Below, one piece after another: positions 1-60,789 of a stretch of DNA of 60,789 bases; position 1 is the first letter of the stretch; the number at the start of each line of letters is the position of its first letter. The stretch lies in the NCBI GenBank assembly GCA_009773565.1, contig WSXY01000011.1:1-60789 (forward strand). The letters run 5' to 3'. The notes under the pieces were generated by a model. The model was given only the letters and a program-made list of their open reading frames with translations. It searched no databases and was not told where the DNA came from. The stretch is from Actinomycetota bacterium. GTDB lineage: Bacteria > Actinomycetota > Coriobacteriia > Anaerosomatales > Anaerosomataceae. The translations under genes and the position numbers were made by a program.

Positions 1-237
1 GTGCGCGTAGTGACGCTTGTCGGTCTCGTACTCGACGTGAGCGATAGCGATGGTGATACCGCGCTCGCGCTCTTCCGGCGCCTTGTCGATCTGGTCGAAA
101 GGCGTGAAGTCCGCATAGCCCTTCTCGGCCAGGGTCTTCGTGATAGCGGCAGTGAGCGTCGTCTTGCCATGGTCAACGTGACCGATGGTGCCGATGTTCA
201 TGTGCGGCTTCGTGCGCTCGAACTTCTTCTTCGCCAT
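1..237 (-). CDS. tuf: Elongation factor Tu, N-terminal part (cut by window edge)
   Basis: Translation factor that carries aminoacyl-tRNA to the ribosome as a GTP complex. The minus-strand reading begins [20 protein letters not shown] and continues through the P-loop [11 protein letters not shown] and the switch region [16 protein letters not shown], which are diagnostic of EF-Tu. The start ATG at 237 has an AGGAGGAGACTC-type ribosome-binding site just upstream. Only the first 79 codons lie in the window and the frame is open to the edge. It sits directly downstream of three tRNA genes on the same strand, so it is probably cotranscribed with them. Confidence 0.97.
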
Positions 238-373
238 GAGTCTCCTCCTCTGGGCCTTCCGACGGGCCGGGCAAGACCTGCGTCCTGCGTGTGCCGGTAT
301 ACCGTCTCGTTAGCTTCACGTTCGTCTTCTTCATATCCAACGCGGAACACCATCAGCGTCCGCGACAAATGCC

Positions 374-450
374 TGGTAGCGGCGACTGGATTCGAACCAG
401 TGACAACACGGGTATGAACCGTGCGCTCTGACCAACTGAGCTACGCCGCC
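374..450 (-). tRNA. tRNA-Met (CAT)
   Basis: A full cloverleaf of 77 bases can be drawn on the minus strand, with acceptor GGCGGCG pairing to CGCCGCT (one G-U at 1-72), T-arm GGTTCGAATCC, and encoded CCA. The anticodon loop carries CAT. The acceptor starts with a G1-U72 pair rather than the unpaired C1 of an initiator, so it is more likely the elongator tRNA. It is third in a Tyr-Thr-Met cluster ahead of tuf. Confidence 0.95.
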
Positions 451-484
451 ACGAGCCAGCCACAACGGGCTGACGATTAGTCGA

Positions 485-560
<76 letters not shown>

Positions 561-590
561 GTAGCAACCCTGCGCATTGCAGGGAGCAAA

Positions 591-675
591 TGGTGGGGGC
601 GCCAGGATTCGAACCTGGGTAGGCGTAGCCAACGGGTTTACAGCCCGTCCCCTTTAGCCACTCGGGCACACCCCC
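591..675 (-). tRNA. tRNA-Tyr (GTA)
   Basis: Minus-strand type II tRNA of about 85 bases with a long variable arm. Acceptor GGGGGTG pairs with CGCCCCC (one G-T/U pair), the anticodon stem ACGGG/CCCGT encloses loop CTGTAAA (anticodon GTA), and CCA is encoded. It is the first gene of the cluster, about 60 bases from the promoter at 737-766. Confidence 0.95.
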
Positions 676-736
676 AACAACAAAAAAGCCGCGCTCACTC
701 ACTTTTCAAGTTGCTTGCCTGACGAAAGGCAGGTGA

Positions 737-766
737 ATACTACTCTATCGGTTCGAGCAGTGTCAA
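737..766 (-). promoter_or_regulatory. Sigma-70-type promoter of the tRNA-tuf cluster
   Basis: On the minus strand TTGACA (766-761) is followed after 18 bases by TAGTAT (742-737). Both match the housekeeping consensus closely, and the element lies 60 bases upstream of tRNA-Tyr. No other gene start lies between it and the tRNAs. Confidence 0.75.
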
Positions 767-839
767 CGACTACAACGGTGCCGGGCGTATCCAAGAATGA
801 GCACGCGTGTTTGAGAATTTGGAGCAGCGGACCGGGCGT

Positions 840-1457
840 CTAAGACCGCCCGAACGCTCCGAAGACCGCGCCTACGTCCCGGATACCAGCGACAGCTCCG
901 TCTACCTCGGCCCGCGGTACGATTCGATACCACGCCGAGCGCCCCTCGCTAAGCACGGGCCTGGTCGCAAAACGGTCGGCCGAAGTATCGAACCAAGCGC
1001 GCAGACCGGGCATCGGGACGATGCGCAGATTATCACGCTCGACCTTGAGTTCCCCGAAGAAGACCTCGTCCGGCTCCTCCATGAGCGCGGAGACCTCGTC
1101 TTCGGTCTGCCCGAGCGCGATGCAGTAGTAGTAGAGCTCATCCGCACGCGAACGCTGAACCCAGCCAGGCTGCCGGGTGTTGGAGTCGGCGATGGTCTCA
1201 AGTCCATAGCTATCGGTTGATGTCCTATAGAAGATCAATTCTCGATTCGCGATCTTCGCGGGATCCGTGCCGTAGTAAGAATCGGCCTTGACCTTGATTC
1301 CGATCCTTCGTCCCCCTGCCGAGTAGAACAGATCGATCCCCTCGGCACCGTCTTGCATCCCTCCGGCCACAATGGCATCGCTATAACCACGGTCGCGCAG
1401 ATAGCGCACAAGAATACGCAGGCTGACTTCGTGCAAAAGTGCGCTGCCTTTCAGCAC
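840..1457 (-). CDS. Unknown protein, possibly with a restriction-endonuclease-like fold
   Basis: A 205-residue soluble protein starting with GTG at 1457 behind a G-rich Shine-Dalgarno run. I do not recognise a named family. The N-terminal half has the order E-x(n)-D-x(n)-I-G-I-K-V-K (EGIDLF then RIGIKVKADSYYG), which resembles the acidic/lysine core of PD-(D/E)XK nucleases, followed by a basic-aromatic stretch. Nothing in the sequence proves catalysis. It is alone on its strand between the tRNA cluster and the cyclic-nucleotide-binding gene, with about 55 bases to that gene. Alternatives are a DNA-binding or structural protein with the same core fold. Confidence 0.6.
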   Translation of the reverse strand: MLKGSALLHEVSLRILVRYLRDRGYSDAIVAGGMQDGAEGIDLFYSAGGRRIGIKVKADSYYGTDPAKIANRELIFYRTSTDSYGLETIADSNTRQPGWVQRSRADELYYYCIALGQTEDEVSALMEEPDEVFFGELKVERDNLRIVPMPGLRAWFDTSADRFATRPVLSEGRSAWYRIVPRAEVDGAVAGIRDVGAVFGAFGRS

Positions 1458-1512
1458 CGTAGCCCCCCCCTCCCCCGTTCGTATACACCACCCGAGACGA
1501 TGCTCGCCTCGC

Positions 1513-1926
1513 CTATCGCGCCATTCGCTCGTCGGCCACCCGCAGCCGCCTGCTCAAGACTTCAAGCAACTTGATGGCAATCGAAGGCGTTCGCTCGATG
1601 AGCGCTTTGAAATCCCAACTTGACAGCATCAGACAGCGGGTCTCGTCGATCGCCCTGATAGTGGCAGATCGCGGCGCGCTATCCAGGAGCGACATCTCCC
1701 CGAAGAAGTCCCCCGTGCCGAACGCTCCAAGGACGCTACCGTCACGCTCGATGCCTACACGTCCACCCAGAATGAGGTAGAAGGCCTGACCAGGTGTTCC
1801 TTGCGTCACGATGATCTGCCCGGGAGCGTAGGCGTGTTCCTGAGCGACCGCAACTATGCTGGCGATCTCATCGGGAGTGCAACTCTCGAAGATGGGCACC
1901 TTGCCCAGGAATTCCTCCCACGTCAT
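1513..1926 (-). CDS. Stand-alone cyclic-nucleotide-binding domain protein
   Basis: A 137-residue protein made almost entirely of one CRP-like cyclic-nucleotide-binding domain. It shows the beta-roll signature (GQIIVTQGTPGQAFYLILGG) and a phosphate-binding cassette, GEMSLLDSAPRSATIRA, with the usual glutamate and arginine, followed by C-terminal helices. There is no DNA-binding helix-turn-helix, so it is not a CRP regulator but a sensor that would act through a partner. The start ATG at 1926 has GGAGG seven bases upstream. A membrane-anchored class III nucleotide cyclase lies 1.8 kb away (3752-5296), so the two could be producer and reader of the same messenger; that is inference. Confidence 0.85.
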   Translation of the reverse strand: MTWEEFLGKVPIFESCTPDEIASIVAVAQEHAYAPGQIIVTQGTPGQAFYLILGGRVGIERDGSVLGAFGTGDFFGEMSLLDSAPRSATIRAIDETRCLMLSSWDFKALIERTPSIAIKLLEVLSRRLRVADERMAR

Positions 1927-2042
1927 ATCTCAGCCTCCGCGACTCGTGCTGCCGGGGTACCGCCTACCATGCTAGTCCATCGTCGGCCCATGCGATAGCG
2001 TCGCCCGATCCAGGGGTCCCACCGTTTCGCCTGCAAAGGGTG

Positions 2043-2869
2043 TCAGGTGCCCGAATCTTCCTCGTCAACACACGCACGGTTGCCGGGTCTGACGCACAGC
2101 GTGGCCCAAGCAAGCGGCACCATACCCAGCGTCAAGAGTCCACCGATGAGACCCGGAGACCAGACGCTTACCCGCTGAATCAAAAACCCTGCGAGGATAG
2201 GCGCCGGGATTCGCGTGAAACTCTGGATCGACGTCTGCCGCCCGAGGATCCCACCCACCTCATCGTGATCGACCGCCTTTCGCAAGCGCACTTGTTGTGA
2301 TCGTATTCGTGACGGCCAGCCCCACCGACAATGCCGGCATGAGGAGCAGCAGCGGACCGACCCGCTTGTGCTTGAGGGCATCGAGCAATGCCCGGGGATC
2401 AAAGGCATGTCGCCGCTCCCTGGCTGCGAGGCGTACCTTGTCATCCGTAGAAAGAGATTCTGGCAAGAGGAACAACACCGCAAGAGCGTTCGCGAGAGCA
2501 AGGCCCGCGCCGACCCAGGCCGGTAGCGCGTAGCTGATGCCGGAGAGCAATCCACCCGTGACGGGACCCAGAATGAAGCCGATTCCAAAAGCCGCTCCGA
2601 TCAACCCGAGCGCTTTGCCCCTGTCTTTAGGATCGGTGACATCTGCGATGTATGCCTGGGCAACGCTGATATTCCCGCCCGTGATGCCATCAACGAACCG
2701 ACTGATGAACAGGATGGGAAGGAAGCGGGCGACCCGCAAGAACCACAAACCCCGCAGCCGTACCGAGAATGCTGACGATGAGGACCGGCTTCCGTCCGAC
2801 AGCGTCAGAGAGACGACCGAGGAGCGGCGCCGCAAAGACCTGCGCCAGCGGGTAGGCGGCGGTCAACAT
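2043..2869 (-). pseudogene. Decayed MFS (tetracycline-efflux-like) drug transporter
   Basis: Three pieces of one major-facilitator transporter lie in different minus-strand frames. The first (from 2869) carries the TM2-TM3 motif A, LGRLSDAVGRKPVL. The second (about 2720-2290) carries ISRFVDGITGGNISVAQAYI and the motif C-like GFILGPVTGGLL. The third (to 2043) carries the last helices, AGFLIQRVSVWSPGLIGGLL. At least two frameshifts separate them, TM1 is missing at the front, and the piece normally holding TM8-TM9 is absent. An intact member would be about 400 residues with 12 helices; here about 270 codons remain. Point sequencing errors could explain the frameshifts but not the missing helices. 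Confidence 0.8.
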
Positions 2870-3017
2870 TCCTCGATTTCGAAGTCATGGGGTCTCAGAT
2901 CGGTTCTCGTAACCGGCGATAGTGGCATGTGTCCCGGATGCGTTACCGTATCCGATGGTACACAATGGCAGTATCGGCGTTCCGACGAAAGTACGCGGCG
3001 ACCGGCTGGAGGCTTGT

Positions 3018-3731
3018 GTGGCGCTATTCCTGGCGTTGTTCCTCGGTCACCTGCTCGGAGACTTCGTGTTCCAGCCCGGACGGCTGGTCGTCGCGAAGCG
3101 GCATGGCTACCGAGGGATGCTGCTCCACACTGGCATCATCACGACCTGTACCGCCTTCATGGTGCTCGGCCAAATCTCTCGCACGTGGCCCGCAGTCGTC
3201 GCCGTCGCTCTCGCCCATCTCGGCATCGAACATCTCTCTGTCCGCGCACGACGAATACGTCAGGCATCCGGACTCGCGCTCTTCCTTCTCGACCAGGCAC
3301 TGCATATCGTCTCGCTCGCTATCATCGCGGCGGTTCTGAACGGCGGAGGAGAGCCCTCGCTCGTACTCTGGGCAAGTTCTATCGCCCTCATGGCTACCCT
3401 CTGCGGCATAGTCACAGTCGCGTTCCTCGGCTCCATCCTCGCATTCGAGGTCCGCGTCGCGACCATGGGTGACTCCGCACCTCCCGAGCCCATCCTCAAG
3501 CTCGACCTCCTGCGCATCTACGGCTTTGCCGAACGAGCAGGCGCGCTCTTGGTCGGCCTCGTCTCACCATCGCCCGCGCTGGGGCTGCTCCTGTTCGTGC
3601 CTCGCGCAGCGTACGCGCTCGCCCTACGAGGAGAACGTCGAACCCGGCAGCTGACCGAGGCTGCGGTAGGACTTACCCTCTGCTGCATCGCCTGGGCACT
3701 CATCACCGTGCTCAAGGGCACGGGATCCTAA
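3018..3731 (+). CDS. DUF3307 membrane protein
   Basis: A 237-residue polytopic membrane protein. The N-terminus VALFLALFLGHLLGDFVFQP, followed by a lysine and an MLLHTGI segment, is the hallmark of DUF3307, a family of unknown function in which conserved His/Asp residues sit in the first helices. About six hydrophobic segments follow. I chose GTG at 3018 because GGAGG lies five bases upstream and the longer open frame adds only a non-conserved extension. It ends 20 bases before the nucleotide cyclase gene, so the two form an operon. Possibly DUF3307 passes a membrane signal to the cyclase; this is inferred from pairing only. Confidence 0.8.
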   Translation: MALFLALFLGHLLGDFVFQPGRLVVAKRHGYRGMLLHTGIITTCTAFMVLGQISRTWPAVVAVALAHLGIEHLSVRARRIRQASGLALFLLDQALHIVSLAIIAAVLNGGGEPSLVLWASSIALMATLCGIVTVAFLGSILAFEVRVATMGDSAPPEPILKLDLLRIYGFAERAGALLVGLVSPSPALGLLLFVPRAAYALALRGERRTRQLTEAAVGLTLCCIAWALITVLKGTGS

Positions 3732-3751
3732 CCGAGAAGGAGTCGCACTTC

Positions 3752-5296
3752 ATGGTCAAAGAGCGCTTCATACGCCACAACTCCCGGTATCTTCCGTGGA
3801 CGCGAGCGGCGGCGTTTGCCGCCGTCACCGCGATCCTGTTGCTGAAGATGCCGTTCTACCCCACCCCCTTCATTGCTCTCGCAGTGATCGGAACGGGCGC
3901 TCTCGCATTTGCCACGCCTTCGCTGGCGGCGCTGCTCTTTATTGGCATCATCGCGTTGCCGATCCTGGCCGCAAACTTCGTGGTCGGTGCGCTCTTTCTC
4001 ATACTCGGTTTCAGCGCGACGCAGTATCTCGGTGCAGACCACGCAAAAGGATTCCTCGTAATCATGCTCCTCGCGGTTGCGCTACCCTTCCATGCAGAGT
4101 GGTCCGTGATCGTACTCTCCGGCTACCTGCTCGGATCCGCACAGGGTGCGATTGCAGCTCTCCTCGCATGCCTCCTGCTGCAGGCCACCGGCGCCTTGCT
4201 CGGTCTGCACGATCTCGGGTCGCTTGTTGTCGGAGGGAGCGGATCGGGCGTTCTTTGGTTTGGCCCGGCGCCCCAGGCTCCGTTCGCGTTCGGGTGGCTC
4301 GCTCCCCGAATCGCTGAGGCCAACCCCGGTAGCGTACTCGCGAGTATCACTGCCGCAAAGCCCGTCGCAGCGCTCGTCGCGCAGCCGCTACTGTGGGGAT
4401 TTGGGGCAGCGCTCGGGGGGATATTTCACCGCCCGCACACCGGCACGGCGCGGCTCACGACTGCTGCAGGCATCGGCGGAATCACCGTCATACTCGCCGC
4501 AGGGTTGACGGTGGCACTCACGGCCCTCGGGGGAGCGCCGTCGCTCCGCGTGATGTTGCTCGCCGGTGTGGTGTCAACGGTCATTGCGGTCATCGTCACC
4601 ACGTTGACCGAGTGGACGTTCGGGCTGAAAATACCCGAGACTCCGGCTCCGACCCAGGCTTCTACTCACGGCGTCCGGGCTGAAGATGCAGACGTCGACG
4701 AGCTTCTGCGGATGATCTCCTCGGCGGAGGACGCACTTGTAACCCGTCACACATCGTCGGCGGTCGTCATGCTGACGGACATGAAGTCCTTCTCGCGCAT
4801 GACCGAAGAGGTTGGCAGCATGGCTTCGGCCAAACTGGTGCAAAGACAGCGCGACTTGCTCCTGCCAATCATCGATAAGTACCAGGGCCATGGGAAATCG
4901 ACCGGCGGTGACGGGCTTGTCGCAGCCTTCGGGCGCGCCAAGGACGCCGTAGACGCCGCCGTAGCCATGCAACGCGCCGTAACGGCTTTGTGCGACGCGG
5001 GGGCCTCTGGCGGCTCCCTGGCGATCCGTATCGGCATCGCACAGGGAGAGGTCGTTCTCGACAAGGGCGGACGACCGTTCATCGGCGCTGCCCTCAACCT
5101 CGCGGCACGCGTGATGGATCTTGCCGATGGCGGGCGGATCATGGTCACTGATGAAACGGTGAACGCTGCCGGAATTGGCGATGAGATCATTCACCGGCAC
5201 GGTTCGTTCGATCTCAAGAACATCCAGAAGCCGGTCGGCGTGACCGAGATCCTGTGGTGCGACAACCAGCAGCCGCAGGACATCGCGAGCCTGTAA
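3752..5296 (+). CDS. Membrane-anchored class III adenylate/guanylate cyclase
   Basis: A 514-residue protein with a hydrophobic N-terminal half (about eight helices, residues 15-295) and a C-terminal class III nucleotide cyclase domain (about 325-505). In the catalytic part, TDMKSFS supplies the first metal-binding aspartate and STGGDGLVAAF the second. A later FIGAALNLAARVM segment matches the usual dimer/transition-state region (normally G-x-x-x-N-x-A-x-R). The final DLKNIQKPVGVTEILW is typical of this family. The start has AAGGAG upstream. The product, cAMP or cGMP, cannot be told from the sequence. It lies 20 bases after the DUF3307 gene, and a hairpin terminator follows it. Confidence 0.9.
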   Translation: MVKERFIRHNSRYLPWTRAAAFAAVTAILLLKMPFYPTPFIALAVIGTGALAFATPSLAALLFIGIIALPILAANFVVGALFLILGFSATQYLGADHAKGFLVIMLLAVALPFHAEWSVIVLSGYLLGSAQGAIAALLACLLLQATGALLGLHDLGSLVVGGSGSGVLWFGPAPQAPFAFGWLAPRIAEANPGSVLASITAAKPVAALVAQPLLWGFGAALGGIFHRPHTGTARLTTAAGIGGITVILAAGLTVALTALGGAPSLRVMLLAGVVSTVIAVIVTTLTEWTFGLKIPETPAPTQASTHGVRAEDADVDELLRMISSAEDALVTRHTSSAVVMLTDMKSFSRMTEEVGSMASAKLVQRQRDLLLPIIDKYQGHGKSTGGDGLVAAFGRAKDAVDAAVAMQRAVTALCDAGASGGSLAIRIGIAQGEVVLDKGGRPFIGAALNLAARVMDLADGGRIMVTDETVNAAGIGDEIIHRHGSFDLKNIQKPVGVTEILWCDNQQPQDIASL

Positions 5297-5303
5297 ACGA
5301 TGA

Positions 5304-5332
5304 AAGCCCGGACCAAGAATCAGTCCGGGCTT
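5304..5332. terminator. Bidirectional hairpin between cyclase and tRNA-Thr
   Basis: A perfect 10-bp inverted repeat (AAGCCCGGAC / GTCCGGGCTT) with a nine-base loop lies between the convergent cyclase gene and tRNA-Thr. The minus-strand transcript continues TTTCATC after the stem, which suits a terminator for the minus-strand tRNA; on the plus strand the tract is short. Confidence 0.65.
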
Positions 5333-5341
5333 GTCGGTCGC

Positions 5342-5416
5342 TGGAGCCGACGGAGGGAATTGAACCCACAACCTATCGCTTACAAGGCGATTGCTCTACC
5401 GTTGAGCTACGTCGGC
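5342..5416 (-). tRNA. tRNA-Thr (TGT)
   Basis: Minus-strand cloverleaf of 75 bases: acceptor GCCGACG/CGTCGGC, anticodon stem ATCGC/GCGAT enclosing CTTGTAA (anticodon TGT), T-loop GTTCAATTC, encoded CCA. It complements the GGT isoacceptor at 485-560. It lies 55 bases downstream of sigH on the same strand. Confidence 0.95.
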
Positions 5417-5471
5417 GAAGCCCGCCTATTGTAGACTGGCGCGCGCAAACCGCCAACACTCCTGCGGTACT

Positions 5472-6119
5472 TCAGCAGGCTCTGCAGCGCTCAATCTGGA
5501 ACTCGATCTTGCGCTTGATGCGCTGCAGCGCGTTATCCACTGACTTTACGTGTCGACCAAGATATGTTGCGACCTCCTGGTACGACTTGCCTTCCACGTA
5601 GAGTCGCAGTACCTCAGACTCGAAGGGTGACAGTACCTGCAGGAAGCCCTGGCGGATGTTCGCGGTTTCCCAGGCGGAGATCACGATCTCTGCAGGGTCG
5701 CAGACTTCCTTGGCCGCCAGAATGTCGGCGAGGACCCGATCGCCCTCCTCCTCCATGCTCGTTGAGCGGCTGAGGGAAACGTACGTATTGAGCGGCGAGT
5801 GCTTCTGCCTGGTTGCAGACTTGATCGCGGTGATGAGCTGACGAGTGATGCACAGCTCGGCGAAAGAACGGAAACTTGACTGACGAGTCGGGTCATAATC
5901 GCGGATGGCCTTGAAGAGACCGATCATGCCTTCTTGAACGACATCGTCACGATCCGCGCCAGCAAGGAAATAAGAACGAGCCTTGCAGCGCACAAAACTA
6001 CGATAGCGGTGGACGAGCAAGGCGCTTGCCTGTTCATCACCAGCCTGTGCCGCGCAGATAAGCGCTAGTTCGTCGGGACGTCCAAGTCTACGTCGCGGAG
6101 CTTCTGCCAGTCTTTGCAA
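5472..6119 (-). CDS. sigH: SigH-type RNA polymerase sigma factor
   Basis: A sigma-70-family factor of the SigH (sigma-30) group. Region 2 shows FVRCKARSYFLAGADRDDVV, QEGMIGLFKAIRDYD and SFRSFAELCITRQLITAIK. Region 4 near the C-terminus shows LSPFESEVLRLYVEGKSYQE and an HTH with HVKSVDNALQRIKRK. I place the start at TTG 6119, which has GGGAGGG upstream and gives 215 residues, the usual family length; the frame stays open further but that extension is unconserved. In Bacillus SigH acts at the transition to stationary phase and competence. Its place at the end of the clpC-to-yacP block matches Firmicutes gene order. A strong promoter with an internal palindrome lies 95 bases upstream. Confidence 0.92.
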   Translation of the reverse strand: MQRLAEAPRRRLGRPDELALICAAQAGDEQASALLVHRYRSFVRCKARSYFLAGADRDDVVQEGMIGLFKAIRDYDPTRQSSFRSFAELCITRQLITAIKSATRQKHSPLNTYVSLSRSTSMEEEGDRVLADILAAKEVCDPAEIVISAWETANIRQGFLQVLSPFESEVLRLYVEGKSYQEVATYLGRHVKSVDNALQRIKRKIEFQIERCRAC

Positions 6120-6213
6120 TGTGTTTCCCTCCCGAGCTTTCCCCCAAAACGAGGAGAGGTGCCGCGCTTGCCGCACGCACTTGTGAAAAACAACACATAC
6201 CTGCCCCACAGCG

Positions 6214-6241
6214 AAGATAGCACCCCCGGGAGTGCTGTCAA
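6214..6241 (-). promoter_or_regulatory. sigH promoter with palindromic spacer (possible operator)
   Basis: On the minus strand TTGACA (6241-6236) is separated by 16 bases from TATCTT (6219-6214). An 18-base imperfect palindrome, AGCAC-n-CCCGGG-n-GTGCT, occupies 6219-6236, that is, the whole spacer. That is the classic position for a repressor site, but no regulator is identified. Confidence 0.6.
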
Positions 6242-6311
6242 CGCCATCTGCCGAGCCTGAAGAAACCTGATAATGCCGCGTGCTCAAAGACAGCGTTCAC
6301 ATCATCAACTA

Positions 6312-6830
6312 TTAAGTTATCTGAGCGCCACCAGCCCGTGCCCAGCGAGAAAGTGCGTCACGCACGTCAGGAGCGATGCGCTCCTGAAGAACACCCTTAC
6401 GTCCCTCAGCAGAAACATCTGACTTCCAATCCCCTGTTTCTGAGCGCAGAGCATCGCAGAATTCTGAGGAGGACATCCGCGTGACTCCTCGTCCCATGAC
6501 TGTCCACTGTGTATCGGCGTCAGAGGTCACGACAACCGTGCGCTCGTCACGGTCTCGCGCACGCGCCGCAAGTGCCTCGATGACGGAATCAGCTGTCTCA
6601 CCCGCCCGCGAGAAAAGGATCGTCACGCCCGCGATATGATGCGGCGTGCCGTCCGACGCGGGATTCCCGCCGCCGTCAAAAACAACCGTCCCTCGAGCCT
6701 CACCGCGACAGTACGCAGCAACGTCTTCGACGAGCTGCGCGCGGGCAGTATCGAGGTCGTCACGCGCCAGCGACGCATAGTGTGCGTCCGAGAAGATCAG
6801 GTTGTATCCATCGACGATAAGGCGCTCCAC
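6312..6830 (-). CDS. yacP: YacP-type NYN-domain ribonuclease
   Basis: A 172-residue NYN (PIN-like) domain protein of the YacP/Rae1 family, which in Bacillus cleaves mRNA on the ribosome. The start IVDGYNLI supplies the first conserved aspartate, and later GTVVFDGGGNP, VTILFSRAGETADSVIEAL and VVVTSDADTQWTV supply the other acidic residues. I chose GTG at 6830 because GGAAGG lies six bases before it and it sits two bases after the rlmB stop, suggesting coupling; the longer frame would run into rlmB. Confidence 0.88.
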   Translation of the reverse strand: MERLIVDGYNLIFSDAHYASLARDDLDTARAQLVEDVAAYCRGEARGTVVFDGGGNPASDGTPHHIAGVTILFSRAGETADSVIEALAARARDRDERTVVVTSDADTQWTVMGRGVTRMSSSEFCDALRSETGDWKSDVSAEGRKGVLQERIAPDVRDALSRWARAGGAQIT

Positions 6831-6832
6831 GA

Positions 6833-7570
6833 TCAGCCTTCCGTGCCGCGCCGTACCCATTCGAACGCGAAGACCGTTGCCGCCTGGGCCACGTTGAGCG
6901 AGCCAACGCGTCCTGCGACCGGGATCCGGACGAGAAAGTCACAGTTCTCGGAGACCAGGCGCGAGAGTCCGGAACCCTCCGAGCCCAAGACCAGCACGAT
7001 TCGACCCTCGATCGGCGCCTCCCACAACGAGGAGGCTCCCCGCTCCGACGTTCCTGCTATCCAGTAGCCGGCGTCCTTGAGCCCCTTGAGCGTCTGCGTG
7101 AGGTTCGTCACCTTGATGACGGGCAGGTACGCCGTTGCGCCGGCTGCCGCCTTGTGGACCACTGCCGTCACGGGTGCGCTCCTGCGGTCGGCAACAATCA
7201 CCGCATCTGCACCGGCAACTTCAGCTGACCGAATCACTGCACCGAAGTTGCCAGGGTCGGTCACCTGGTCGAGGACGATAATGAGACTCCGTTCCTTACC
7301 CGCACACGCATCGAGAACGGTCCGGAAGTTCGCATAGTTGAACTCGGGTACTCGGGCCATCACGCCCTGGTGGTGGCCGCGCTCGCTCTCGCGATCGAGC
7401 TCAGCGCGATCGACATGAACGACCGCGATCCCGGCCTCCTTCGCAAGGCCGACGATCTCGTCGACGAGTGGGTCGGGACGCATTCCCTTCGCAATGAGGA
7501 TGCGGTTGACACGCTGACCGGAGCGCATGGCTTCCGCAACCGCATTGCGTCCTTCGATGAACTCGGACAT
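6833..7570 (-). CDS. rlmB: 23S rRNA (guanosine-2'-O)-methyltransferase, TrmH/SpoU family
   Basis: A 245-residue SPOUT methyltransferase. The N-terminal MSEFIEGRNAVAEAMRSG is the substrate-binding extension of RlmB-type enzymes. The knotted C-terminal domain shows LDQVTDPGNFGAVIRSAEVA (motif 1), LVLGSEGSGLSRLVSENCD (motif 2) and IPVAGRVGSLNVAQAATVFA (motif 3). It starts one base after the cysS stop and is followed closely by yacP, so it belongs to the same operon. The specific rRNA target is inferred from family and gene order. Confidence 0.92.
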   Translation of the reverse strand: MSEFIEGRNAVAEAMRSGQRVNRILIAKGMRPDPLVDEIVGLAKEAGIAVVHVDRAELDRESERGHHQGVMARVPEFNYANFRTVLDACAGKERSLIIVLDQVTDPGNFGAVIRSAEVAGADAVIVADRRSAPVTAVVHKAAAGATAYLPVIKVTNLTQTLKGLKDAGYWIAGTSERGASSLWEAPIEGRIVLVLGSEGSGLSRLVSENCDFLVRIPVAGRVGSLNVAQAATVFAFEWVRRGTEG

Positions 7571-7571
7571 C

Positions 7572-9068
7572 TCAGTTCACCGCCCGATAGGTCACGCGCG
7601 CGCCCTGGGCCGTGTCTTCCACGACAAGACCGACCATAGCAAGCCCATCCCTCACCGCATCCGCTGCTGTCCAGTTACGCTCGGCCCTGGCCGCAGCGCG
7701 AGCTGCCAGCAACGCACGTACGGCCTCCTCGGGGTCTGTACCCGCGTAGCCGGCAAGTTGATTGGCAATCCCGACCACATCAGGCGGGAATTCGATATCG
7801 ACAGCACCCGTAACGACCACGCCGAGAACGGCGAGCAGCTCGATGATGAGCTCCTTCGCATGCACCAACAGCTCGATATCCGCTACTCCGACGTCACTCT
7901 GATTGTCGGCAAGGAAGGTGTTCGCCGCGCGCGCGAACTCGAAGATCGCGCCAAGTGCACCGGCTGTGTTGAAGTCATCATCCATCTCTGCGACGAACTT
8001 CTCGCGCGCGGCATCACGGGCGGAGGCTAGCAGTTCACGAGAGGCTGATGGCGCGCCTGATGACATCGCTTTCGCGCTTTTCGCCCACTCAAGATTGCGA
8101 ACAAGGTTCTCGATGCGCTCGAACGCAGTTCTTGCCTCGTCGAGCCGATCAGTGGAGAACTCAAGCGGGCTCCTGTAGTGGGTCTGGAGCATGAAGAGCC
8201 GCACCACCGGCACGGCGTAGACCGCAAGGACGTCTTTGAGAAGCATGAAGTTGCCGAGCGACTTGCTCATCTTCTCGGCGTTCACCTGGAGTAGGCCGCC
8301 GTGCAGCCAGTACCTCACGAACTGCGTGCCTGTAGCAGCCTCGGATTGAGCAAGCTCGTTCTCGTGATGCGGGAAGATGAGATCGCTTGCGCCACCGTGG
8401 ATATCGAACGGCAATCCGAGTTCGCCCTCGGACATGACCGAGCATTCGATATGCCAGCCGGGGCGTCCCTCACCCCAGGGGCTTGGCCAGTGCGGCTCAC
8501 CCGGCTTCGCAGTCTTCCAGAGCGCAAAATCGAGCGGATCCTGCTTGCGATCATCAACCTCGACGCGCGCTCCGGATTCAAGGTCGTCGATATCGCGCCC
8601 GGAAAGCTTGCCGTATGCGGGAAACGAACGGACTGAGAAGTAGACGTCTCCGTCAACCGCATACGCGTGCCCGCCGGCGATGAGGCGCTCGATCATGTCG
8701 ATCATCTGCGGGATCGTCTGCGTAGCCAGCGGCTGCGCCGTCGGTCGTTCGATTCCGAGCGATTCCATTGCTGCCCGGAAGGCAAACGTGTACGTGTCAG
8801 CAACGTCTGCGGGAGCAATACCCTCTTCAGCGGCGCGCTTGATGATCTTGTCGTCAACGTCGGTGATGTTCTGCACGAACGTCACATCGAAGCCCCGCCA
8901 TATGAAGTAGCGCCGAATGACGTCGAAGGTAAGAAACGTCCGGGCGTTGCCGATGTGAATGTGGTTGTAGACTGTCGGGCCGCAGACGTACATAGCGACC
9001 TTGCCGGCCTCGCGGGGCACGAACTCCTCTTTGGTGCGCGTCATGGTGTTGTGGACGCGAATCGACAT
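7572..9068 (-). CDS. cysS: Cysteinyl-tRNA synthetase
   Basis: A 498-residue class I aminoacyl-tRNA synthetase. It shows the HIGH motif as HIHIGNART, the zinc-site cysteine in CGPTVYNHIH and further zinc ligands in WHIECSVMS and the HHENELAQSEAA region, and the KMSKS loop in EKMSKSLGNF. Length and C-terminal helical domain are normal. It follows cysE by two bases. In Bacillus mrnC sits between cysS and rlmB; here there is no room for it. Confidence 0.97.
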   Translation of the reverse strand: MSIRVHNTMTRTKEEFVPREAGKVAMYVCGPTVYNHIHIGNARTFLTFDVIRRYFIWRGFDVTFVQNITDVDDKIIKRAAEEGIAPADVADTYTFAFRAAMESLGIERPTAQPLATQTIPQMIDMIERLIAGGHAYAVDGDVYFSVRSFPAYGKLSGRDIDDLESGARVEVDDRKQDPLDFALWKTAKPGEPHWPSPWGEGRPGWHIECSVMSEGELGLPFDIHGGASDLIFPHHENELAQSEAATGTQFVRYWLHGGLLQVNAEKMSKSLGNFMLLKDVLAVYAVPVVRLFMLQTHYRSPLEFSTDRLDEARTAFERIENLVRNLEWAKSAKAMSSGAPSASRELLASARDAAREKFVAEMDDDFNTAGALGAIFEFARAANTFLADNQSDVGVADIELLVHAKELIIELLAVLGVVVTGAVDIEFPPDVVGIANQLAGYAGTDPEEAVRALLAARAAARAERNWTAADAVRDGLAMVGLVVEDTAQGARVTYRAVN

Positions 9069-9070
9069 TC

Positions 9071-9772
9071 CTATCCTTCCTCGCCGGTCTCGGCCACATG
9101 AGACTTGAATGCGGACTGGCCTGACTCATCGGCGACTCCTTCGTCGCGCGCGAGGCGGCTCTCGAGCCGATCGATACGGTGTTGCAACGTACGGAACATA
9201 TCTACGACCGGGTCGGGCAGATCCTCATGGTGCAGGTCGACGGTCTCGACGCGTCGCCCCTCACGGACAACCACACGTCCGGGAATACCTACCACGGTAC
9301 AACTGGCCGGGACTTCCTGTACCACGACCGCTCCGGCACCGACCTTGGAACCGTGACCAATGGTGATGTTACCGAGAATAGTCGCGCCGACGCCTATGAC
9401 GACGTTGTCCTCAATCGTCGGATGCCGCTTCCCTCGCTCCTTGCCGGTACCACCGAGCGTAACACCCTGGTAGATGGTGACGCATCGGCCAATCACGGTC
9501 GTCTCACCGATAACGACACCCATGCCATGGTCGATGAAGAAATCATCGCCGATCACCGCGCCCGGATGAATCTCAATGCCCGTACGGTGCCTGACCGACT
9601 GACTAATGGCCCGCGCAAGCCAAACAAACCCTGCCGTATGGATGCGTTTCGTGATGCGGTGCCACCATATCGCCCAGAAGCCGGGGTAGTTCGTCAGCGC
9701 GGACAGCGTTGACGGGCACGCCGGATCGCGCTCTTTGATGGCTGCGATGTCCGCGCGGGTCCGTGCGAACAT
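9071..9772 (-). CDS. cysE: Serine O-acetyltransferase
   Basis: First enzyme of cysteine synthesis: acetyl-CoA + serine to O-acetylserine. The 233-residue protein has the N-terminal helical domain (RDPACPSTLSALTNYPGFWA, WHRITKRIH) and a left-handed beta-helix of hexapeptide repeats with the catalytic FFIDHGMGVVIGETT and VTLGGTGKERGKRHPTIE signatures. The pairing with cysS links cysteine synthesis to its tRNA charging. A promoter (9822-9851) precedes it. Confidence 0.95.
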   Translation of the reverse strand: MFARTRADIAAIKERDPACPSTLSALTNYPGFWAIWWHRITKRIHTAGFVWLARAISQSVRHRTGIEIHPGAVIGDDFFIDHGMGVVIGETTVIGRCVTIYQGVTLGGTGKERGKRHPTIEDNVVIGVGATILGNITIGHGSKVGAGAVVVQEVPASCTVVGIPGRVVVREGRRVETVDLHHEDLPDPVVDMFRTLQHRIDRLESRLARDEGVADESGQSAFKSHVAETGEEG

Positions 9773-9821
9773 ATACGTCTCGACCTCCTCGGCGGCCTCG
9801 GCGGCGTCACGAAGCCCGCCT

Positions 9822-9851
9822 ACTATCTCTTTCCGGACTCAGGGGTGTCAA
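9822..9851 (-). promoter_or_regulatory. Promoter upstream of cysE
   Basis: Minus-strand TTGACA (9851-9846), an 18-base spacer and GATAGT (9827-9822) lie 50 bases before cysE. Just upstream (9854-9886) a GC-rich imperfect hairpin overlaps the ispF stop and could end the ispDF transcript. Confidence 0.6.
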
Positions 9852-9881
9852 CAGTGAGAGCTGCGCGGATTCGCGCCTCGC

Positions 9882-10370
9882 TCACGCACCCGCCCTCTCA
9901 AGGAGGGCAACCGCGTACGCGGCTACGCCTTCCTCGCGACCTGTGAAGCCAAGGCCCTCGGTCGTCGTCGCCTTCACGCCGACAGAGTCGACGCTGATGC
10001 CGAGTGCCCCTGCGATACGCTCCCGCATCAGCTCCCTGTGCGGCGCGATCTTCGGTGCCTGAAGAACCACCACGCTGTCGACATCCACCACACGGAACCC
10101 GCGCTCGGACACAAGTGCGGAGACCCGGCGCAATAGACCAAGACTGTTAGCGCCGGCGTACGAGGGGTCGGTATCGGGGAAAAGTCTCCCGATATCACCC
10201 TCGCGAAGCGCACCCACGATTGCATCCATAATGGCATGTACGAGCACGTCTGCATCCGAGTGACCGAGCAGCCCCCGGTCGTGTTCAAGCTCAACGCCGC
10301 CAAGAATCAGAGCTCGCCCGTCGGCAAACGCGTGGACGTCGTAGCCGATTCCTATACGTTGCGCACTCAT
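9882..10370 (-). CDS. ispF: 2-C-methyl-D-erythritol 2,4-cyclodiphosphate synthase
   Basis: Methylerythritol-phosphate pathway enzyme that cyclises CDP-methylerythritol phosphate. The 162-residue protein has the zinc ligands in GIGYDVHAF and the later LLGHSDADVLVHAIMDA, then IGRLFPDTDPSYAGANS. C-terminal KATTTEGLGFTGREEGVA is standard. It overlaps ispD by four bases (ATGA), so translation is coupled. Confidence 0.97.
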   Translation of the reverse strand: MSAQRIGIGYDVHAFADGRALILGGVELEHDRGLLGHSDADVLVHAIMDAIVGALREGDIGRLFPDTDPSYAGANSLGLLRRVSALVSERGFRVVDVDSVVVLQAPKIAPHRELMRERIAGALGISVDSVGVKATTTEGLGFTGREEGVAAYAVALLERAGA

Positions 10371-11065
10371 GATTTCTCCGCTCGGGTTTGCAGGAGTCGC
10401 TCCACGACGGGCAGATCCTCGGGCACAGTCACTTTGAGGTTGTCTCGCTGGCCAAGCAACATGAGCACACGACCTCCCTGATGCTCGACGAGCGACGAGT
10501 CGTCTGTTCCAATGAAGCCATCCTCGGCGGCCGCGGCATACGCGTGCCGGAGTGAGGCGGCGCGGAACACCTGCGGGGTCTGCGCGACCCAGAGCAGTGA
10601 ACGGTCCTCAGTCGCGAGAATCGCCCCGTCGGCGTCAACGCACTTGATGGTGTCGTACGCGGGATGCCCGACCACAACGCCATCAACTCCTGAAGAAACA
10701 AGAAGATGGACAGCCTCGGAGATGATCGAGGGCGTGACCAGCGGTCTCGCCCCATCGTGGACGATGACGACGTCAAAGCTCGTCGCGAGCGCTGCAAGGC
10801 CGGCTGCGACGGAGTACTGACGGGTCTCTCCGCCAGCAACGATACCGGTCACCTTCAGGGTCTGCTCGGCCTCAATCGCGTACTCCGCGACGCGGTCGGG
10901 ATGCACGACGATGACGACTTCGTCGACGATCTCGCAGCTCTCGAAAGCCCGCAATGTATGGCCGAGGACCGACAAACCGAACACCTTGGCAAGTTGCTTT
11001 CCACCCTCACGTCCGAAGCGCTCGCCGGTGCCTCCAGCAACGATGATTGCTCCGACACGCATCAC
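10367..11065 (-). CDS. ispD: 2-C-methyl-D-erythritol 4-phosphate cytidylyltransferase
   Basis: Transfers CMP to methylerythritol phosphate, one step before IspF's substrate is phosphorylated by IspE. The 232-residue nucleotidyltransferase starts MMRVGAIIVAGGTGERFG with GKQ shortly after, and carries VIVHDGARPLVTPSII and the late KVTVPEDL. It overlaps both neighbours by four bases (yacL upstream, ispF downstream), giving a tightly coupled set. Confidence 0.96.
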   Translation of the reverse strand: MMRVGAIIVAGGTGERFGREGGKQLAKVFGLSVLGHTLRAFESCEIVDEVVIVVHPDRVAEYAIEAEQTLKVTGIVAGGETRQYSVAAGLAALATSFDVVIVHDGARPLVTPSIISEAVHLLVSSGVDGVVVGHPAYDTIKCVDADGAILATEDRSLLWVAQTPQVFRAASLRHAYAAAAEDGFIGTDDSSLVEHQGGRVLMLLGQRDNLKVTVPEDLPVVERLLQTRAEKS

Positions 11066-12156
11066 GCCTTCACCCTCGCGAAGATCATCCTGCCGGCCGA
11101 TGTCTGGAGCACCGACGTCACTTCGACATCAGCCTCGACGCCGACCCGCTCTTTCGCCTCTGCGATAACGACCATCGTCCCATCCTCAAGGTATCCGACA
11201 CCTTGCCCCGCCTCTTTTCCTTCGCGAGCGACCAGCAACCTGAGGCTGTCGCCGGGCAGAAAGAGCGGTCTGATGCTGGCAGCAAGCTCGTTGACGTTGA
11301 GTACGGCGACACCTTCGACACGGGCGACCTGGGAGAGATTGTGATCGACGGTGACCACCACTCCCCCGCTTGACGCCGCCAGACGCACGAGTTTTGCATC
11401 CACCGCCGGAATCTCGGGATAGTCAGCCTCGAAGATCGAGATCGCCCCGGGGCCGCCGGTGAGCGTCGTGAGTAGATCGAGCCCACGGCGACCGCGCGCG
11501 CGTTTGATCTCATCGGCCGAGTCAGCAAGCGTCTGCAACTCGACGAGGACAAAACGGGGTACGGCGAGACGCCCCTCAAGGAAGCCCGTCTCCTTCACGT
11601 GCACGAAACGGCCGTCGATAACGGCGCTCGTGTCCAGGAACTTCACGGCTTCCTTGTCGGATACTCGGGACTCACCGACCAGACCCCCGAAGCGACGCGC
11701 GACGTCACGGCGCTTCGTTAAGAACAAGCGAGTAAACCCGAACGCAAATATGCCGTACACAAGCACTACGGCTAGAAAGGCGACCCACGATGGCGAAATA
11801 AGTCGAAGCGGGTACGACATGAGGAATGCGGCAATCAGGCCAAAAATGAGCCCAATTGCACCGAGCACAAGATCGGTGGTCTCGGACTCTTGTACTTGCT
11901 GCTCGATACGGTGGTACTGCGCGGTAATCTCGCGTCCCAGAATACCGCCGAGAAGATAACCCATCGAAGCCCCGAGGATAATAAGGGTGAGAATGACGAT
12001 TTCTTGCGTGAGGCCTGTCTGGGCTGACCAATCGGCCAGTCGAGCGACTGCGAAACCCCCGAGCGCACCTGCCGTCAGCAGCACCATACGTGCAAGCTGA
12101 ACAATCATGGTGTTGACGCCCGATAAGGCGAAACTGTCCGCCGAGAGCGTCATCAC
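11062..12156 (-). CDS. yacL: YacL-type membrane PIN-TRAM protein
   Basis: A protein of up to 364 residues with four N-terminal membrane helices (about 15-135), a PIN nuclease domain (about 165-290; KFLDTSAVIDGRF, ELQTLADSADEIKRARGRRG, VTVDHNLSQVA) and a C-terminal TRAM-like RNA-binding domain. The PIN acidic residues are present, so it may cut RNA at the membrane; the substrate is unknown. AAGGAGG lies only two bases before the GTG at 12156, so the ATG at 12153 or one further in (12108) may be the real start. It heads the yacL-ispD-ispF set. Confidence 0.88.
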   Translation of the reverse strand: MMTLSADSFALSGVNTMIVQLARMVLLTAGALGGFAVARLADWSAQTGLTQEIVILTLIILGASMGYLLGGILGREITAQYHRIEQQVQESETTDLVLGAIGLIFGLIAAFLMSYPLRLISPSWVAFLAVVLVYGIFAFGFTRLFLTKRRDVARRFGGLVGESRVSDKEAVKFLDTSAVIDGRFVHVKETGFLEGRLAVPRFVLVELQTLADSADEIKRARGRRGLDLLTTLTGGPGAISIFEADYPEIPAVDAKLVRLAASSGGVVVTVDHNLSQVARVEGVAVLNVNELAASIRPLFLPGDSLRLLVAREGKEAGQGVGYLEDGTMVVIAEAKERVGVEADVEVTSVLQTSAGRMIFARVKA

Positions 12157-12241
12157 CTCCTTTCATCTCTAGAAGCTACCGATTATCGCCCATATAATGC
12201 CATCAAGGCATCGTGGAATCGCGTTCATCGTAGCATACGCA

Positions 12242-13303
12242 TCAGGATGAAGCGTGGTCCCTCATTCGCCGAAGACCCTCTGCAATCGCGCGCGCCTGTC
12301 GCTCTCCAACGCCCTCAATCCTATCCAGCTCGTGCTCTGAAGCGCCAAGGAGCGCTGTGAGCGTGCCGAAGCGCTCGATAACGCGCGATATGACGGTGCC
12401 GGGCAGCATCGGGATATGCCTTAGGAGTCGGTATCCCAAAGGGGCGACGTGCCGCTCGACGGCCTCTAGTGTGGCAGGGTAGCCAAGAGCATGGGCTACG
12501 AGCGTTCCATCGAGCATGTGCTCGAGCGACATCGCCGACACACGGCCGCGAATGGTAACGGCTTTGCGCGCAGTCGCATCACATGCGTAGTCGCGGATCA
12601 ACATGAGATAGTCCTCCTCGACACCGGCGGTGAGCTCCTCCGCCTGCATACGAACGAGTCGCCCGTCAGAGCCAAGCTCCCGAATGTAGCGACCCACATC
12701 GCGCGCCACGCGCAGGACCATCTCTGCTCTCTGGATTACGGTAGCGACGTCGCCGAGAGTCCCGACGCCTTCAAACTCCAACATCGTCAAACGTGCAGCC
12801 ACTTCATCAAGCCGGGTGCGATAACGCTGGAGTGTCATCAGGGCCTGGTTGGCCTTGGAGAGAACAACTTCCGTGTCCTCAAGAATGATCTTCGAGCCGC
12901 CGCGGTACAGACTCACGACGTCTCGCCTTTGGGAAACAGACACGACGAGCGCCTCGGTCTGGCGGCTGACACGTTCCGCGGTACGGTGTCGCATGCCGGT
13001 CTCGGCAGTCGGTAGAGAGGCGTCGGGAACGAGGTGTACGTTCGCCTTCAGGATGTGGGAGGCGCCCGCATCGAGGATGATGGCGCCGTCCATCTTCGCG
13101 AGTTCGAACAGGCGCTGTGGCGTGAACGGCACGTTGACGATGAATCCGCCGTTGCAGAGTTCATCAACCCGCTCGTCATCCCCGATCAAGATAAGCGCAC
13201 CCGTCCGAGCAGACCTGATGTGCTCGATGCCGACACGCAACTCAGTACCCGGAGCCACTGCCGAAAGCGCCGCGAGGAGGAGATCATCAGACCTTATCGG
13301 CAT
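12242..13303 (-). CDS. disA: DNA-integrity scanning protein, diadenylate cyclase
   Basis: Makes the second messenger c-di-AMP and scans DNA for damage. The N-terminal DAC domain carries the active-site motifs MDGAIILD and TGMRHRTAERVS; the central helical spine and a C-terminal helix-hairpin-helix region (EHELDRIEGVGERQARAIAE) bind branched DNA. The 353-residue length is normal. It lies 83 bases after radA, as in Bacillus, where RadA modulates DisA. Confidence 0.96.
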   Translation of the reverse strand: MPIRSDDLLLAALSAVAPGTELRVGIEHIRSARTGALILIGDDERVDELCNGGFIVNVPFTPQRLFELAKMDGAIILDAGASHILKANVHLVPDASLPTAETGMRHRTAERVSRQTEALVVSVSQRRDVVSLYRGGSKIILEDTEVVLSKANQALMTLQRYRTRLDEVAARLTMLEFEGVGTLGDVATVIQRAEMVLRVARDVGRYIRELGSDGRLVRMQAEELTAGVEEDYLMLIRDYACDATARKAVTIRGRVSAMSLEHMLDGTLVAHALGYPATLEAVERHVAPLGYRLLRHIPMLPGTVISRVIERFGTLTALLGASEHELDRIEGVGERQARAIAEGLRRMRDHASS

Positions 13304-13386
13304 TACGACCCCTTATCGATGACATTGGTGCTCCACGCTTAGACTATCCTGATTGTGCCACGGGCACCGTACCTGCACCAGAGAGG

Positions 13387-14736
13387 CTACCTGCCGACCG
13401 ACTCCACTGCCTCTTTGACTGACACAATCGGCCGAAGCGAGGGTTTGCCGTCTGCACTGGCAGAAGAAGCCGCGAGAAAGACCGGACCAAGACCCATTCG
13501 GCCCGCCTCAGTAATCCGGGCAGGAGTGTGACGGACGCCGCGAACCTCCCCCGTCAGCCCGATTTCGCCGAATGCGACTGCACCCGGCGCAAGCGAGACA
13601 TCCAGCCGGGCCGATGCCAGTGCAAGGGCCAGCGGAAGATCGACGGCGGGTTCAGTGACCCGCACCCCGCCCGCAATGGAGACGTACACGTCATGCTGGG
13701 CAAAACTAAGCCCTGCCCGGCGCTCAAGAACGGCGAGAGACTGCAGCACGCGTGCGGTCTCGACACCGACAGCAAGTCGTCGCGGCATCTGGAGATACGA
13801 CGGTGTCACGAGTGCCTGAACCTCTACGAGCAAAGGACGTGTACCCTCGACCGTCGCAAGCACGCATGAACCGGGGACTCCCTGAGCTCGATCCGACAGC
13901 AGAACGCTCGACGGATTGTCCACGCCGACGAGCCCGGATTCGCCCATTTCGAAGACACCGATCTCGCTCACCGAACCGAACCTGTTCTTGGTCGCACGAA
14001 CAATTCGGAACACATGGTCGCGATCGCCTTCAAAAGAAAGCACCGCATCAACCGTGTGCTCGAGAACGCGCGGCCCGGCGACAGTTCCCTCTTTGGTTAC
14101 GTGCCCGACGACAACGACCGTCATGCCCTCGATCTTAGAGAGACGCATGAGCCGGGAAGCCGAAGCCCTGACCTGGCCGACACTGCCCGCAACACCATCA
14201 AGATCCGTATCGACCATCGTCTGGATCGAATCGATCATAAGGACGTCCGGTCGCTCCGCAAGCGCGGTAGCTTCGACGATTGCAGCATCGACTTCGGGCA
14301 ACAGCCAGATTCCGTCGGCAGCACCGACGCGAGAAGCACGGAGCTTCACCTGCTCCACGGACTCCTCGCCGCACACGTAAAGCACCTTCGACCCGCGTTC
14401 GACCAGCGAGGCGGCAGCTTGCAGAAGCAGCGTTGACTTACCGATGCCCGGCTCGCCTGCGAGCAAGACGAACGAACCGCGCACCAGGCCACCGCCGAGC
14501 ACCCGGTCAAACTCGGAAACGCCCGTCGGTACGCGCTCTGTTCCGGAGTGAGCGACATCTCCGAGTCGAACCGTATTCCTCGCCGGTGCGGCGTTTGTCG
14601 AACCAGACGCGCCCCGAGAGGATATCTCCTCAACGAAGGTGCCGAACTCGCCGCAATCGGGGCATCGGCCGTACCACTTCGGCGCGGCGTAGCCACACTG
14701 CTGGCACCGCCAACCTGAAGAGGGCTTCTTCGGCAT
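13387..14736 (-). CDS. radA: DNA repair protein RadA
   Basis: RecA-like ATPase that promotes branch migration in recombination. The 449-residue protein has a four-cysteine zinc finger (CQQCGYAAPKWYGRCPDCGE), Walker A GEPGIGKST (about residue 95), the RadA-specific KNRFG motif, and a C-terminal Lon-like domain that lacks protease activity in this family. The gene starts six bases after clpC stops. Confidence 0.97.
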   Translation of the reverse strand: MPKKPSSGWRCQQCGYAAPKWYGRCPDCGEFGTFVEEISSRGASGSTNAAPARNTVRLGDVAHSGTERVPTGVSEFDRVLGGGLVRGSFVLLAGEPGIGKSTLLLQAAASLVERGSKVLYVCGEESVEQVKLRASRVGAADGIWLLPEVDAAIVEATALAERPDVLMIDSIQTMVDTDLDGVAGSVGQVRASASRLMRLSKIEGMTVVVVGHVTKEGTVAGPRVLEHTVDAVLSFEGDRDHVFRIVRATKNRFGSVSEIGVFEMGESGLVGVDNPSSVLLSDRAQGVPGSCVLATVEGTRPLLVEVQALVTPSYLQMPRRLAVGVETARVLQSLAVLERRAGLSFAQHDVYVSIAGGVRVTEPAVDLPLALALASARLDVSLAPGAVAFGEIGLTGEVRGVRHTPARITEAGRMGLGPVFLAASSASADGKPSLRPIVSVKEAVESVGR

Positions 14737-14742
14737 TCGGAT

Positions 14743-17304
14743 CTACTCGCCGGCGGCGCCGCCCGCGACCGGCCCTCGCGATGAACGAGAGGACCCGCGC
14801 GTCGGCATGCTCGCCTTCGCCTTCTTCGGAACCGTGGCGGCAGCGCTCATCACTGAGCTGCCCGGTTCGCCTCGGCGGAATGTGATCACTTCACCGTCGG
14901 TCGTCAGTTCGATGACCTCACCGGGCTTCCACTCGCCGCTCAGAATCTGCTCGGAGAGCGGGTCTTCAACGAGTCGCTGAATCGCCCTGCGAAGCGGTCG
15001 CGCACCAAGGGTCGGATCGAAGCCTGCCCTCGCGAGCAGCTCCCGTGCCTCCTGGGTGAGAGAGATACCCAGACCCTGAACGAAGAGTTGGTCACGAAGT
15101 CGAGACACCATGATGTCAACGATCGCCTGAATCTCCTCGGCGACAAGGTCGTGAAAGACGATGACTTCGTCTACACGGTTAAGGAACTCAGGACGGAACA
15201 TCTTCTTGAGCTCACCGGTAACGCGCTCTTTGAGCATCTCGTAGGGCATCGCACCGGCTTCTTGCATGCTGAACCCGACGTTCTTGCCTTTGACGATGTC
15301 ACGCGCACCGATGTTGCTCGTCATGATGATGATGGCGTTCTTGAAATCGACCTTGCGACCCTGGGCGTCAGTAAGCCGGCCCTCTTCGAGGATCTGCAGG
15401 AGCACATTGAAGACGTCCGGGTGAGCCTTCTCGATCTCATCGAACAAGATGACCGAGTACGGCTTGCGACGCACCAGTTCCGTGAGCTGACCGCCCTCGT
15501 CAAACCCGACGTAGCCGGGAGGCGAGCCGATCAGCCGGGAGACCGTGTGCTTCTCCATATACTCGGACATGTCGAGCGATATGAGGGCATCCTCGCTGCC
15601 GAACAGGAAAGAAGCGAGCGCCTTCGCGAGTTCGGTCTTGCCCACGCCGGACGGGCCTAGGAAGATGAATGACCCTGCGGGACGCGCCGGGTCCTTCAGG
15701 CCGGCGCGGGTGCGCCGAATCGCCTTGCTGACTGCGGTCACGGCTTCATCCTGGCCGACGATACGCTCGTGAATGCTTGTCTCCATGCGCAGGAGCTTCT
15801 GTGTCTCTTCCTCGGTGAGGCTCGAGACGGGGATGCCGGTCCACATGGACACAACCTCGGCGATCTCCTGCTCGGTCACTTCGACAACACGGGTGTTGTC
15901 GGGCTTGAGCCACTCCTCTTCCATGCGACGCTTTTCGGCGAGGGTCTGCTTCTCTTTGTCGCGCAGGCTCGCAGCCTTCTCGAACTCCTGCGCCTCGATT
16001 GCCGCTTCCTTCTCGTTCCTGACCTGCTTGAGGCGCTCCTCGACTTCACGAATGCCGGGAGGCGCCGTCATCATTTTGATACGCATCTTGGAGCCGGCCT
16101 CGTCGATGAGGTCGATCGCCTTGTCCGGAAGGAAGCGGTCCGAGATGTAGCGGTCAGCAAGGGTGGCTGCCGCGTCGACGGCGGCGTCAGTGATGGAGAC
16201 ACGGTGATGTGCCTCGTAGCGATCGCGCAGACCCCGAAGAATCTCTTTCGTCTCTTCGACGCTCGGCTCTCCCACCATGATCGGCTGGAAGCGTCGCTCC
16301 AACGCGGGATCTTTCTCGACGTACTTGCGAAACTCATCAAGCGTGGTTGCTCCGATGGTTTGAAGCTCACCACGCGCAAGAGCAGGCTTGATGATGCTAG
16401 CGGCGTCGATGGCGCCTTCGGCGGCGCCGGCTCCGACAAGCGTGTGCATCTCATCGACAAACAAGATGATGTCGCCGCGCTCGCGGATCTCCTTCATGAC
16501 CTTCTTGAGGCGCTCCTCGAACTCGCCGCGGTACTTGCTACCCGCCACAAGTGCCGCAAGGTCGAGTGTGTAGAGCTTCTTGCCGCGAATCGTCTCGGGT
16601 ACCTCGTCGCGGGCGATCTTCTGAGCGAGACCCTCGACAACCGCAGTCTTGCCGACGCCGGGCTCACCGATGAGCACGGGGTTGTTCTTGGTGCGACGGG
16701 AAAGGATCTGCATGACGCGCTCGATCTCCTGCTCGCGACCAACGACCGGGTCAAGCTTGCCCTCATCTGCAGCAAGCGTGAGGTTACGACCGAACTCATC
16801 GAGGAGCGCACTCTCTCCCCCGCGTCCGCCTCTGCGGTCCTCGCCCGGCTCAGCCTGCTTGCCACCGTAATAGCCGGAGAGGAGCTGGATGACTGCCGAG
16901 CGGACCTTCTCCAGATCGGCGCCAAGGTTCAGGAGCACCTGAGCAGCGACACCCTCGCCCTCTCGAATGAGGCCGAGGAGGATGTGCTCTGTCCCGATGT
17001 AGTTGTGTCCGAGCTGGAGCGCCTCGCGAAGCGAAAGCTCCAGAACCTTCTTCGCGCGCGGCGTGAACGGGATATGTCCCGTCGGAACGTACGTGCCACG
17101 GCCGATGAGCTCCTCGACCTGCTGATGCACGTCTTCAAGCGAGATGCTGAGGCTCTCAAGTGCCTTGGCGGCGATGCCATCCTGCTCACGAATAAGGCCG
17201 AGGAGCAGGTGCTCCGTGCCGATGTAGTTCTGATTCAGCATGCGCGCCTCTTCTTGCGCGTACACCACAACGCGTCGGGCCTTCTCGGTGAATCGTTCGA
17301 ACAT
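14743..17304 (-). CDS. clpC: ATP-dependent Clp protease ATP-binding subunit ClpC
   Basis: AAA+ unfoldase that feeds ClpP. The 853-residue protein has two N-terminal repeats ([20 protein letters not shown] and its copy), AAA-1 with Walker [14 protein letters not shown], a UVR-like middle domain ([17 protein letters not shown]), AAA-2 with [13 protein letters not shown], and C-terminal sensor 2 (GARPLRRAI). The start ATG at 17304 follows a GAGGCGATCTCA leader. In Firmicutes ctsR, mcsA and mcsB precede clpC; here lysS is directly upstream, so heat-shock control by CtsR-McsB is not evident. Confidence 0.98.
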
Positions 17305-17463
17305 TGAGATCGCCTCTCTATCTGGTACGCCGTGACAACCGGCGATTCATCGCGCTTTCTATTCTACCCCCACGCAACGACACGGGGACGCCTGAGGACA
17401 CCAAAGCAAGGAGGGTGCCACTGGATGTGAGTCCCCAACGCTCAGGTCCGTGCCTGAACGACT

Positions 17464-18969
17464 CTAGGCCTCCGGGCGAAGGTGCGGGAACAACAAGACG
17501 TCCCGGATAGAAGCCGAGTCCGTAAGCAACATGACGAGGCGATCGATGCCGATTCCCATACCGCCCGCCGGTGGCATCCCATACTCCATGGCGCGCAGGT
17601 AGTCCTCGTCATATCCCATGGCCTCGTCGTCGCCGCCGGTCTTGGCTTCGATCTGTGCCGCAAAGCGCTCGCGCTGGTCGACCGGGTCGACAAGCTCGGA
17701 GAACGCATTTGCAAGTTCCCTGCCGCATACGATCAGCTCGAAGCGCTCCGTAAGCTCCGGCTCCCCGGTCTTCTTTCGAGCGAGCGGAGATGTCTCGAGC
17801 GGGTACTCCGTGACGAAAGTCGGCTGGATGAGGGTTCCCTCAACGAGCTTCTCATAGAGTTCGGTGATGAGCTTGCCTTTGCCCCAAGACGGGTCATGCG
17901 GGACGCCGTGCTGGTCGCAGAGGTGGCGGAGTCGCGCGTCTGTAAGCGCGAACGATATCTCCTCGCCGGCGGCTTTGCTGGTGAGTTCGAGCATCGTCCT
18001 GCGCGGCCACGGAGGCGTCAGGTCGATCTCCTCATCCTGGTAGGTGATGCGCAGCGTGCCGAGGACATCCTCGGCCGCGCTAACAACCATGGATTCAGTA
18101 AGCTCCATCATGCCGTCGATGTTCGTGAAGGCCTGATACGCCTCGAGCATAGTGAACTCCGGGTTGTGCCGCACCGAAATGCCCTCGTTGCGAAACGAGC
18201 GATTGATTTCGAAAACGCGATCGAAGCCGCCAACGAGAAGACGCTTGAGATACAACTCAGGCGCAATCCGAAGGTAGAAGTCCATATCGAGCGCATTGTG
18301 ATGCGTCACGAACGGACGCGCGGTTGCCCCACCGGGAATGGGATGCAGCATCGGAGTTTCGACCTCGATGAACCCGCGACCCTCCATGAAGCGGCGGATA
18401 GCAGACACGATCTTGAAGCGCATATCGAACGTGCGACGCACGTCGGGGTTGACGATGAGATCAACGTAGCGCTGGCGATAGCGCGTCTCAATATCCGTGA
18501 GACCATGGAACTTCTCTGGGAGTGGCCTCAGCGACTTACTGAGAAGCACGACATCCGTTGGCACAACGGAGAGCTCGCCTCGTCTGGTTCGCGAAACGGA
18601 TCCTGTCGCACCCACCCAGTCGCCGACGTCGAACTCGACGACGCGAGCAAACGCCTTCTCGTCCAGGACGTTCGAGCGACAGAAGAGTTGAAGGTCGGTC
18701 AGTCCGTCCCGAACAACGATGAACAGAATCTTGCCCTGATCTCGTTTGGCGATGACGCGACCCGCGACGGACACCACGTCCTGAGTATCCTCGCCCGGCT
18801 CAAGCGCACCATAACGCTCAACGACCGCGGCGGAAGTATCGGTTCGCTCGAAGTGATCCTTATACGGCTCGTCGCCGGAAGCGCGGAGCGCGACCAGTTT
18901 GGCCCGGCGTACTTCAATCGGATCATCGACGGTGCGCGCGTTCTCGGATGTGCGATCGCTGTCCGTCAT
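17464..18969 (-). CDS. lysS: Lysyl-tRNA synthetase (class II)
   Basis: A 501-residue class II aminoacyl-tRNA synthetase. The N-terminal OB-fold anticodon domain is followed by the catalytic core with motif 1 (FMEGRGFIEVETPML), motif 2 (FRNEGISVRHNPEFTMLE) and motif 3 (GMGIGIDRLVML). It begins six bases after greA, an arrangement common in high-GC Gram-positives. Confidence 0.97.
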   Translation of the reverse strand: MTDSDRTSENARTVDDPIEVRRAKLVALRASGDEPYKDHFERTDTSAAVVERYGALEPGEDTQDVVSVAGRVIAKRDQGKILFIVVRDGLTDLQLFCRSNVLDEKAFARVVEFDVGDWVGATGSVSRTRRGELSVVPTDVVLLSKSLRPLPEKFHGLTDIETRYRQRYVDLIVNPDVRRTFDMRFKIVSAIRRFMEGRGFIEVETPMLHPIPGGATARPFVTHHNALDMDFYLRIAPELYLKRLLVGGFDRVFEINRSFRNEGISVRHNPEFTMLEAYQAFTNIDGMMELTESMVVSAAEDVLGTLRITYQDEEIDLTPPWPRRTMLELTSKAAGEEISFALTDARLRHLCDQHGVPHDPSWGKGKLITELYEKLVEGTLIQPTFVTEYPLETSPLARKKTGEPELTERFELIVCGRELANAFSELVDPVDQRERFAAQIEAKTGGDDEAMGYDEDYLRAMEYGMPPAGGMGIGIDRLVMLLTDSASIRDVLLFPHLRPEA

Positions 18970-18975
18970 CGAGTG

Positions 18976-19449
18976 TTAGTTCTTGATCGAGACGACTTCG
19001 TACTCGATAACGCTGCCGCGCGGCGTTGAAACGCGAACGACATCGCCCTTCTTGGCACCCATAACGGCCTTGCCGACGGGTGATTCATTCGAAATCTTGC
19101 TGTCTGTGGGATCCGCCTCAGCTGAACCAACAAGCTGATAGGTATGGACGTCTCCCGACTCGACATCTCGCAAGTGAATCTTCGAGCCAAGGTTGACCTT
19201 GCTGCTGCTCTTGGGCGACTGGATGATCGTCGCGTGCGCAAGGATCACGTTGATTTCAATGATGCGGCTCTCGACCCACGCCTGCTCGTTCTTGGCGTCG
19301 TCGTACTCGGAGTTCTCCGAGATATCGCCGAACTCTTTCGCTTCCTTGATGCGCTCGCCAACTTCGCGGCGACGCACGGTCTCCAGATGGACCAGCTCCT
19401 GCTCGAGACGGATCTGTCCTTCAGGGGTGAGGGCGACTTCCTTCTGCAT
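18976..19449 (-). CDS. greA: Transcription elongation factor GreA
   Basis: Rescues backtracked RNA polymerase by stimulating transcript cleavage. The 157-residue protein has an N-terminal coiled coil (LTPEGQIRLEQELVHLETVR, EFGDISENSEYDDAKNEQA with the acidic tip) and the C-terminal FKBP-like domain (SPVGKAVMGAKKGDVVRVST). I chose ATG 19449 (MQKEVALTPEG) because GGGAG lies six bases upstream and the longer frame is unconserved. Confidence 0.95.
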   Translation of the reverse strand: MQKEVALTPEGQIRLEQELVHLETVRRREVGERIKEAKEFGDISENSEYDDAKNEQAWVESRIIEINVILAHATIIQSPKSSSKVNLGSKIHLRDVESGDVHTYQLVGSAEADPTDSKISNESPVGKAVMGAKKGDVVRVSTPRGSVIEYEVVSIKN

Positions 19450-19560
19450 GCACGCTCCCGCTCGGTCGGTTCTCACTCGCAGGACCGCCGGTGTTCACCG
19501 GCCGCCAAAACGCTCACGAGAGTATACATCAAAGGCACGAACACACAAGGTCGGACAAAC

Positions 19561-19587
19561 GCAGAAGGCGCCGGAAGCGCCTTCTGC
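19561..19587 (-). terminator. Hairpin downstream of tatA
   Basis: An 11-bp perfect inverted repeat (GCAGAAGGCGC / GCGCCTTCTGC) with a five-base loop lies 21 bases after the tatA stop; the minus-strand transcript continues GTTTGTCC. It is a plausible intrinsic terminator, though the T-tract is short. The rest of 19450-19608 holds nothing else I recognise except the greA leader. Confidence 0.6.
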
Positions 19588-19608
19588 AGATCAAACGATG
19601 TACTCGAA

Positions 19609-19830
19609 TCAGGCGCTGGCGTCCTTGTCCGACTTCTCGGCCTTAACCGGTTCCTTGGACGCGTCCTCATCGTCGTCTTCGAGCTTGCCGTCGATGCCGT
19701 CTTTCAGAGCCTTCGCCGACTTCCCAAACGTCTTTGCGAGTTTAGGGAGCTGGCTCGGTCCGAAGAGCAGCAGAACGACAGCCAAGATCGCGATGATCTC
19801 CCAGCCACCGGGCATCCCAAATACAGCCAT
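19609..19830 (-). CDS. tatA: Twin-arginine translocase subunit TatA
   Basis: A 73-residue Tat pore subunit: short N-terminus, one membrane helix (about 10-23), the hinge LFGPSQLPKLAKTFG, an amphipathic helix, then an acidic, lysine-rich tail. It would export folded, cofactor-bearing proteins such as molybdenum/tungsten enzymes, which fits the cofactor operon further along. No tatC is present in the window. Confidence 0.93.
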   Translation of the reverse strand: MAVFGMPGGWEIIAILAVVLLLFGPSQLPKLAKTFGKSAKALKDGIDGKLEDDDEDASKEPVKAEKSDKDASA

Positions 19831-19936
19831 GTCTTCCTCCTATCGAAACATCCGGCGACCACACGCCACCGAACACCATTCACAAAACGAGCCTTAGCGT
19901 ACCACCATCACCCGTATGTCGCTAATGATTCGAGCG

Positions 19937-20590
19937 CTACACGCGCTCCTTGCCGTCAATCCGGGAGAGATAATAGAGCGTGTGCAGAAGCTCGTGCACC
20001 GGATCCGTGTTGTGGAGGGTCACGCTTGGGGGAACGCGCACTATTACGGGCGTGTAGTTCAGCATGATTCGAACGCCTGCGGCGGTCAGTTGATCGGCAG
20101 CCTCTTGGGCGGCCTCGGGCGGCACGGCCACAACTCCGATTCGGATGTTCTGATCCTCAACCGTCCGAGCCAGATCGTCGATGTGCTGCACGATGATGTC
20201 ACCGATACGCATGCCCACCTTGTGCGGATCCCTGTCGAAGATCGCCGTCACGTGGAACCCGTGCTGCCTGAGCCCGTTGTAGTTGGCAATCGCCGAGCCG
20301 AGGTTGCCTGCTCCCACGAGAGCGAGCCGATGAACGTGATCCGCCCCGAGAATGCGCTGCACGCGATCGACGAGCGTGACGATGTCGTAGCCAACGCCGC
20401 GTTTCCCAAAGGAACCGAAATGCGTGAGATCCCGGCGGATCTGGGCCGGGTTCACGTCAGTGAGCTCTCCGAGGCGCGCCGACGAAACGGTCGATTGACC
20501 GTCTTGCCGGAGTTGGATAAGCACGCCAAGGTAAAGCGGTAGTCGCTCGATAACGCCCTCGGGGATGCGTACGCCCTCGCTACTTGACAC
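19937..20590 (-). CDS. rex: Redox-sensing transcriptional repressor Rex
   Basis: NADH/NAD+-sensing repressor of fermentation and respiration genes. The 217-residue protein has an N-terminal winged helix (VIERLPLYLGVLIQL, TVSSARLGELTDVNPAQIRR, SFGKRGVGYD) and a Rossmann domain with the NAD-binding LALVGAGNLGSAIANY and a C-terminal domain-swap helix. A dyad upstream (20634-20646) lies in its own presumed promoter and may be an autoregulatory site. Confidence 0.96.
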   Translation of the reverse strand: MSSSEGVRIPEGVIERLPLYLGVLIQLRQDGQSTVSSARLGELTDVNPAQIRRDLTHFGSFGKRGVGYDIVTLVDRVQRILGADHVHRLALVGAGNLGSAIANYNGLRQHGFHVTAIFDRDPHKVGMRIGDIIVQHIDDLARTVEDQNIRIGVVAVPPEAAQEAADQLTAAGVRIMLNYTPVIVRVPPSVTLHNTDPVHELLHTLYYLSRIDGKERV

Positions 20591-20602
20591 GTAGTGCCCC
20601 TT

Positions 20603-20652
20603 CCCCGACGACTTCGTAACGGCAATAGTATCCCTTTGTTACAAAGTCGGGG
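20603..20652 (-). promoter_or_regulatory. Dyad and promoter-like region upstream of rex
   Basis: A 13-base dyad, CTTTGTTACAAAG (20634-20646), lies 45 bases before rex, directly upstream of a minus-strand TACTAT that could be the -10 element. A wider inverted repeat, CCCCGAC (20603-20609) / GTCGGGG (20646-20652), encloses it. The dyad is not the textbook TTGTGAA-n4-TTCACAA Rex box, but its TTTGT...ACAAA arms are similar. Repressor identity is inferred from position. Confidence 0.4.
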
Positions 20653-20665
20653 CAAGGCACGCGCC

Positions 20666-21460
20666 CTAGAACGCGGCCCCATCAAGTGCATGAGAGCAAA
20701 CACAGTCGCGGCTCAACGGTAAGGCCGGAATCATCGAATACAGCAACGCCTTGACCTTCTCGTTGTTCTCGCCGAAGACCCGAATAACCTCATCATTTGA
20801 GACCGGTTCAGCACCCTCTGCACCTGCATCGTGATCCGTGATCAGGGAAATATTGCAGTAGCACATCTCAAGCTCACGAGCGAGATAGCATTCGGGATAC
20901 TGGGTCATATTGATAACTTCCCAGCCCTGCGCAGCGAACCACTTCGACTCTGAGCGCGTTGAGAAACGTGGGCCCTGAATGACCACCACGGTGCCGTTGG
21001 CGTGAACGGTGATACCGAGCGCCTGAGCCCGCTCGATCGCCACACTCCGCATCGTTGGACAGTATGGATCCGCAGATGACACATGCGTCGTCGTCGGTCC
21101 GTCATAGAACGTGTCTTTACGGCCCCACGTTCGATCAACGAACTGATCGCAAATCACGAAATCTCCGGGCTTGACATCGGTCTGAAGCGACCCGCACGCG
21201 TTCGGACCGATGATGCGGCTTACGCCCAGCAGCTTCATCGCATACACATTTGCGCGGTAGTTGATCATATGCGGAGGCAGCTGATGCTCTTTGCCATGTC
21301 GCGGCAAGAACGCGACCTTCCTGCCGCCGATTTCTCCATACATGACCGGAGAAGAAGGTGCTCCATATGGGGTATCGACCTTCAACTCGACCGGATTGTC
21401 GAGTAGAGAATAAAAGCCGCTGCCGCCAAAAACCCCGATCTCAGCCTTTGGATAGTTCAT
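20666..21460 (-). CDS. mtnP: S-methyl-5'-thioadenosine phosphorylase family protein
   Basis: A 264-residue nucleoside phosphorylase of the MTAP/PNP trimeric family that splits methylthioadenosine (or a related purine nucleoside) with phosphate. Visible are GVFGGSGFYSLLD (phosphate loop), FLPRHGKEHQLPPHMINYRA, and the base pocket INMTQYPECYLARELEMCY followed by TDHDAG, where many family members have TDYD. Substrate choice between methylthioadenosine and inosine-type bases cannot be fixed here. It is 75 bases upstream of rex. Confidence 0.88.
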   Translation of the reverse strand: MNYPKAEIGVFGGSGFYSLLDNPVELKVDTPYGAPSSPVMYGEIGGRKVAFLPRHGKEHQLPPHMINYRANVYAMKLLGVSRIIGPNACGSLQTDVKPGDFVICDQFVDRTWGRKDTFYDGPTTTHVSSADPYCPTMRSVAIERAQALGITVHANGTVVVIQGPRFSTRSESKWFAAQGWEVINMTQYPECYLARELEMCYCNISLITDHDAGAEGAEPVSNDEVIRVFGENNEKVKALLYSMIPALPLSRDCVCSHALDGAAF

Positions 21461-21556
21461 GTGTGCTCCTCGATTCGTTCACCATCAAGTCTGTCGTGCA
21501 GCACTTCTGGGCGATTGTACATCAGACACAGTCTGCCACTGCCCGAGCGGCGGAGA

Positions 21557-22561
21557 TCACGCCCCTTTGAGCAGAAGATGGCTCTCCTCGGCAAACGAGC
21601 CCGGTCTGTCGTCCTCGACTGGTCGAGGGGCATAGAGGGGGCGGCGAAACAGATTCATCGCATCTGTCCACGGCTCCTCAACGAGAGATGCTGAACGCGA
21701 GGCCTCGATGAAGCCGACCGACTTAGCGTCAAGATTATCCGCGTGATGCAGCAATAGTGCTTCCAGGGTGCTCGGTCGCTTTGGCGCGCCCCACTCAAGT
21801 TCGCCGTGGTGCGAAATGATCACATGCGACAATTTCATGGCCACATCGGACGGCATCGCAACGTTGAGACTATCGATAGCCCGACTGAGCCGTCGCTCAC
21901 CCAGGACCACGTGCCCCAGGAGTCTGCCCGAATCGGTGTACTCGATAGACGTATCGAACGATAGTTCGTCAACTTTCCCGATGTCGTGCAGCAGCGCGCC
22001 CGTGACGAGCAGGTCAGTATCCAGGTCCGGGTACAGAGCGCCCAGCGATCGGCACAGCGTGGCGACAGAGCTGGTGTGCTCAAGTAGCCCTCCGAGATAG
22101 GCATGGTGGTACGTCTGCGATGCAGGACACTCACAGAAGCGAGACATGAACTGCTTCTCGCCGAAGATCCGCCTGAGAAGACGAGCCAGATGCGGATTCT
22201 TCACACCGCGAACAAGCGAGCGAAGCTCACCAACCAGCTCAGCCGTATCTCTTCGACCCGCGGGCATAATGTCTGACGCCTCATAGTCGCCAGCGGGCCG
22301 AAGCCCATCCACCGAGATTCTCAAGACACCGCGGTAGGCGGTCACGATTCCCCTGACTTGCACCACAGTGCCGCTTGGTACGGACTCGGCACCGCGATCC
22401 GGGCGAAACATCACCGCCGGGACACGTCCGGTGCGATCCGCGAGGTCCATCGAGAGGTACGCTTCACGCGTTCGTGTCGAGCGAAGCTCCTTCGCCCGAA
22501 GCGCGAAGGCTGCATCGACCCTCTCGCCCTCTTTGAGCGACCCCGCATAGTGTTCCTTCAT
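21557..22561 (-). CDS. YhaM-type 3'-5' exoribonuclease (OB-fold plus HD domain)
   Basis: A 334-residue protein with an N-terminal OB-fold nucleic-acid-binding domain (about 20-95) and a C-terminal HD phosphohydrolase domain. The HD metal ligands are seen in TYHHAYLGGLLEHT, GALLHDIGKVDEL and SHVIISHHGELEWG. This is the layout of Bacillus YhaM, a 3'-5' exoribonuclease. I chose ATG 22561 (MKEHYAG) because GGAGG lies seven bases before it. Confidence 0.9.
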   Translation of the reverse strand: MKEHYAGSLKEGERVDAAFALRAKELRSTRTREAYLSMDLADRTGRVPAVMFRPDRGAESVPSGTVVQVRGIVTAYRGVLRISVDGLRPAGDYEASDIMPAGRRDTAELVGELRSLVRGVKNPHLARLLRRIFGEKQFMSRFCECPASQTYHHAYLGGLLEHTSSVATLCRSLGALYPDLDTDLLVTGALLHDIGKVDELSFDTSIEYTDSGRLLGHVVLGERRLSRAIDSLNVAMPSDVAMKLSHVIISHHGELEWGAPKRPSTLEALLLHHADNLDAKSVGFIEASRSASLVEEPWTDAMNLFRRPLYAPRPVEDDRPGSFAEESHLLLKGA

Positions 22562-22638
22562 CGCGCGACCTCCGCATACCGACATCATTCATCGGTTGCA
22601 GTATTGCGCGGGGCTCTGACATCAACGGAAAGGTCCTG

Positions 22639-23445
22639 TCAGACACAGGGGCCGACGCGCACCATCCCGCCCGGCCCGGCACTGTAGCGTTCAGCGGCAC
22701 TCCCCATCCGTACGGCAATCGTCAGCCACCCCGACGAATCGAAGAGGGCCACCGGCTCGCCTTCGGCAACATCGGAGAATGTCGCGCGGAGCGGCACCTT
22801 AAGCCTGATGTTCTCGAAAGCGATCTCAACAAGCCCGTCTGAACCACAGAAGCCATCGAGGTCCTCCAGGGCCATGCCAAGCCGAATGGACCCGAAGCGA
22901 TCGATATCGATCACCTCGGCCATCAACAGCCCGCCCTCCGTATGGCAGCGCTGGAACGGTGCTTCGACAAGCGAGCATGGATCGATAGTCGCGCCGACGA
23001 CGCCGGGCTCGACCCCACATGCAAGCGCGGCGGCTGCCGGCGCAAGCACATCCCTCGCGTGGAATGTGGCGAGCGGTGCCCTGAACGTCAGTGCCTGCGG
23101 CTCGATCGCGTACGCTTCTGATATCCCGCCCGCACGCCACGTCGCAGGAATGAGGACGCCGTTGTCTGGCCCGACGAGCACCGTGCCCTGCGTCGTCACC
23201 ACGCACAAGTCGCGACGACCGCCGCCGACCCCGGGATCGACCGCCACGAGATGAATCGCCTCGGGAAGCTGCCACACACCGGAAGCTGCAACCGCAGCTG
23301 CCTTTCTGATGTCATACGGCTGGATGTCATGCGCGAGATCGACCACGCGCGCCTGAGGACACGCCCGGTAGATGACTGCGTGGCATACACCAACCCACGT
23401 GTCGCTCATGCCAAAGTCCGATGTGAAACAGATGATTGACTGCAT
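22639..23445 (-). CDS. SAM hydrolase (SAM hydroxide adenosyltransferase, DUF62)
   Basis: A 268-residue member of the chlorinase/fluorinase-like family that in most bacteria splits S-adenosylmethionine with water to adenosine and methionine. Seen are the N-terminal ICFTSDFGMSDTWVG, VDLAHDIQPYDIRKAA, VDPGVGG, GPDNGVLIP and TFHARDVLAPAAA, which hold the conserved Asp/His/Arg residues. The ATG at 23445 has GGAGG five bases upstream. A lipoprotein gene is divergent 76 bases away. Confidence 0.9.
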   Translation of the reverse strand: MQSIICFTSDFGMSDTWVGVCHAVIYRACPQARVVDLAHDIQPYDIRKAAAVAASGVWQLPEAIHLVAVDPGVGGGRRDLCVVTTQGTVLVGPDNGVLIPATWRAGGISEAYAIEPQALTFRAPLATFHARDVLAPAAAALACGVEPGVVGATIDPCSLVEAPFQRCHTEGGLLMAEVIDIDRFGSIRLGMALEDLDGFCGSDGLVEIAFENIRLKVPLRATFSDVAEGEPVALFDSSGWLTIAVRMGSAAERYSAGPGGMVRVGPCV

Positions 23446-23521
23446 AGTCGCCTCCACCACAGCGAACAGTTAGCGAATGCTCTACTATTCAAATCAAATT
23501 CGTATGAGGAGGCAGCATCAC

Positions 23522-23971
23522 GTGAGAACCCCGATACGATTCGTTATCGCGCTCATTGCCCTGATTCTCGCCTGCTCAGTCTTGTCGGCGTGCGACAAGG
23601 CAACCATCGAGTACGTACCCAACGGCGGAACATACACTCTTGCGCAGGCCGAGGACGTCGCATCCGGATACGACATGAGCGATGTAGACAGCGTGAAGAC
23701 GACTGAGGGGCCGAAGCTCCGCAGAGAGCGCCTGCTCGAGCTGCGCGAAGCTGGTGCGGATACCGCGCTCCTTGCAGACGCGCTTACGCGTGACTTCCCT
23801 TCTGATGCCTCCTCGGTACCCCTTCTGGTTGAATCCGCAACGGTCGACGGGGCCCAGGTCTGGATTGTCGTCGAAGCCTACGGGGATGCAGATGGCACGC
23901 TGTCGAGGCGCCGACTCTGGGTGCTTGATCGCTCTAGTTTCACCGTCCTCGCATCCTCGTCCTTTAACTAG
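23522..23971 (+). CDS. Small lipoprotein of unknown function
   Basis: A 149-residue exported protein. The signal peptide (FVIALIALILACSVLSAC) ends in a lipobox LSAC, so the mature protein should be lipid-anchored. The rest is acidic with no domain I recognise. GTG at 23522 is chosen because GAGGAGG precedes it by nine bases. It converges on and overlaps the next minus-strand gene by eight bases. Confidence 0.8.
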   Translation: MRTPIRFVIALIALILACSVLSACDKATIEYVPNGGTYTLAQAEDVASGYDMSDVDSVKTTEGPKLRRERLLELREAGADTALLADALTRDFPSDASSVPLLVESATVDGAQVWIVVEAYGDADGTLSRRRLWVLDRSSFTVLASSSFN

Positions 23972-24365
23972 CAACGCCTGCGTGGACCAGATGCTCCAGC
24001 GCCTCGCTGCCGTAGAACGACTCAACCTCCTGACGGATGCGTAGGGCGCTGGCACCCACCGAACGGAGATCAGCAACAAGTGACGCGATCTTGATACGTT
24101 CGCGAAGGGTCCGATCAACCGGCAGGGCCTGTTCGAAGGCCGCATTGCGCAAAACGGCGAAGTAATACGCGCGTACGCGGCGCCTATCGGCGTAATCAAG
24201 GCTACGGCCCCTGAGGTCGGCCCCCAGGCGTCGTGAGGTGGCCCGTAAGGCGCGTGCGGCAGAATCAGGATGCACACTCCCCCGGACGCATACCTCCCTA
24301 CTCAAGGACGCAAGATACGCGCCGAACAGGGGTGCGTTGCTCGTGGAACTGTGAGTATCGTGCAT
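23964..24365 (-). CDS. Hypothetical helical protein with a sequestered ribosome-binding site
   Basis: A 133-residue soluble, arginine-rich, mostly helical protein; no family recognised. The ATG at 24365 has an excellent GAGGAGG Shine-Dalgarno, but both lie in the 3' arm of an 18-bp perfect hairpin (24364-24403). A TTG at 24419 in the same frame is the alternative start; the hairpin would then be inside the coding region. It is 72 bases downstream of the small DUF6812-like gene on the same strand. A real gene is supported by length and the ribosome-binding site, not by homology. Confidence 0.6.
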   Translation of the reverse strand: MHDTHSSTSNAPLFGAYLASLSREVCVRGSVHPDSAARALRATSRRLGADLRGRSLDYADRRRVRAYYFAVLRNAAFEQALPVDRTLRERIKIASLVADLRSVGASALRIRQEVESFYGSEALEHLVHAGVAS

Positions 24366-24403
24366 ATCGTCCTCCTCGAACTGATGTTCGAGGAGGACGA
24401 TAT
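24364..24403 (-). promoter_or_regulatory. 18-bp perfect hairpin covering a ribosome-binding site and start codon
   Basis: Positions 24364-24381 and 24386-24403 are exact inverted repeats of 18 bases with a four-base loop. In the minus-strand RNA the 3' arm contains GAGGAGG and the A and U of the start AUG at 24365. Closed, it would block translation; it could be a thermometer, an antisense/protein target or an attenuator. There is no U-tract after it, so it is not a standard terminator. Confidence 0.65.
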
Positions 24404-24437
24404 CAACCGCCTCTGACAAGCAGCGTGCGCGAGATCC

Positions 24438-24683
24438 CTATGACTCCACTGGGAAGATCGCGGTGATCGCCTCGCGGGCCACAGCGACGTACTCAGGTGA
24501 GGCAACGAGGCGGTCGTCTGTGACACCCCAGATCTTTGCGGCCGTCAGGGCGTAGAAGTCCTTGCTCTTTGCATTGAGGGCATCTGTGAGCCTGCTTCCC
24601 TCAAGGATGTGCATCTCACCTTCGATGCGGTGATCCTTCGTGATGATCATCACCCGGATTACGTTCTTGTTCGTGTAGACCAT
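24438..24683 (-). CDS. Small conserved protein (DUF6812-like)
   Basis: An 81-residue protein, MVYTNKNVIRVMIITKDHRI followed by EGEMHILEGSRLTDALNAK and FYALTAAKIWG, ending in AITAIFPVES. The pattern of a short all-beta core with RIEGE...SRLTD...I.P resembles the DUF6812 (Sm-like) group; I am moderately sure of that name. Function unknown. It has AGAGGACCG upstream of ATG 24683 and is followed by the hairpin-controlled gene. Confidence 0.7.
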   Translation of the reverse strand: MVYTNKNVIRVMIITKDHRIEGEMHILEGSRLTDALNAKSKDFYALTAAKIWGVTDDRLVASPEYVAVAREAITAIFPVES

Positions 24684-24764
24684 GAACGGTCCTCTCGCCG
24701 ACGCGAATCCACTAAGTCTCCATGACTCTACCGCAATGACCGGTGCGACGAAACCGCCTACGTG

Positions 24765-25442
24765 CTAGCGAATGAGAATGCCTTCGAACCAGACACGAAG
24801 AGCCGCGGCCGCGGCAAGCTCCAGAATCACGACACCCACTGCGATCAGAACTTGAGGCCACGCGTCTCGAAGGTGCGTCGCACGTCGCTCAAAGAATGGC
24901 ACGAGCGTCACGAATATCAGGTTCACGACTGCGAACGTCGCAACGATCGCACTCGTCAGCAGAACGGGATAGAGCAAACCGGTCCAGGGAAGTCCCCAAC
25001 GAAGCAGAGCGAATGCGGGTACGAGCGACAAGACCCATACTCCCGCACGCCAGCCCTCGAGGAGACGTGTCCGGCTGAGCGTACGCCACATCTCTCCATT
25101 CAGCATGGGCACTACCGCGAGGGTGAGGGCGTATCCCGCAAGCAGGCCGGTAATGAGCCTCAAGTCATTGGTGGTCGAGCGCCAGCCGGCATAAGAAGAC
25201 ACGCCGTCAGCGACCATCGTACCCAGGAAGATGGCGCCGAGAACGACAAGCCCGGGCCGGGGGATCTCCGAGGGTCGGCGACCGCGCTCCAATAGGGCGA
25301 TGACGATCATGGACAGCGCAAAACCCGCATAGATGCCGGTGTCTCTGGCGCACACCGGGAGTTGAAAGCCACCAGCGAAGAGAGAACGCTCGGGGAGCTG
25401 ATGACAGAGCCCGTATCCCACCCAGTGAAAGAGAGCCTGCAT
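24765..25442 (-). CDS. DUF2085 membrane protein
   Basis: A 225-residue protein with five or six membrane helices. The N-terminal LCHQLPERS and LPVCARDTGIYAG segments, with paired cysteines and a histidine, are the DUF2085 signature. The function of the family is unknown; the conserved Cys/His suggest metal or heme contact. The start has GAGGCACG upstream. It lies just upstream of an 80-base gap from the DUF6812-like gene and just downstream of tRNA-Pro, on the same strand. Confidence 0.85.
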   Translation of the reverse strand: MQALFHWVGYGLCHQLPERSLFAGGFQLPVCARDTGIYAGFALSMIVIALLERGRRPSEIPRPGLVVLGAIFLGTMVADGVSSYAGWRSTTNDLRLITGLLAGYALTLAVVPMLNGEMWRTLSRTRLLEGWRAGVWVLSLVPAFALLRWGLPWTGLLYPVLLTSAIVATFAVVNLIFVTLVPFFERRATHLRDAWPQVLIAVGVVILELAAAAALRVWFEGILIR

Positions 25443-25505
25443 CGTGCCTCCTCGGAAAACACAACGGCAGGCCGACCAAAGGTCGCACCTGCCGCGGGAT
25501 TTCGA

Positions 25506-25582
25506 TGGTCGGGATGGCGGGATTCGAACCCACGACCTCTGCGTCCCGAACGCAGCGCTCTACCAAGCTGAGCCACATCCCG
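25506..25582 (-). tRNA. tRNA-Pro (CGG)
   Basis: Minus-strand cloverleaf of 77 bases: acceptor CGGGATG/CATCCCG, anticodon stem CTGCG/CGCAG enclosing TTCGGGA (anticodon CGG), T-loop GTTCGAATC, encoded CCA. C1-G72 is usual for bacterial tRNA-Pro. Confidence 0.95.
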
Positions 25583-25676
25583 ACGAGGCGCTATGATACA
25601 TGGTCGCGCCGCCAAGGGCAAAGCAATTCTCGGCACCACTCCGCTTGAGGAGACGGCAAACGCCCCAGTACGCTCG

Positions 25677-25707
25677 GATGCCCGGCCGACTGAGTCGACC
25701 GGGCATC
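25677..25707 (-). terminator. Hairpin downstream of the multiheme cytochrome gene
   Basis: GATGCCCGG-n-CGAC and its complement form a 13-bp stem with one mismatch and a three-base loop, 30 bases after the cytochrome stop. There is no T-run after the stem on the minus strand, so it may be a weak terminator or a 3'-end stabiliser. Confidence 0.45.
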
Positions 25708-25735
25708 CGCTATACCATCGTTCTGTGCGCCCGGG

Positions 25736-27841
25736 CTAGCGAATCAAACGCACGTGGCAGTACGAGCAGAATGTCGGCTTGTGGCACTTGAAGCACGGCT
25801 CTGCACCATTCTTCTTGACGATCGCAGGGTGGAACGTACGCCATGCCTGCGTCGCTGAGGCACCTGTGTGGTGGCAGCTATCGCACATGAACTGGTTGTG
25901 GCAGTTCGTGCACACTGGCTTGGTGACCTTCTTGGCTGCAAAGTCCGCCTTGTGAGTGTCTTTGTAGTCACCGGCGTGCGGCATCGCGATCTTGTGGCAG
26001 GCCTTGCAGAACTTGGCCTCTACGCCACCGACGCCGTGGCAGTAATCGCACGAATCCTTCTGTGCCGAGTATGCGGCGCTATGCTTCGCGGCCTTTCCGA
26101 GCGCGAGGTTCCGCGTCCAGTCGCCAACCTTGTGCGAAGCCGGCACTGCCTTGAGCTTCACGTGGCAGTTCACGCAGAACGTCTTGTCCTCGTGGCACTT
26201 CTCGAAGCACTGAGCGGTACCGCCTGATGCCACCGGCACCGGGTGCTGCTTCTGCCATGCCACGCCGTTCTTGGCACCAGTGTGGTGACAATCGGAGCAC
26301 AGCTCCTTGAAGGTGTGGCAGTTGGCACACGTGGCCGGTGTCTTGCGACCTGACACGTGATTCTTCTTGAAGGTGTCGGGGTGCGGCATCTCCATACCGT
26401 GGCAGCTCTTGCAGAACTTCGCGTTGGTTCCGCCGGGACCGTGGCACACATCGCAACTATCGATCGCCTTTGTTGCGGCAAGCGTGTGCTTGCCGGAGGG
26501 TGCTGCGGGAGTGCCAGGGTACTTCGTCACGGTCAGCTTGTCGCGCAGCCACTTAGCGTCTTTGTGTGACGCCGGCAGCGGCTTGAGCTTGACGTGGCAA
26601 TCGACGCAGAACTTCTGCTCATGGCACTTGCCGAGACAGCCCTTCACACCATTGGTGGAGACGGCCTTGGCGTGCTGCGTGCCCCACTTGACCTTGGGAT
26701 CGTACTTCCAGTTCGATGCGGTGCCGTGGTGGCATTCGTTACAGAACTGGTAGTTCGTCTTCTTGGTGTTGTGGCACAGATCGCACTTGGCTGCCTTGGT
26801 CTTGGCGAGCTCGGGGTGCGACTTCGTCTTGAACTCTTCGGGGTGCGGCATCTCCATGCCGTGGCAGTCCATGCAGAACTTGTCGACTACGTGGCAGGTG
26901 CCGCAGTAGTTGATCGACTGCACCTCGGAGATCGGGAAGATGTGCTTGGTCTTGGTGCTTCCGCTGTAGGCGGCGGGCTGATCGTCAGCGCCCTCAAGAT
27001 CAGCTCCGACTTCCGTCGACTCTTCGGATGCCTCGGTCTCTGCCTCGCCCGTGAGCTTCTCGAACGTCGGCTTGCCCGTCGCGCGGTCTATGCGCGCCGT
27101 GGCCAACTTGGCGTGACCCTTAGGATAGAAGTCAGCACCATTGTGGTTGGCGGGCTTCAGCTTGAAGTCGGCCGGGTGGCATGCCGAGCACTTGCCCGGA
27201 GCCTTCTTGCCGTCTTTCGGCGCCTCGTTCGTGAGCGTGTGGCAACGGAAGCACGCTGTCATGGACATGAAGTCCGCATGCTTCTCGGAAATCTCGCCGG
27301 TCTTCGGGTTCTTGTTGACCATCTCGTAGTTCTTCTCGGGATGGGCAACACGGTTGTGACACACGGTGCAGTGGATCTCGTTCTCCTCGTGCACAGCGTG
27401 GTCGATGATGATCCCCTTGCTCGGGGTCACCACACGATTCTCCATGTTGTGGCACTGCGTGCACTGCTTGGAGCCCATGTGCAACTCGTTCAGGGCCAGC
27501 TTGCTCTCGGGGTTCAGCGGTGTCTCGTTTGTTTTCGTGTACAGCTGATACGCACCGATAACGCCGGCCTTGACCTTGTAGTACGTGAACGTCAGAGGAT
27601 CGGCGTTCACCGGCTCATGGCAGCTTAGACATGAAACCGTACTATGCGTGCCCGCACGGTAGGTGTTCATGGCATCGTCTTGCACGGAGTGACAACCCTC
27701 GTTACAGAACCAGTAGGTTGACGACGCACCGTACGCAAAGACGATGAACGCGGCCAAACCCAGGAGGACAACACCCGTCCAAATAATGAAACGTGGTCGC
27801 CGTACCGGATCTTTGAACCCGGCCAATGAGATCTTCGCCAT
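25736..27841 (-). CDS. Membrane-anchored multiheme cytochrome c with about 24 heme sites
   Basis: A 701-residue c-type cytochrome anchored by one N-terminal helix (about 18-39), with the rest outside the membrane. I count 21 CxxCH motifs and three CxxxCH motifs (CNEGCH at 46, CLGKCH at 402, CFEKCH at 545), so up to 24 hemes. Six lie in the N-terminal part (46-222). An acidic linker (about 260-290) follows. Then come three similar six-heme modules (313-430, 463-575, 598-701), each with the order CxxCH, FC-x-x-CHGMEMPH-like, CxxCH, CxxCHH, C-CH, FC-x-x-CHVK-like. Such proteins carry electrons to extracellular or periplasmic acceptors. ATG 27841 has GGGGGT six bases upstream. The 267 bases up to the chemoreceptor gene show no feature I trust. 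Confidence 0.93.
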   Translation of the reverse strand: MAKISLAGFKDPVRRPRFIIWTGVVLLGLAAFIVFAYGASSTYWFCNEGCHSVQDDAMNTYRAGTHSTVSCLSCHEPVNADPLTFTYYKVKAGVIGAYQLYTKTNETPLNPESKLALNELHMGSKQCTQCHNMENRVVTPSKGIIIDHAVHEENEIHCTVCHNRVAHPEKNYEMVNKNPKTGEISEKHADFMSMTACFRCHTLTNEAPKDGKKAPGKCSACHPADFKLKPANHNGADFYPKGHAKLATARIDRATGKPTFEKLTGEAETEASEESTEVGADLEGADDQPAAYSGSTKTKHIFPISEVQSINYCGTCHVVDKFCMDCHGMEMPHPEEFKTKSHPELAKTKAAKCDLCHNTKKTNYQFCNECHHGTASNWKYDPKVKWGTQHAKAVSTNGVKGCLGKCHEQKFCVDCHVKLKPLPASHKDAKWLRDKLTVTKYPGTPAAPSGKHTLAATKAIDSCDVCHGPGGTNAKFCKSCHGMEMPHPDTFKKNHVSGRKTPATCANCHTFKELCSDCHHTGAKNGVAWQKQHPVPVASGGTAQCFEKCHEDKTFCVNCHVKLKAVPASHKVGDWTRNLALGKAAKHSAAYSAQKDSCDYCHGVGGVEAKFCKACHKIAMPHAGDYKDTHKADFAAKKVTKPVCTNCHNQFMCDSCHHTGASATQAWRTFHPAIVKKNGAEPCFKCHKPTFCSYCHVRLIR

Positions 27842-28108
27842 CAACATACCCCCGTCTCGCGGGACACAGACCAACATGACATACGCAGACGCCTCCTCTT
27901 TCGAAGAAGCGCTTTTCCCTCTAGTTATGGGTGTTCGTCACCCAGGCTACCGTCCCTGCAAAAAAATGCGATTTTCGTGCACGAGATTGACTACCCGACC
28001 GGCACCCATCGGATCCACCCCGGTCCCCTCCCGCTCTTCTCCGCGCTAACTCTAGTGGAACGCTTGTGAATGAACAATACAAGCGGGGTCACTTTGAGCA
28101 GATTCGGC

Positions 28109-29269
28109 CTAGCGAACAACCATGATGTCGACGAGGGCGTTCAGTTCGACGATAGCCGACGTTATCTGCCTCGACGCCTGGGCCGCCTGCTGCGACACGG
28201 TGGCAACCTCCTTCATCGAGATGACGACCTGATCCGACGCGGTGCGCTGCTGCTGCGTCGCGATGGATATCTGTTTGGCGGCGTCGGTCGTCTCCTCAAC
28301 CTGTAGCACGATGCGCTCGAGAGCATCTTGGGTATTGGTCGCCATCTCGCGTCCTTCGGCTACCTTCTTGGCGGCTTTCTCCGTCTGCATAATGAGCGCC
28401 GACGTGGACGCCTGCATCTCCCGAACGACCCTGCCGATCTCCCGCGTCGACTCGGTGACCGACTCGGCAAGCTTACGAATCTCCTCGGCGACAACCGAGA
28501 ATCCCTTACCCGCGTCACCGGCACGAGCCGCCTCGATGGCGGCGTTGAGCGCAAGGATCTTCGTCTGCTCCGCGATCTCGTCAATGATCGTAAGGACCCG
28601 ACCGATTTCCTGGCTGCGTTCCCCGAGCGCAAGGATGCGGTCGGACGACTGCTGGGTGGTGACACGAATTTCCTCGATGCCGTCGGTCGTCTGCTGGACC
28701 GCGTGCATACCCTCTTCCGCGCTAGCGAGGGTCCGCTCCGCTACCCGAACAACCGCTTCGGAGTTGTCGGCGATCTGACTGGAGGTCTGGGCGAGCTCCT
28801 CGACTGTTGCCGATGTTTCAGTTACCGCTGCTGCCTGCTCGGACGAGCCGGATGCCTGCTGTTCGGCAGCTGCAAGCACTTCAGCGGTGAGCGTTCGCAT
28901 GTTGGTGTTCGCGCCTCGAATCTGATCGAGTAGGGAGGCCGCATTCGCAAAGACCCGCTCGAGTTCGCTGGTCAACGCCTCCAGCCCCTTGCTCTCGTGT
29001 GAAGCGATGCCAAGGGCGCGGCCCGCGGTACCGAGCACGCTCGACAAAACCCTTTCAGCGATACGAGACGAGATGAAGCTACACAACGTGCCCAGGCCGA
29101 CGCCCGCAGAGATGCAGGCGACGAGGAATACCCACCACGCAACCACGCTCTTCGGCTCGACGAAGATGAGCGAGAACACCGCGAAGAAGAGGCCGATCGC
29201 AGCACCGGCTCCCACCATGTTCCCGAGCATTATTCGACCCGTACCGCCGAGTCTGGAAGTGTCGTTCAC
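28109..29269 (-). CDS. Methyl-accepting chemotaxis protein without a sensor domain
   Basis: A 386-residue chemoreceptor. Two membrane helices (about 14-55) are separated by only a few residues, so there is no extracellular sensor domain. A long coiled-coil signalling domain follows with the conserved hairpin tip [20 protein letters not shown] and [19 protein letters not shown] 29269 is chosen because AGGAGG lies four bases before it. Lying upstream of the cytochrome gene on the same strand, it may sense membrane redox or energy state; that is inference. Confidence 0.9.
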
Positions 29270-29395
29270 GTATCCTCCTGTCAAAGCCGCGCCGCTCTCC
29301 TCCGGGGGCGCTCAACTCCTGTTCACATACTAGCCGACTCGCCCCTCGGAACGAACCGGCGCTTTGATCGCGGAGAAGGGCGCTCGAATCGAGAC

Positions 29396-29425
29396 TTGTG
29401 CGTGATACCCTATGGGGTATATATT
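29396..29425 (+). promoter_or_regulatory. Promoter with a CsoR/CstR-like operator
   Basis: TTGTGC (29396-29401), an 18-base spacer and TATATT (29420-29425) form a plausible promoter about 100 bases before the start at 29530. The spacer holds ATACCC-TATG-GGGTAT (29405-29420), a G-tract inverted repeat of the kind bound by CsoR-family repressors (copper, persulfide). The regulator itself is not in the window. Confidence 0.55.
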
Positions 29426-29529
29426 GTGGCACATAGGCGTTCCGCTGAACGAGAACCGTCCCGGCGTGAGCACCATTTCCGATCGGGCGTGTCCCGGCCG
29501 AGCCGTAGGTCACATCTAGGAGGAGCCTA

Positions 29530-29859
29530 ATGGGTACTGTCACCGTCGAAATCTATGATTTCCCCGCCGAGTCCACCTGTTTCAGTGGAGGCTGAGGTCC
29601 TACCTGGTCTCCGGAGGAGATCACCACAATTATCCGTGCGGAGATGGAGAACCGATTTGGTGATTCCGCCTCTATCGTCTACCACGACACAACCCAAGAC
29701 GAGACGAGAGCGAAGCACGCGCACATCATCGATACGATTCGCGAACAAGGGCTCGTGTACCCGGTGACCGTGATTGACGGCGAGCCCCTCTACGAGGGAT
29801 CTGTTTCGTATCCGGCGATTCTTCGAGCAGTACAAACACGGCTCTCGGAGACGTGCTAG
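29530..29859 (+). CDS. Putative selenoprotein: small thioredoxin-like protein with in-frame UGA
   Basis: The frame begins at ATG 29530 behind AGGAGGAG, runs 21 codons (MGTVTVEIYDFPAES..., then TCFSGG), meets TGA at 29593-29595, and continues in the same frame GPTWSPEEITT... for 87 codons to TAG-type closure at 29859. Read through, it gives a 109-residue protein with a beta-alpha-beta pattern and a late YPVTVIDGEP that looks like the cis-proline loop of thioredoxin folds. The UGA falls where such proteins carry a redox cysteine (C-F-S-G-G-U-G-P), so selenocysteine is the best reading. A hairpin follows the UGA at a suitable distance (29605-29623). Alternatives: a genuine nonsense mutation, or translation only from ATG 29644, which has no good ribosome-binding site. 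A terminator follows at 29890. Confidence 0.6.
29605..29623 (+). promoter_or_regulatory. SECIS-like hairpin after the UGA
   Basis: TGGTCTCC (29605-29612) pairs with GGAGATCA (29616-29623), eight pairs with one G-U, around loop GGA. The first loop base is G and begins 17 bases after the UGA. Bacterial SECIS elements are short hairpins with a G near the start of the apical loop, within about 16-37 bases of the UGA. The fit is structural only; SelB specificity cannot be judged by eye. Confidence 0.45.
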
Positions 29860-29889
29860 GCCCTAACAAACCTGACTGAACGCCCTGAC

Positions 29890-29920
29890 GCCGCCCGAAG
29901 ACTCTCCGGGCGGCTTTTCT
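29890..29920 (+). terminator. Rho-independent terminator of the putative selenoprotein gene
   Basis: GCCGCCCG (29890-29897) and CGGGCGGC (29907-29914) form an eight-bp GC stem with a nine-base loop followed by TTTTCT. It lies 30 bases after the stop at 29859, so the small gene is monocistronic. It also touches the end of the convergent DnaJ-like gene. Confidence 0.85.
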
Positions 29921-30221
29921 ACACTCCGGACCGACTGTGACGCTCACGATAGAGGCCAACGAGACCAGCGTCCCAGAAGACCTCCCAGCCAGAACGAAGT
30001 CGGGCCTCTCCAACACGAGACTCGTCATAGCGCCGACGAAGAACCGGATCACCCAATACGGCATACGCCTCATTGATGAGCCGCATCCTGTGAGCAGTCC
30101 GGGGAGTCGCCGCCGTGTCAGGGTGATACTTCAGCGCCAAAGCGCGATACGCCTTCTCGATGACTTCCGGCTCCGCGTTGCGCGCCACCTGTAGAGCCGC
30201 GTAGTACTCGGGTACCGTCAC
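29919..30221 (-). CDS. Short J-domain (DnaJ-like) protein
   Basis: A 100-residue protein with an N-terminal J domain (about 3-66): YYAALQVARNAEPEVIEKAY, the HPD tripeptide in LALKYHPDTA, and INEAYAVLGDPVLRRRYD. The J domain would stimulate a DnaK-type Hsp70. There is no G/F, zinc or substrate-binding region, so it is a co-chaperone of the short type. It starts one base after the penicillin-binding protein gene stops. Confidence 0.9.
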   Translation of the reverse strand: MTVPEYYAALQVARNAEPEVIEKAYRALALKYHPDTAATPRTAHRMRLINEAYAVLGDPVLRRRYDESRVGEARLRSGWEVFWDAGLVGLYRERHSRSGV

Positions 30222-32213
30222 TTAGTGCTCCCTGCAGACCGTATCCGGAACAAGGCCCGGCTCTAAGTCGATCTCGACGGTGTTGGGACAACGACTGTTC
30301 GCAAGAAGGAAGGTGTCCGTGCAGACGGTGACCCTTGTCTGCGTCGCGGGTCCGGATGCTTCTGCAGAACCGGTGCCATTGGGCTTCACAGTGGCCGTGC
30401 GCGCTCCAACGGCCACGTCCATGAAGTACTTCCAGATGCGCGCAGGGTAACTGCCGCCCGTCACACGAATGCCGTGGACGTTCATCATCGAAACCTGGCC
30501 TTCCGGGTGCCCCACCCAGACAGCGGTACACAGGTCTCCGCTGTACCCCACGAACCAGGCATCACGATACGCCTGAGTGGTGCCGGTCTTACCTGCAGCC
30601 CAGCGGTTGAGCCGGGCCGCCTGACCCGTCCCCTTCTGCACGACGTCTCCCAGCATTGAGGAAGCCTGCTGCGCGACCTTGACCTCGATAGCGCGCACTC
30701 CCGTTTGCTCGGGCTGATAGACGAGAGTACCGACGTCATCCGTGACCGTTAAAATACCCGTCGGTTCCCGACGAATGCCACCCGAAGCAATCGTCCCGTA
30801 CGCTGAGGCCATTTCCAGCGGCGAGACACCCGTTCTCAGACCTCCGAGCGCGATGGCGGGGTTCGGCTCGAGCGGCGTGGTGATGCCCATCGCCTTCGCA
30901 GTTTTGACAACATCCTCGGCGCCGACCTTCATGATGAGCCGCGCGTAGACGGCGTTCACCGACCAGTCGGTCGCCGCAGCAAGTGTCATGGACCCGCTCG
31001 TGTAGCTGTTCTCGTAGTTCTGAACCGTCCACACACCGTCTGTCACCTCGACCGAGTACGGTGCGGCAGAGAATACGTCCTTCGCTCGCACCCCCTCGCC
31101 AAGCGCGGTGACGAGAACGAAGGGCTTGAACGCCGATCCCGGCTGGCGACGCCCTTGCACCGCGAGGTTGAACTTGTCTTTCGTGAAATCCCTGCCGCCC
31201 ACCATAGCGAGGACTCTGCCGTTGGTATGGTCGACACAGACGATTGCGACAGATGGATCCTTCACATCCGGGAGGTTCACCCTTACCGCCAGCTCGGCAC
31301 GTTTCTGCAACGCGGGATCGATGGTGGTGTAGACCCGCAGTCCCCCCTGGAAGACCATCTCCGAGCCGAGCTCATCAATGAGCGCCTGTTTTACGTACTC
31401 GACAAAGTACGGTGCCACGGCCGGGACGGCCGATGGCGCGACGAGCACAACGGGCTCAGCGACTGCAGCACGCTCCTCTGCCACCGAAATATAGCCCTGA
31501 ACGCGCATCTTACCGAGCACAACATCGCGCCGACGCCGGGCAGCATCAGGGTCAGAAGAGGGACTATAGCGAGACGGAGACTGGACAACTCCCGCGAGTA
31601 GAGCCGACTCCGAGAGCGTCAAATCGACCGCATGCTTTCCGAAGTAGCGAGTTGCCGCGCTCTCGACCCCATAGGAACCTTCACCAAAGTAGACGAGGTT
31701 GAGGTACGTCTCGAGCACGCGCTGCTTGTCGGCCCTTGTTTCGAGCTGATAGGCCATAAGCGCTTCACGTATCTTGCGGGTAAGCGTTCTCTCCCCGTCG
31801 GTGAACAGGAGTTTGACCACCTGCTGGGTGATGGTGCTCCCGCCCTGGCGAGTCTCCCCGCTCTCCGCATTCGCCCTAAGCGCGCGGAGGATAGCTTCTG
31901 TATCGACGCCCTTGTGTTTGTAGAAGCGTTCATCCTCGATGGCGATGACCGCATCGCGCATGGACTCGGGAATCTGGTCGAACGCGACGACCGTCCGATC
32001 CTGCTCCCCATGCCACTCCGCGAGAACTGTCTCATCCGCAGCGTAGACAATGGATGTCCGCGCCGGCCGGAACGCCGCGCCATCCGCAGAGAGGTTTGGG
32101 AGCGTGCGCGACAGCTGGAAGAGATACGCGCCAACCACCAGGAAGAATACACACAACACAGCGAGCACGCTCGCTGCTATGCGTAGTATGCGCGTCAGAC
32201 GAGGGGAGTACAC
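30222..32213 (-). CDS. Class A penicillin-binding protein (glycosyltransferase-transpeptidase)
   Basis: Bifunctional peptidoglycan synthase of 663 residues: cytoplasmic tail, one membrane helix (about 10-33), GT51 domain (about 55-230; IEDERFYKHKGVD, GGSTITQQVVKLLF, YLNLVYFGEGSYGVE) and transpeptidase domain (about 300-600) with SxxK in RQPGSAFKPF, SVN in DWSVNAVYA, and KTGTT. The C-terminal tail is short with two cysteines. It is cotranscribed with the short DnaJ-like gene. Confidence 0.95.
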   Translation of the reverse strand: MYSPRLTRILRIAASVLAVLCVFFLVVGAYLFQLSRTLPNLSADGAAFRPARTSIVYAADETVLAEWHGEQDRTVVAFDQIPESMRDAVIAIEDERFYKHKGVDTEAILRALRANAESGETRQGGSTITQQVVKLLFTDGERTLTRKIREALMAYQLETRADKQRVLETYLNLVYFGEGSYGVESAATRYFGKHAVDLTLSESALLAGVVQSPSRYSPSSDPDAARRRRDVVLGKMRVQGYISVAEERAAVAEPVVLVAPSAVPAVAPYFVEYVKQALIDELGSEMVFQGGLRVYTTIDPALQKRAELAVRVNLPDVKDPSVAIVCVDHTNGRVLAMVGGRDFTKDKFNLAVQGRRQPGSAFKPFVLVTALGEGVRAKDVFSAAPYSVEVTDGVWTVQNYENSYTSGSMTLAAATDWSVNAVYARLIMKVGAEDVVKTAKAMGITTPLEPNPAIALGGLRTGVSPLEMASAYGTIASGGIRREPTGILTVTDDVGTLVYQPEQTGVRAIEVKVAQQASSMLGDVVQKGTGQAARLNRWAAGKTGTTQAYRDAWFVGYSGDLCTAVWVGHPEGQVSMMNVHGIRVTGGSYPARIWKYFMDVAVGARTATVKPNGTGSAEASGPATQTRVTVCTDTFLLANSRCPNTVEIDLEPGLVPDTVCREH

Positions 32214-32334
32214 ACGTCCTCCAGAACCTCACGACACTCGCAGCAGCTGGAGCACCGAAGACCACGCTAGATGCCCATGTCCAGTATGCTGTGTGCAGGA
32301 TTCACGCTCAGGGATCAAGGAGCGATCCAAGCAC

Positions 32335-33159
32335 ATGGTAGCACGCCCCGTACCGACCCATAGCGACCAACCCGCCGCGCGCACGAGCGCGCCCGCGCGC
32401 CTCTTCACAACGTGGCGCGTGCTGCTCACGCGCGTGGGACGAGGCATCGCCCTGGAGGTGCAAGCTGCGCTCAATGGCCTGAGACGCGGAGCATCCCGAA
32501 CCACGAATCTGGTCGCGCAGGGATCACGCCGCGCGATGAGGGACTCTCGCGAAGGACTTGGCCTGATCGGAGACAGTCTCGCCTGGCTCTTCAATGGCTG
32601 GCGTAGGGTAGTAACCCGAACAGCCGCCACCCTTCGTCCGCAAGAACGCCTTGCCTCAACCCGCAGGACCCTGACTGACGCCATCATGCTCATCAAGCAA
32701 CCGGCGTCGTTCGGTCTCCTCGACGCTTCCCGAGCAGACCGTCTGGCCGCACTCGGCTTTCGTTCGTATCTGCTTGGCTCAGCGGGAGCGATTGCTATTG
32801 GATGGACGACGGCAGGGAGCCCTGGGGTGGCCATCGCGTCAGCGCTGACAAGCGCACTGTGGGCAGGGGCGCGACTTGCGATTCTCGTGGCACTGGCCCC
32901 CCGGGGTAATCGCGCTCGCATGATCACCGTCGCGGTATGGTGCGCATCGCTTCTTCCCTACCTCATTGGCGCAACAGAGGGCTTGCGTTTCGTTGCGCTG
33001 GCAGGGTCTGCGTTCATATGTCTCGGCGCACTTCGTGGCGTTGGCGTTCAGGCTCCGACTGCTCGCACCATGACCGCCTGGGCATACGGCGGACAGGTTG
33101 GCGTGTCGTTGCTCGGCTGGCTCCTCAGAGGCGGACTTGCCGTTCTCGCCAGTCTCTAG
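32335..33159 (+). CDS. Unknown membrane protein
   Basis: A 274-residue protein: a basic, arginine-rich cytoplasmic N-terminal half (to about residue 125), then about four or five hydrophobic segments, the layout of a Yip1-like small integral membrane protein, though I do not recognise it firmly. The start ATG 32335 has AAGGAG 12 bases upstream, which is far; an internal GTG is possible. It converges with the EamA gene and overlaps it by four bases. Confidence 0.65.
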   Translation: MVARPVPTHSDQPAARTSAPARLFTTWRVLLTRVGRGIALEVQAALNGLRRGASRTTNLVAQGSRRAMRDSREGLGLIGDSLAWLFNGWRRVVTRTAATLRPQERLASTRRTLTDAIMLIKQPASFGLLDASRADRLAALGFRSYLLGSAGAIAIGWTTAGSPGVAIASALTSALWAGARLAILVALAPRGNRARMITVAVWCASLLPYLIGATEGLRFVALAGSAFICLGALRGVGVQAPTARTMTAWAYGGQVGVSLLGWLLRGGLAVLASL

Positions 33160-34070
33160 ACCGCCGCTAGCTCCTCGGTATGAACGCCGTCCCGTGGCTG
33201 CCGCCACTCGGCAGCAACGACTCCGGCCACAACAAGTGCCGCGCCGGCAAGCTGCATCGGCTCAAGTCGCTCACCGAGGAAGACGGCGGCCATCGCGATT
33301 GTAAAGAGCGGTTCTGTAGTTGAGACGATTGCGGCCTGAGCGGGACCAAGCCTGCGAACACCGTTCAAGTAGAGCAGCACGGCAAGGAACGTCGGGACGA
33401 TGACGATAAGTATGAGCAACCACCACAGCGTCGGCGTCCACGCAGTGGTCGACAGTGTGCCGCCGGTGATAATCGTCAGGATGCCGATTGCGACCGCGGA
33501 AATCCCGAACGTGTAGGTCATGAGGACGAGACGCGGCCGGCCACCCATCACGCGATAAGAAAGCAGATTGAAGACCGAGTAGCCAAGCGCTGCTCCAAGG
33601 CCGAGAAGCACGCCCGGCAGCGTCGCATCCACCTTCTCGGAGAAGAGTCCGACGACAAGCGCACAGCCGGCAAAGGTCAGCGTGATAGCGACGAGGCGAT
33701 TGCGCGTAAGTCTCTCTCCGAGGAAGGCAGCGCTCAAGAGCGCGACCATGGCAGGATAGGTGTAGAGGAGTACCGCCACGACTGACGCAGTGGCGTACTT
33801 CAGTGCGAAGAAGAAGCAGACTGACGCGGCACCGTAACCCGTGAGGGACAGGGCGGCGAACTTACGGATGTCGGCCGCGCCTGAAATGAGGGCCCGGGGA
33901 GAACGAATGAGCTGGTAGGCAGCCATGAGGACCGTAACAAGCGCAAATCGCCACGCCAGGAGCGGCAGCGGCGATACGCCTTCCCGGTATGCGAGACCGG
34001 TCAGGATTGCGAGCGTCGCGAAGCATGCTGCCGAGACAACAACCGCGACGAGCGAGACTCTCCGATCCAT
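33156..34070 (-). CDS. EamA/DMT-family transporter
   Basis: A 304-residue drug/metabolite transporter with ten membrane helices arranged as two EamA repeats; the second ends LEPMQLAGAALVVAGVVAAE and the first has LLYTYPAMVALLSAAFLGERLT. Substrate unknown, typically a metabolite exporter. I chose ATG 34070 (MDRRVSL) since GAGGAG lies four bases upstream. Confidence 0.88.
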   Translation of the reverse strand: MDRRVSLVAVVVSAACFATLAILTGLAYREGVSPLPLLAWRFALVTVLMAAYQLIRSPRALISGAADIRKFAALSLTGYGAASVCFFFALKYATASVVAVLLYTYPAMVALLSAAFLGERLTRNRLVAITLTFAGCALVVGLFSEKVDATLPGVLLGLGAALGYSVFNLLSYRVMGGRPRLVLMTYTFGISAVAIGILTIITGGTLSTTAWTPTLWWLLILIVIVPTFLAVLLYLNGVRRLGPAQAAIVSTTEPLFTIAMAAVFLGERLEPMQLAGAALVVAGVVAAEWRQPRDGVHTEELAAV

Positions 34071-34190
34071 AACGCTCCTCTTCTCGACCAAACGAAGCGT
34101 CACCGTCCCACGAGAGACGTACCACGTCAAGCCATGCGGATAGCGCGAGTGTTAGACTGCGACGGTTGGGGTGTCGAGTCGGAGGTCTAC

Positions 34191-34586
34191 GTGCGCGAGA
34201 AGCTACTTCCCCTGGTGATCAGAACACTCAAATGGCCTGCGGTCGTAGGCTGGATGGGTGTGATCTTTGGCCTCTCGAGCCTGACGGGGCAACAGCTGGC
34301 CGGCTCGCTGATTCCGGCGGGGTGGAGTTCACTTGGCCATTTCGGCGAGTATGCAATCCTTGGATTGCTCCTCCTCGTCGCCCTGGGATCACGGGACCGT
34401 GCAATCGCGGCAATTGCACTCGCCTCCGCATATGGCATCACGGACGAGCTGCATCAACTCTTCGTCCCCGGCCGAACGTCTGATCCTGTCGACTGGCTTG
34501 TCGATACCGCGGGGGCCGCCACAGGTGTCTTCATCGCGATTCTGATAATGCGCACGATTCAGGTGCGTCGCGAACGCCAGAACTAA
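34191..34586 (+). CDS. VanZ-family membrane protein
   Basis: A 131-residue protein with four membrane helices. The VanZ pattern is seen in HFGEYAILGLLLLVAL, ITDELHQLFVPGRTSDPVDW and DTAGAATGVF. VanZ gives low teicoplanin resistance in enterococci; most members have no known role. GTG 34191 has GGAGG five bases upstream. Confidence 0.88.
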   Translation: MREKLLPLVIRTLKWPAVVGWMGVIFGLSSLTGQQLAGSLIPAGWSSLGHFGEYAILGLLLLVALGSRDRAIAAIALASAYGITDELHQLFVPGRTSDPVDWLVDTAGAATGVFIAILIMRTIQVRRERQN

Positions 34587-34642
34587 GAGCCCGGTACGCG
34601 AAATCGCGGGTCGGCCGGGACACAGCGAGCATGACCGGGTAG

Positions 34643-35746
34643 CTAGTAGATGCCGCTCTGCGCAGCAGTCTCAGAAGAGACACCGAGTTGACGCACCTTG
34701 ATCTTGAAGTCGTGCGCATTAGCAGCCATGGCCGTAGCGTCATCAAGTGTGATCCTGCCCTGCTGATACAGGCTCAATAGGCTCTTGTCGAAGGTCTGCA
34801 TGCCGTAATACTCGCCCTCGTCCATAGCGTCCCGGATCTTGTATGTCTGCTCGGAATCGAGGATGTACTCGCGGACGGTCCCCGTCATCACGAGAACCTC
34901 GACAGCGGGAACGAGGCCACCGTTGATCGACGGGATGAGGCGGAGCGAGACGATGCCCTTGAGCGTCGACGCCAACATGAGACGGATCTGCTTCTGCTGG
35001 TAGGGCGGGAAGAAGTCAATGATCCGGTTGATCGTCTCGGTCGCATCGATGGTGTGCAGCGTCGAAAGCACCAGGTTGCCGATTTCTGCCGCAGTCAGCG
35101 CAGCAGCGACCGTCTCATGGTCGCGCATCTCGCCGATGAGAACGATATCCGGATCCTGGCGGACGACGTGCCTGAGCGCATCGGCGTAGCTCTCGGTGTC
35201 GATACCGATCTCACGCTGGTTGATGATGCACTTGTCGTCCTGGTGAAGCACTTCGATTGGATCCTCGATCGTTACGATGTGCGCCTCGCGCGTGTGATTG
35301 ATATGGTCGATCATCGCGGCGAGCGTTGTCGTCTTACCCGAGCCGGCGGTGCCCGTCACCAGCACAAGCCCGCGCGGCTCTTCCGCGAGGCGCCGTACGA
35401 CCGACGGAAGGCCAAGATCCTCGATTGAAGCCCGCTCCGTGGAGACACGACGAAGTGTCAGACCGACGCTACCGCGCTGGTGGAAGACGTTGACCCGAAA
35501 GCGACCGGTCCCGGGAACGGAATATGCGAAGTCGATCTCGCGGTGATTCTCGAATGTCTGGCGCTGCCGCTCATCCATCATGCCGATTGCGAGCTTCTGG
35601 GTCGCCTCGGCACCAAGCACCGGCAGGTCACGCAAGACCACCAGTCTCGCATTAAGCCGTACAGCGGGAGGACTTCCAACCTTCAGGTGCAGGTCGGAAC
35701 TGCCGCGATCGGCCATCAACTTAAGAAGTCCATCAATCTCTGCCAT
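34643..35746 (-). CDS. pilT: Type IV pilus retraction ATPase PilT
   Basis: A 367-residue secretion ATPase. It shows the N-terminal MADRGSSDLHLKVGSPP, Walker A GTAGSGKTTTLAAMIDHIN, the Asp box VTIEDPIEVLH, Walker B DPDIVLIGEMRDHETV, and the His box LVLSTLHTIDA. PilT depolymerises pili and powers twitching. No other pilus gene is in the window. Only the NlpC/P60 and peptidoglycan genes separate it from the chemosensory operon. Confidence 0.95.
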   Translation of the reverse strand: MAEIDGLLKLMADRGSSDLHLKVGSPPAVRLNARLVVLRDLPVLGAEATQKLAIGMMDERQRQTFENHREIDFAYSVPGTGRFRVNVFHQRGSVGLTLRRVSTERASIEDLGLPSVVRRLAEEPRGLVLVTGTAGSGKTTTLAAMIDHINHTREAHIVTIEDPIEVLHQDDKCIINQREIGIDTESYADALRHVVRQDPDIVLIGEMRDHETVAAALTAAEIGNLVLSTLHTIDATETINRIIDFFPPYQQKQIRLMLASTLKGIVSLRLIPSINGGLVPAVEVLVMTGTVREYILDSEQTYKIRDAMDEGEYYGMQTFDKSLLSLYQQGRITLDDATAMAANAHDFKIKVRQLGVSSETAAQSGIY

Positions 35747-35847
35747 GCCGTGTCACCACAATCGCGTCGCGGTTGAAGGACCGTACATGAGGATACAGCA
35801 CCGTGGCCGTGTGGCGATAGAACTCTCTCGTTCCGCCCGAATACCTG

Positions 35848-36870
35848 CTACGGACGACACGCCCCCACGTAATCTCCCCGACTCAGACTCGATATCTTCA
35901 CCACGTCACCCGTACGGGGTGAGTGGATGTACATGCCACCGCCAACATACATACCGACATGATGAATCGTGCCCCGGCCGAAGAAGACCAGGTCGCCAGG
36001 TTTGAGATTCGCCCGCGACACGCGAGGACCTGAGTTGATCTGCGCCCGCGAACTGTGAGGAAGGCTGACCCCGACTTGTGCGTAGACCCACATCGTGAAT
36101 CCGCTACAGTCGAACGCGCTCGGACCGGCAGCTGCCCAGCGATAGGGTGAGCCGAGTTTCGACTTGGCAATACCCACGACCGATGATCGAGGTTCAGTTC
36201 CGGGATTCCCATAGTCTTGGCTGGAAGGCGGTGAGTAGGTATGTGTGCGTGCAGCGGCTGCTTCGGCGGCAGCTTCGAGAGCTGCAATTTCCGACTCGAT
36301 GCCCTTGAACATGCGCTGACGCTCAGCGAGTTGACGTTCGATGGCCGCCTTGCGCTGTGCCATCACATCGCGCTCCGCCTTGGCCTCGGCCTGCGACTTC
36401 TTGAGCTCGTCGCCCACCTTCGTGACCTCAGCCCGCGTCTTCTTGAGTTCGGTAACCGCCAGAGCGTCTTGCTCATTCAGACCCTGGAGAATGTCCCAGG
36501 TCGTCGAGAACTCCTCAAAGCTGGTCGCACCAAAGAGGATTTCCAGGAATCCGAGCGGTCCCTGGCGGTACATGCCGTCGGCCCGCGTTTGGAGATTCTC
36601 TTGCAGCTTCTTCTGCTGTGCCTGTAGAACCGCAAGTCGCTGAGACGTCTTCTTGACCCTGGTGGTCACAGCCTGGTATCTGACGTTCGCGTCGTTGTAG
36701 TCTTCTGAAGCCATCTCCATCTTCACGTCGAGGGCGTCAATCTGCGCCTTAACGCGTACGGCTTGTTCGCGACGATCGTTCGTCGGAGTCGCACCTGCGT
36801 AGGATGGAACGCCCATCGCTACTGAGAGCAACAGGACGGTTGCGATGACTCTCGATTTCCAGATACGCAG
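35848..36870 (-). CDS. Secreted NlpC/P60 peptidoglycan hydrolase, probable CTG start
   Basis: A 340-residue exported cell-wall hydrolase: signal peptide (from LRIWKSRVIATVLLLSVAMG), a long coiled coil (about 30-210, with a lytic-type QGPLGFLEILFGATSFEEF region), a short linker and an NlpC/P60 domain. Catalytic residues are the cysteine in SAFDCSGFTMWVYAQ, the histidine in GRGTIHHVGMYVG and a later HSP histidine. No ATG, GTG or TTG lies upstream of the signal peptide in frame, but a CTG at 36870 has GGAGGGG upstream and gives a complete signal peptide. TTG 36831 is the alternative and would cut it in half. Confidence 0.85.
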   Translation of the reverse strand: MRIWKSRVIATVLLLSVAMGVPSYAGATPTNDRREQAVRVKAQIDALDVKMEMASEDYNDANVRYQAVTTRVKKTSQRLAVLQAQQKKLQENLQTRADGMYRQGPLGFLEILFGATSFEEFSTTWDILQGLNEQDALAVTELKKTRAEVTKVGDELKKSQAEAKAERDVMAQRKAAIERQLAERQRMFKGIESEIAALEAAAEAAAARTHTYSPPSSQDYGNPGTEPRSSVVGIAKSKLGSPYRWAAAGPSAFDCSGFTMWVYAQVGVSLPHSSRAQINSGPRVSRANLKPGDLVFFGRGTIHHVGMYVGGGMYIHSPRTGDVVKISSLSRGDYVGACRP

Positions 36871-36900
36871 AACTACCCCTCCAAAACAGGGTCAGCGTGC

Positions 36901-37833
36901 CTACAAAAGCCCGGTTATGATACCACAAGCCGTGCCGGCAGGCGTGAGCGCAGCGCATAGCGCATCGAGCATCCTGACGGCGATCCGCTGCTGTGTTTCC
37001 TCTTCACCTGAGAGATCGCCGAGGCATACTGCGGCCTCGCGACAGCCCTCACCGCCGAGCATGGCGGTCATGAGCCGCGCCTCTATCGCGGTCTCCGAAA
37101 GGTCGGCCAAGCGCACGACCGAGGTGCCCTCAGGAAGACCAGCGAGAGGCACTTCGCGACCGAGATGGAGCAGCACGTCGGCCGTCCTGTCGGCCTCGGA
37201 ACCTGATACCACAACTGTTGCCAGAGGTTCGGTCGCCAGCGCCACATTCGCAAACCGGGCGGCAATATCGCGCCCATCGTCATCGACAAACCGCACATGT
37301 AGTCGAAGGCGAGCGAGTAGCTCGGCGGCACGTGCGGGCGCTACCGCCAAGTGAACGGGTGAGGTCGGATCCTTGTCGAGCCATACATGTCGTAGCCGCA
37401 TGACGGATCGAACGGTATCCGGACCGACGATACCGTCGGCTGGAGAGCCTGTGTTCATCTGGAATTCGCGCACTGCCCTTTCGGTAAATGCTCCGAAAAT
37501 GCCGTCAGGCTGGCCGCATGCGAAACCAAGCACATTCAGGGCACCCTGCAACGCCGTGACATCGGCTCCGTGGAGGTACGGATAGCGCAGGTAGAGCAGG
37601 CGATCTCCGAGCGTGAATGTTGCGTCGACGAGCGTCGACCAGGTCTCCTGGTCGACGACTCCGTTCTCCACGAGCCCGCGCTCGCGCTGAAAACTGCATA
37701 CAGCATCAAGCGTCGCGCCGAGGAACACCCCGTCCACGCCGGACGAACCGAGGTCGAATCCCAGGCGCAGAAGGCGCTTCTGGACATCCTCGACACCAGG
37801 GCCACGGGACCCGCGTTCGATAGGTGTACTCAA
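36901..37833 (-). CDS. Peptidoglycan-binding repeat protein
   Basis: A 310-residue protein with two PG-binding-1 domains (about 8-65 and 85-150; GVEDVQKRLLRLGFDLG and VTALQGALNVLGFACGQPDG), followed by a 150-residue domain I do not recognise. The last part lacks the GHGG and Glu residues of amidase-3 enzymes, so any catalysis is unclear. No signal peptide is seen. The gene is 38 bases after the small unknown at 37872-38225. Confidence 0.75.
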   Translation of the reverse strand: MSTPIERGSRGPGVEDVQKRLLRLGFDLGSSGVDGVFLGATLDAVCSFQRERGLVENGVVDQETWSTLVDATFTLGDRLLYLRYPYLHGADVTALQGALNVLGFACGQPDGIFGAFTERAVREFQMNTGSPADGIVGPDTVRSVMRLRHVWLDKDPTSPVHLAVAPARAAELLARLRLHVRFVDDDGRDIAARFANVALATEPLATVVVSGSEADRTADVLLHLGREVPLAGLPEGTSVVRLADLSETAIEARLMTAMLGGEGCREAAVCLGDLSGEEETQQRIAVRMLDALCAALTPAGTACGIITGLL

Positions 37834-37871
37834 GGTCTGTCTCCGTATCCGACGTCAGACCCCACCCGCAT

Positions 37872-38225
37872 TCACTGGGCGCCGTAGCGATCCCGGAATC
37901 GTGCGACGTTCGTCTGAACGTGGTTCTCGACTTTGTGCGTGCGGTGAAGGAACGTGTCGATTTCGATGCTGAGGCCGATATCATAGCGATAGCGGTATGC
38001 CGAGATCGGTTCGTCGAAGTCTACCACGTAGGCAGCATGCAGAGCCTCCAGCACCGGCCGCGACTCCGCCATCAAGCTCCCCGTCCTCCGGGAGACCTCC
38101 TCAAGCGTGAGCCACTCGTCCGTATGATGAACGAGGAAGGTAACGATGTCCTTGATGACGGCCTCGGTGGCCCGGTCGGAGGGTAGTCGGGAGAGTGCTC
38201 TCGCAAGACTCACGTCCACCTCCAT
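37872..38225 (-). CDS. Small unknown protein, winged-helix-like
   Basis: A 117-residue protein. The central part (VIKDIVTFLVHHTDEWLTLE, then EVSRRTGSLMAESRPVLEAL) has the spacing of a winged helix-turn-helix, followed by a beta strand pair and a helical tail. No family is recognised. It lies 30 bases after the diguanylate cyclase gene in the same orientation. Confidence 0.6.
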   Translation of the reverse strand: MEVDVSLARALSRLPSDRATEAVIKDIVTFLVHHTDEWLTLEEVSRRTGSLMAESRPVLEALHAAYVVDFDEPISAYRYRYDIGLSIEIDTFLHRTHKVENHVQTNVARFRDRYGAQ

Positions 38226-38255
38226 CCAGGGGCGTCTCGATCCGCCCTCATCTCG

Positions 38256-39773
38256 TCAGGTTGAAGCAGCGACTCGGTTCTTCCCGAGGCGCTTCGCCTC
38301 ATACATTGCCCGGTCAGCCGTCTCCACGAGCCTGGCCGGCGTCGTGGCGTGTACCGGGTATGTGGCCACACCAAGGGACACGGTCTGAGGCGCCGAGGGG
38401 CCTTCTTCGGCGGTGAAGAACTCGTACTCGGACATGCTCTTCCGGATGCGCTCCGCGACCGCAAGCGCACCTTCGACGTCAGTCTCAGGGAGAACGAGGA
38501 TGAACTCCTCGCCGCCATAGCGCGCTGCAACATCAATCTCCCGAAGATTCTGCCGAATGATGGAACTCACGGCCTGCAGGACCTTGTCACCACGAGGGTG
38601 ACCGTAGCGGTCGTTGTACTGCTTGAAGTTGTCGATGTCGAGCATGATGACGGAGAGACGGTGGCCGAAACGCGCGGCGCGCCCCATTTCAATCTCCAGT
38701 CGCTGCTGGAAGTAGCCGTGGTTGTAGAGCTCCGTCAGGCGATCCGTGATTGACAGGCGCTCAAGCTCCTCGTGGAGAAGTGCATTCTGAAGCGCCAGCG
38801 AGGATTGGTTCCCGATGACCTGCAAGCGATCCCGCTCAGCGGATGTCAACTCGCGATACGTCGAGGACGCCACGAGCAAGACGCCGATGATTGCCTCGCC
38901 AGCGCGCAGCGGTAGCGCTGCCTGGGACCGAATATCCTCGGGTACGGCACTCCAGCGGGCGAGTTCGGAATCCATCGGCACGTCGCTCTGCTGCGTGAAT
39001 CCATCGCGGAACGCGGCTCCGATAATCGTCTCCGACACCGCCACAACCGGTCGGAATGACTCCTCCGGGCGGCCCTGGCTCGCACGCAGCTTGAGCGTCC
39101 AGTCGCGCTGCTCAAAGAGATAGACACAGGATATCTCTGCGCCGAGAATGCCATTTGCGCCATCCACTATCAGACTCGCGACATCTTCCACGGAGGAGTA
39201 GCTCGTGAGTGCCTTGAAGAACTCGTGTGTGAAGAAGATCTCCGCGAGTCGGCTCTCAAGCTCCTCGTTGGCCTTCTCAAGCGCCTCCTTGCTGCCCTGG
39301 AGCCGCCGCTCATGGCTGCGGATCTTGTCGTAGGCGACCTGGAGCTCGACGAATATCTTCTCTTGCTCCTCGCTCCGCTTCTTGGCGATGAGTAAATCCC
39401 ATACAAGCTCAGCACCACACCCGGCGACAACACCGACCGAAGGTGGCCGCTGGTTCTCGAGCGCCTTGTGCACCGAGGGCTCCTCGGACATATCGAGGAT
39501 CAAATCGAGATCGGGAATCTGCGCCAGTTCAGAGATTGCAGTTGTTGTGAACATGCCGAGGTCATCAGCGAGTCGCACCGCAGGGGCGGCGCGGTTGGAA
39601 TCATAGACGGCGACGACGAGGAGATTCTCGATATCAGACAAGAGCCGAAGAACCGATGTGGCCCGCAGGCCGCCACCGGCTATCGCGATCCTGACCTGCC
39701 CGGATCGCCCTTCCGTCCCTGCGACAGATGTCGCCGGGTACTCCATCCTCGTCACTTCCGTCCGGTCCGCCAC
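38256..39773 (-). CDS. Rossmann-GAF-GGDEF diguanylate cyclase
   Basis: A 505-residue signalling protein. Residues about 27-125 look like a nucleotide-binding Rossmann domain (VRIAIAGGGLRATSVLRLL), followed by a coiled coil (about 135-175), a GAF domain (about 180-320) and a GGDEF domain (340-500) with the active RYGGEEF motif and an intact RxxD product-inhibition site (REID, five residues before GGEEF). It should make c-di-GMP. GTG 39773 overlaps the cheD region by being one base after cheD stops; AAGGA precedes it. It is the tail of the chemosensory operon. Confidence 0.9.
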   Translation of the reverse strand: MADRTEVTRMEYPATSVAGTEGRSGQVRIAIAGGGLRATSVLRLLSDIENLLVVAVYDSNRAAPAVRLADDLGMFTTTAISELAQIPDLDLILDMSEEPSVHKALENQRPPSVGVVAGCGAELVWDLLIAKKRSEEQEKIFVELQVAYDKIRSHERRLQGSKEALEKANEELESRLAEIFFTHEFFKALTSYSSVEDVASLIVDGANGILGAEISCVYLFEQRDWTLKLRASQGRPEESFRPVVAVSETIIGAAFRDGFTQQSDVPMDSELARWSAVPEDIRSQAALPLRAGEAIIGVLLVASSTYRELTSAERDRLQVIGNQSSLALQNALLHEELERLSITDRLTELYNHGYFQQRLEIEMGRAARFGHRLSVIMLDIDNFKQYNDRYGHPRGDKVLQAVSSIIRQNLREIDVAARYGGEEFILVLPETDVEGALAVAERIRKSMSEYEFFTAEEGPSAPQTVSLGVATYPVHATTPARLVETADRAMYEAKRLGKNRVAAST

Positions 39774-40292
39774 CTACAGTTCCTTGATCCCGTACATGTA
39801 ACTACGCACGACCACGACGCCCGTGTCCAGGTGCAACTCGACGGTTCGCGCGTGGCTCCCTCCAGTATCTTCGGCGAGTATGGGGACATTCAACAGCCCT
39901 AACTGCCTCCGCACCTCATGAAGATTGCGATCACCAACGCTAGCCAGCCCGCTGTCCGTCTTAAACATCGCGGCCCCGCCCATGAGCTTGGCTACGAGCC
40001 TGCGCGTCGGTTTCTCTTCCGTTAGCACCGCGATCATCTGTGGAATCCCGATTGTGGCGAACCGCTCCCGCTTGCCGTCAATCGAGCTCTCTGACGGCGT
40101 TGGCAGCATGATGTGTGCAAGTCCGCCCCGGCGAGTATACGCATCCCACACCGCAACCCCAACGCACGAACCAAGCGCCGGTGTCATAAGAACTGCCGGG
40201 TGTTCGGCTATGGCGAATTCTCCGACCCCGACGCGTACAACGTCAGCATCAGGATCGCCCCAACTCATCCCCGTCAGAAAACTTGTTGTCAC
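39774..40292 (-). CDS. cheD: Chemoreceptor glutamine deamidase CheD
   Basis: Deamidates receptor glutamines and activates CheC. The 172-residue protein has VRVGVGEFAIAEHPAVLMTP, the catalytic cysteine in LGSCVGVAVWDA, the histidine in GGLAHIMLP, and AKLMGGAAMFKTDS. I chose GTG 40292 with GAGGA seven bases upstream; the longer frame runs into cheC. Confidence 0.92.
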   Translation of the reverse strand: MTTSFLTGMSWGDPDADVVRVGVGEFAIAEHPAVLMTPALGSCVGVAVWDAYTRRGGLAHIMLPTPSESSIDGKRERFATIGIPQMIAVLTEEKPTRRLVAKLMGGAAMFKTDSGLASVGDRNLHEVRRQLGLLNVPILAEDTGGSHARTVELHLDTGVVVVRSYMYGIKEL

Positions 40293-40305
40293 AGCCGCGT
40301 CCTCT

Positions 40306-40926
40306 TCACACGATTCCAAGCTTGCCGAGCAAGACCTCAAGGCTGTCCGGATCAGGCAGGTAGAACAGTGCCGCATCTACAGCTGCATGCTCATCGGAGA
40401 AACTAGTAAGAACCACAATGGCCGTATCTACTTTCATTCCGCTCTCAGATGACGCGACCTCGAGGATTGCGCCCATCATGTCGAACGCAAATGCAGACAC
40501 AGAGGGTAGCAGATTGATATCCGCCATCCGGGCGATTGCCGCGAGATACGCCGAGATGAGAATCGACGCACAGTGCGTAACGAGCGCCTCCTCCTCGGCG
40601 TTCAGTGTCTTCGTGGCTCCGATCTCCCGGCTTCGCAGCATATCGACGAGAGCGAGAAGCGCCTTCTGCGGCGCTATGAAGAGCATGCTGCCGGCGATAT
40701 CTCCCAGCATCCGACAGTAGACCGCCCCGACAAGCGTCTCGGGCCCTCCAAAGACCATAGGAACGTCGCTGACCGGCACAAGCCGCACCTCGGGAACAGT
40801 GATATCGACCATGTGGTCGAGTAGTTGGGAGAGTGCAGTCGCGGCGTGACCGGCACCAACGCTCCCGAGTTCACGAAGCGCATCTATCTGGATCTCGGAG
40901 AGGTTCTCAGGCCTCACGGTTCCCAC
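40306..40926 (-). CDS. cheC: CheC-family protein with altered phosphatase sites
   Basis: A 206-residue member of the CheC/CheX/FliY family, which dephosphorylates CheY-P. The fold is clear (ENLSEIQIDALRELGSVGAG, HAATALSQLL; second repeat EEEALVTHCASILISAYLAAI). At the sites where CheC has E-x-x-N, the first reads E19-L-G-S22 and the second H118-C-A-S121, so both asparagines, and one glutamate, are replaced. It may have lost catalysis and act as a partner of CheD or CheY. It overlaps cheA by 20 bases and ends just before cheD. Confidence 0.88.
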   Translation of the reverse strand: MGTVRPENLSEIQIDALRELGSVGAGHAATALSQLLDHMVDITVPEVRLVPVSDVPMVFGGPETLVGAVYCRMLGDIAGSMLFIAPQKALLALVDMLRSREIGATKTLNAEEEALVTHCASILISAYLAAIARMADINLLPSVSAFAFDMMGAILEVASSESGMKVDTAIVVLTSFSDEHAAVDAALFYLPDPDSLEVLLGKLGIV

Positions 40927-42892
40927 CCCTCATCTCAAAGAGCGTCCTCGGATCGAGAATCAGTGCGACTCGTCCGTCACCGAGAACAGTGGCCCCGCCA
41001 AGTCCCCTCAAGTCCTTGAACAACGGTGAGAGTGGCTTGATGACAATCTCATGTCGACCGACGAGTTGCTCAACCGCAAGCGCGCGCACCTGATCGCCCG
41101 ACTCCATGAGAACGATGTGGTCATTAGTATCCGGCATCCGCTTGCGGTACTCCGCTACCCCGATAACCTCATCGAGTCGAAAGAGCGGGGCGACGGAGCC
41201 ATCGCGTAGAACAACAACCGGGCTTCCATCGACGGTCTTGAGTCGCACCTCATCGCGTCCCAGCACCTCAGACACCGCCGAGAGCGGTATAGCGAAGACC
41301 TGATCGCCTGAACCAACAAGGAGCGACTGGATGATCGCCAGTGTCAGCGGCAAGGTCATCGTGATCTCGGTACCCTTGCCTGGCCGGGACCGAATCGTCA
41401 CGGTTCCGCCGAGGTACTCGATCTTGCCCTTGACGACGTCCATACCGACGCCTCGTCCTGAGACCGCTGTCGCTTTCTCGGCAGTGGAGAACCCCGGGGC
41501 GCACGTAAGTAACAGGATGTCTGACGTAGTGTACGTATCGCGCTCAGCGGCCTCGACGATGCCGTTCTCGCACGCCTTCCTCCAGATACGGTCGACATCC
41601 ATTCCGCCGCCATCGTCGGAGACAGAGATCTTCACCTGATCGCGATCACGTCCTGCCTCGAGCCGAACGGTGCCTTTTGCCGGCTTGCCCGCAGCGAGGC
41701 GCTCACGCTCTGACTCAAGCCCGTGATCGACCGCGTTACGCAGAAGATGAACGATCGGGTCTCCGATCTCATCGAGAACCGTCCGGTCGAGTTCGATATC
41801 GAGGCCGGCCATCTCGAACGAGACCTGCCTGTCGAGATCACGTGCGAGGTCGCGTACCATTCGCGGGAAACGATTGAAGATGTTGCCCACGGGGACCATG
41901 CGGGTTTGCATGACTTCATGCTGAAGCTCACCGCTGACCTGCTCGAGAATCATCAGCGTCTCGATGAGTTCGGCCGAGTCCAAATCGCGGGCGATCCGAT
42001 CAAGCCGCGAGCGGGTAATGACAAGCTCGCCGACGAGATTGACCATGCTGTCCAGATGACCGATCGACACACGAACCGTCTGTGTCTCGGCAATCTTAGG
42101 CACGGCGCGTCGAGTGCGCTCTTCCGGTCGCCGCTCCTCGATTACCGCCGTCACGGGCTGCGCCTCGGCGGTGACGACGACACTATCGACTTCGCCGATG
42201 GCACCAAGAGCCTTCACGATGGACTCCTCGTGCTCCCTGGTTCGCATGATGACGTCGAAGGAGCGGTCGAACTCCTCATCCTCGATCTGCCGCGCCCCGG
42301 GCTCGGTGTCGATTACCGCTCCCATGTGACCAAGACGCTTAATGACCATGTACGCCCGTACCGACTTGAGAACGCAAAGCTCCGACAGTGTGACTCGAAC
42401 ACGACAGAGCAATCCGTCACCAGTCGGTGCGGCTGCCGACACCGCCCCGCCTGCTACCGGCACAACGGCCTGATCATCGAGAGCCTCCCCGGAAGACGTC
42501 GGCTGGTGGGGCTGCTCTGCCCGCTTGACGAGCTTCTCGACAAGCGCCGAAACGTCCAGCGCGGTTCCGCCGGTTGACTCCTCGGCAATAAGATCCTTCG
42601 CTGCGTCTACCGCACGTAGAACGAGGTCTATGAGGGAGGAGTCCGCTTCCTGCTCTCTCTTGCGGACTGTGTCCATGAGGCTTTCCATCTTGTGCGTGAG
42701 CTCAGCAGTTCGCGAGTAGCCCATCGCGGCAGCCATTCCCTTAAGGCTATGCGCGCCGCGGAAGACCGTCTCAACCGGCTCCAGGTCGTTCGGGTTGGAC
42801 TCTAGCGCGAGAAGGCCATCGGTAATGGCCTGAATGTACTCGGCGCTCTCAGAAAGAAAGACCTCCTTGTAGGCGGACATGTCATCGCTCAT
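40907..42892 (-). CDS. cheA: Chemotaxis histidine kinase CheA
   Basis: A 661-residue kinase: HPt domain with phosphorylatable histidine in RGAHSLKGMAAAMGY (about 48), a CheY/CheB-binding P2 domain (about 145-235), dimerisation helices, an ATPase core with LLRNAVDHGLESERER (N box), SDDGGGMDVDRIW (G1) and FSTAEKATAVSGRGVGMDVV, and a C-terminal CheW-like domain. It overlaps cheB by four bases and cheC by 20. Confidence 0.97.
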   Translation of the reverse strand: MSDDMSAYKEVFLSESAEYIQAITDGLLALESNPNDLEPVETVFRGAHSLKGMAAAMGYSRTAELTHKMESLMDTVRKREQEADSSLIDLVLRAVDAAKDLIAEESTGGTALDVSALVEKLVKRAEQPHQPTSSGEALDDQAVVPVAGGAVSAAAPTGDGLLCRVRVTLSELCVLKSVRAYMVIKRLGHMGAVIDTEPGARQIEDEEFDRSFDVIMRTREHEESIVKALGAIGEVDSVVVTAEAQPVTAVIEERRPEERTRRAVPKIAETQTVRVSIGHLDSMVNLVGELVITRSRLDRIARDLDSAELIETLMILEQVSGELQHEVMQTRMVPVGNIFNRFPRMVRDLARDLDRQVSFEMAGLDIELDRTVLDEIGDPIVHLLRNAVDHGLESERERLAAGKPAKGTVRLEAGRDRDQVKISVSDDGGGMDVDRIWRKACENGIVEAAERDTYTTSDILLLTCAPGFSTAEKATAVSGRGVGMDVVKGKIEYLGGTVTIRSRPGKGTEITMTLPLTLAIIQSLLVGSGDQVFAIPLSAVSEVLGRDEVRLKTVDGSPVVVLRDGSVAPLFRLDEVIGVAEYRKRMPDTNDHIVLMESGDQVRALAVEQLVGRHEIVIKPLSPLFKDLRGLGGATVLGDGRVALILDPRTLFEMRGGNREA

Positions 42893-43977
42893 CGCAAGAC
42901 CTCCTCCCGCACCGCGCGTCGGACTTCAGCCGCAATCCCCGGAAGCGGGACAACCCGGTCAACAGCACCGATCTTGGAGGCAGCGCCTGGCATTCCCCAG
43001 ACGACGCTCGTCTCTTCATCTTGCACGATAGTTGCTCCGCCGATCGCATGAATGTCTTGGAGTCCCCGCGCGCCGTCGGAGCCCATTCCGGTCAGCACCA
43101 CGCCGACAGAGCGGGACCCGAAGACCGTGGCAACACTCTCCAGCAGCGGGTCCGCCGCCGGCTTGACACCGTGTATCGTCGGGCCCTCCACAAGGTGCAG
43201 CCGCGGCCGCTTCTTGCCTTCAACGACCATGTGAGTACCGTGCGGTGCTATGTACGCCGTGCCGGCCTCGATCGGCATACCCTGTGCGCCTTCAATGACG
43301 CGAATGTCGGTCACCTTCCCGAGCCGTTTCGCCAGAGAGGCCGTGAAGCCGGCCGGGAGATGCTGGACTACCAGGTACGCCGACGGTAGGTCTGCGCTCA
43401 GACCCGAGAAGACCGCCTCCAGCGCCGGAGGACCACCCGTCGAAGCCGCGAACGCCACGACCTTTCGAAGCGGGCCTGCCGGGGTGGCCAGCCGCGGAAC
43501 GATCGGCCGCGGACGCTCCGCCTGTGCCTCCGATGGACTGATGCCTGCACCCGTGCGCATCACCATCCGACGATCCGGGTTCACCCGGTAGGCCGTCCTG
43601 ATCTTCTTGAGTAGGAGCTCCGACAGCTCTGAAAGTGACGTCGCAAAACCGGCCTTGGGCTTCGTGATGAAGTCCACTGCGCCCAGCGAAAGCGCCTGAT
43701 AGGTTGTGTCGGGGTCATCGATACTGCTGAGTATGACGACCCTCGCCCGCGTGCCTCGGATGATGTGCGGAAGCGCCTCTGTGCCGGTCATCTCGGGCAT
43801 CTCGACATCGAGCGTGATAACGTCAGGGTTGAGGGTGAGTGCTTTCTCGATTGCCTCAACGCCGGTCTTGGCGGTACCAACAACCTCAATCCGGGGATCA
43901 ACGCTCAGCGCCCGGAGGAGCATCTGGCGTATCAGCGCCGAATCATCGACGACGAGTACCTTGATCATTGAGGGCAT
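42889..43977 (-). CDS. cheB: Chemotaxis methylesterase/deamidase CheB
   Basis: A 362-residue response regulator with N-terminal receiver (KVLVVDDSALIRQML, phospho-Asp in DVITLDVEMPEM) and C-terminal methylesterase with catalytic serine FAASTGGPPA, histidine VVQHLPAGFTASLAK and aspartate LTGMGSDGARG. The start ATG 43977 has GAGG five bases upstream; MIKV three codons in is an alternative. It is followed directly by cheA. Confidence 0.97.
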   Translation of the reverse strand: MPSMIKVLVVDDSALIRQMLLRALSVDPRIEVVGTAKTGVEAIEKALTLNPDVITLDVEMPEMTGTEALPHIIRGTRARVVILSSIDDPDTTYQALSLGAVDFITKPKAGFATSLSELSELLLKKIRTAYRVNPDRRMVMRTGAGISPSEAQAERPRPIVPRLATPAGPLRKVVAFAASTGGPPALEAVFSGLSADLPSAYLVVQHLPAGFTASLAKRLGKVTDIRVIEGAQGMPIEAGTAYIAPHGTHMVVEGKKRPRLHLVEGPTIHGVKPAADPLLESVATVFGSRSVGVVLTGMGSDGARGLQDIHAIGGATIVQDEETSVVWGMPGAASKIGAVDRVVPLPGIAAEVRRAVREEVLR

Positions 43978-43984
43978 GGTCGCC

Positions 43985-44359
43985 TCAGTGGCGCGGCGTC
44001 GACTGCAAGCACTTCTTAACGGTCTCGAGAACCTTGGTCGGCTGGAAGGGTTTCACCAGGAAGTCCATGGCTCCCGACTCAAGCGCCTCGACAATCATCC
44101 GCTGCTGTCCCATAGCGCTGACGATCAACACCCGCGCGGCAGGGTCCTTCAGACGAATCTCCCGAAGCGCTTCAAGGCCGCTCATCTCGGGCATCGTGAT
44201 ATCCATGGTGACGAGGTCAGGACGGATTTCGACGTACTTCTCAATAGCGTCGCGTCCGTTAACAGCTTCGTAGATGACATAGCCCTCTTTGGCGAGGATG
44301 TCCCGGATCATCATCCTCATGAAAGCCGCATCGTCCACGACGAGGACGGTCTTAGACAT
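43985..44359 (-). CDS. cheY: Response regulator CheY
   Basis: A 124-residue single receiver domain: VLVVDDAAFMRMMIRD (acidic pocket), phospho-Asp in DLVTMDITMPEMSG, the switch Ser in VLIVSAMGQ and Lys in DFLVKPFQ. With no FliM in the window, its target may be a type IV pilus or another output. It overlaps cheW by eight bases. Confidence 0.96.
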   Translation of the reverse strand: MSKTVLVVDDAAFMRMMIRDILAKEGYVIYEAVNGRDAIEKYVEIRPDLVTMDITMPEMSGLEALREIRLKDPAARVLIVSAMGQQRMIVEALESGAMDFLVKPFQPTKVLETVKKCLQSTPRH

Positions 44360-44843
44360 CGCCTTGCGCCTCCTCAGTTGCTATCGCTACGCCATACGTG
44401 ACCTTCGGAAGAGCCTTGTCGGGGTCGAGTAGAATCACGAGACGCTCCCCATAATTCGCGACGCCCTGAAATGCCTCGGCAGTTTCGGCCGTCAGCGCGC
44501 TTGCGGGTGCCTCCATGATGGCGTCCAGTGCAATCGTCGCCACCTCATTGGCTGAATCGACGGCAAGGCCCACTAGGCCAGAGTCGCTCTCAGCGACAAC
44601 GATGCGAGAATAGACCGAACGCTCAAGCGGGGTGCCAAGCAGACGAAGCGCAAGGTCGAGTACGGGAATGACCTGACCCCGAAGATTGATGACTCCCTCT
44701 ACGAAATCGGGAGAATGCGGAACCGGCGTAGGAACCTCGTATCTGATGATGCTCTGGACGCGTTCTATGGGCAGGCCATACTCTTCCGTCCCGAGACGAA
44801 AGAGCACAAATTGCCGATGGCCGACCTCGGAAACGGCTTCCAC
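44352..44843 (-). CDS. cheW: Chemotaxis adaptor CheW
   Basis: A 163-residue SH3-like coupling protein: FVLFRLGTEEYGLPIERVQS, VEGVINLRGQVIPVLDLALR and LVGLAVDSANEVATI are typical. It links receptors to CheA. The gene lies 12 bases after the receptor gene and overlaps cheY. Confidence 0.95.
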   Translation of the reverse strand: MEAVSEVGHRQFVLFRLGTEEYGLPIERVQSIIRYEVPTPVPHSPDFVEGVINLRGQVIPVLDLALRLLGTPLERSVYSRIVVAESDSGLVGLAVDSANEVATIALDAIMEAPASALTAETAEAFQGVANYGERLVILLDPDKALPKVTYGVAIATEEAQGDV

Positions 44844-44855
44844 GTCCGGACCTTC

Positions 44856-46172
44856 CTACTCGACCTGGAACATGTGGACCGACTCTTCAAGGCGACGAGC
44901 CATCTCGGCAAGCTCCTGCGCTGAAGAGGATATCTCCTGCATACACGCCGTCTGTTGCTCGGCAGCGGCCGCAGTCTCTTCCGCAGAAGCAGCGTTCTCT
45001 TCAACGACGGCTGCAATATCGTGCATTGCGCGATCGACTTCGACCGTGCGCTGCGCCTGACCTGACATCGCTGCAGCAATCTCCTCGGCAAGTGTGGCTG
45101 TCCGGGTCACCGCTTCAGTGATCTGGCGCAGCGCATCGCCTGTCCGACCGACGACCTCCGTGCCAGTCGCCACCTCGGTGGTACCGATCTGCATGTATTT
45201 GAGCGCCTTTGCGGTCTCGGTTTGAACGTCTTTGATGAGCTCGCCGATTTGCTGGGCGGCCTTGCCCGAACCTTCGGCCAACTTGCGGACCTCCTCAGCA
45301 ACGACGGAGAATCCTCGGCCCGATTCACCCGCGCGAGCAGCTTCGATGGCCGCGTTCAGCGAAAGCAGGTTGGTCTGGTCGGCGATGGACGTGATGACAT
45401 CGACGATATTGCCGATCTCCTCAGAACGACGACCAAGAACCTCGACTGAAGTAGCGAGCGTCTCGATTGCCTGCCTGATCTCGGCAATCTTGTGAATCGC
45501 CTCGGCAGTCGCAGTCTCGCCGAGAACGGCCGCCTTTGCGGCCTCCTCGCTTGTCTTACTCGCCTCTTCGGCACGCCGTGCGACTTCTCCGACGGTGGTC
45601 GTCATCGCCTCGATTGACGCGGACGTCTCTTCGACCTTGCGAGACTGCAACTCTGCACCATGAGCGATCTGCTGCACTGATGACGATATCTCCATCGAGG
45701 ATGAGTTGATCTCCTCCGAGGATGCCGAGAGCTGGGTTGCGGCGTTAGTCACGGACTCCGATGAGCGGCGTACGTTGCCAGCGATACTACCCAGCGATGC
45801 GATGAGGTTATTACACTCCCCCGCCAAGACGCCGATCTCGTCCTCACGAATGACTTCGGCCCGGACCGTCAGGTTGCCGTTACCAGCCTCGACCATGACC
45901 TCACCGAGGTCACGGAGCGGCTCGAGCACGCGGCGCTTGAACACGACCCGCCACGCGTAGGAACCCGGAATCGCGCAGATCCCCATAGACAGAGCGCCAA
46001 CGACAGCGACGTAGCCGAGCGTGACCGGGTCGATCTTGAGAATGAAGAGCGCGAACGCACCCGTGACCGCCAGACCGGCGAATACGGCCGGACCGATGGT
46101 GAGCCAGGTGTACATCGTGAACGTGAACGACAGACCCTGCTTCACCGTACTGCTGCGCTGCTCCTTCTGCAT
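44856..46172 (-). CDS. Methyl-accepting chemotaxis protein of the che operon
   Basis: A 438-residue receptor: two membrane helices (about 17-70) with almost no loop, a HAMP domain (about 75-130; [20 protein letters not shown]), and a signalling coiled coil with tip [20 protein letters not shown] and [20 protein letters not shown]. Like the receptor at 28109-29269 it has no sensor outside the membrane. The C-terminus has no CheR-binding pentapeptide. Confidence 0.93.
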
Positions 46173-46245
46173 CCTGCGGTTCTCCTCCTTGGGACGCTTC
46201 CGGCGACCGTCGGTCGCCCAGATAACAATAGCAGAAGCCCCGTGC

Positions 46246-47091
46246 TTACAGCATGTTCAGCGGCTTGCGGTAGATACGCTCCCGCCCGCTCACAAGTTCG
46301 AACTGCTGAGACACAGGCGCGCCGATCCTTTCGCTCCTGCCCAGTACCAGGTATCCGCCACGCGCAAGCGCCGACCAGAACACGCCGAGCACCCGCTCTT
46401 GCTCGGCCCGGTTGAAGTAGATGAACACATTGCGGCAGAAGATAACGTCTACCACATGTATCGGCCGATCTTCGAAGAGGTTCAAGTATTCGAACTTGCA
46501 GTGGCGCCTCACCCGCGGCTTGATACTGAAATGATCGCCATGCACATCGAGGTAGCGCTGCTGATCGGCGGCGGGAATCTGATCGAGAAGCGCGAGATCA
46601 TACTCGGCGCGGCTTGCGGCGGCGAGCGCGTTGCGGTCGAGATCTGTGCCGAGGATCGTCAGTAGGAATTGATCGGCCTTCGAACCCATTGCGTCGAGGA
46701 AGGACATCGCAAGTGAGTACGGTTCCTGGCCGGTCGCGCAGCCGGCAGACCACACCCGGATCATGCGCTGATGGCGTGCAGACTTGTCTTTGATGATCGC
46801 CGGCAGGATGTCCTTGCGGAACAACTCGAAGACGGTTGGGTCTCTGAAGAACTGCGTTACATTGATCGTAAGCGTGTCGAGAAGCTTCGCGTACTCATCC
46901 GGATTCTCATCGAGATACGTCGCATACTGGCGATATGTGTGGAGGCCAAGGGCGTGCAGGCGCGACGACAGCCGTCTCTCAACGTACCGAGGCCGGTACT
47001 GCGCCATGTCGAGCCCGCGCTCGGCGTGCACCTTCTCCAGCAGGCGCGACAGGTTGCCCCGGTACACCGCGTCAGCCTGTCGGTTCTCCAT
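46246..47091 (-). CDS. cheR: Chemotaxis protein methyltransferase CheR
   Basis: A 281-residue SAM-dependent methyltransferase acting on receptor glutamates. It has the N-terminal helical domain ([20 protein letters not shown]-like), [18 protein letters not shown] (SAM site), [15 protein letters not shown] and [12 protein letters not shown]. It is first in the che operon, 70 bases before the receptor gene, and divergent from the L,D-transpeptidase gene. Confidence 0.96.
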
Positions 47092-47176
47092 TACACCCCC
47101 GGTGCTGCATGTGTGGTCACGCCATTGTAGAATACGCTACAACCCTTTTGCAGAGGTATCGGCAAGGAGAGCATCC

Positions 47177-48214
47177 ATGGCAAGGAAATCTGTCCCTGTA
47201 CGCATTCTGGCAGCACTCGCAGCGCTCATGCTCTTCGCGCTCACAGCTGGCTCTGCTTTCGCTGTCGTTGACGACTTCGCCGCCCGCGAGACCATGCCAG
47301 CGGGTGCCACGGTTGATGGCCACGAACTCGATGGCCTCTCTCGTGATGAGGCCAGAATCCTAATAACCGAGCAGGTCGCAAGACCGCTCGCCGGGCCGAT
47401 TTCCGTTGTCAACGCCGGACGTACGTTTACGCTTGACGCAGCATCGCTCACGAAGGTTGATGTCGACGGCATGATCACCGCCGCGTTCAAACCGAAGGCG
47501 ACATCATCGCTACCGGAACGCGTGCGGGATCGCGCGCTCACGGCCGCGACCGGGGCATCCGTCAAGCCTCAAGTCGCAGTCGACGAGGCCTCGCTCAACA
47601 CGTGGCTCGACGGTGTAGCCTCCTCGGTGGACACAGCTCCCGTCGATGCTTCGATGGCGGTCGAGGGAACGAGCCTCAGGGTTGTCGCCTCGAAGCGTGG
47701 CGAACGTGTCGACCGTGCGGCCGCGATTACTGCAATCACAGCCGCGCTCCAGGACGGCACGAAGACGCTCACCCTACCGGTCACGTACGCCGAGCCGAAG
47801 GTCCTTGAGAAGGATCTGGGCACCACGATTCTCGTCAGAAGAACACAGCGGAAGCTCTGGCTCTATGACCATGGCGCGCTTGTGAAGACGTATGACGTGG
47901 CCGTCGGGACGCCTGGCTACCCCACGCCTCGTGGCAACTGGATGATCGTCCAGAAGCGCTACCGACCAACATGGTCTAACCCCGGATCGGACTGGGCGAA
48001 GGGTATGCCGGCATCAATCGGACCGGGGCCCGGCAACCCGCTCGGTACACGCGCACTCAACCTTAACGCTCCAGGGATTCGCATCCACGGAACCTCGAAG
48101 AACTACTCGATCGGCACCGCTGCGTCGCACGGGTGTATGCGCATGCACATGTGGGATGTCGAGGAGCTCTACGACCTGGTCGAGGTCGGGACGCCGGTCT
48201 TCATCATCAACTAG
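47177..48214 (+). CDS. Secreted L,D-transpeptidase (YkuD family)
   Basis: A 345-residue exported protein: signal peptide (ILAALAALMLFALTAGSAFA), a peptidoglycan-binding/VanW-like region (about 40-220) and a YkuD domain (about 225-345) with the catalytic GIRIHGTSK...SHGCMRMH motif. It would make 3-3 cross-links or attach proteins to the wall. ATG 47177 has AAGGAG seven bases upstream. It converges on the tungsten/molybdenum operon with a two-base gap. Confidence 0.93.
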   Translation: MARKSVPVRILAALAALMLFALTAGSAFAVVDDFAARETMPAGATVDGHELDGLSRDEARILITEQVARPLAGPISVVNAGRTFTLDAASLTKVDVDGMITAAFKPKATSSLPERVRDRALTAATGASVKPQVAVDEASLNTWLDGVASSVDTAPVDASMAVEGTSLRVVASKRGERVDRAAAITAITAALQDGTKTLTLPVTYAEPKVLEKDLGTTILVRRTQRKLWLYDHGALVKTYDVAVGTPGYPTPRGNWMIVQKRYRPTWSNPGSDWAKGMPASIGPGPGNPLGTRALNLNAPGIRIHGTSKNYSIGTAASHGCMRMHMWDVEELYDLVEVGTPVFIIN

Positions 48215-48216
48215 CG

Positions 48217-48465
48217 TCAGAAATCAAGCATCTCGATACGGGCTGTCCAGCGACACCCTGCGCGTAGTAGCGCTACGTCGGCGTCGGCCCCCTCGAGCCA
48301 CGGAACCCTGAGCGAGATACCGCACAGCCCGCCAATGCCTTTCGGCGTCGGAATCGTCACAGTCGTGACATCGGCTTCGAGCAGCGTGCGCTCACCGACG
48401 AGCGCGTCGTGCGTCGAGCCGAACCCGTACACGACGTACGGAACGGTTGGCTCTCTCACGCGCAA
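48217..48465 (-). CDS. DUF3343 putative Se/S carrier-like protein
   Basis: An 82-residue protein with YVVYGFGSTHDALVGERTLL, a variable middle, and GIGGLCGISLRVP holding a conserved cysteine-glycine pair. DUF3343 is described as a selenium/sulfur carrier-like family, often beside a class V aminotransferase, as here. It overlaps that gene by ten bases and is last in the 13-gene operon. Confidence 0.85.
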   Translation of the reverse strand: MRVREPTVPYVVYGFGSTHDALVGERTLLEADVTTVTIPTPKGIGGLCGISLRVPWLEGADADVALLRAGCRWTARIEMLDF

Positions 48466-49622
48466 ACCGTCCTCATCGAGGCAAGTGCATAGTCGATATC
48501 GGCAGCCGTAACGCCGTAGCCGATGCCGAAGCGGACTGCCCCGCTCTGACGTGTGCCTGCCGTCTCATGCGCCCATGGGGCGCAATGGAGGCCCGCGCGC
48601 ACGGCGATCTTGTACGTGACGTCCAGCTCGAACGCGATCCTGTCAGCGTCGAGGTTGTCGTGCACGATGCTCACGACCGGAACCCGTTCCTCCGTAGGTG
48701 GTGGTCCGAGAACTCGCATGCCCGGGATCTCGAGTAGTCCTTCGTGAAGCATGCGGGTAAGCCGACGCTCTTCGGCGCGGAGCGCGTCTCCATGTTCGAG
48801 CAGGTAGCGTGCGGCCGCGCCAAGACCTGCGACGGCCGGCGTGTTCGGTGTTCCGGCCTCGTAGCGATCCGGCCGCGTCTTGGGCTGGTTTGGATCCTCG
48901 GAGTCGCTGCCGCTTCCGCCCTGGAGAAGCTCCGCCGGCTCCACGCCCGGCGCGAGGTAGAGCACGCCCACACCCTGTGGCCCGAGGAGACCCTTATGGC
49001 CGGAGGCGACATAGGCGTCGGCGCCAAGCGCGGCGAGGTCCAGGCGCAGGTGTCCCGCGGCCTGCGCGCCATCGACGATAAGCAGGGCGCCTGCAGCGTG
49101 AGCGATATCCGCGAGATCACCGACCGGCTCGATGGTTCCCAGGACATTCGACGCATGCTGACAGATGACCGCACGGGTCGGCGCCTGGCTCACCGCGCGC
49201 TCGACGGAATCCGGATCGATACGACCGGCATCATCGGCCGCAACGATATCGACGCGTACCCCGCTCGCGGCGAGGGAGCTCAGGGGGCGTGCCACGGAGT
49301 TGTGCTCGGTGGAGCCTACGACCACGCGGTCCCCCGGCTGCAGGAGCCCCTTGAGGGCAAGGTTGAGACCGAAGGTGCAGCCCGGTACGAAGGCGAGATC
49401 CTTCGAATCAGGCACACCGAGGAGCGCGGCAACATCGGTTCGCGACTGAAGGATAAGCCGCGAAGCAGCGAGTGCGAGCGCATGAGCGGCCCGGCCGGGA
49501 TTGCCACCTGCCGCGGTCATGGCATGCACGACCGCGTCAACGACGGGCTGCGGTTTTGGCCACGACGTCGCCGCGTGGTCAAAGTAAGTGATTCGATCTG
49601 TCACGAGTGTGCTCTCACCCAT
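48456..49622 (-). CDS. Class V aminotransferase / cysteine desulfurase family protein
   Basis: A 388-residue PLP enzyme: TYFDHAATSWPKPQPV start, PLP lysine in YVASGHKGLLGPQGVGVLYL, and a distinctive RAGLHCAPWAHE with a candidate catalytic cysteine. This RAGLHCAP form marks the family often found with selenium-dependent molybdenum hydroxylase and DUF3343 genes. It may release selenium or sulfur from (seleno)cysteine; the substrate is inferred. It overlaps mog by eight bases. Confidence 0.88.
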   Translation of the reverse strand: MGESTLVTDRITYFDHAATSWPKPQPVVDAVVHAMTAAGGNPGRAAHALALAASRLILQSRTDVAALLGVPDSKDLAFVPGCTFGLNLALKGLLQPGDRVVVGSTEHNSVARPLSSLAASGVRVDIVAADDAGRIDPDSVERAVSQAPTRAVICQHASNVLGTIEPVGDLADIAHAAGALLIVDGAQAAGHLRLDLAALGADAYVASGHKGLLGPQGVGVLYLAPGVEPAELLQGGSGSDSEDPNQPKTRPDRYEAGTPNTPAVAGLGAAARYLLEHGDALRAEERRLTRMLHEGLLEIPGMRVLGPPPTEERVPVVSIVHDNLDADRIAFELDVTYKIAVRAGLHCAPWAHETAGTRQSGAVRFGIGYGVTAADIDYALASMRTVCA

Positions 49623-50100
49623 GTCCTCCGCCAGCCATCATCTCGGCTGCATGCTCGAGCTGGTCGGCAACCATAACGAACGACTCGCGGACGGCTTTCT
49701 CGCTGCCCGGAAGGTTGATGATGAGCGTCCGTCCGCGCTGTGCAGCGACGCCACGTGAGAGCATCGCACGCTTAGTGATGAGAAGACTCTCGGCACGAAT
49801 CGCCTCGGCGATGCCGGGAACCAGCCGATCGCAGTGCGCGAGCGTGACCTCAGGGCACACATCGCGAGGACCAAGCCCCGTGCCGCCGGTCGTCAGGATC
49901 ACGTCGACTTCATCAACGTCTGCCATCTCGACAAGCGCATTCGCGATGACGTCGTGGTCGTCCGGAACGACGTGATACGCCGCAATCGACCAGCCGCGCT
50001 CCTCGGAGAGCGCTATCAGAGCCTTGCCCGACGTGTCCTCGGCTGAGCCGGCGGAACGCGTGTCCGAGCAGGTCAGGACTCCGATACGGAGCTCGTGCAT
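49615..50100 (-). CDS. mog: Molybdopterin adenylyltransferase (MogA/MoaB family)
   Basis: A 161-residue MoCF-domain protein that adenylates molybdopterin before metal insertion by MoeA. Seen are [21 protein letters not shown], the active loop ILTTGGTGLGPRDVCPE, and the late LIINLPGSEKAVRESF. It overlaps the MOSC gene by 28 bases. Confidence 0.93.
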   Translation of the reverse strand: MHELRIGVLTCSDTRSAGSAEDTSGKALIALSEERGWSIAAYHVVPDDHDVIANALVEMADVDEVDVILTTGGTGLGPRDVCPEVTLAHCDRLVPGIAEAIRAESLLITKRAMLSRGVAAQRGRTLIINLPGSEKAVRESFVMVADQLEHAAEMMAGGGHG

Positions 50101-50576
50101 GTTCCCTCCCCGAGAGACTGAACGACGATGCTATCACCGGTACGTACGGTACCACCCTGGTGGACGACCGCGAAGACGCCTTCGCGAGGCATGACGCAGT
50201 CGCCGGCCTGGTAGAAGATCGCGCACTTGGTGTGGCAGACCTTGCCGATCTGGCTGATCTCGAGAACGGCCTCTTCGCCGATGCGGATGACGCTGCCCAC
50301 CGGCAACGCCACGACGTCGATGTCGACGGTGGTGATGTTCTCGGCGAAGTCGCCCGCCTGCACGTCGAGGCCCTTGGCAACCATCTTGTCGATGGACTCC
50401 TGCGCGAGAAGGCTCACCTGGCGATGCCAGTCACCTGCATGCGCATCGGTCTCGAAACCGTGATCGGGGCGCAGAACACCTTCAGTGCCACGCGTCTTGC
50501 GGACGGTCTTCTTCGCAGACAGGTTGACTGACGTGACGGTGCCGGGACCGGGAAATGCGGTGCTCTCGCTCATCAT
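50073..50576 (-). CDS. MOSC domain protein
   Basis: A 167-residue stand-alone MOSC domain: [35 protein letters not shown], and the cysteine-bearing [24 protein letters not shown] domains are related to the C-terminal domain of Mo-cofactor sulfurases and are thought to carry sulfur or bind the cofactor. ATG 50576 overlaps the moaC stop (ATGA). Confidence 0.92.
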
Positions 50577-51058
50577 GAATCCTCTCGCAGGTAATGGCCG
50601 GATTTCCCGCCCTCTTTTTCGAGCAGCATGACATCGGTCACGACCATTGCGCGGTCGACCGCCTTGCACATGTCGTAGATCGTGAGCGCGGCGACAGAAG
50701 CCGCTGTGAGCGCTTCCATCTCGACACCCGTCTTGCCGTCGGTTTCGGCAACAGCGGTGATGCGAACCGCGCACTCCTCGGCTGCCAGATCGACGCTTAC
50801 GTGCGTGAGGGCGAGCGGGTGGCACATCGGAATAAGATCCGACGTACGCTTAGCCGCCATGATGCCCGCAACGCGCGCTACGGCGAACACGTCGCCCTTC
50901 GGCGCACGACCCTCGACGATCATCGCGAGTGTCTCTGCTCGCATCTCCACGAGCGCAGTCGCGACCGCGCGTCGGTGTGTGACGTCTTTGTTGGCGACAT
51001 CGACCATGCGGGCGGCACCGCTTTCGTCGAGATGGGTGAGCCTGGGAGCGTCGTCCAC
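50573..51058 (-). CDS. moaC: Cyclic pyranopterin monophosphate synthase MoaC
   Basis: Second enzyme of molybdopterin synthesis. The 161-residue protein has [36 protein letters not shown] and [17 protein letters not shown] with the active-site Lys, His and acidic residues. GTG 51058 is chosen because GGAGG lies five bases upstream and spans the moaA stop, so translation is coupled. Confidence 0.95.
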
Positions 51059-51059
51059 G

Positions 51060-52085
51060 TCAGCCTCCGATCTGGGACATGCGCCTGATTGTACCCACTC
51101 GCATGTTGTGGCTCTCCGGCTTTGCCGCGAGCGCCTGCTTGATGAGTTCGCGAACGTCCGCGTCGGTTCCTGTACGCAACACAGCCCGGGCATCGAGCTC
51201 ATCGTCACTGAAGAGGCATGTCCTCAGGCGTCCGTCGGCGGTCAGCCGCAGGCGGTTGCACTCGCCACAGAAGTGATGCGAGAGCGGCGAGATGACCCCG
51301 AGCGTCCCGGGCGCACCAGGGAAGCGATAATAGCGCGCAGGACCCCAGCCACCAGGTGCATCAGGTTTCGCGACTGGCTGGAGTTCCCCATAGCCCGCAG
51401 CAGCGCCTTCGGCCGTCAGTCGGGCGAGGATCTCATCGGCGGGAACCTCGTCGGCCTCGCTCCAGCCCTCGCCTTCCGATGAGGAACAGGCGACGCCTTC
51501 CTCAGCGCCGCCGACCGGCATGTACTCGATGAAGCGCACATGGATGGGTCGCTCAAGCGTCATCTTCGCGAATCCGAGCAGGTCCTGCTCGAGCCGGCGT
51601 ACCACGACCACGTTGAGCTTGACGGGATCCATCCCCGACTCGAAGGCGGCCTCAAGTCCGGCAAGGGCGTCCTTAAGCTTGCCACCCCGGGTGATCTGCG
51701 AGTACACCGTCGGATCGAGCGTGTCGAGCGACACATTGACTCGCTTGAGCCCCGCCTCAACCAGCTCGTGAGCGAATTTCGGGAGCAGCGTGCCATTCGT
51801 GGTGATGGCGATCGACTCGATGCCGGTCAGCTCGCGAAGCCGCCGCACATGATCGATGAGCCCCACCCGCACGAGCGGCTCGCCACCCGTCAGTCGGATC
51901 TTGCCGATTCCCTCGCCGGCGGCCACTGCGGCGAAGCGCTCGATCTCCTCGAACGAGAGAAGGGCATCATGCGGCTTCCACGGCACACCCTCAGAGGGCA
52001 TGCAGTAGACGCACCGCAGGTTACATCGATCGGTCACGCTGATGCGAAGGTAATCGATTCTGCGGCCGTGTCCGTCAGTCGCCAT
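51060..52085 (-). CDS. moaA: GTP 3',8-cyclase MoaA
   Basis: Radical-SAM enzyme that starts molybdopterin synthesis from GTP. It has [20 protein letters not shown] (first cluster, CxxxCxxC), [10 protein letters not shown], and the C-terminal second-cluster motif [18 protein letters not shown]. An insertion of about 20 acidic residues (about 220-245) is unusual. ATG 52085 is chosen; AAGGAG is nine bases before it, while the ATG at 52094 is too close. Confidence 0.95.
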
Positions 52086-52608
52086 CGCGAGCATCTCCTT
52101 GCAAGAAGGTGCGCTCTACGAGTCCAGCAAGCGCCTCAACGTCGTCGAGGGCGATGACCGGCACACCGTCGGGCCACAGGTCAGGATTGTCCGTGACCAG
52201 CGCAAAGAGCTCGCCGGGTGTGGAGATCATCTCGTCGGAACGCCCGAGACGAGAGACCTCGATGCGGACGTTTCCCGCACGCTTGAAGCCTTCGGTCAGC
52301 AGGATGTCGCAGCCACCAGCCTCGGCTTCGCCAGCGATCTCCTCGAGCGTGCGCTCGCGCTCGAGTGCGCGCACGACCGCGAACTGCGTCGGCGACGAGA
52401 TCATCGTGACGCGTGAGCCCGCGCGCGCGTGGCGCCAGGAATCCTTGCCCGGTTGGTCGATGTCGACCTCGTGGACGTGATGTTTGCACGTGGCGACGCA
52501 GTACCCGCGCGCGGTAAGCGCACGAATGAGTCCTTCCATGAGCGTCGTCTTGCCGGAGTCGCTCTTTCCGACGACCGAGACGACGGGGATGCCGGTCCCC
52601 TCGCTCAT
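52075..52608 (-). CDS. mobB: Molybdopterin-guanine dinucleotide biosynthesis adaptor MobB
   Basis: A 177-residue P-loop GTPase: SVVGKSDSGKTTLMEGLIRA (Walker A), CKHHVHEVDIDQPGKDSWRH and DILLTEGFKRAG. It helps MobA. It overlaps moaA by 11 bases and follows the 71-residue protein by one base. Confidence 0.92.
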   Translation of the reverse strand: MSEGTGIPVVSVVGKSDSGKTTLMEGLIRALTARGYCVATCKHHVHEVDIDQPGKDSWRHARAGSRVTMISSPTQFAVVRALERERTLEEIAGEAEAGGCDILLTEGFKRAGNVRIEVSRLGRSDEMISTPGELFALVTDNPDLWPDGVPVIALDDVEALAGLVERTFLQGDARDGD

Positions 52609-52609
52609 A

Positions 52610-52825
52610 TTAGAAGCAGCCCAGATCGCAGTTCTTGACCTTGATGCCGGCCTGATCCGCGGCCGTACCGGCGACCTTGTACGCAACACCGAACGACTCG
52701 GCGAGCTTGCGGAGCACGGGGCACGTGATGCGGCCGTCGACGGCTGCAGCTTGCACCGCTTCTGCGAGTTCGGGCGTGATCTGTCCGGACCAGCGCGGGT
52801 CAATCTTCTTTGGTGAGTCGCTCAT
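52610..52825 (-). CDS. 71-residue conserved protein ending CDLGCF
   Basis: A small protein with helical centre (ELAEAVQAAAVDGRITCPVL, then RKLAESFGVAYKVAGTAADQ) and a fixed tail AGIKVKNCDLGCF. I recall similar short proteins with a G-I-K-I-x-N-C-x-L-G-C-F end beside molybdopterin genes in anaerobes, but know no function. Three cysteines (one in ITCPV, two in CDLGC) could bind a metal or carry sulfur. The ATG 52825 has AAGGAGG upstream and overlaps the moeA stop by four bases (ATGA), so its position is fixed within the pathway operon. Confidence 0.85.
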   Translation of the reverse strand: MSDSPKKIDPRWSGQITPELAEAVQAAAVDGRITCPVLRKLAESFGVAYKVAGTAADQAGIKVKNCDLGCF

Positions 52826-54051
52826 TCTGAGCCCTCCTTGCGATCGAGGCGGATGCATGCCGCCATTGAACCCGCCGGGAAGAACGTCTCCCCTTCGGGC
52901 AGGACGAGCAGACAGTTGGCGCGGTGCATCGATGTAAGCATCGCCGATGACTGCGCACCTGCGAGAGAAGCAACGTATGTGCCGTCGGGCATACGTTCGG
53001 TCACTGCACGAAGGAAGTAACGGCGATCCGCCTTCTTCTTGACGTCATGGCCGAGAACGACCGGGTGATGCGGGCGGTCGAGCGCGGTGTGCCCCTGCAT
53101 CTTGAGAACGACCGGCCGTACGAACAGCTCGAATCCGACCATGGTCGACGTGGGATTGCCCGGCAGGCCAAAGAACGGCGTACCGCCGATAGTGCCGTGT
53201 GTCTGCGGCGCACCGGGGCGCATGGCGACCTTCCAGAAGTCCATGTCGCCGATCTCCTCGAGCACGTCTCTGACGACATCGTAGTCACCCATACTGACGC
53301 CGCCGGTGCTGACCATGAGGTCATAGTCAGGCGCCTGCGAGAGGATCGCACGGGTATGCACGACCGTGTCGCGCGCGACCTCGAGGATGAACGGCTCGCC
53401 GCCGGCGTCGATGACCTGCGCCGCAAGCGTGTATGAGTTCGAGTTGCGAATCTTGCCCGGGCCGGGGTACTCGTCGATCGCGACAAGCTCGTCACCGGTG
53501 GCGACGATCGCGACGCGTGGGCGCCGGTGGACGAGCGGCTCCGCACAGCCTACGGCCGCCATGAGCCCGACCGCAGCGGACCCGACGATCTCGCCAGCGG
53601 TGAGCACCGTCTCGCCGGAGCGAACGTCTTCGGCCTTGCGGCGGATGTTCTCGCCGTCACGCGCGGACGTCATGATGACCGCGACCGCGCCATCGCCTTC
53701 CTCGGCCGTATGCTCCACCATGATGACGGCTTCGGCGCCCTCGGGCACCGGTGCGCCGGTCATGATGCGCGTCGCCTCGCCCGCACCGATCGGCACCTCT
53801 GGAAACGCGCCTGCCGCGACGTGCTCGACGACCCGCAGGCGAACCGGGGTGTCCTCGCTCGCGCCTGCAACGTCGGCCACGCGCACGGCATAACCGTCCA
53901 TTGCGGAGTTATCGAACGGCGCCACATCGATGTCCGAGACGATATCGGCAGCAAGCACGCGGCCCAAAGAATCGATCGCTCCCACACGCTCAGCATCGAG
54001 CGCGACGATGCGCTCGAGCACCCTGCGGCGCGCCTCCTCGACAGAGATCAT
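52822..54051 (-). CDS. moeA: Molybdopterin molybdotransferase MoeA
   Basis: Inserts molybdenum or tungsten into adenylated molybdopterin. The 409-residue protein has the N-terminal FDNSAMDGYAVR, MTGAPVPEGAEAVI, the MoCF loop STGGVSMGDYDVV, PGAPQTHGTIGGTPFFGLPG and the C-terminal beta domain. It overlaps both neighbours by four bases. Confidence 0.95.
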   Translation of the reverse strand: MISVEEARRRVLERIVALDAERVGAIDSLGRVLAADIVSDIDVAPFDNSAMDGYAVRVADVAGASEDTPVRLRVVEHVAAGAFPEVPIGAGEATRIMTGAPVPEGAEAVIMVEHTAEEGDGAVAVIMTSARDGENIRRKAEDVRSGETVLTAGEIVGSAAVGLMAAVGCAEPLVHRRPRVAIVATGDELVAIDEYPGPGKIRNSNSYTLAAQVIDAGGEPFILEVARDTVVHTRAILSQAPDYDLMVSTGGVSMGDYDVVRDVLEEIGDMDFWKVAMRPGAPQTHGTIGGTPFFGLPGNPTSTMVGFELFVRPVVLKMQGHTALDRPHHPVVLGHDVKKKADRRYFLRAVTERMPDGTYVASLAGAQSSAMLTSMHRANCLLVLPEGETFFPAGSMAACIRLDRKEGSE

Positions 54052-55454
54052 TCCGACTCCTCCTCGGCCACCGACACCCTGTCGGGACGCGTATAGACGA
54101 CGAGCTTGCCACCCCGCGCGTACCCGACGAGCGTGACACCAACGGTCTGAGCGACCTCTGCGGCAAGATCTGTCACCGCGCTACGTGACACGACCACCGG
54201 AACCCGCGCTTTCGCGGCCTTGACGGCCATCTCGTACGAGATGCGACCCGTCGTGAGCAGCACCGCTCCCTCGATCGGCACGCGGTCGATCCACGCGCGT
54301 CCGAGGACCTTGTCGACGGCGTTGTGACGCCCGACATCCTCGCGTACGAGAAGAACTTTCCCATCGCGGCCGAGCGCGCACGCATGCATGCCGCCCGTAT
54401 CGCGATATGCCGGCGAGGAGCGCGCCATCTGGCCCATCATGTCGTAGAGCTCACCGGAGTCGACCGTCACATCAGACGTGACCGCCTCAAGACCGAGCGT
54501 GTGGCCAAGCGAGGCAAATGTGACACCCTTGCCGCAGCCCGCCGTGATGTAGCGACGACGGTAGACGAGGTCATCGGGCACCGGCTCGTCGCTGCACACG
54601 AACACCATGCCGCGCTTGCTGTCGACGTCCGTGCCGAGGAACGCTTCGCGATCGTTCAGGAGACCCTCGGACACGAGGAACCCGACCGCCATCTCCTCGA
54701 GATCGTCCGGCGAGGCTTGCACGGTCGCAATCTCGACGCCGTTCATGTCGATGGTGACTGCCCGCTCGCTCGGCATGCCGCGCTGTCTGCGTGTACCGAC
54801 TTCGATGACCGAGACCCGGACATCTGTTTCCGCGTCGTTCCGCACGATCGGGAACGTGCCGTCACGAACGTCGCTCAGGTCTTCGGGAGTGTTCACGTTC
54901 ACCAGGCTGACGAGGTCGGGGTCGGCTACCCGAAGCGCTGCGAGCGGCACCTCGACGACGCGCACCGAGGAGAGCATCGCAACAAGCCTGCGACGACCTG
55001 ACTCGAGCACGCGCTGGGCGACCGGGAGGCAGTCACGGTGATAGAGCGCGAGAAGCGGCTCGGGGCCCTTTTCGCCGACCGGCATCACGACCTGGGCGTC
55101 TCCGCGCGCGTCCCAGAGGAGCCGGACGACTTCGGGCCTCAGCCATGGCATATCAGCGGCGACCGCAAGCACCCAGTCGTCCTCGGCCGCACTCAGCGCC
55201 GTTACGAGGCCACCGAGCGGTCCCTGGTACGCGACCTCGTCCTGCAACACGCGGACGGCGGTGGGAAGAGTGGTGTCAGCAAGGGCTTCGGGACGGTTGG
55301 TGACTACGACGACCTTCCGGCATACCCCGGCGACCACCTCGACGACGCGAGTCAGCAGCAACTCGCCATCGACCGTCAGGAGCGTCTTATCGACACCCAT
55401 TCGCATCGAACGTCCACCCGCCAGCACGGCGGCGGTCACCGGAAGTCGTTCCAT
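54048..55454 (-). CDS. MobA-FdhD fusion protein
   Basis: A 468-residue fusion. The N-terminal about 200 residues are a MobA-type guanylyltransferase (AAVLAGGRSMRMGVDKTLL, VLAVAADMPWLRPEVV) that makes molybdopterin-guanine dinucleotide. The rest is FdhD (about 215-460; YRRRYITAGCGKG with its cysteine, and VREDVGRHNAVDKVLG), the sulfurtransferase that sulfurates formate dehydrogenase. ATG 55454 begins the first conserved motif (MERLPVTAAVLAGG); the upstream frame is unconserved. The FdhD cysteine motif has one cysteine (CGKG) where some members have CxxC. Confidence 0.92.
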   Translation of the reverse strand: MERLPVTAAVLAGGRSMRMGVDKTLLTVDGELLLTRVVEVVAGVCRKVVVVTNRPEALADTTLPTAVRVLQDEVAYQGPLGGLVTALSAAEDDWVLAVAADMPWLRPEVVRLLWDARGDAQVVMPVGEKGPEPLLALYHRDCLPVAQRVLESGRRRLVAMLSSVRVVEVPLAALRVADPDLVSLVNVNTPEDLSDVRDGTFPIVRNDAETDVRVSVIEVGTRRQRGMPSERAVTIDMNGVEIATVQASPDDLEEMAVGFLVSEGLLNDREAFLGTDVDSKRGMVFVCSDEPVPDDLVYRRRYITAGCGKGVTFASLGHTLGLEAVTSDVTVDSGELYDMMGQMARSSPAYRDTGGMHACALGRDGKVLLVREDVGRHNAVDKVLGRAWIDRVPIEGAVLLTTGRISYEMAVKAAKARVPVVVSRSAVTDLAAEVAQTVGVTLVGYARGGKLVVYTRPDRVSVAEEESE

Positions 55455-55464
55455 GTCCTTCGTC

Positions 55465-56637
55465 CTATCCTTGCAGGTCAACGGGCGGCGTGATGTCGGT
55501 GCCCGGGGCAGACATGCAAGTATACTCTCCGGGCGTATCGCCGGTCTCGATTGCGCGCACACGAACGGCGGTCGCTTTGAATGCCGCGGTAACAGCCACG
55601 CCAGGCACCAAAGCAAGTTCGGCCACCGACGCACGCGAGACCCGGGCAGCTATTCTGAGAGTGCCCGCGGCCAGGGTCACGCGAAACGTAGAACCCGCGT
55701 GTTCGATCTCCGCGACTGTGCCCGCCAGACGGTTTCTCGCTGACGACGGTGGTAGCTCCTGCGTGCCAGCGTAGATCGTCACGTCTTCCGGTCGGACTCC
55801 GACGAGAACCTCGGTCCCCTGCTGCGCGCGCGATACGGCGTAGACCGTCACTCCGCCGCAGTCGATGGCGGCGACACCGCCCTCTGTTTCGCGGACGATG
55901 CCCTGGAGAGGAGGCTCCATGCCGAGGAACTCCGCAGTCCAGTCATCCGCCGGAAGCCCGAAGATGTCATCCGCACACCCCTGCGCGACGATGCTGCCGT
56001 CTCGCATGACCGCGACGTCGTCGGCCACAGTGAGGGCCTCGTCCTGGTCGTGTGTGACGTAGAAGATGGTGATCGGACTCTCGCGAAAGATCGAGGCGAA
56101 ATCGCGCGCGAGTCGCCACTTCATCAAGGGGTCGAGCGATGCAAGCGGCTCGTCGAGGAGCAGAACTCTCGGCTCAAGCACCATAGCGCGTGCGAGCGCG
56201 ACGCGTTGAGCCTCGCCCCCCGAGAGCGTGAGCGCCGACCGCGTTTCCCACCCCGGCAACCCGACACGCTCAAGACCCTCCGAAACGAGAACAGCAACGC
56301 GGCCTGAAGGAACCCGACGAAGTCGTAGCCCGTAGGCAACATTGTCGGACACCGTGCCCTTGAACAGATACGGCCGCTGGAATGCCGCAGCCATCGACAT
56401 ACGCGCCTCGATATCGTGCGGTGTCACGGCCACCCCGTCGAGCAGAACCTGCCCGACGTCCGGCTTCTCGAGGAGGCCGACGATCGACAGCAGCGTCGAC
56501 TTCCCCGATCCAGATGGGCCGAGAAGCGCCATCGTTCGTCCCGGGCGGATCTCCAGGCGGTCGACGTCGACCACCCGCTTGCCCCGGAAGGACTTCCGAA
56601 TGCCCTGAATCGCGATGCTCGCTGGCTTCATAGTCAC
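55465..56637 (-). CDS. tupC: Tungstate/molybdate ABC transporter ATP-binding protein
   Basis: A 390-residue ABC ATPase: Walker A GPSGSGKSTLLSIVG, signature LSGGEAQRVALARAM, Walker B VLLLDEPLASLDPL, H-loop VTHDQDEA, and a C-terminal extension with TOBE-like regulatory domains (about 240-375). It is read from a GTG whose GTGA overlaps the tupB stop; ATG 56631 is also possible. Tungstate rather than molybdate is inferred from the TupA partner. Confidence 0.93.
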   Translation of the reverse strand: MTMKPASIAIQGIRKSFRGKRVVDVDRLEIRPGRTMALLGPSGSGKSTLLSIVGLLEKPDVGQVLLDGVAVTPHDIEARMSMAAAFQRPYLFKGTVSDNVAYGLRLRRVPSGRVAVLVSEGLERVGLPGWETRSALTLSGGEAQRVALARAMVLEPRVLLLDEPLASLDPLMKWRLARDFASIFRESPITIFYVTHDQDEALTVADDVAVMRDGSIVAQGCADDIFGLPADDWTAEFLGMEPPLQGIVRETEGGVAAIDCGGVTVYAVSRAQQGTEVLVGVRPEDVTIYAGTQELPPSSARNRLAGTVAEIEHAGSTFRVTLAAGTLRIAARVSRASVAELALVPGVAVTAAFKATAVRVRAIETGDTPGEYTCMSAPGTDITPPVDLQG

Positions 56638-57338
56638 TTCTCGTACCGCTCGGCTGACTGCTGGACCTGTGTCAGCAGGATGTTGACCACGAGCACCATC
56701 CCCATTAAGAGCGACGCGAGCGCGAGTGCCGGGCCATAGTCACCCATGCGGGTGTACTGGACGATAGCAGTGGTCATCACGCGCGTCTTGCCCGCGAGGT
56801 TACCGCCGACCATCGTCACGGCCCCGACCTCGGAGATTATGGAGCCAAAGCCTGCAGCGACCGCAGCAAGGAGGCCCATTCGGGCCTCCTTGAGCGTCAT
56901 CAGCGCCTCCTGCAAACGAGAGGCGCCCAGTGAGCGCGCCTGTAGCCGAAGCTCACGCGGAACAGCGGATACCGCCGCCGCAGAGACGGCAGCAACCACG
57001 GGCAGCGCGATGATGAGCTGCGCGAATACCATGGCCGGTTGAGAGTAGAGCAGTTCGAGCTTACCAAAGGGGCCCCGCCGTGAAAGCAACATCGCAACAA
57101 CCAGGCCGACCACCACAGGAGGCAGTCCCATCCCCGTGTTGGCGATGATGAGCATCATTCTCCGTCCAACAAAGCGCTTCGTACCAAGTGCGAATCCGAT
57201 CGGGATTCCAAGCACGAGAGCAAGCAGAACCGCCACACCCGAGACCTGTATGGAAACAAGGACGATGGACCACACATCGGTCGCGCCCGAGACGAGCATA
57301 GTCAGCCCGTCCCGGAACGCGCCGATGAAGATATCCAT
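56634..57338 (-). CDS. tupB: Tungstate ABC transporter permease
   Basis: A 234-residue inner-membrane permease with about five or six helices and the EAA loop SLGASRLQEALMTLKEARMG, of the TupB type. It forms the channel with TupC. It follows tupA by 50 bases. Confidence 0.93.
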   Translation of the reverse strand: MDIFIGAFRDGLTMLVSGATDVWSIVLVSIQVSGVAVLLALVLGIPIGFALGTKRFVGRRMMLIIANTGMGLPPVVVGLVVAMLLSRRGPFGKLELLYSQPAMVFAQLIIALPVVAAVSAAAVSAVPRELRLQARSLGASRLQEALMTLKEARMGLLAAVAAGFGSIISEVGAVTMVGGNLAGKTRVMTTAIVQYTRMGDYGPALALASLLMGMVLVVNILLTQVQQSAERYEK

Positions 57339-57388
57339 TGACCCCTACCCTCGTCCTCGCGGTGCCGGCCGCATCAACGCAAAGCGGT

Positions 57389-58273
57389 CTACTTTGCGTT
57401 TGGTGTGAACAGAGCCTGTCCGAACTTCTCGACGCCGTACTCGCCGACGACCTTCTGGCCCTCAGCGCTTGTGATCCATTCCATGAACGCAGCCGCGCCC
57501 TCGGGACGTGCGGCATCCTTCACGGTGATAACACCGTACTGGTTGAGGAGACCCTTGTCGCCTTCACGTAGGATGACGAGATCAAGCGCACCCTTGCTGG
57601 TGAGGAAGGTGGCGCGATCAGAGATGGTGTAGCCCTGCTTCTCGTTCGCGATCTTCAGGGTCTCGCCCATACCCTGACCGGTGGCGAGGTACCAGTCCTT
57701 CGCGTTAGCGGTCCCGGTCGGGCTGATGCTCGCGTCCTTCCAAAGCTTGAGTTCCTTGGAGTGCGTGCCGGACTTGTCATCACGGGTCATGAACGGTGCC
57801 TTGCCGCCGCTGAGCGCCTTCATGACGCCCTTAAGGTCCTTTGCCGCCTTGACACCGGCGGGATCAGCCGCAGGGCCGACAAGAACATAGTCGTTGTACA
57901 TGACGTCGCGACGCTCGATACCGAATCCGGCCTCCATGAAGGTCTTCTCGGCCGCAGGCGAGTGCACCAGGAGCACATCGGCATCCTTGTTCTCGCCCAT
58001 CTTGAGTGCTTCACCGCTACCAACAGCGATGACTTCGACGGTGTACTCCGGGTTGGCCTTCTCGAATGCCGGGATCAGCACGTCGAAGAGTCCTGAGTCC
58101 TGAGTGGAGGTCGTCGAGGCAAGAACGACTTTGGTCTTCTCGACGGCAACCGGCTCGGGAGCCTTGGGCTCTTCGGCCGCTTTCGCGCAGCCGATGAGCG
58201 AGAACGCCAAAACAATGGCCAGCGCTGTGGCCGCCAACCGCCAGGCGGCGGGTCGAACAGAACGGTCTCTCAT
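57389..58273 (-). CDS. tupA: Tungstate-binding lipoprotein TupA
   Basis: A 294-residue binding protein. The signal peptide ends in a lipobox (FSLIGC), so it is lipid-anchored. The oxyanion site TTSTQDSGL is the TupA signature, and the fold continues through VHSPAAEKTFMEAG and DDKSGTHSKELKLWK. ATG 58273 has AAGGAGAAG upstream. It heads the 13-gene operon. Confidence 0.95.
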   Translation of the reverse strand: MRDRSVRPAAWRLAATALAIVLAFSLIGCAKAAEEPKAPEPVAVEKTKVVLASTTSTQDSGLFDVLIPAFEKANPEYTVEVIAVGSGEALKMGENKDADVLLVHSPAAEKTFMEAGFGIERRDVMYNDYVLVGPAADPAGVKAAKDLKGVMKALSGGKAPFMTRDDKSGTHSKELKLWKDASISPTGTANAKDWYLATGQGMGETLKIANEKQGYTISDRATFLTSKGALDLVILREGDKGLLNQYGVITVKDAARPEGAAAFMEWITSAEGQKVVGEYGVEKFGQALFTPNAK

Positions 58274-58406
58274 GTGCTTCTCCTTTTCGAATATGGGAGG
58301 CTGAATCGTTTCCGGTCCAACCCTATCGGCCCAGGCGCCATGGCGGTGACCAACCGCGGTAGGACTCCGGGGCTCGGAGATTGTGCCGCGGGGCCCCCAC
58401 GGCAAC
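58274..58406 (-). promoter_or_regulatory. Structured 5' leader of the tupA operon
   Basis: The presumed transcript begins near 58406 (promoter at 58413-58441) and folds into at least three GC-rich hairpins: a nine-pair hairpin beginning TGCCG, CTCCG/CGGAG, and GCGGT/ACCGC inside a longer GTCC...GGAC pairing. It ends with GCCTCCC and the ribosome-binding site. Such a leader before a tungsten operon could be a cofactor-sensing riboswitch, but I do not find the moco/tuco RNA consensus with confidence. Confidence 0.4.
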
Positions 58407-58412
58407 GAACCC

Positions 58413-58441
58413 AGGATAATCCAAGCGAACAGGGTACTCAA
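58413..58441 (-). promoter_or_regulatory. Promoter of the tupA operon
   Basis: Minus-strand TTGAGT (58441-58436), a 17-base spacer and TATCCT (58418-58413). It is the only good promoter between the TiaS-like gene and tupA. The remaining 58442-58561 shows nothing else I recognise. Confidence 0.6.
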
Positions 58442-58561
58442 CTTCGGTCTGGACGAGTGCGTGGATCTGCTCAGCCATCAACACGGTGATTCACAAGACG
58501 TGCTGTGCGTGTAACGCTCGTTCGGCTCCCTCCTTTCCAATGGTCGACGGTCTTCGATGGT

Positions 58562-59317
58562 TCACTTGGTGTTGCTCGCTCCAGCAACCGCCTTGTCGCT
58601 CGAGCGACCAATCGCCTGCCACAGTCCGGGCTCAACCCGGAGGACCGGTACCGCGGGACGGCCGCCCCATAGACACGGTCGTAGCCACCCGCGTGTGTCC
58701 ACAAGGTCGTCGGGTTTCGCAGACTCGACGTTGCGATCGACGGGAAGAACGATCATGCCCTCCGCGAGGAGTTCGCCAACAGAAACCACATTCGGGAAGT
58801 CTCTCAACCGATGGTTCTTCCCGTACTCGATGAAACGCCCTGACCAACCATCCGCAGTCAGACCGGTTCCTGCCGCTGCGCCGATAATGCCGTCGCTCGT
58901 CCCCCCGTGTGCCGAAAGGTGAACGCCCTTCGCGACCGCGATCGCGTCCGCCTTCGTAAGCAACTCGCGTGTTGCGCGAACGCCGAAGGCCTTGAGCGCC
59001 TCGATGACCGGGCTCTCATCCGTAGCGACGCAGAGCCCCGGATCGCTCCCGTCTACCGCGTGCTTCTCAAGGTGTCTGACGGCCCGCTCGATAATCTCGG
59101 GTACCAGCACCGCACTGGGCGCGTCAACAACGACGCACGCCGCACTGTTGTGCGACGTATAAGGCACATCGGGATGCACGAGCAGCTGCTGACGCACAAC
59201 TCCCCACATGGCGCAGCCATCGGGCAGCTCATCCTCGAACCACCGCGCAAGCTTGCCCGTACCGCGGCCGCAATCGAGTGTGTCCGTGTCATCGAATGTC
59301 ACGTATATGCGAGTCAT
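58562..59317 (-). CDS. TiaS-like (agmatinylcytidine-synthetase-related) domain protein
   Basis: A 251-residue protein that starts MTRIYVTFDDTDTLDCGRGTG. The FDDTD signature, the later VVVDAPSAVLVPEIIERAV and the AHGGTSDGIIGAAAGTGLTA motif are those of the catalytic part of TiaS, the archaeal enzyme that attaches agmatine to tRNA-Ile2. It lacks the OB and zinc regions of full TiaS. Bacteria normally use TilS instead, so the role here is unknown; operon with a W/Mo-type regulator suggests another substrate. ATG 59317 has GGGAG six bases upstream. Confidence 0.75.
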   Translation of the reverse strand: MTRIYVTFDDTDTLDCGRGTGKLARWFEDELPDGCAMWGVVRQQLLVHPDVPYTSHNSAACVVVDAPSAVLVPEIIERAVRHLEKHAVDGSDPGLCVATDESPVIEALKAFGVRATRELLTKADAIAVAKGVHLSAHGGTSDGIIGAAAGTGLTADGWSGRFIEYGKNHRLRDFPNVVSVGELLAEGMIVLPVDRNVESAKPDDLVDTRGWLRPCLWGGRPAVPVLRVEPGLWQAIGRSSDKAVAGASNTK

Positions 59318-59629
59318 GAAATGCTCCCTGCTTCGGAACCCTGGAGACAATCAATGCTGCTCTGCCGGAGACGCGTGTCAGCCCAAGGGCGGCGGCGGTT
59401 CCGCCGATGGCGTCCAACGCAGCATCGGAGCCCGGCAGCCCCAAAGCGCGTGAACACCCGTGGCGGTCAATTGCCCCGCCGCCGCCTCGAGCGGACCATC
59501 GACAGCCTCTACGACCCCGGCGCCGCTCACTAGAAGCGTCGCCGGCACTGCTCTTGGCTTCAGAGGGGGTATCGAAGCGATCGAGCGACTGCCGTTGGTT
59601 AGTGAAGATGAAATGCGTGAAGAGCTCAT
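59289..59629 (-). pseudogene. Frameshifted small gene between regulator and TiaS-like gene
   Basis: An ATG at 59629 overlaps the regulator's stop by four bases (ATGA) and opens a frame reading PATLLVSGAGVVEAVDGPLE, then to VHALWGC. Near a CTTTGGGG run (59439-59446), the -1 frame takes over with a protein-like LPGSDAALDAIGGTAAALGL, TRVSGRAALIVSRVPKQGAF and stops at 59289, overlapping the next start by 29 bases. Joined, the two halves make about 110 residues of one alanine-rich alpha/beta protein. Either the assembly has a one-base error or the gene is broken; no slippery heptamer supports programmed shifting. No family recognised. Confidence 0.55.
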
Positions 59630-60597
59630 ACTGCTATCCGAACCTCGTCTCCCGTGTGGGAGACGTCATAGCCACTGAGCGAACCGATCATCGTTCGCGC
59701 TCGCCGGGTCTCGAGTTCATCGATGAACGCCGATACGTTCGCATCAGCGAGCCGGTCGGCGGGTATCACGAGATCGAACCGCTCCCGCGTCAGTGGTCTG
59801 AAATCAAGTCCGGCCTTCTCCGCCGCTGAACGTATGCCGATTGCGACGTCGGCACAGCCGCGCGCAACTTCTTGCGCGACCGCACCATGCGTGACGTATG
59901 AGGTGGCGTAGCCCGGAAGAACCGAAGTGTCAGCCCCAAGTGCTCGAAGCTCTGCATCGAGCCAGAGGCGGGTTCCGGAGCCGGGGTTGCGGTTGGCGAG
60001 AGAGGCACCCTTGTCGATGATGTCTGAGATGGCGTGAATCCTGAGCGGATTGCCTGCGGCGACCATGACGCCCTGCTCGCGGTGTACGAGGGTCAGAACG
60101 ACAACCGATCGATCGGCGAACAGGTGGCGTACGTACGGCACGTTGTAGTCGTCCTCGCGCGAGTCAAACAGGTGACAGGCCGCGATATCAGCGAGTCCTT
60201 GACGGAGCGCAATGAGGCCATCAAGGCTACCAACGGACACGGGCACAACGTTCACCCCGGGGACACTAACCGCAAACGCATCAAGCGCCGTATCGTTACT
60301 CCCGACCACGGTAATCGAGCGTTCCGTTCCCGAATCGGCCGACAACAACATGTGCACTTCAAATGCGGGGGCGGTGGCGCGGTAGTACTTCTCGGTGTAA
60401 TTGCGGACCTGCCTGACTTCGGCGAGTTCGACGAGGCCCGCTTCGACGAGTCGCATGACGTGATGACGTATCCAGGCGGGGTGCTTTCCAAATGCGACGC
60501 CCAATTGCGAAATCGTTGACGGCGCGGCCATAAGCCTGCGCAAGAGCGAACGTCGGGTCGCGTCACCGACGGCTTCAATTTGGTCATCACGTTGCAT
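59626..60597 (-). CDS. HTH-type regulator with a periplasmic-binding-protein-like domain
   Basis: A 323-residue regulator. The N-terminal winged helix (about 5-80; RRSLLRRLMAAPSTISQLGV, WIRHHVMRLVEAGLVEL) is ArsR-like, and the rest is a type-2 binding-protein-like domain (ASLANRNPGSGTRLWLDAEL, VARGCADVAIGIRSAAEKAG) as in molybdate-binding-type regulators. It may sense an oxyanion or cofactor precursor and control the tup or TiaS-like genes. ATG 60597 is chosen; a GTG at 60624 is in frame but lies in the promoter dyad region. Confidence 0.85.
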   Translation of the reverse strand: MQRDDQIEAVGDATRRSLLRRLMAAPSTISQLGVAFGKHPAWIRHHVMRLVEAGLVELAEVRQVRNYTEKYYRATAPAFEVHMLLSADSGTERSITVVGSNDTALDAFAVSVPGVNVVPVSVGSLDGLIALRQGLADIAACHLFDSREDDYNVPYVRHLFADRSVVVLTLVHREQGVMVAAGNPLRIHAISDIIDKGASLANRNPGSGTRLWLDAELRALGADTSVLPGYATSYVTHGAVAQEVARGCADVAIGIRSAAEKAGLDFRPLTRERFDLVIPADRLADANVSAFIDELETRRARTMIGSLSGYDVSHTGDEVRIAV

Positions 60598-60627
60598 CCT
60601 GATGGTGCCGGCCACAGGTAGCACCTA

Positions 60628-60646
60628 CCTTAAGTATTCCCTTAGG
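60628..60646 (-). promoter_or_regulatory. Imperfect dyad upstream of the regulator
   Basis: CCTTAAG (60628-60634) and CCTTAGG-like arms around TATTC form an imperfect inverted repeat 30 bases before the start at 60597, over a minus-strand TACTTA that could be a -10. It is a candidate autoregulatory site. The remaining 60647-60789 shows no gene or other feature I recognise; the upstream neighbour is off the window. Confidence 0.25.
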
Positions 60647-60789
60647 GTGTGGGGCTGAGTGTACGCGCGAGCCGCCCGCAATGACAAGTGCATGTGCTGG
60701 TCCACCACATATGGGACACCCAGGTCCAGATACATGCGCTACACCCATCAGGGTGATCCGTGTACGTCGGCTTGTCTTCGATAGTACTC

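Follow-up and report, generated by a model that had tools for sequence, protein, structure and literature searches.

The locus raises the question of whether a reading frame that meets a TGA after 21 codons is the remains of a broken gene or a single gene whose TGA is read as selenocysteine (Sec). The window, by which we mean the whole stretch of DNA analysed, is 60,789 nucleotides long and comes from contig WSXY01000011.1 of an Actinomycetota genome. An earlier note, made from the letters alone, had proposed a new thioredoxin-like selenoprotein here.

A reading frame interrupted by a single TGA

The gene occupies 29530–29859 of the forward strand and comprises 109 codons and a TAG stop. A Shine-Dalgarno sequence (AGGAGGAG, 29518–29525, forward strand) stands 4 nt ahead of the ATG at 29530; the in-frame TGA, codon 22, lies at 29593–29595, and direct reading of the frame gives 87 further sense codons before the TAG at 29857–29859. 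Downstream, also on the forward strand, the sequence itself shows a G+C-rich hairpin at 29890–29918 that resembles a terminator (GCCGCCCG-(9 nt)-CGGGCGGC) and runs into TTTT, which a simple terminator scan passed over because its loop is 9 nt long. The earlier note had claimed a ribosome-binding site, a TGA at 29593, an open frame with its own stop, and a terminator, and each was found in place. Despite its broken look, 29530–29859 is almost certainly one intact gene of 109 residues that is read through its TGA, and the evidence below supports a selenoprotein as the best reading of it by a wide margin. Judged from sequence, it is very nearly certain that Sec would be inserted at UGA codon 22.

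Relationship of the read-through product to DUF1462 and ArsD

The product had been described as thioredoxin-like, which proved right and can be made more specific. The read-through protein matches Pfam DUF1462 (PF07315) over residues 13–101 with 35.5 bits (cut-off 25), and the match recurs at E ≤ 0.1 in 23/23 members of our alignment (A1), with distant members below the cut-off. Among solved structures, its closest relative is 1xg8 (S. aureus SA0798, E 1e-6), which is classed as a thioredoxin fold (SCOP c.47.1.17; PMC3091736). The fold assignment rests on this homology; an AlphaFold model from the single sequence (pLDDT 46) was too poor for use. Nine residues are invariant in A1 (C17, G21, U22, G23, P24, W26, E30, I31 and P78). 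Among these, Cys17 is encoded at 29578–29580 within C-F-S-G-G-U, five residues ahead of Sec22, and Pro78 at 29761–29763 within YPVTV, where it probably takes the cis-Pro position of thioredoxins (both codons on the forward strand).

With the DUF1462/YuzD type, the protein shares a Pfam match over nearly its whole length, the same size, a YP(V/L)(T/I) cis-Pro segment and, through the classification of 1xg8, the thioredoxin fold. The motif differs: 1xg8 carries C-A-S-C without Sec, whereas here it is C-x4-U-G-P-S-W, so that the YuzD-type CxxC is absent and a two-column gap is needed to bring Sec onto the second Cys of C-A-S-C. By its Pfam match, it is a DUF1462 protein that lacks the CxxC of 1xg8; no selenoprotein is listed for DUF1462.

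A second relationship emerged from profile comparison. Alignment with ArsD, the arsenite metallochaperone (hhalign; 93% probability, E 2.6e-7), sets C-F-S-G-G-U-G-P-S-W against ArsD C-C-x-T-G-V-C-G-P-S, ungapped around Sec, with U22 on ArsD Cys18 and C17 on Cys13. Both have a C-x4-C/U-G-P-S segment before helix 1 (ArsD: PF06953, NF033727; structures 3ktb and 3kgk), and 13/23 A1 members weakly match Pfam ArsD. The protein nevertheless scores below the ArsD cut-offs (18.4 of 27 bits for PF06953 and 15.9 of 90 bits for NF033727), lacks the C-terminal Cys pairs, and retains the positions of Cys13 and Cys18 (the latter as Sec) without Cys12. Considering the scores and the absent Cys12, it is not a member of ArsD but a remote relative, and ArsD (Cys18) and YuzD are the closest Cys-containing counterparts found. 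In this respect, the family links the YuzD and ArsD branches.

Other small thioredoxin-like selenoproteins are more distant. Sec.1/Sec.2 (PF13192) and Sec-thioredoxin (UxxC) are likewise small selenoproteins of thioredoxin fold whose Sec lies near helix 1, although they use CxU, UxC or UxxC motifs and belong to other Pfam families; the read-through product matched none of their models. The VPGUxxT selenoprotein (NF041383) is thioredoxin-like and has a non-Cys residue at the second position (UxxT), and the HUIPC selenoprotein (NF047660) is thioredoxin-like as well, but scanning the read-through product against NCBIfam returned neither. One relative (L062) gave a non-significant score to the HUIPC model (E 0.16).

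A predicted Cys-Sec site

We propose that the gene product is a small cytosolic selenoprotein with a thioredoxin fold, belonging to the DUF1462/ArsD branch. UGA codon 22 would be read as Sec by SelB and the Sec-tRNA (selC), directed by a hairpin whose GGA loop starts 17 nt downstream. The selenol would then sit just before helix 1 in U-G-P-S/T, the place held by the nucleophilic Cys in the C-G-P-C of thioredoxin, which the motif resembles with its second Cys replaced. Cys17 would most likely close a selenenyl-sulphide with Sec22, with Pro78 providing the cis-Pro loop. As for its role, the protein most likely performs housekeeping thiol/selenol redox chemistry in anaerobes, such as the reduction of disulphides, peroxides or oxidised thiols. 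While the gene, its conserved TGA, the constraint on the hairpin, the Sec machinery and the fold family can be read from the sequences compared here, Sec insertion, the Cys-Sec pair and redox activity are what we infer from them. Taken as a whole, including both Sec insertion and the redox role, a Cys-Sec thioredoxin-fold redox protein has in our estimate a probability of roughly 0.6. If so, DUF1462, a family without known function, gains a testable chemical role.

The main competitor keeps the Sec and changes the task. Here the protein would bind or chaperone a soft metal or metalloid in the manner of ArsD, with Cys17 and Sec22 in place of ArsD Cys13 and Cys18 and with As(III), Hg(II) or another ion of this kind as ligand. 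The profile alignment that places these two residues on the ArsD cysteines speaks for it, as do the weak ArsD matches within A1, and in ArsD itself Cys12, Cys13 and Cys18 act in the transfer of As(III) to ArsA (PMC12607644). The loss of Cys12 and the scores below the ArsD cut-offs count against it, as does the lack of a conserved neighbour common to the clades (based on clustered neighbours, of which part were annotated). In addition, Cys17, while nearly invariant, is missing from some distant members and is Trp in at least one of them (L162); Sec rather than Cys is therefore the constant residue. We consider an ArsD-like binder a serious minority possibility, and the Cys-Sec redox protein remains our preferred reading.

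A hairpin constrained at the nucleotide level

The hairpin with a G-first loop, which had been noticed 17 bases after the TGA, is UGGUCUCC-GGA-GGAGAUCA at 29605–29623 of the forward strand, and its apical GGA loop (29613–29615) does start 17 nt past the TGA. The published bacterial SECIS (bSECIS) model describes a loop of 3–9 nt on a stem of 4–16 bp, with G in the first two loop positions, the pattern N1-G[G/U]-N-N2, a spacing of 16–37 nt and an MFE of at most −7.5 kcal/mol (PMC13188914). Scored against this model, as the earlier note had suggested, the hairpin falls within it in spacing, loop, stem and energy (minimal hairpin MFE −9.3 kcal/mol). The minimal 19-mer is more stable than chance (z −3.1), whereas a 40-nt window of this sequence alone folds no more stably than chance (z −0.5), and the SECIS case therefore rests on comparison. 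A search of Rfam gave no match; to our knowledge, it holds no general bacterial SECIS model.

The comparison was made across the order. Codons 27–31 (S27-P28-E29-E30-I31) had a codon identity of 1.00 in 38 species, where usage predicts 0.21–0.62, while codons 23, 24, 25 and 32 beside this frozen block stayed within about 0.1 of the usage expectation. Ser27 is encoded by TCT in 34/34 sequences that have Ser, although TCT is rare (9% of the Ser codons in nine of the window's genes). The frozen bases form a stem of 7–8 bp with a G-first loop, and the distance from the TGA to N1 of the loop is exactly 16 nt in 50/61 loci and 19 or 22 nt in the other 11, which have one or two extra codons. Among 47 distinct stems, 98.8% of stem cells are paired and 29 were changed on both sides, compared with 6.2 in shuffles; when the register was slid along the stem, the pairing signal was lost.

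One example is the pair that closes the loop, formed by the second base of codon 28 and the third base of codon 29. This pair is kept in 80/81 loci (about 71 distinct genes, ten of them fetched twice), and it has been swapped repeatedly among CG, UA, AU, GC and GU through matched changes in the two codons. CG arises from Pro CCG with Glu GAG or Ala GCG, UA from Leu CTG with Glu GAA, AU from Gln CAG with Ala GCT or Ser TCT, and GU or GC from Arg CGG with Ala GCT or GCC. The hairpin is a clear case of an amino acid change at one codon being matched by a wobble change in the next, and such changes preserve the SECIS loop pair inside a coding region.

Selenocysteine machinery

All four genes whose presence the earlier note had wanted checked (selA, selB, selC and selD) are in the source genome, on its contig C16. 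These are a tRNA-Sec with a TCA anticodon, SelB (379.7 bits), a SelA ORF beside selB recognised by position and sequence, and SelD (370.6 bits), which has an in-frame TGA of its own. This selD (L112, G000:C16:24695-25612; motif KAGUAAKWG) is itself a selenoprotein gene and serves as a useful internal positive control.

These results bear on a different possibility, that the TGA is read as some other amino acid through near-cognate suppression or a changed code. The frame would be open under any such reading. However, TGA is a normal stop in other genes of the window, the hairpin combines SECIS spacing and loop with constraint at the nucleotide level, a tRNA-Sec with the TCA anticodon is present, and the aligned ArsD residue is Cys. 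We regard a non-Sec residue as very improbable, and continue with Sec.

Across the order, SelB was above the cut-off in 48 of the 61 genomes that carry the gene. Of the 13 genomes without a SelB above it, five have a strong selC. Five more have a TGA-containing selD, which is complete in four of them and cut off by the contig end in G053, and their contigs stop close to or within the sel cluster; the remaining three are drafts with none of selB, selC and TGA-selD. In G013 and G010, the contig runs past selD and a PIN gene and stops short of the expected selA/selB; it ends (L115, L116) in a large polymorphic-toxin-like ORF adjoining the PIN gene. These contig ends probably explain why selA, selB and selC are missing from the two assemblies. 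The contigs of G025 and G053 also break at selD, and that of G046 runs off within selA. One genome that is 99% complete (G040) lacks all of SelB, a strong tRNA-Sec, SelD and the gene. G021 and G051, by contrast, have Sec machinery (G051 has selC and a selB divided between contigs) and the gene was not detected in them; it is therefore either dispensable there or was missed.

Conservation across the TGA

A search of the family and order found the gene in 54/61 genomes, with exactly one in-frame TGA in 54/54. Going by kinship and gene content, the class is probably Coriobacteriia and the order Anaerosomatales/OPB41. Class-wide (298 genomes), all 63 confident matches likewise contained exactly one TGA, including two from another family of the class at 32–33% identity. 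Profile searches added TGA-containing members from a second class (10 genomes) and a third (27 genomes), for a total of 100 genomes of Actinomycetota over the three classes. The TGA codon itself was read in about 71 distinct genes, the remainder being an automatic count of one TGA within the match; wherever the sequence was read, the TGA stood at the same codon of C-x(3-4)-U-G-P-S-W. Selection was purifying on both sides, with a mean pN of 0.23 against a pS of 0.66 upstream of the TGA (pN<pS in 663/666 pairs) and 0.30 against 0.62 downstream (666/666 pairs). The earlier note had named a lack of conservation across the TGA as grounds for giving up the proposal; what we found is strong conservation.

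The same data bear on two remaining explanations. In the first, the TGA is a genuine stop that ends a leader of 21 codons, and another gene starts from the ATG at 29644, which has a GGAG close before it. That GGAG is too near the ATG, the ATG (codon 39) is present in only 15/38 relatives and is often GTC or ATC in the others, the DUF1462 similarity spans residues 13–101, and the arrangement would leave the most conserved residues (U22 to I31) untranslated. Homologues starting at this ATG had also been named as evidence that would undo the proposal. Considering the unconserved ATG and the conservation across the TGA, we rejected the internal start as highly improbable, and the selenoprotein claim stands. 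A pseudogene or sequencing error, with the TGA as a nonsense mutation newly arisen in a decaying gene, has nothing in its favour except the TGA itself and was rejected as wholly implausible, as the TGA occupies the same codon in every member read, down to about 25–33% identity, with purifying selection on both of its sides.

Homologues with Cys at the TGA, which had been put forward as support for Sec, were found in part. Cys occupies the Sec position at the superfamily level only, in ArsD (Cys18) and YuzD (the second Cys), which are neighbouring families; a narrow search for close Cys orthologues with the same motif found none. Scanning 84,980 genomes for one pattern of the motif with Cys for Sec gave six matches, all of them out-of-frame chance matches; this back-translated pattern could not catch TGA members because Cys stands in place of Sec. 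The absence of Cys orthologues is therefore suggested by the one pattern scanned. A TGA-specific pattern had no match in viral contigs. A tree of the Sec, ArsD and YuzD rows had too little resolution to show when Sec arose. As a tentative and rather doubtful extension, the family may be a Sec-obligate lineage kept across three Actinomycetota classes that has no Cys orthologues. Its Cys17 and Sec22 would then make up a mixed Se/S site, for a soft metal(loid) or for redox chemistry, where ArsD has Cys13 and Cys18, and the protein would be a selenium equivalent of that arsenite metallochaperone.

Novelty of the family

The gene appears to represent a new selenoprotein family. The earlier note did not know it as a described selenoprotein, and this agrees with what we could find: neither PF07315 nor PF06953 is listed in the consulted part of a 2026 inventory of 119 prokaryotic selenoprotein families (PMC13188914), and none of the NCBIfam models of June 2026 fits the read-through product or six distant members. 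In the open literature, we found no paper joining DUF1462 with selenium, and papers on "selenoprotein" and "ArsD" jointly were only unrelated ones. Within one order, almost all near-complete genomes have the family, and its members occur here and there in two more classes. Under standard rules, annotation pipelines would truncate a gene of this kind after 21 residues or place its start at an internal ATG, and homology methods that pair a TGA with Cys would tend to miss the family because close Cys orthologues were not found.

Neighbourhood and further candidates

The gene stands alone between a methyl-accepting chemotaxis protein (28109–29284), divergent from it, and a convergent pair consisting of a small DnaJ-domain protein (29919–30221) and a penicillin-binding protein (transglycosylase/transpeptidase; 30222–32213), with a NapC/NirT-type multihaem cytochrome nearby (25736–27877); all four are on the reverse strand. 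Members of the same cytochrome and penicillin-binding protein families border the gene at most syntenic loci of the order, as they do in the two distant class members, and these shared flanks speak for vertical inheritance. The other two classes have different neighbours, and none was shared between clades (neighbours were clustered, those of distant members without annotation). No operon partner pointing to a substrate was found.

Elsewhere in the window, Pfam confirmed the class V aminotransferase (48456–49622) and the FdhD domain (within 54051–55634) that had been reported. A small ORF at 48217–48465 is DUF3343-like by eye and, with the aminotransferase, forms a putative selenium-associated pair; this region (48217–49622) adjoins molybdenum-cofactor genes. 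The ORF at 54051–55634 combines a MobA-like NTP transferase domain with the FdhD domain, likely as a MobA-FdhD fusion, and is adjoined by the molybdenum-cofactor genes (49615–54051, judged by eye).

Further candidates were seen in other genomes. Three loci (L134, L141 and L142, from G316, G453 and G343) contain another small gene of thioredoxin-like type, in which they share an in-frame TGA within P-S-G-U-(S/R)-S, followed in L134 and L141 by a G+C-rich hairpin at about +17 nt; this gene is possibly another selenoprotein paralogue. Finally, a relative at L133 (G521:C6:38202-38474) carries an in-frame TGA within GGUGP, with the segment C-E-P-A-D-C-G-P close behind it, which may reflect a Sec plus Cys pair or a different start.
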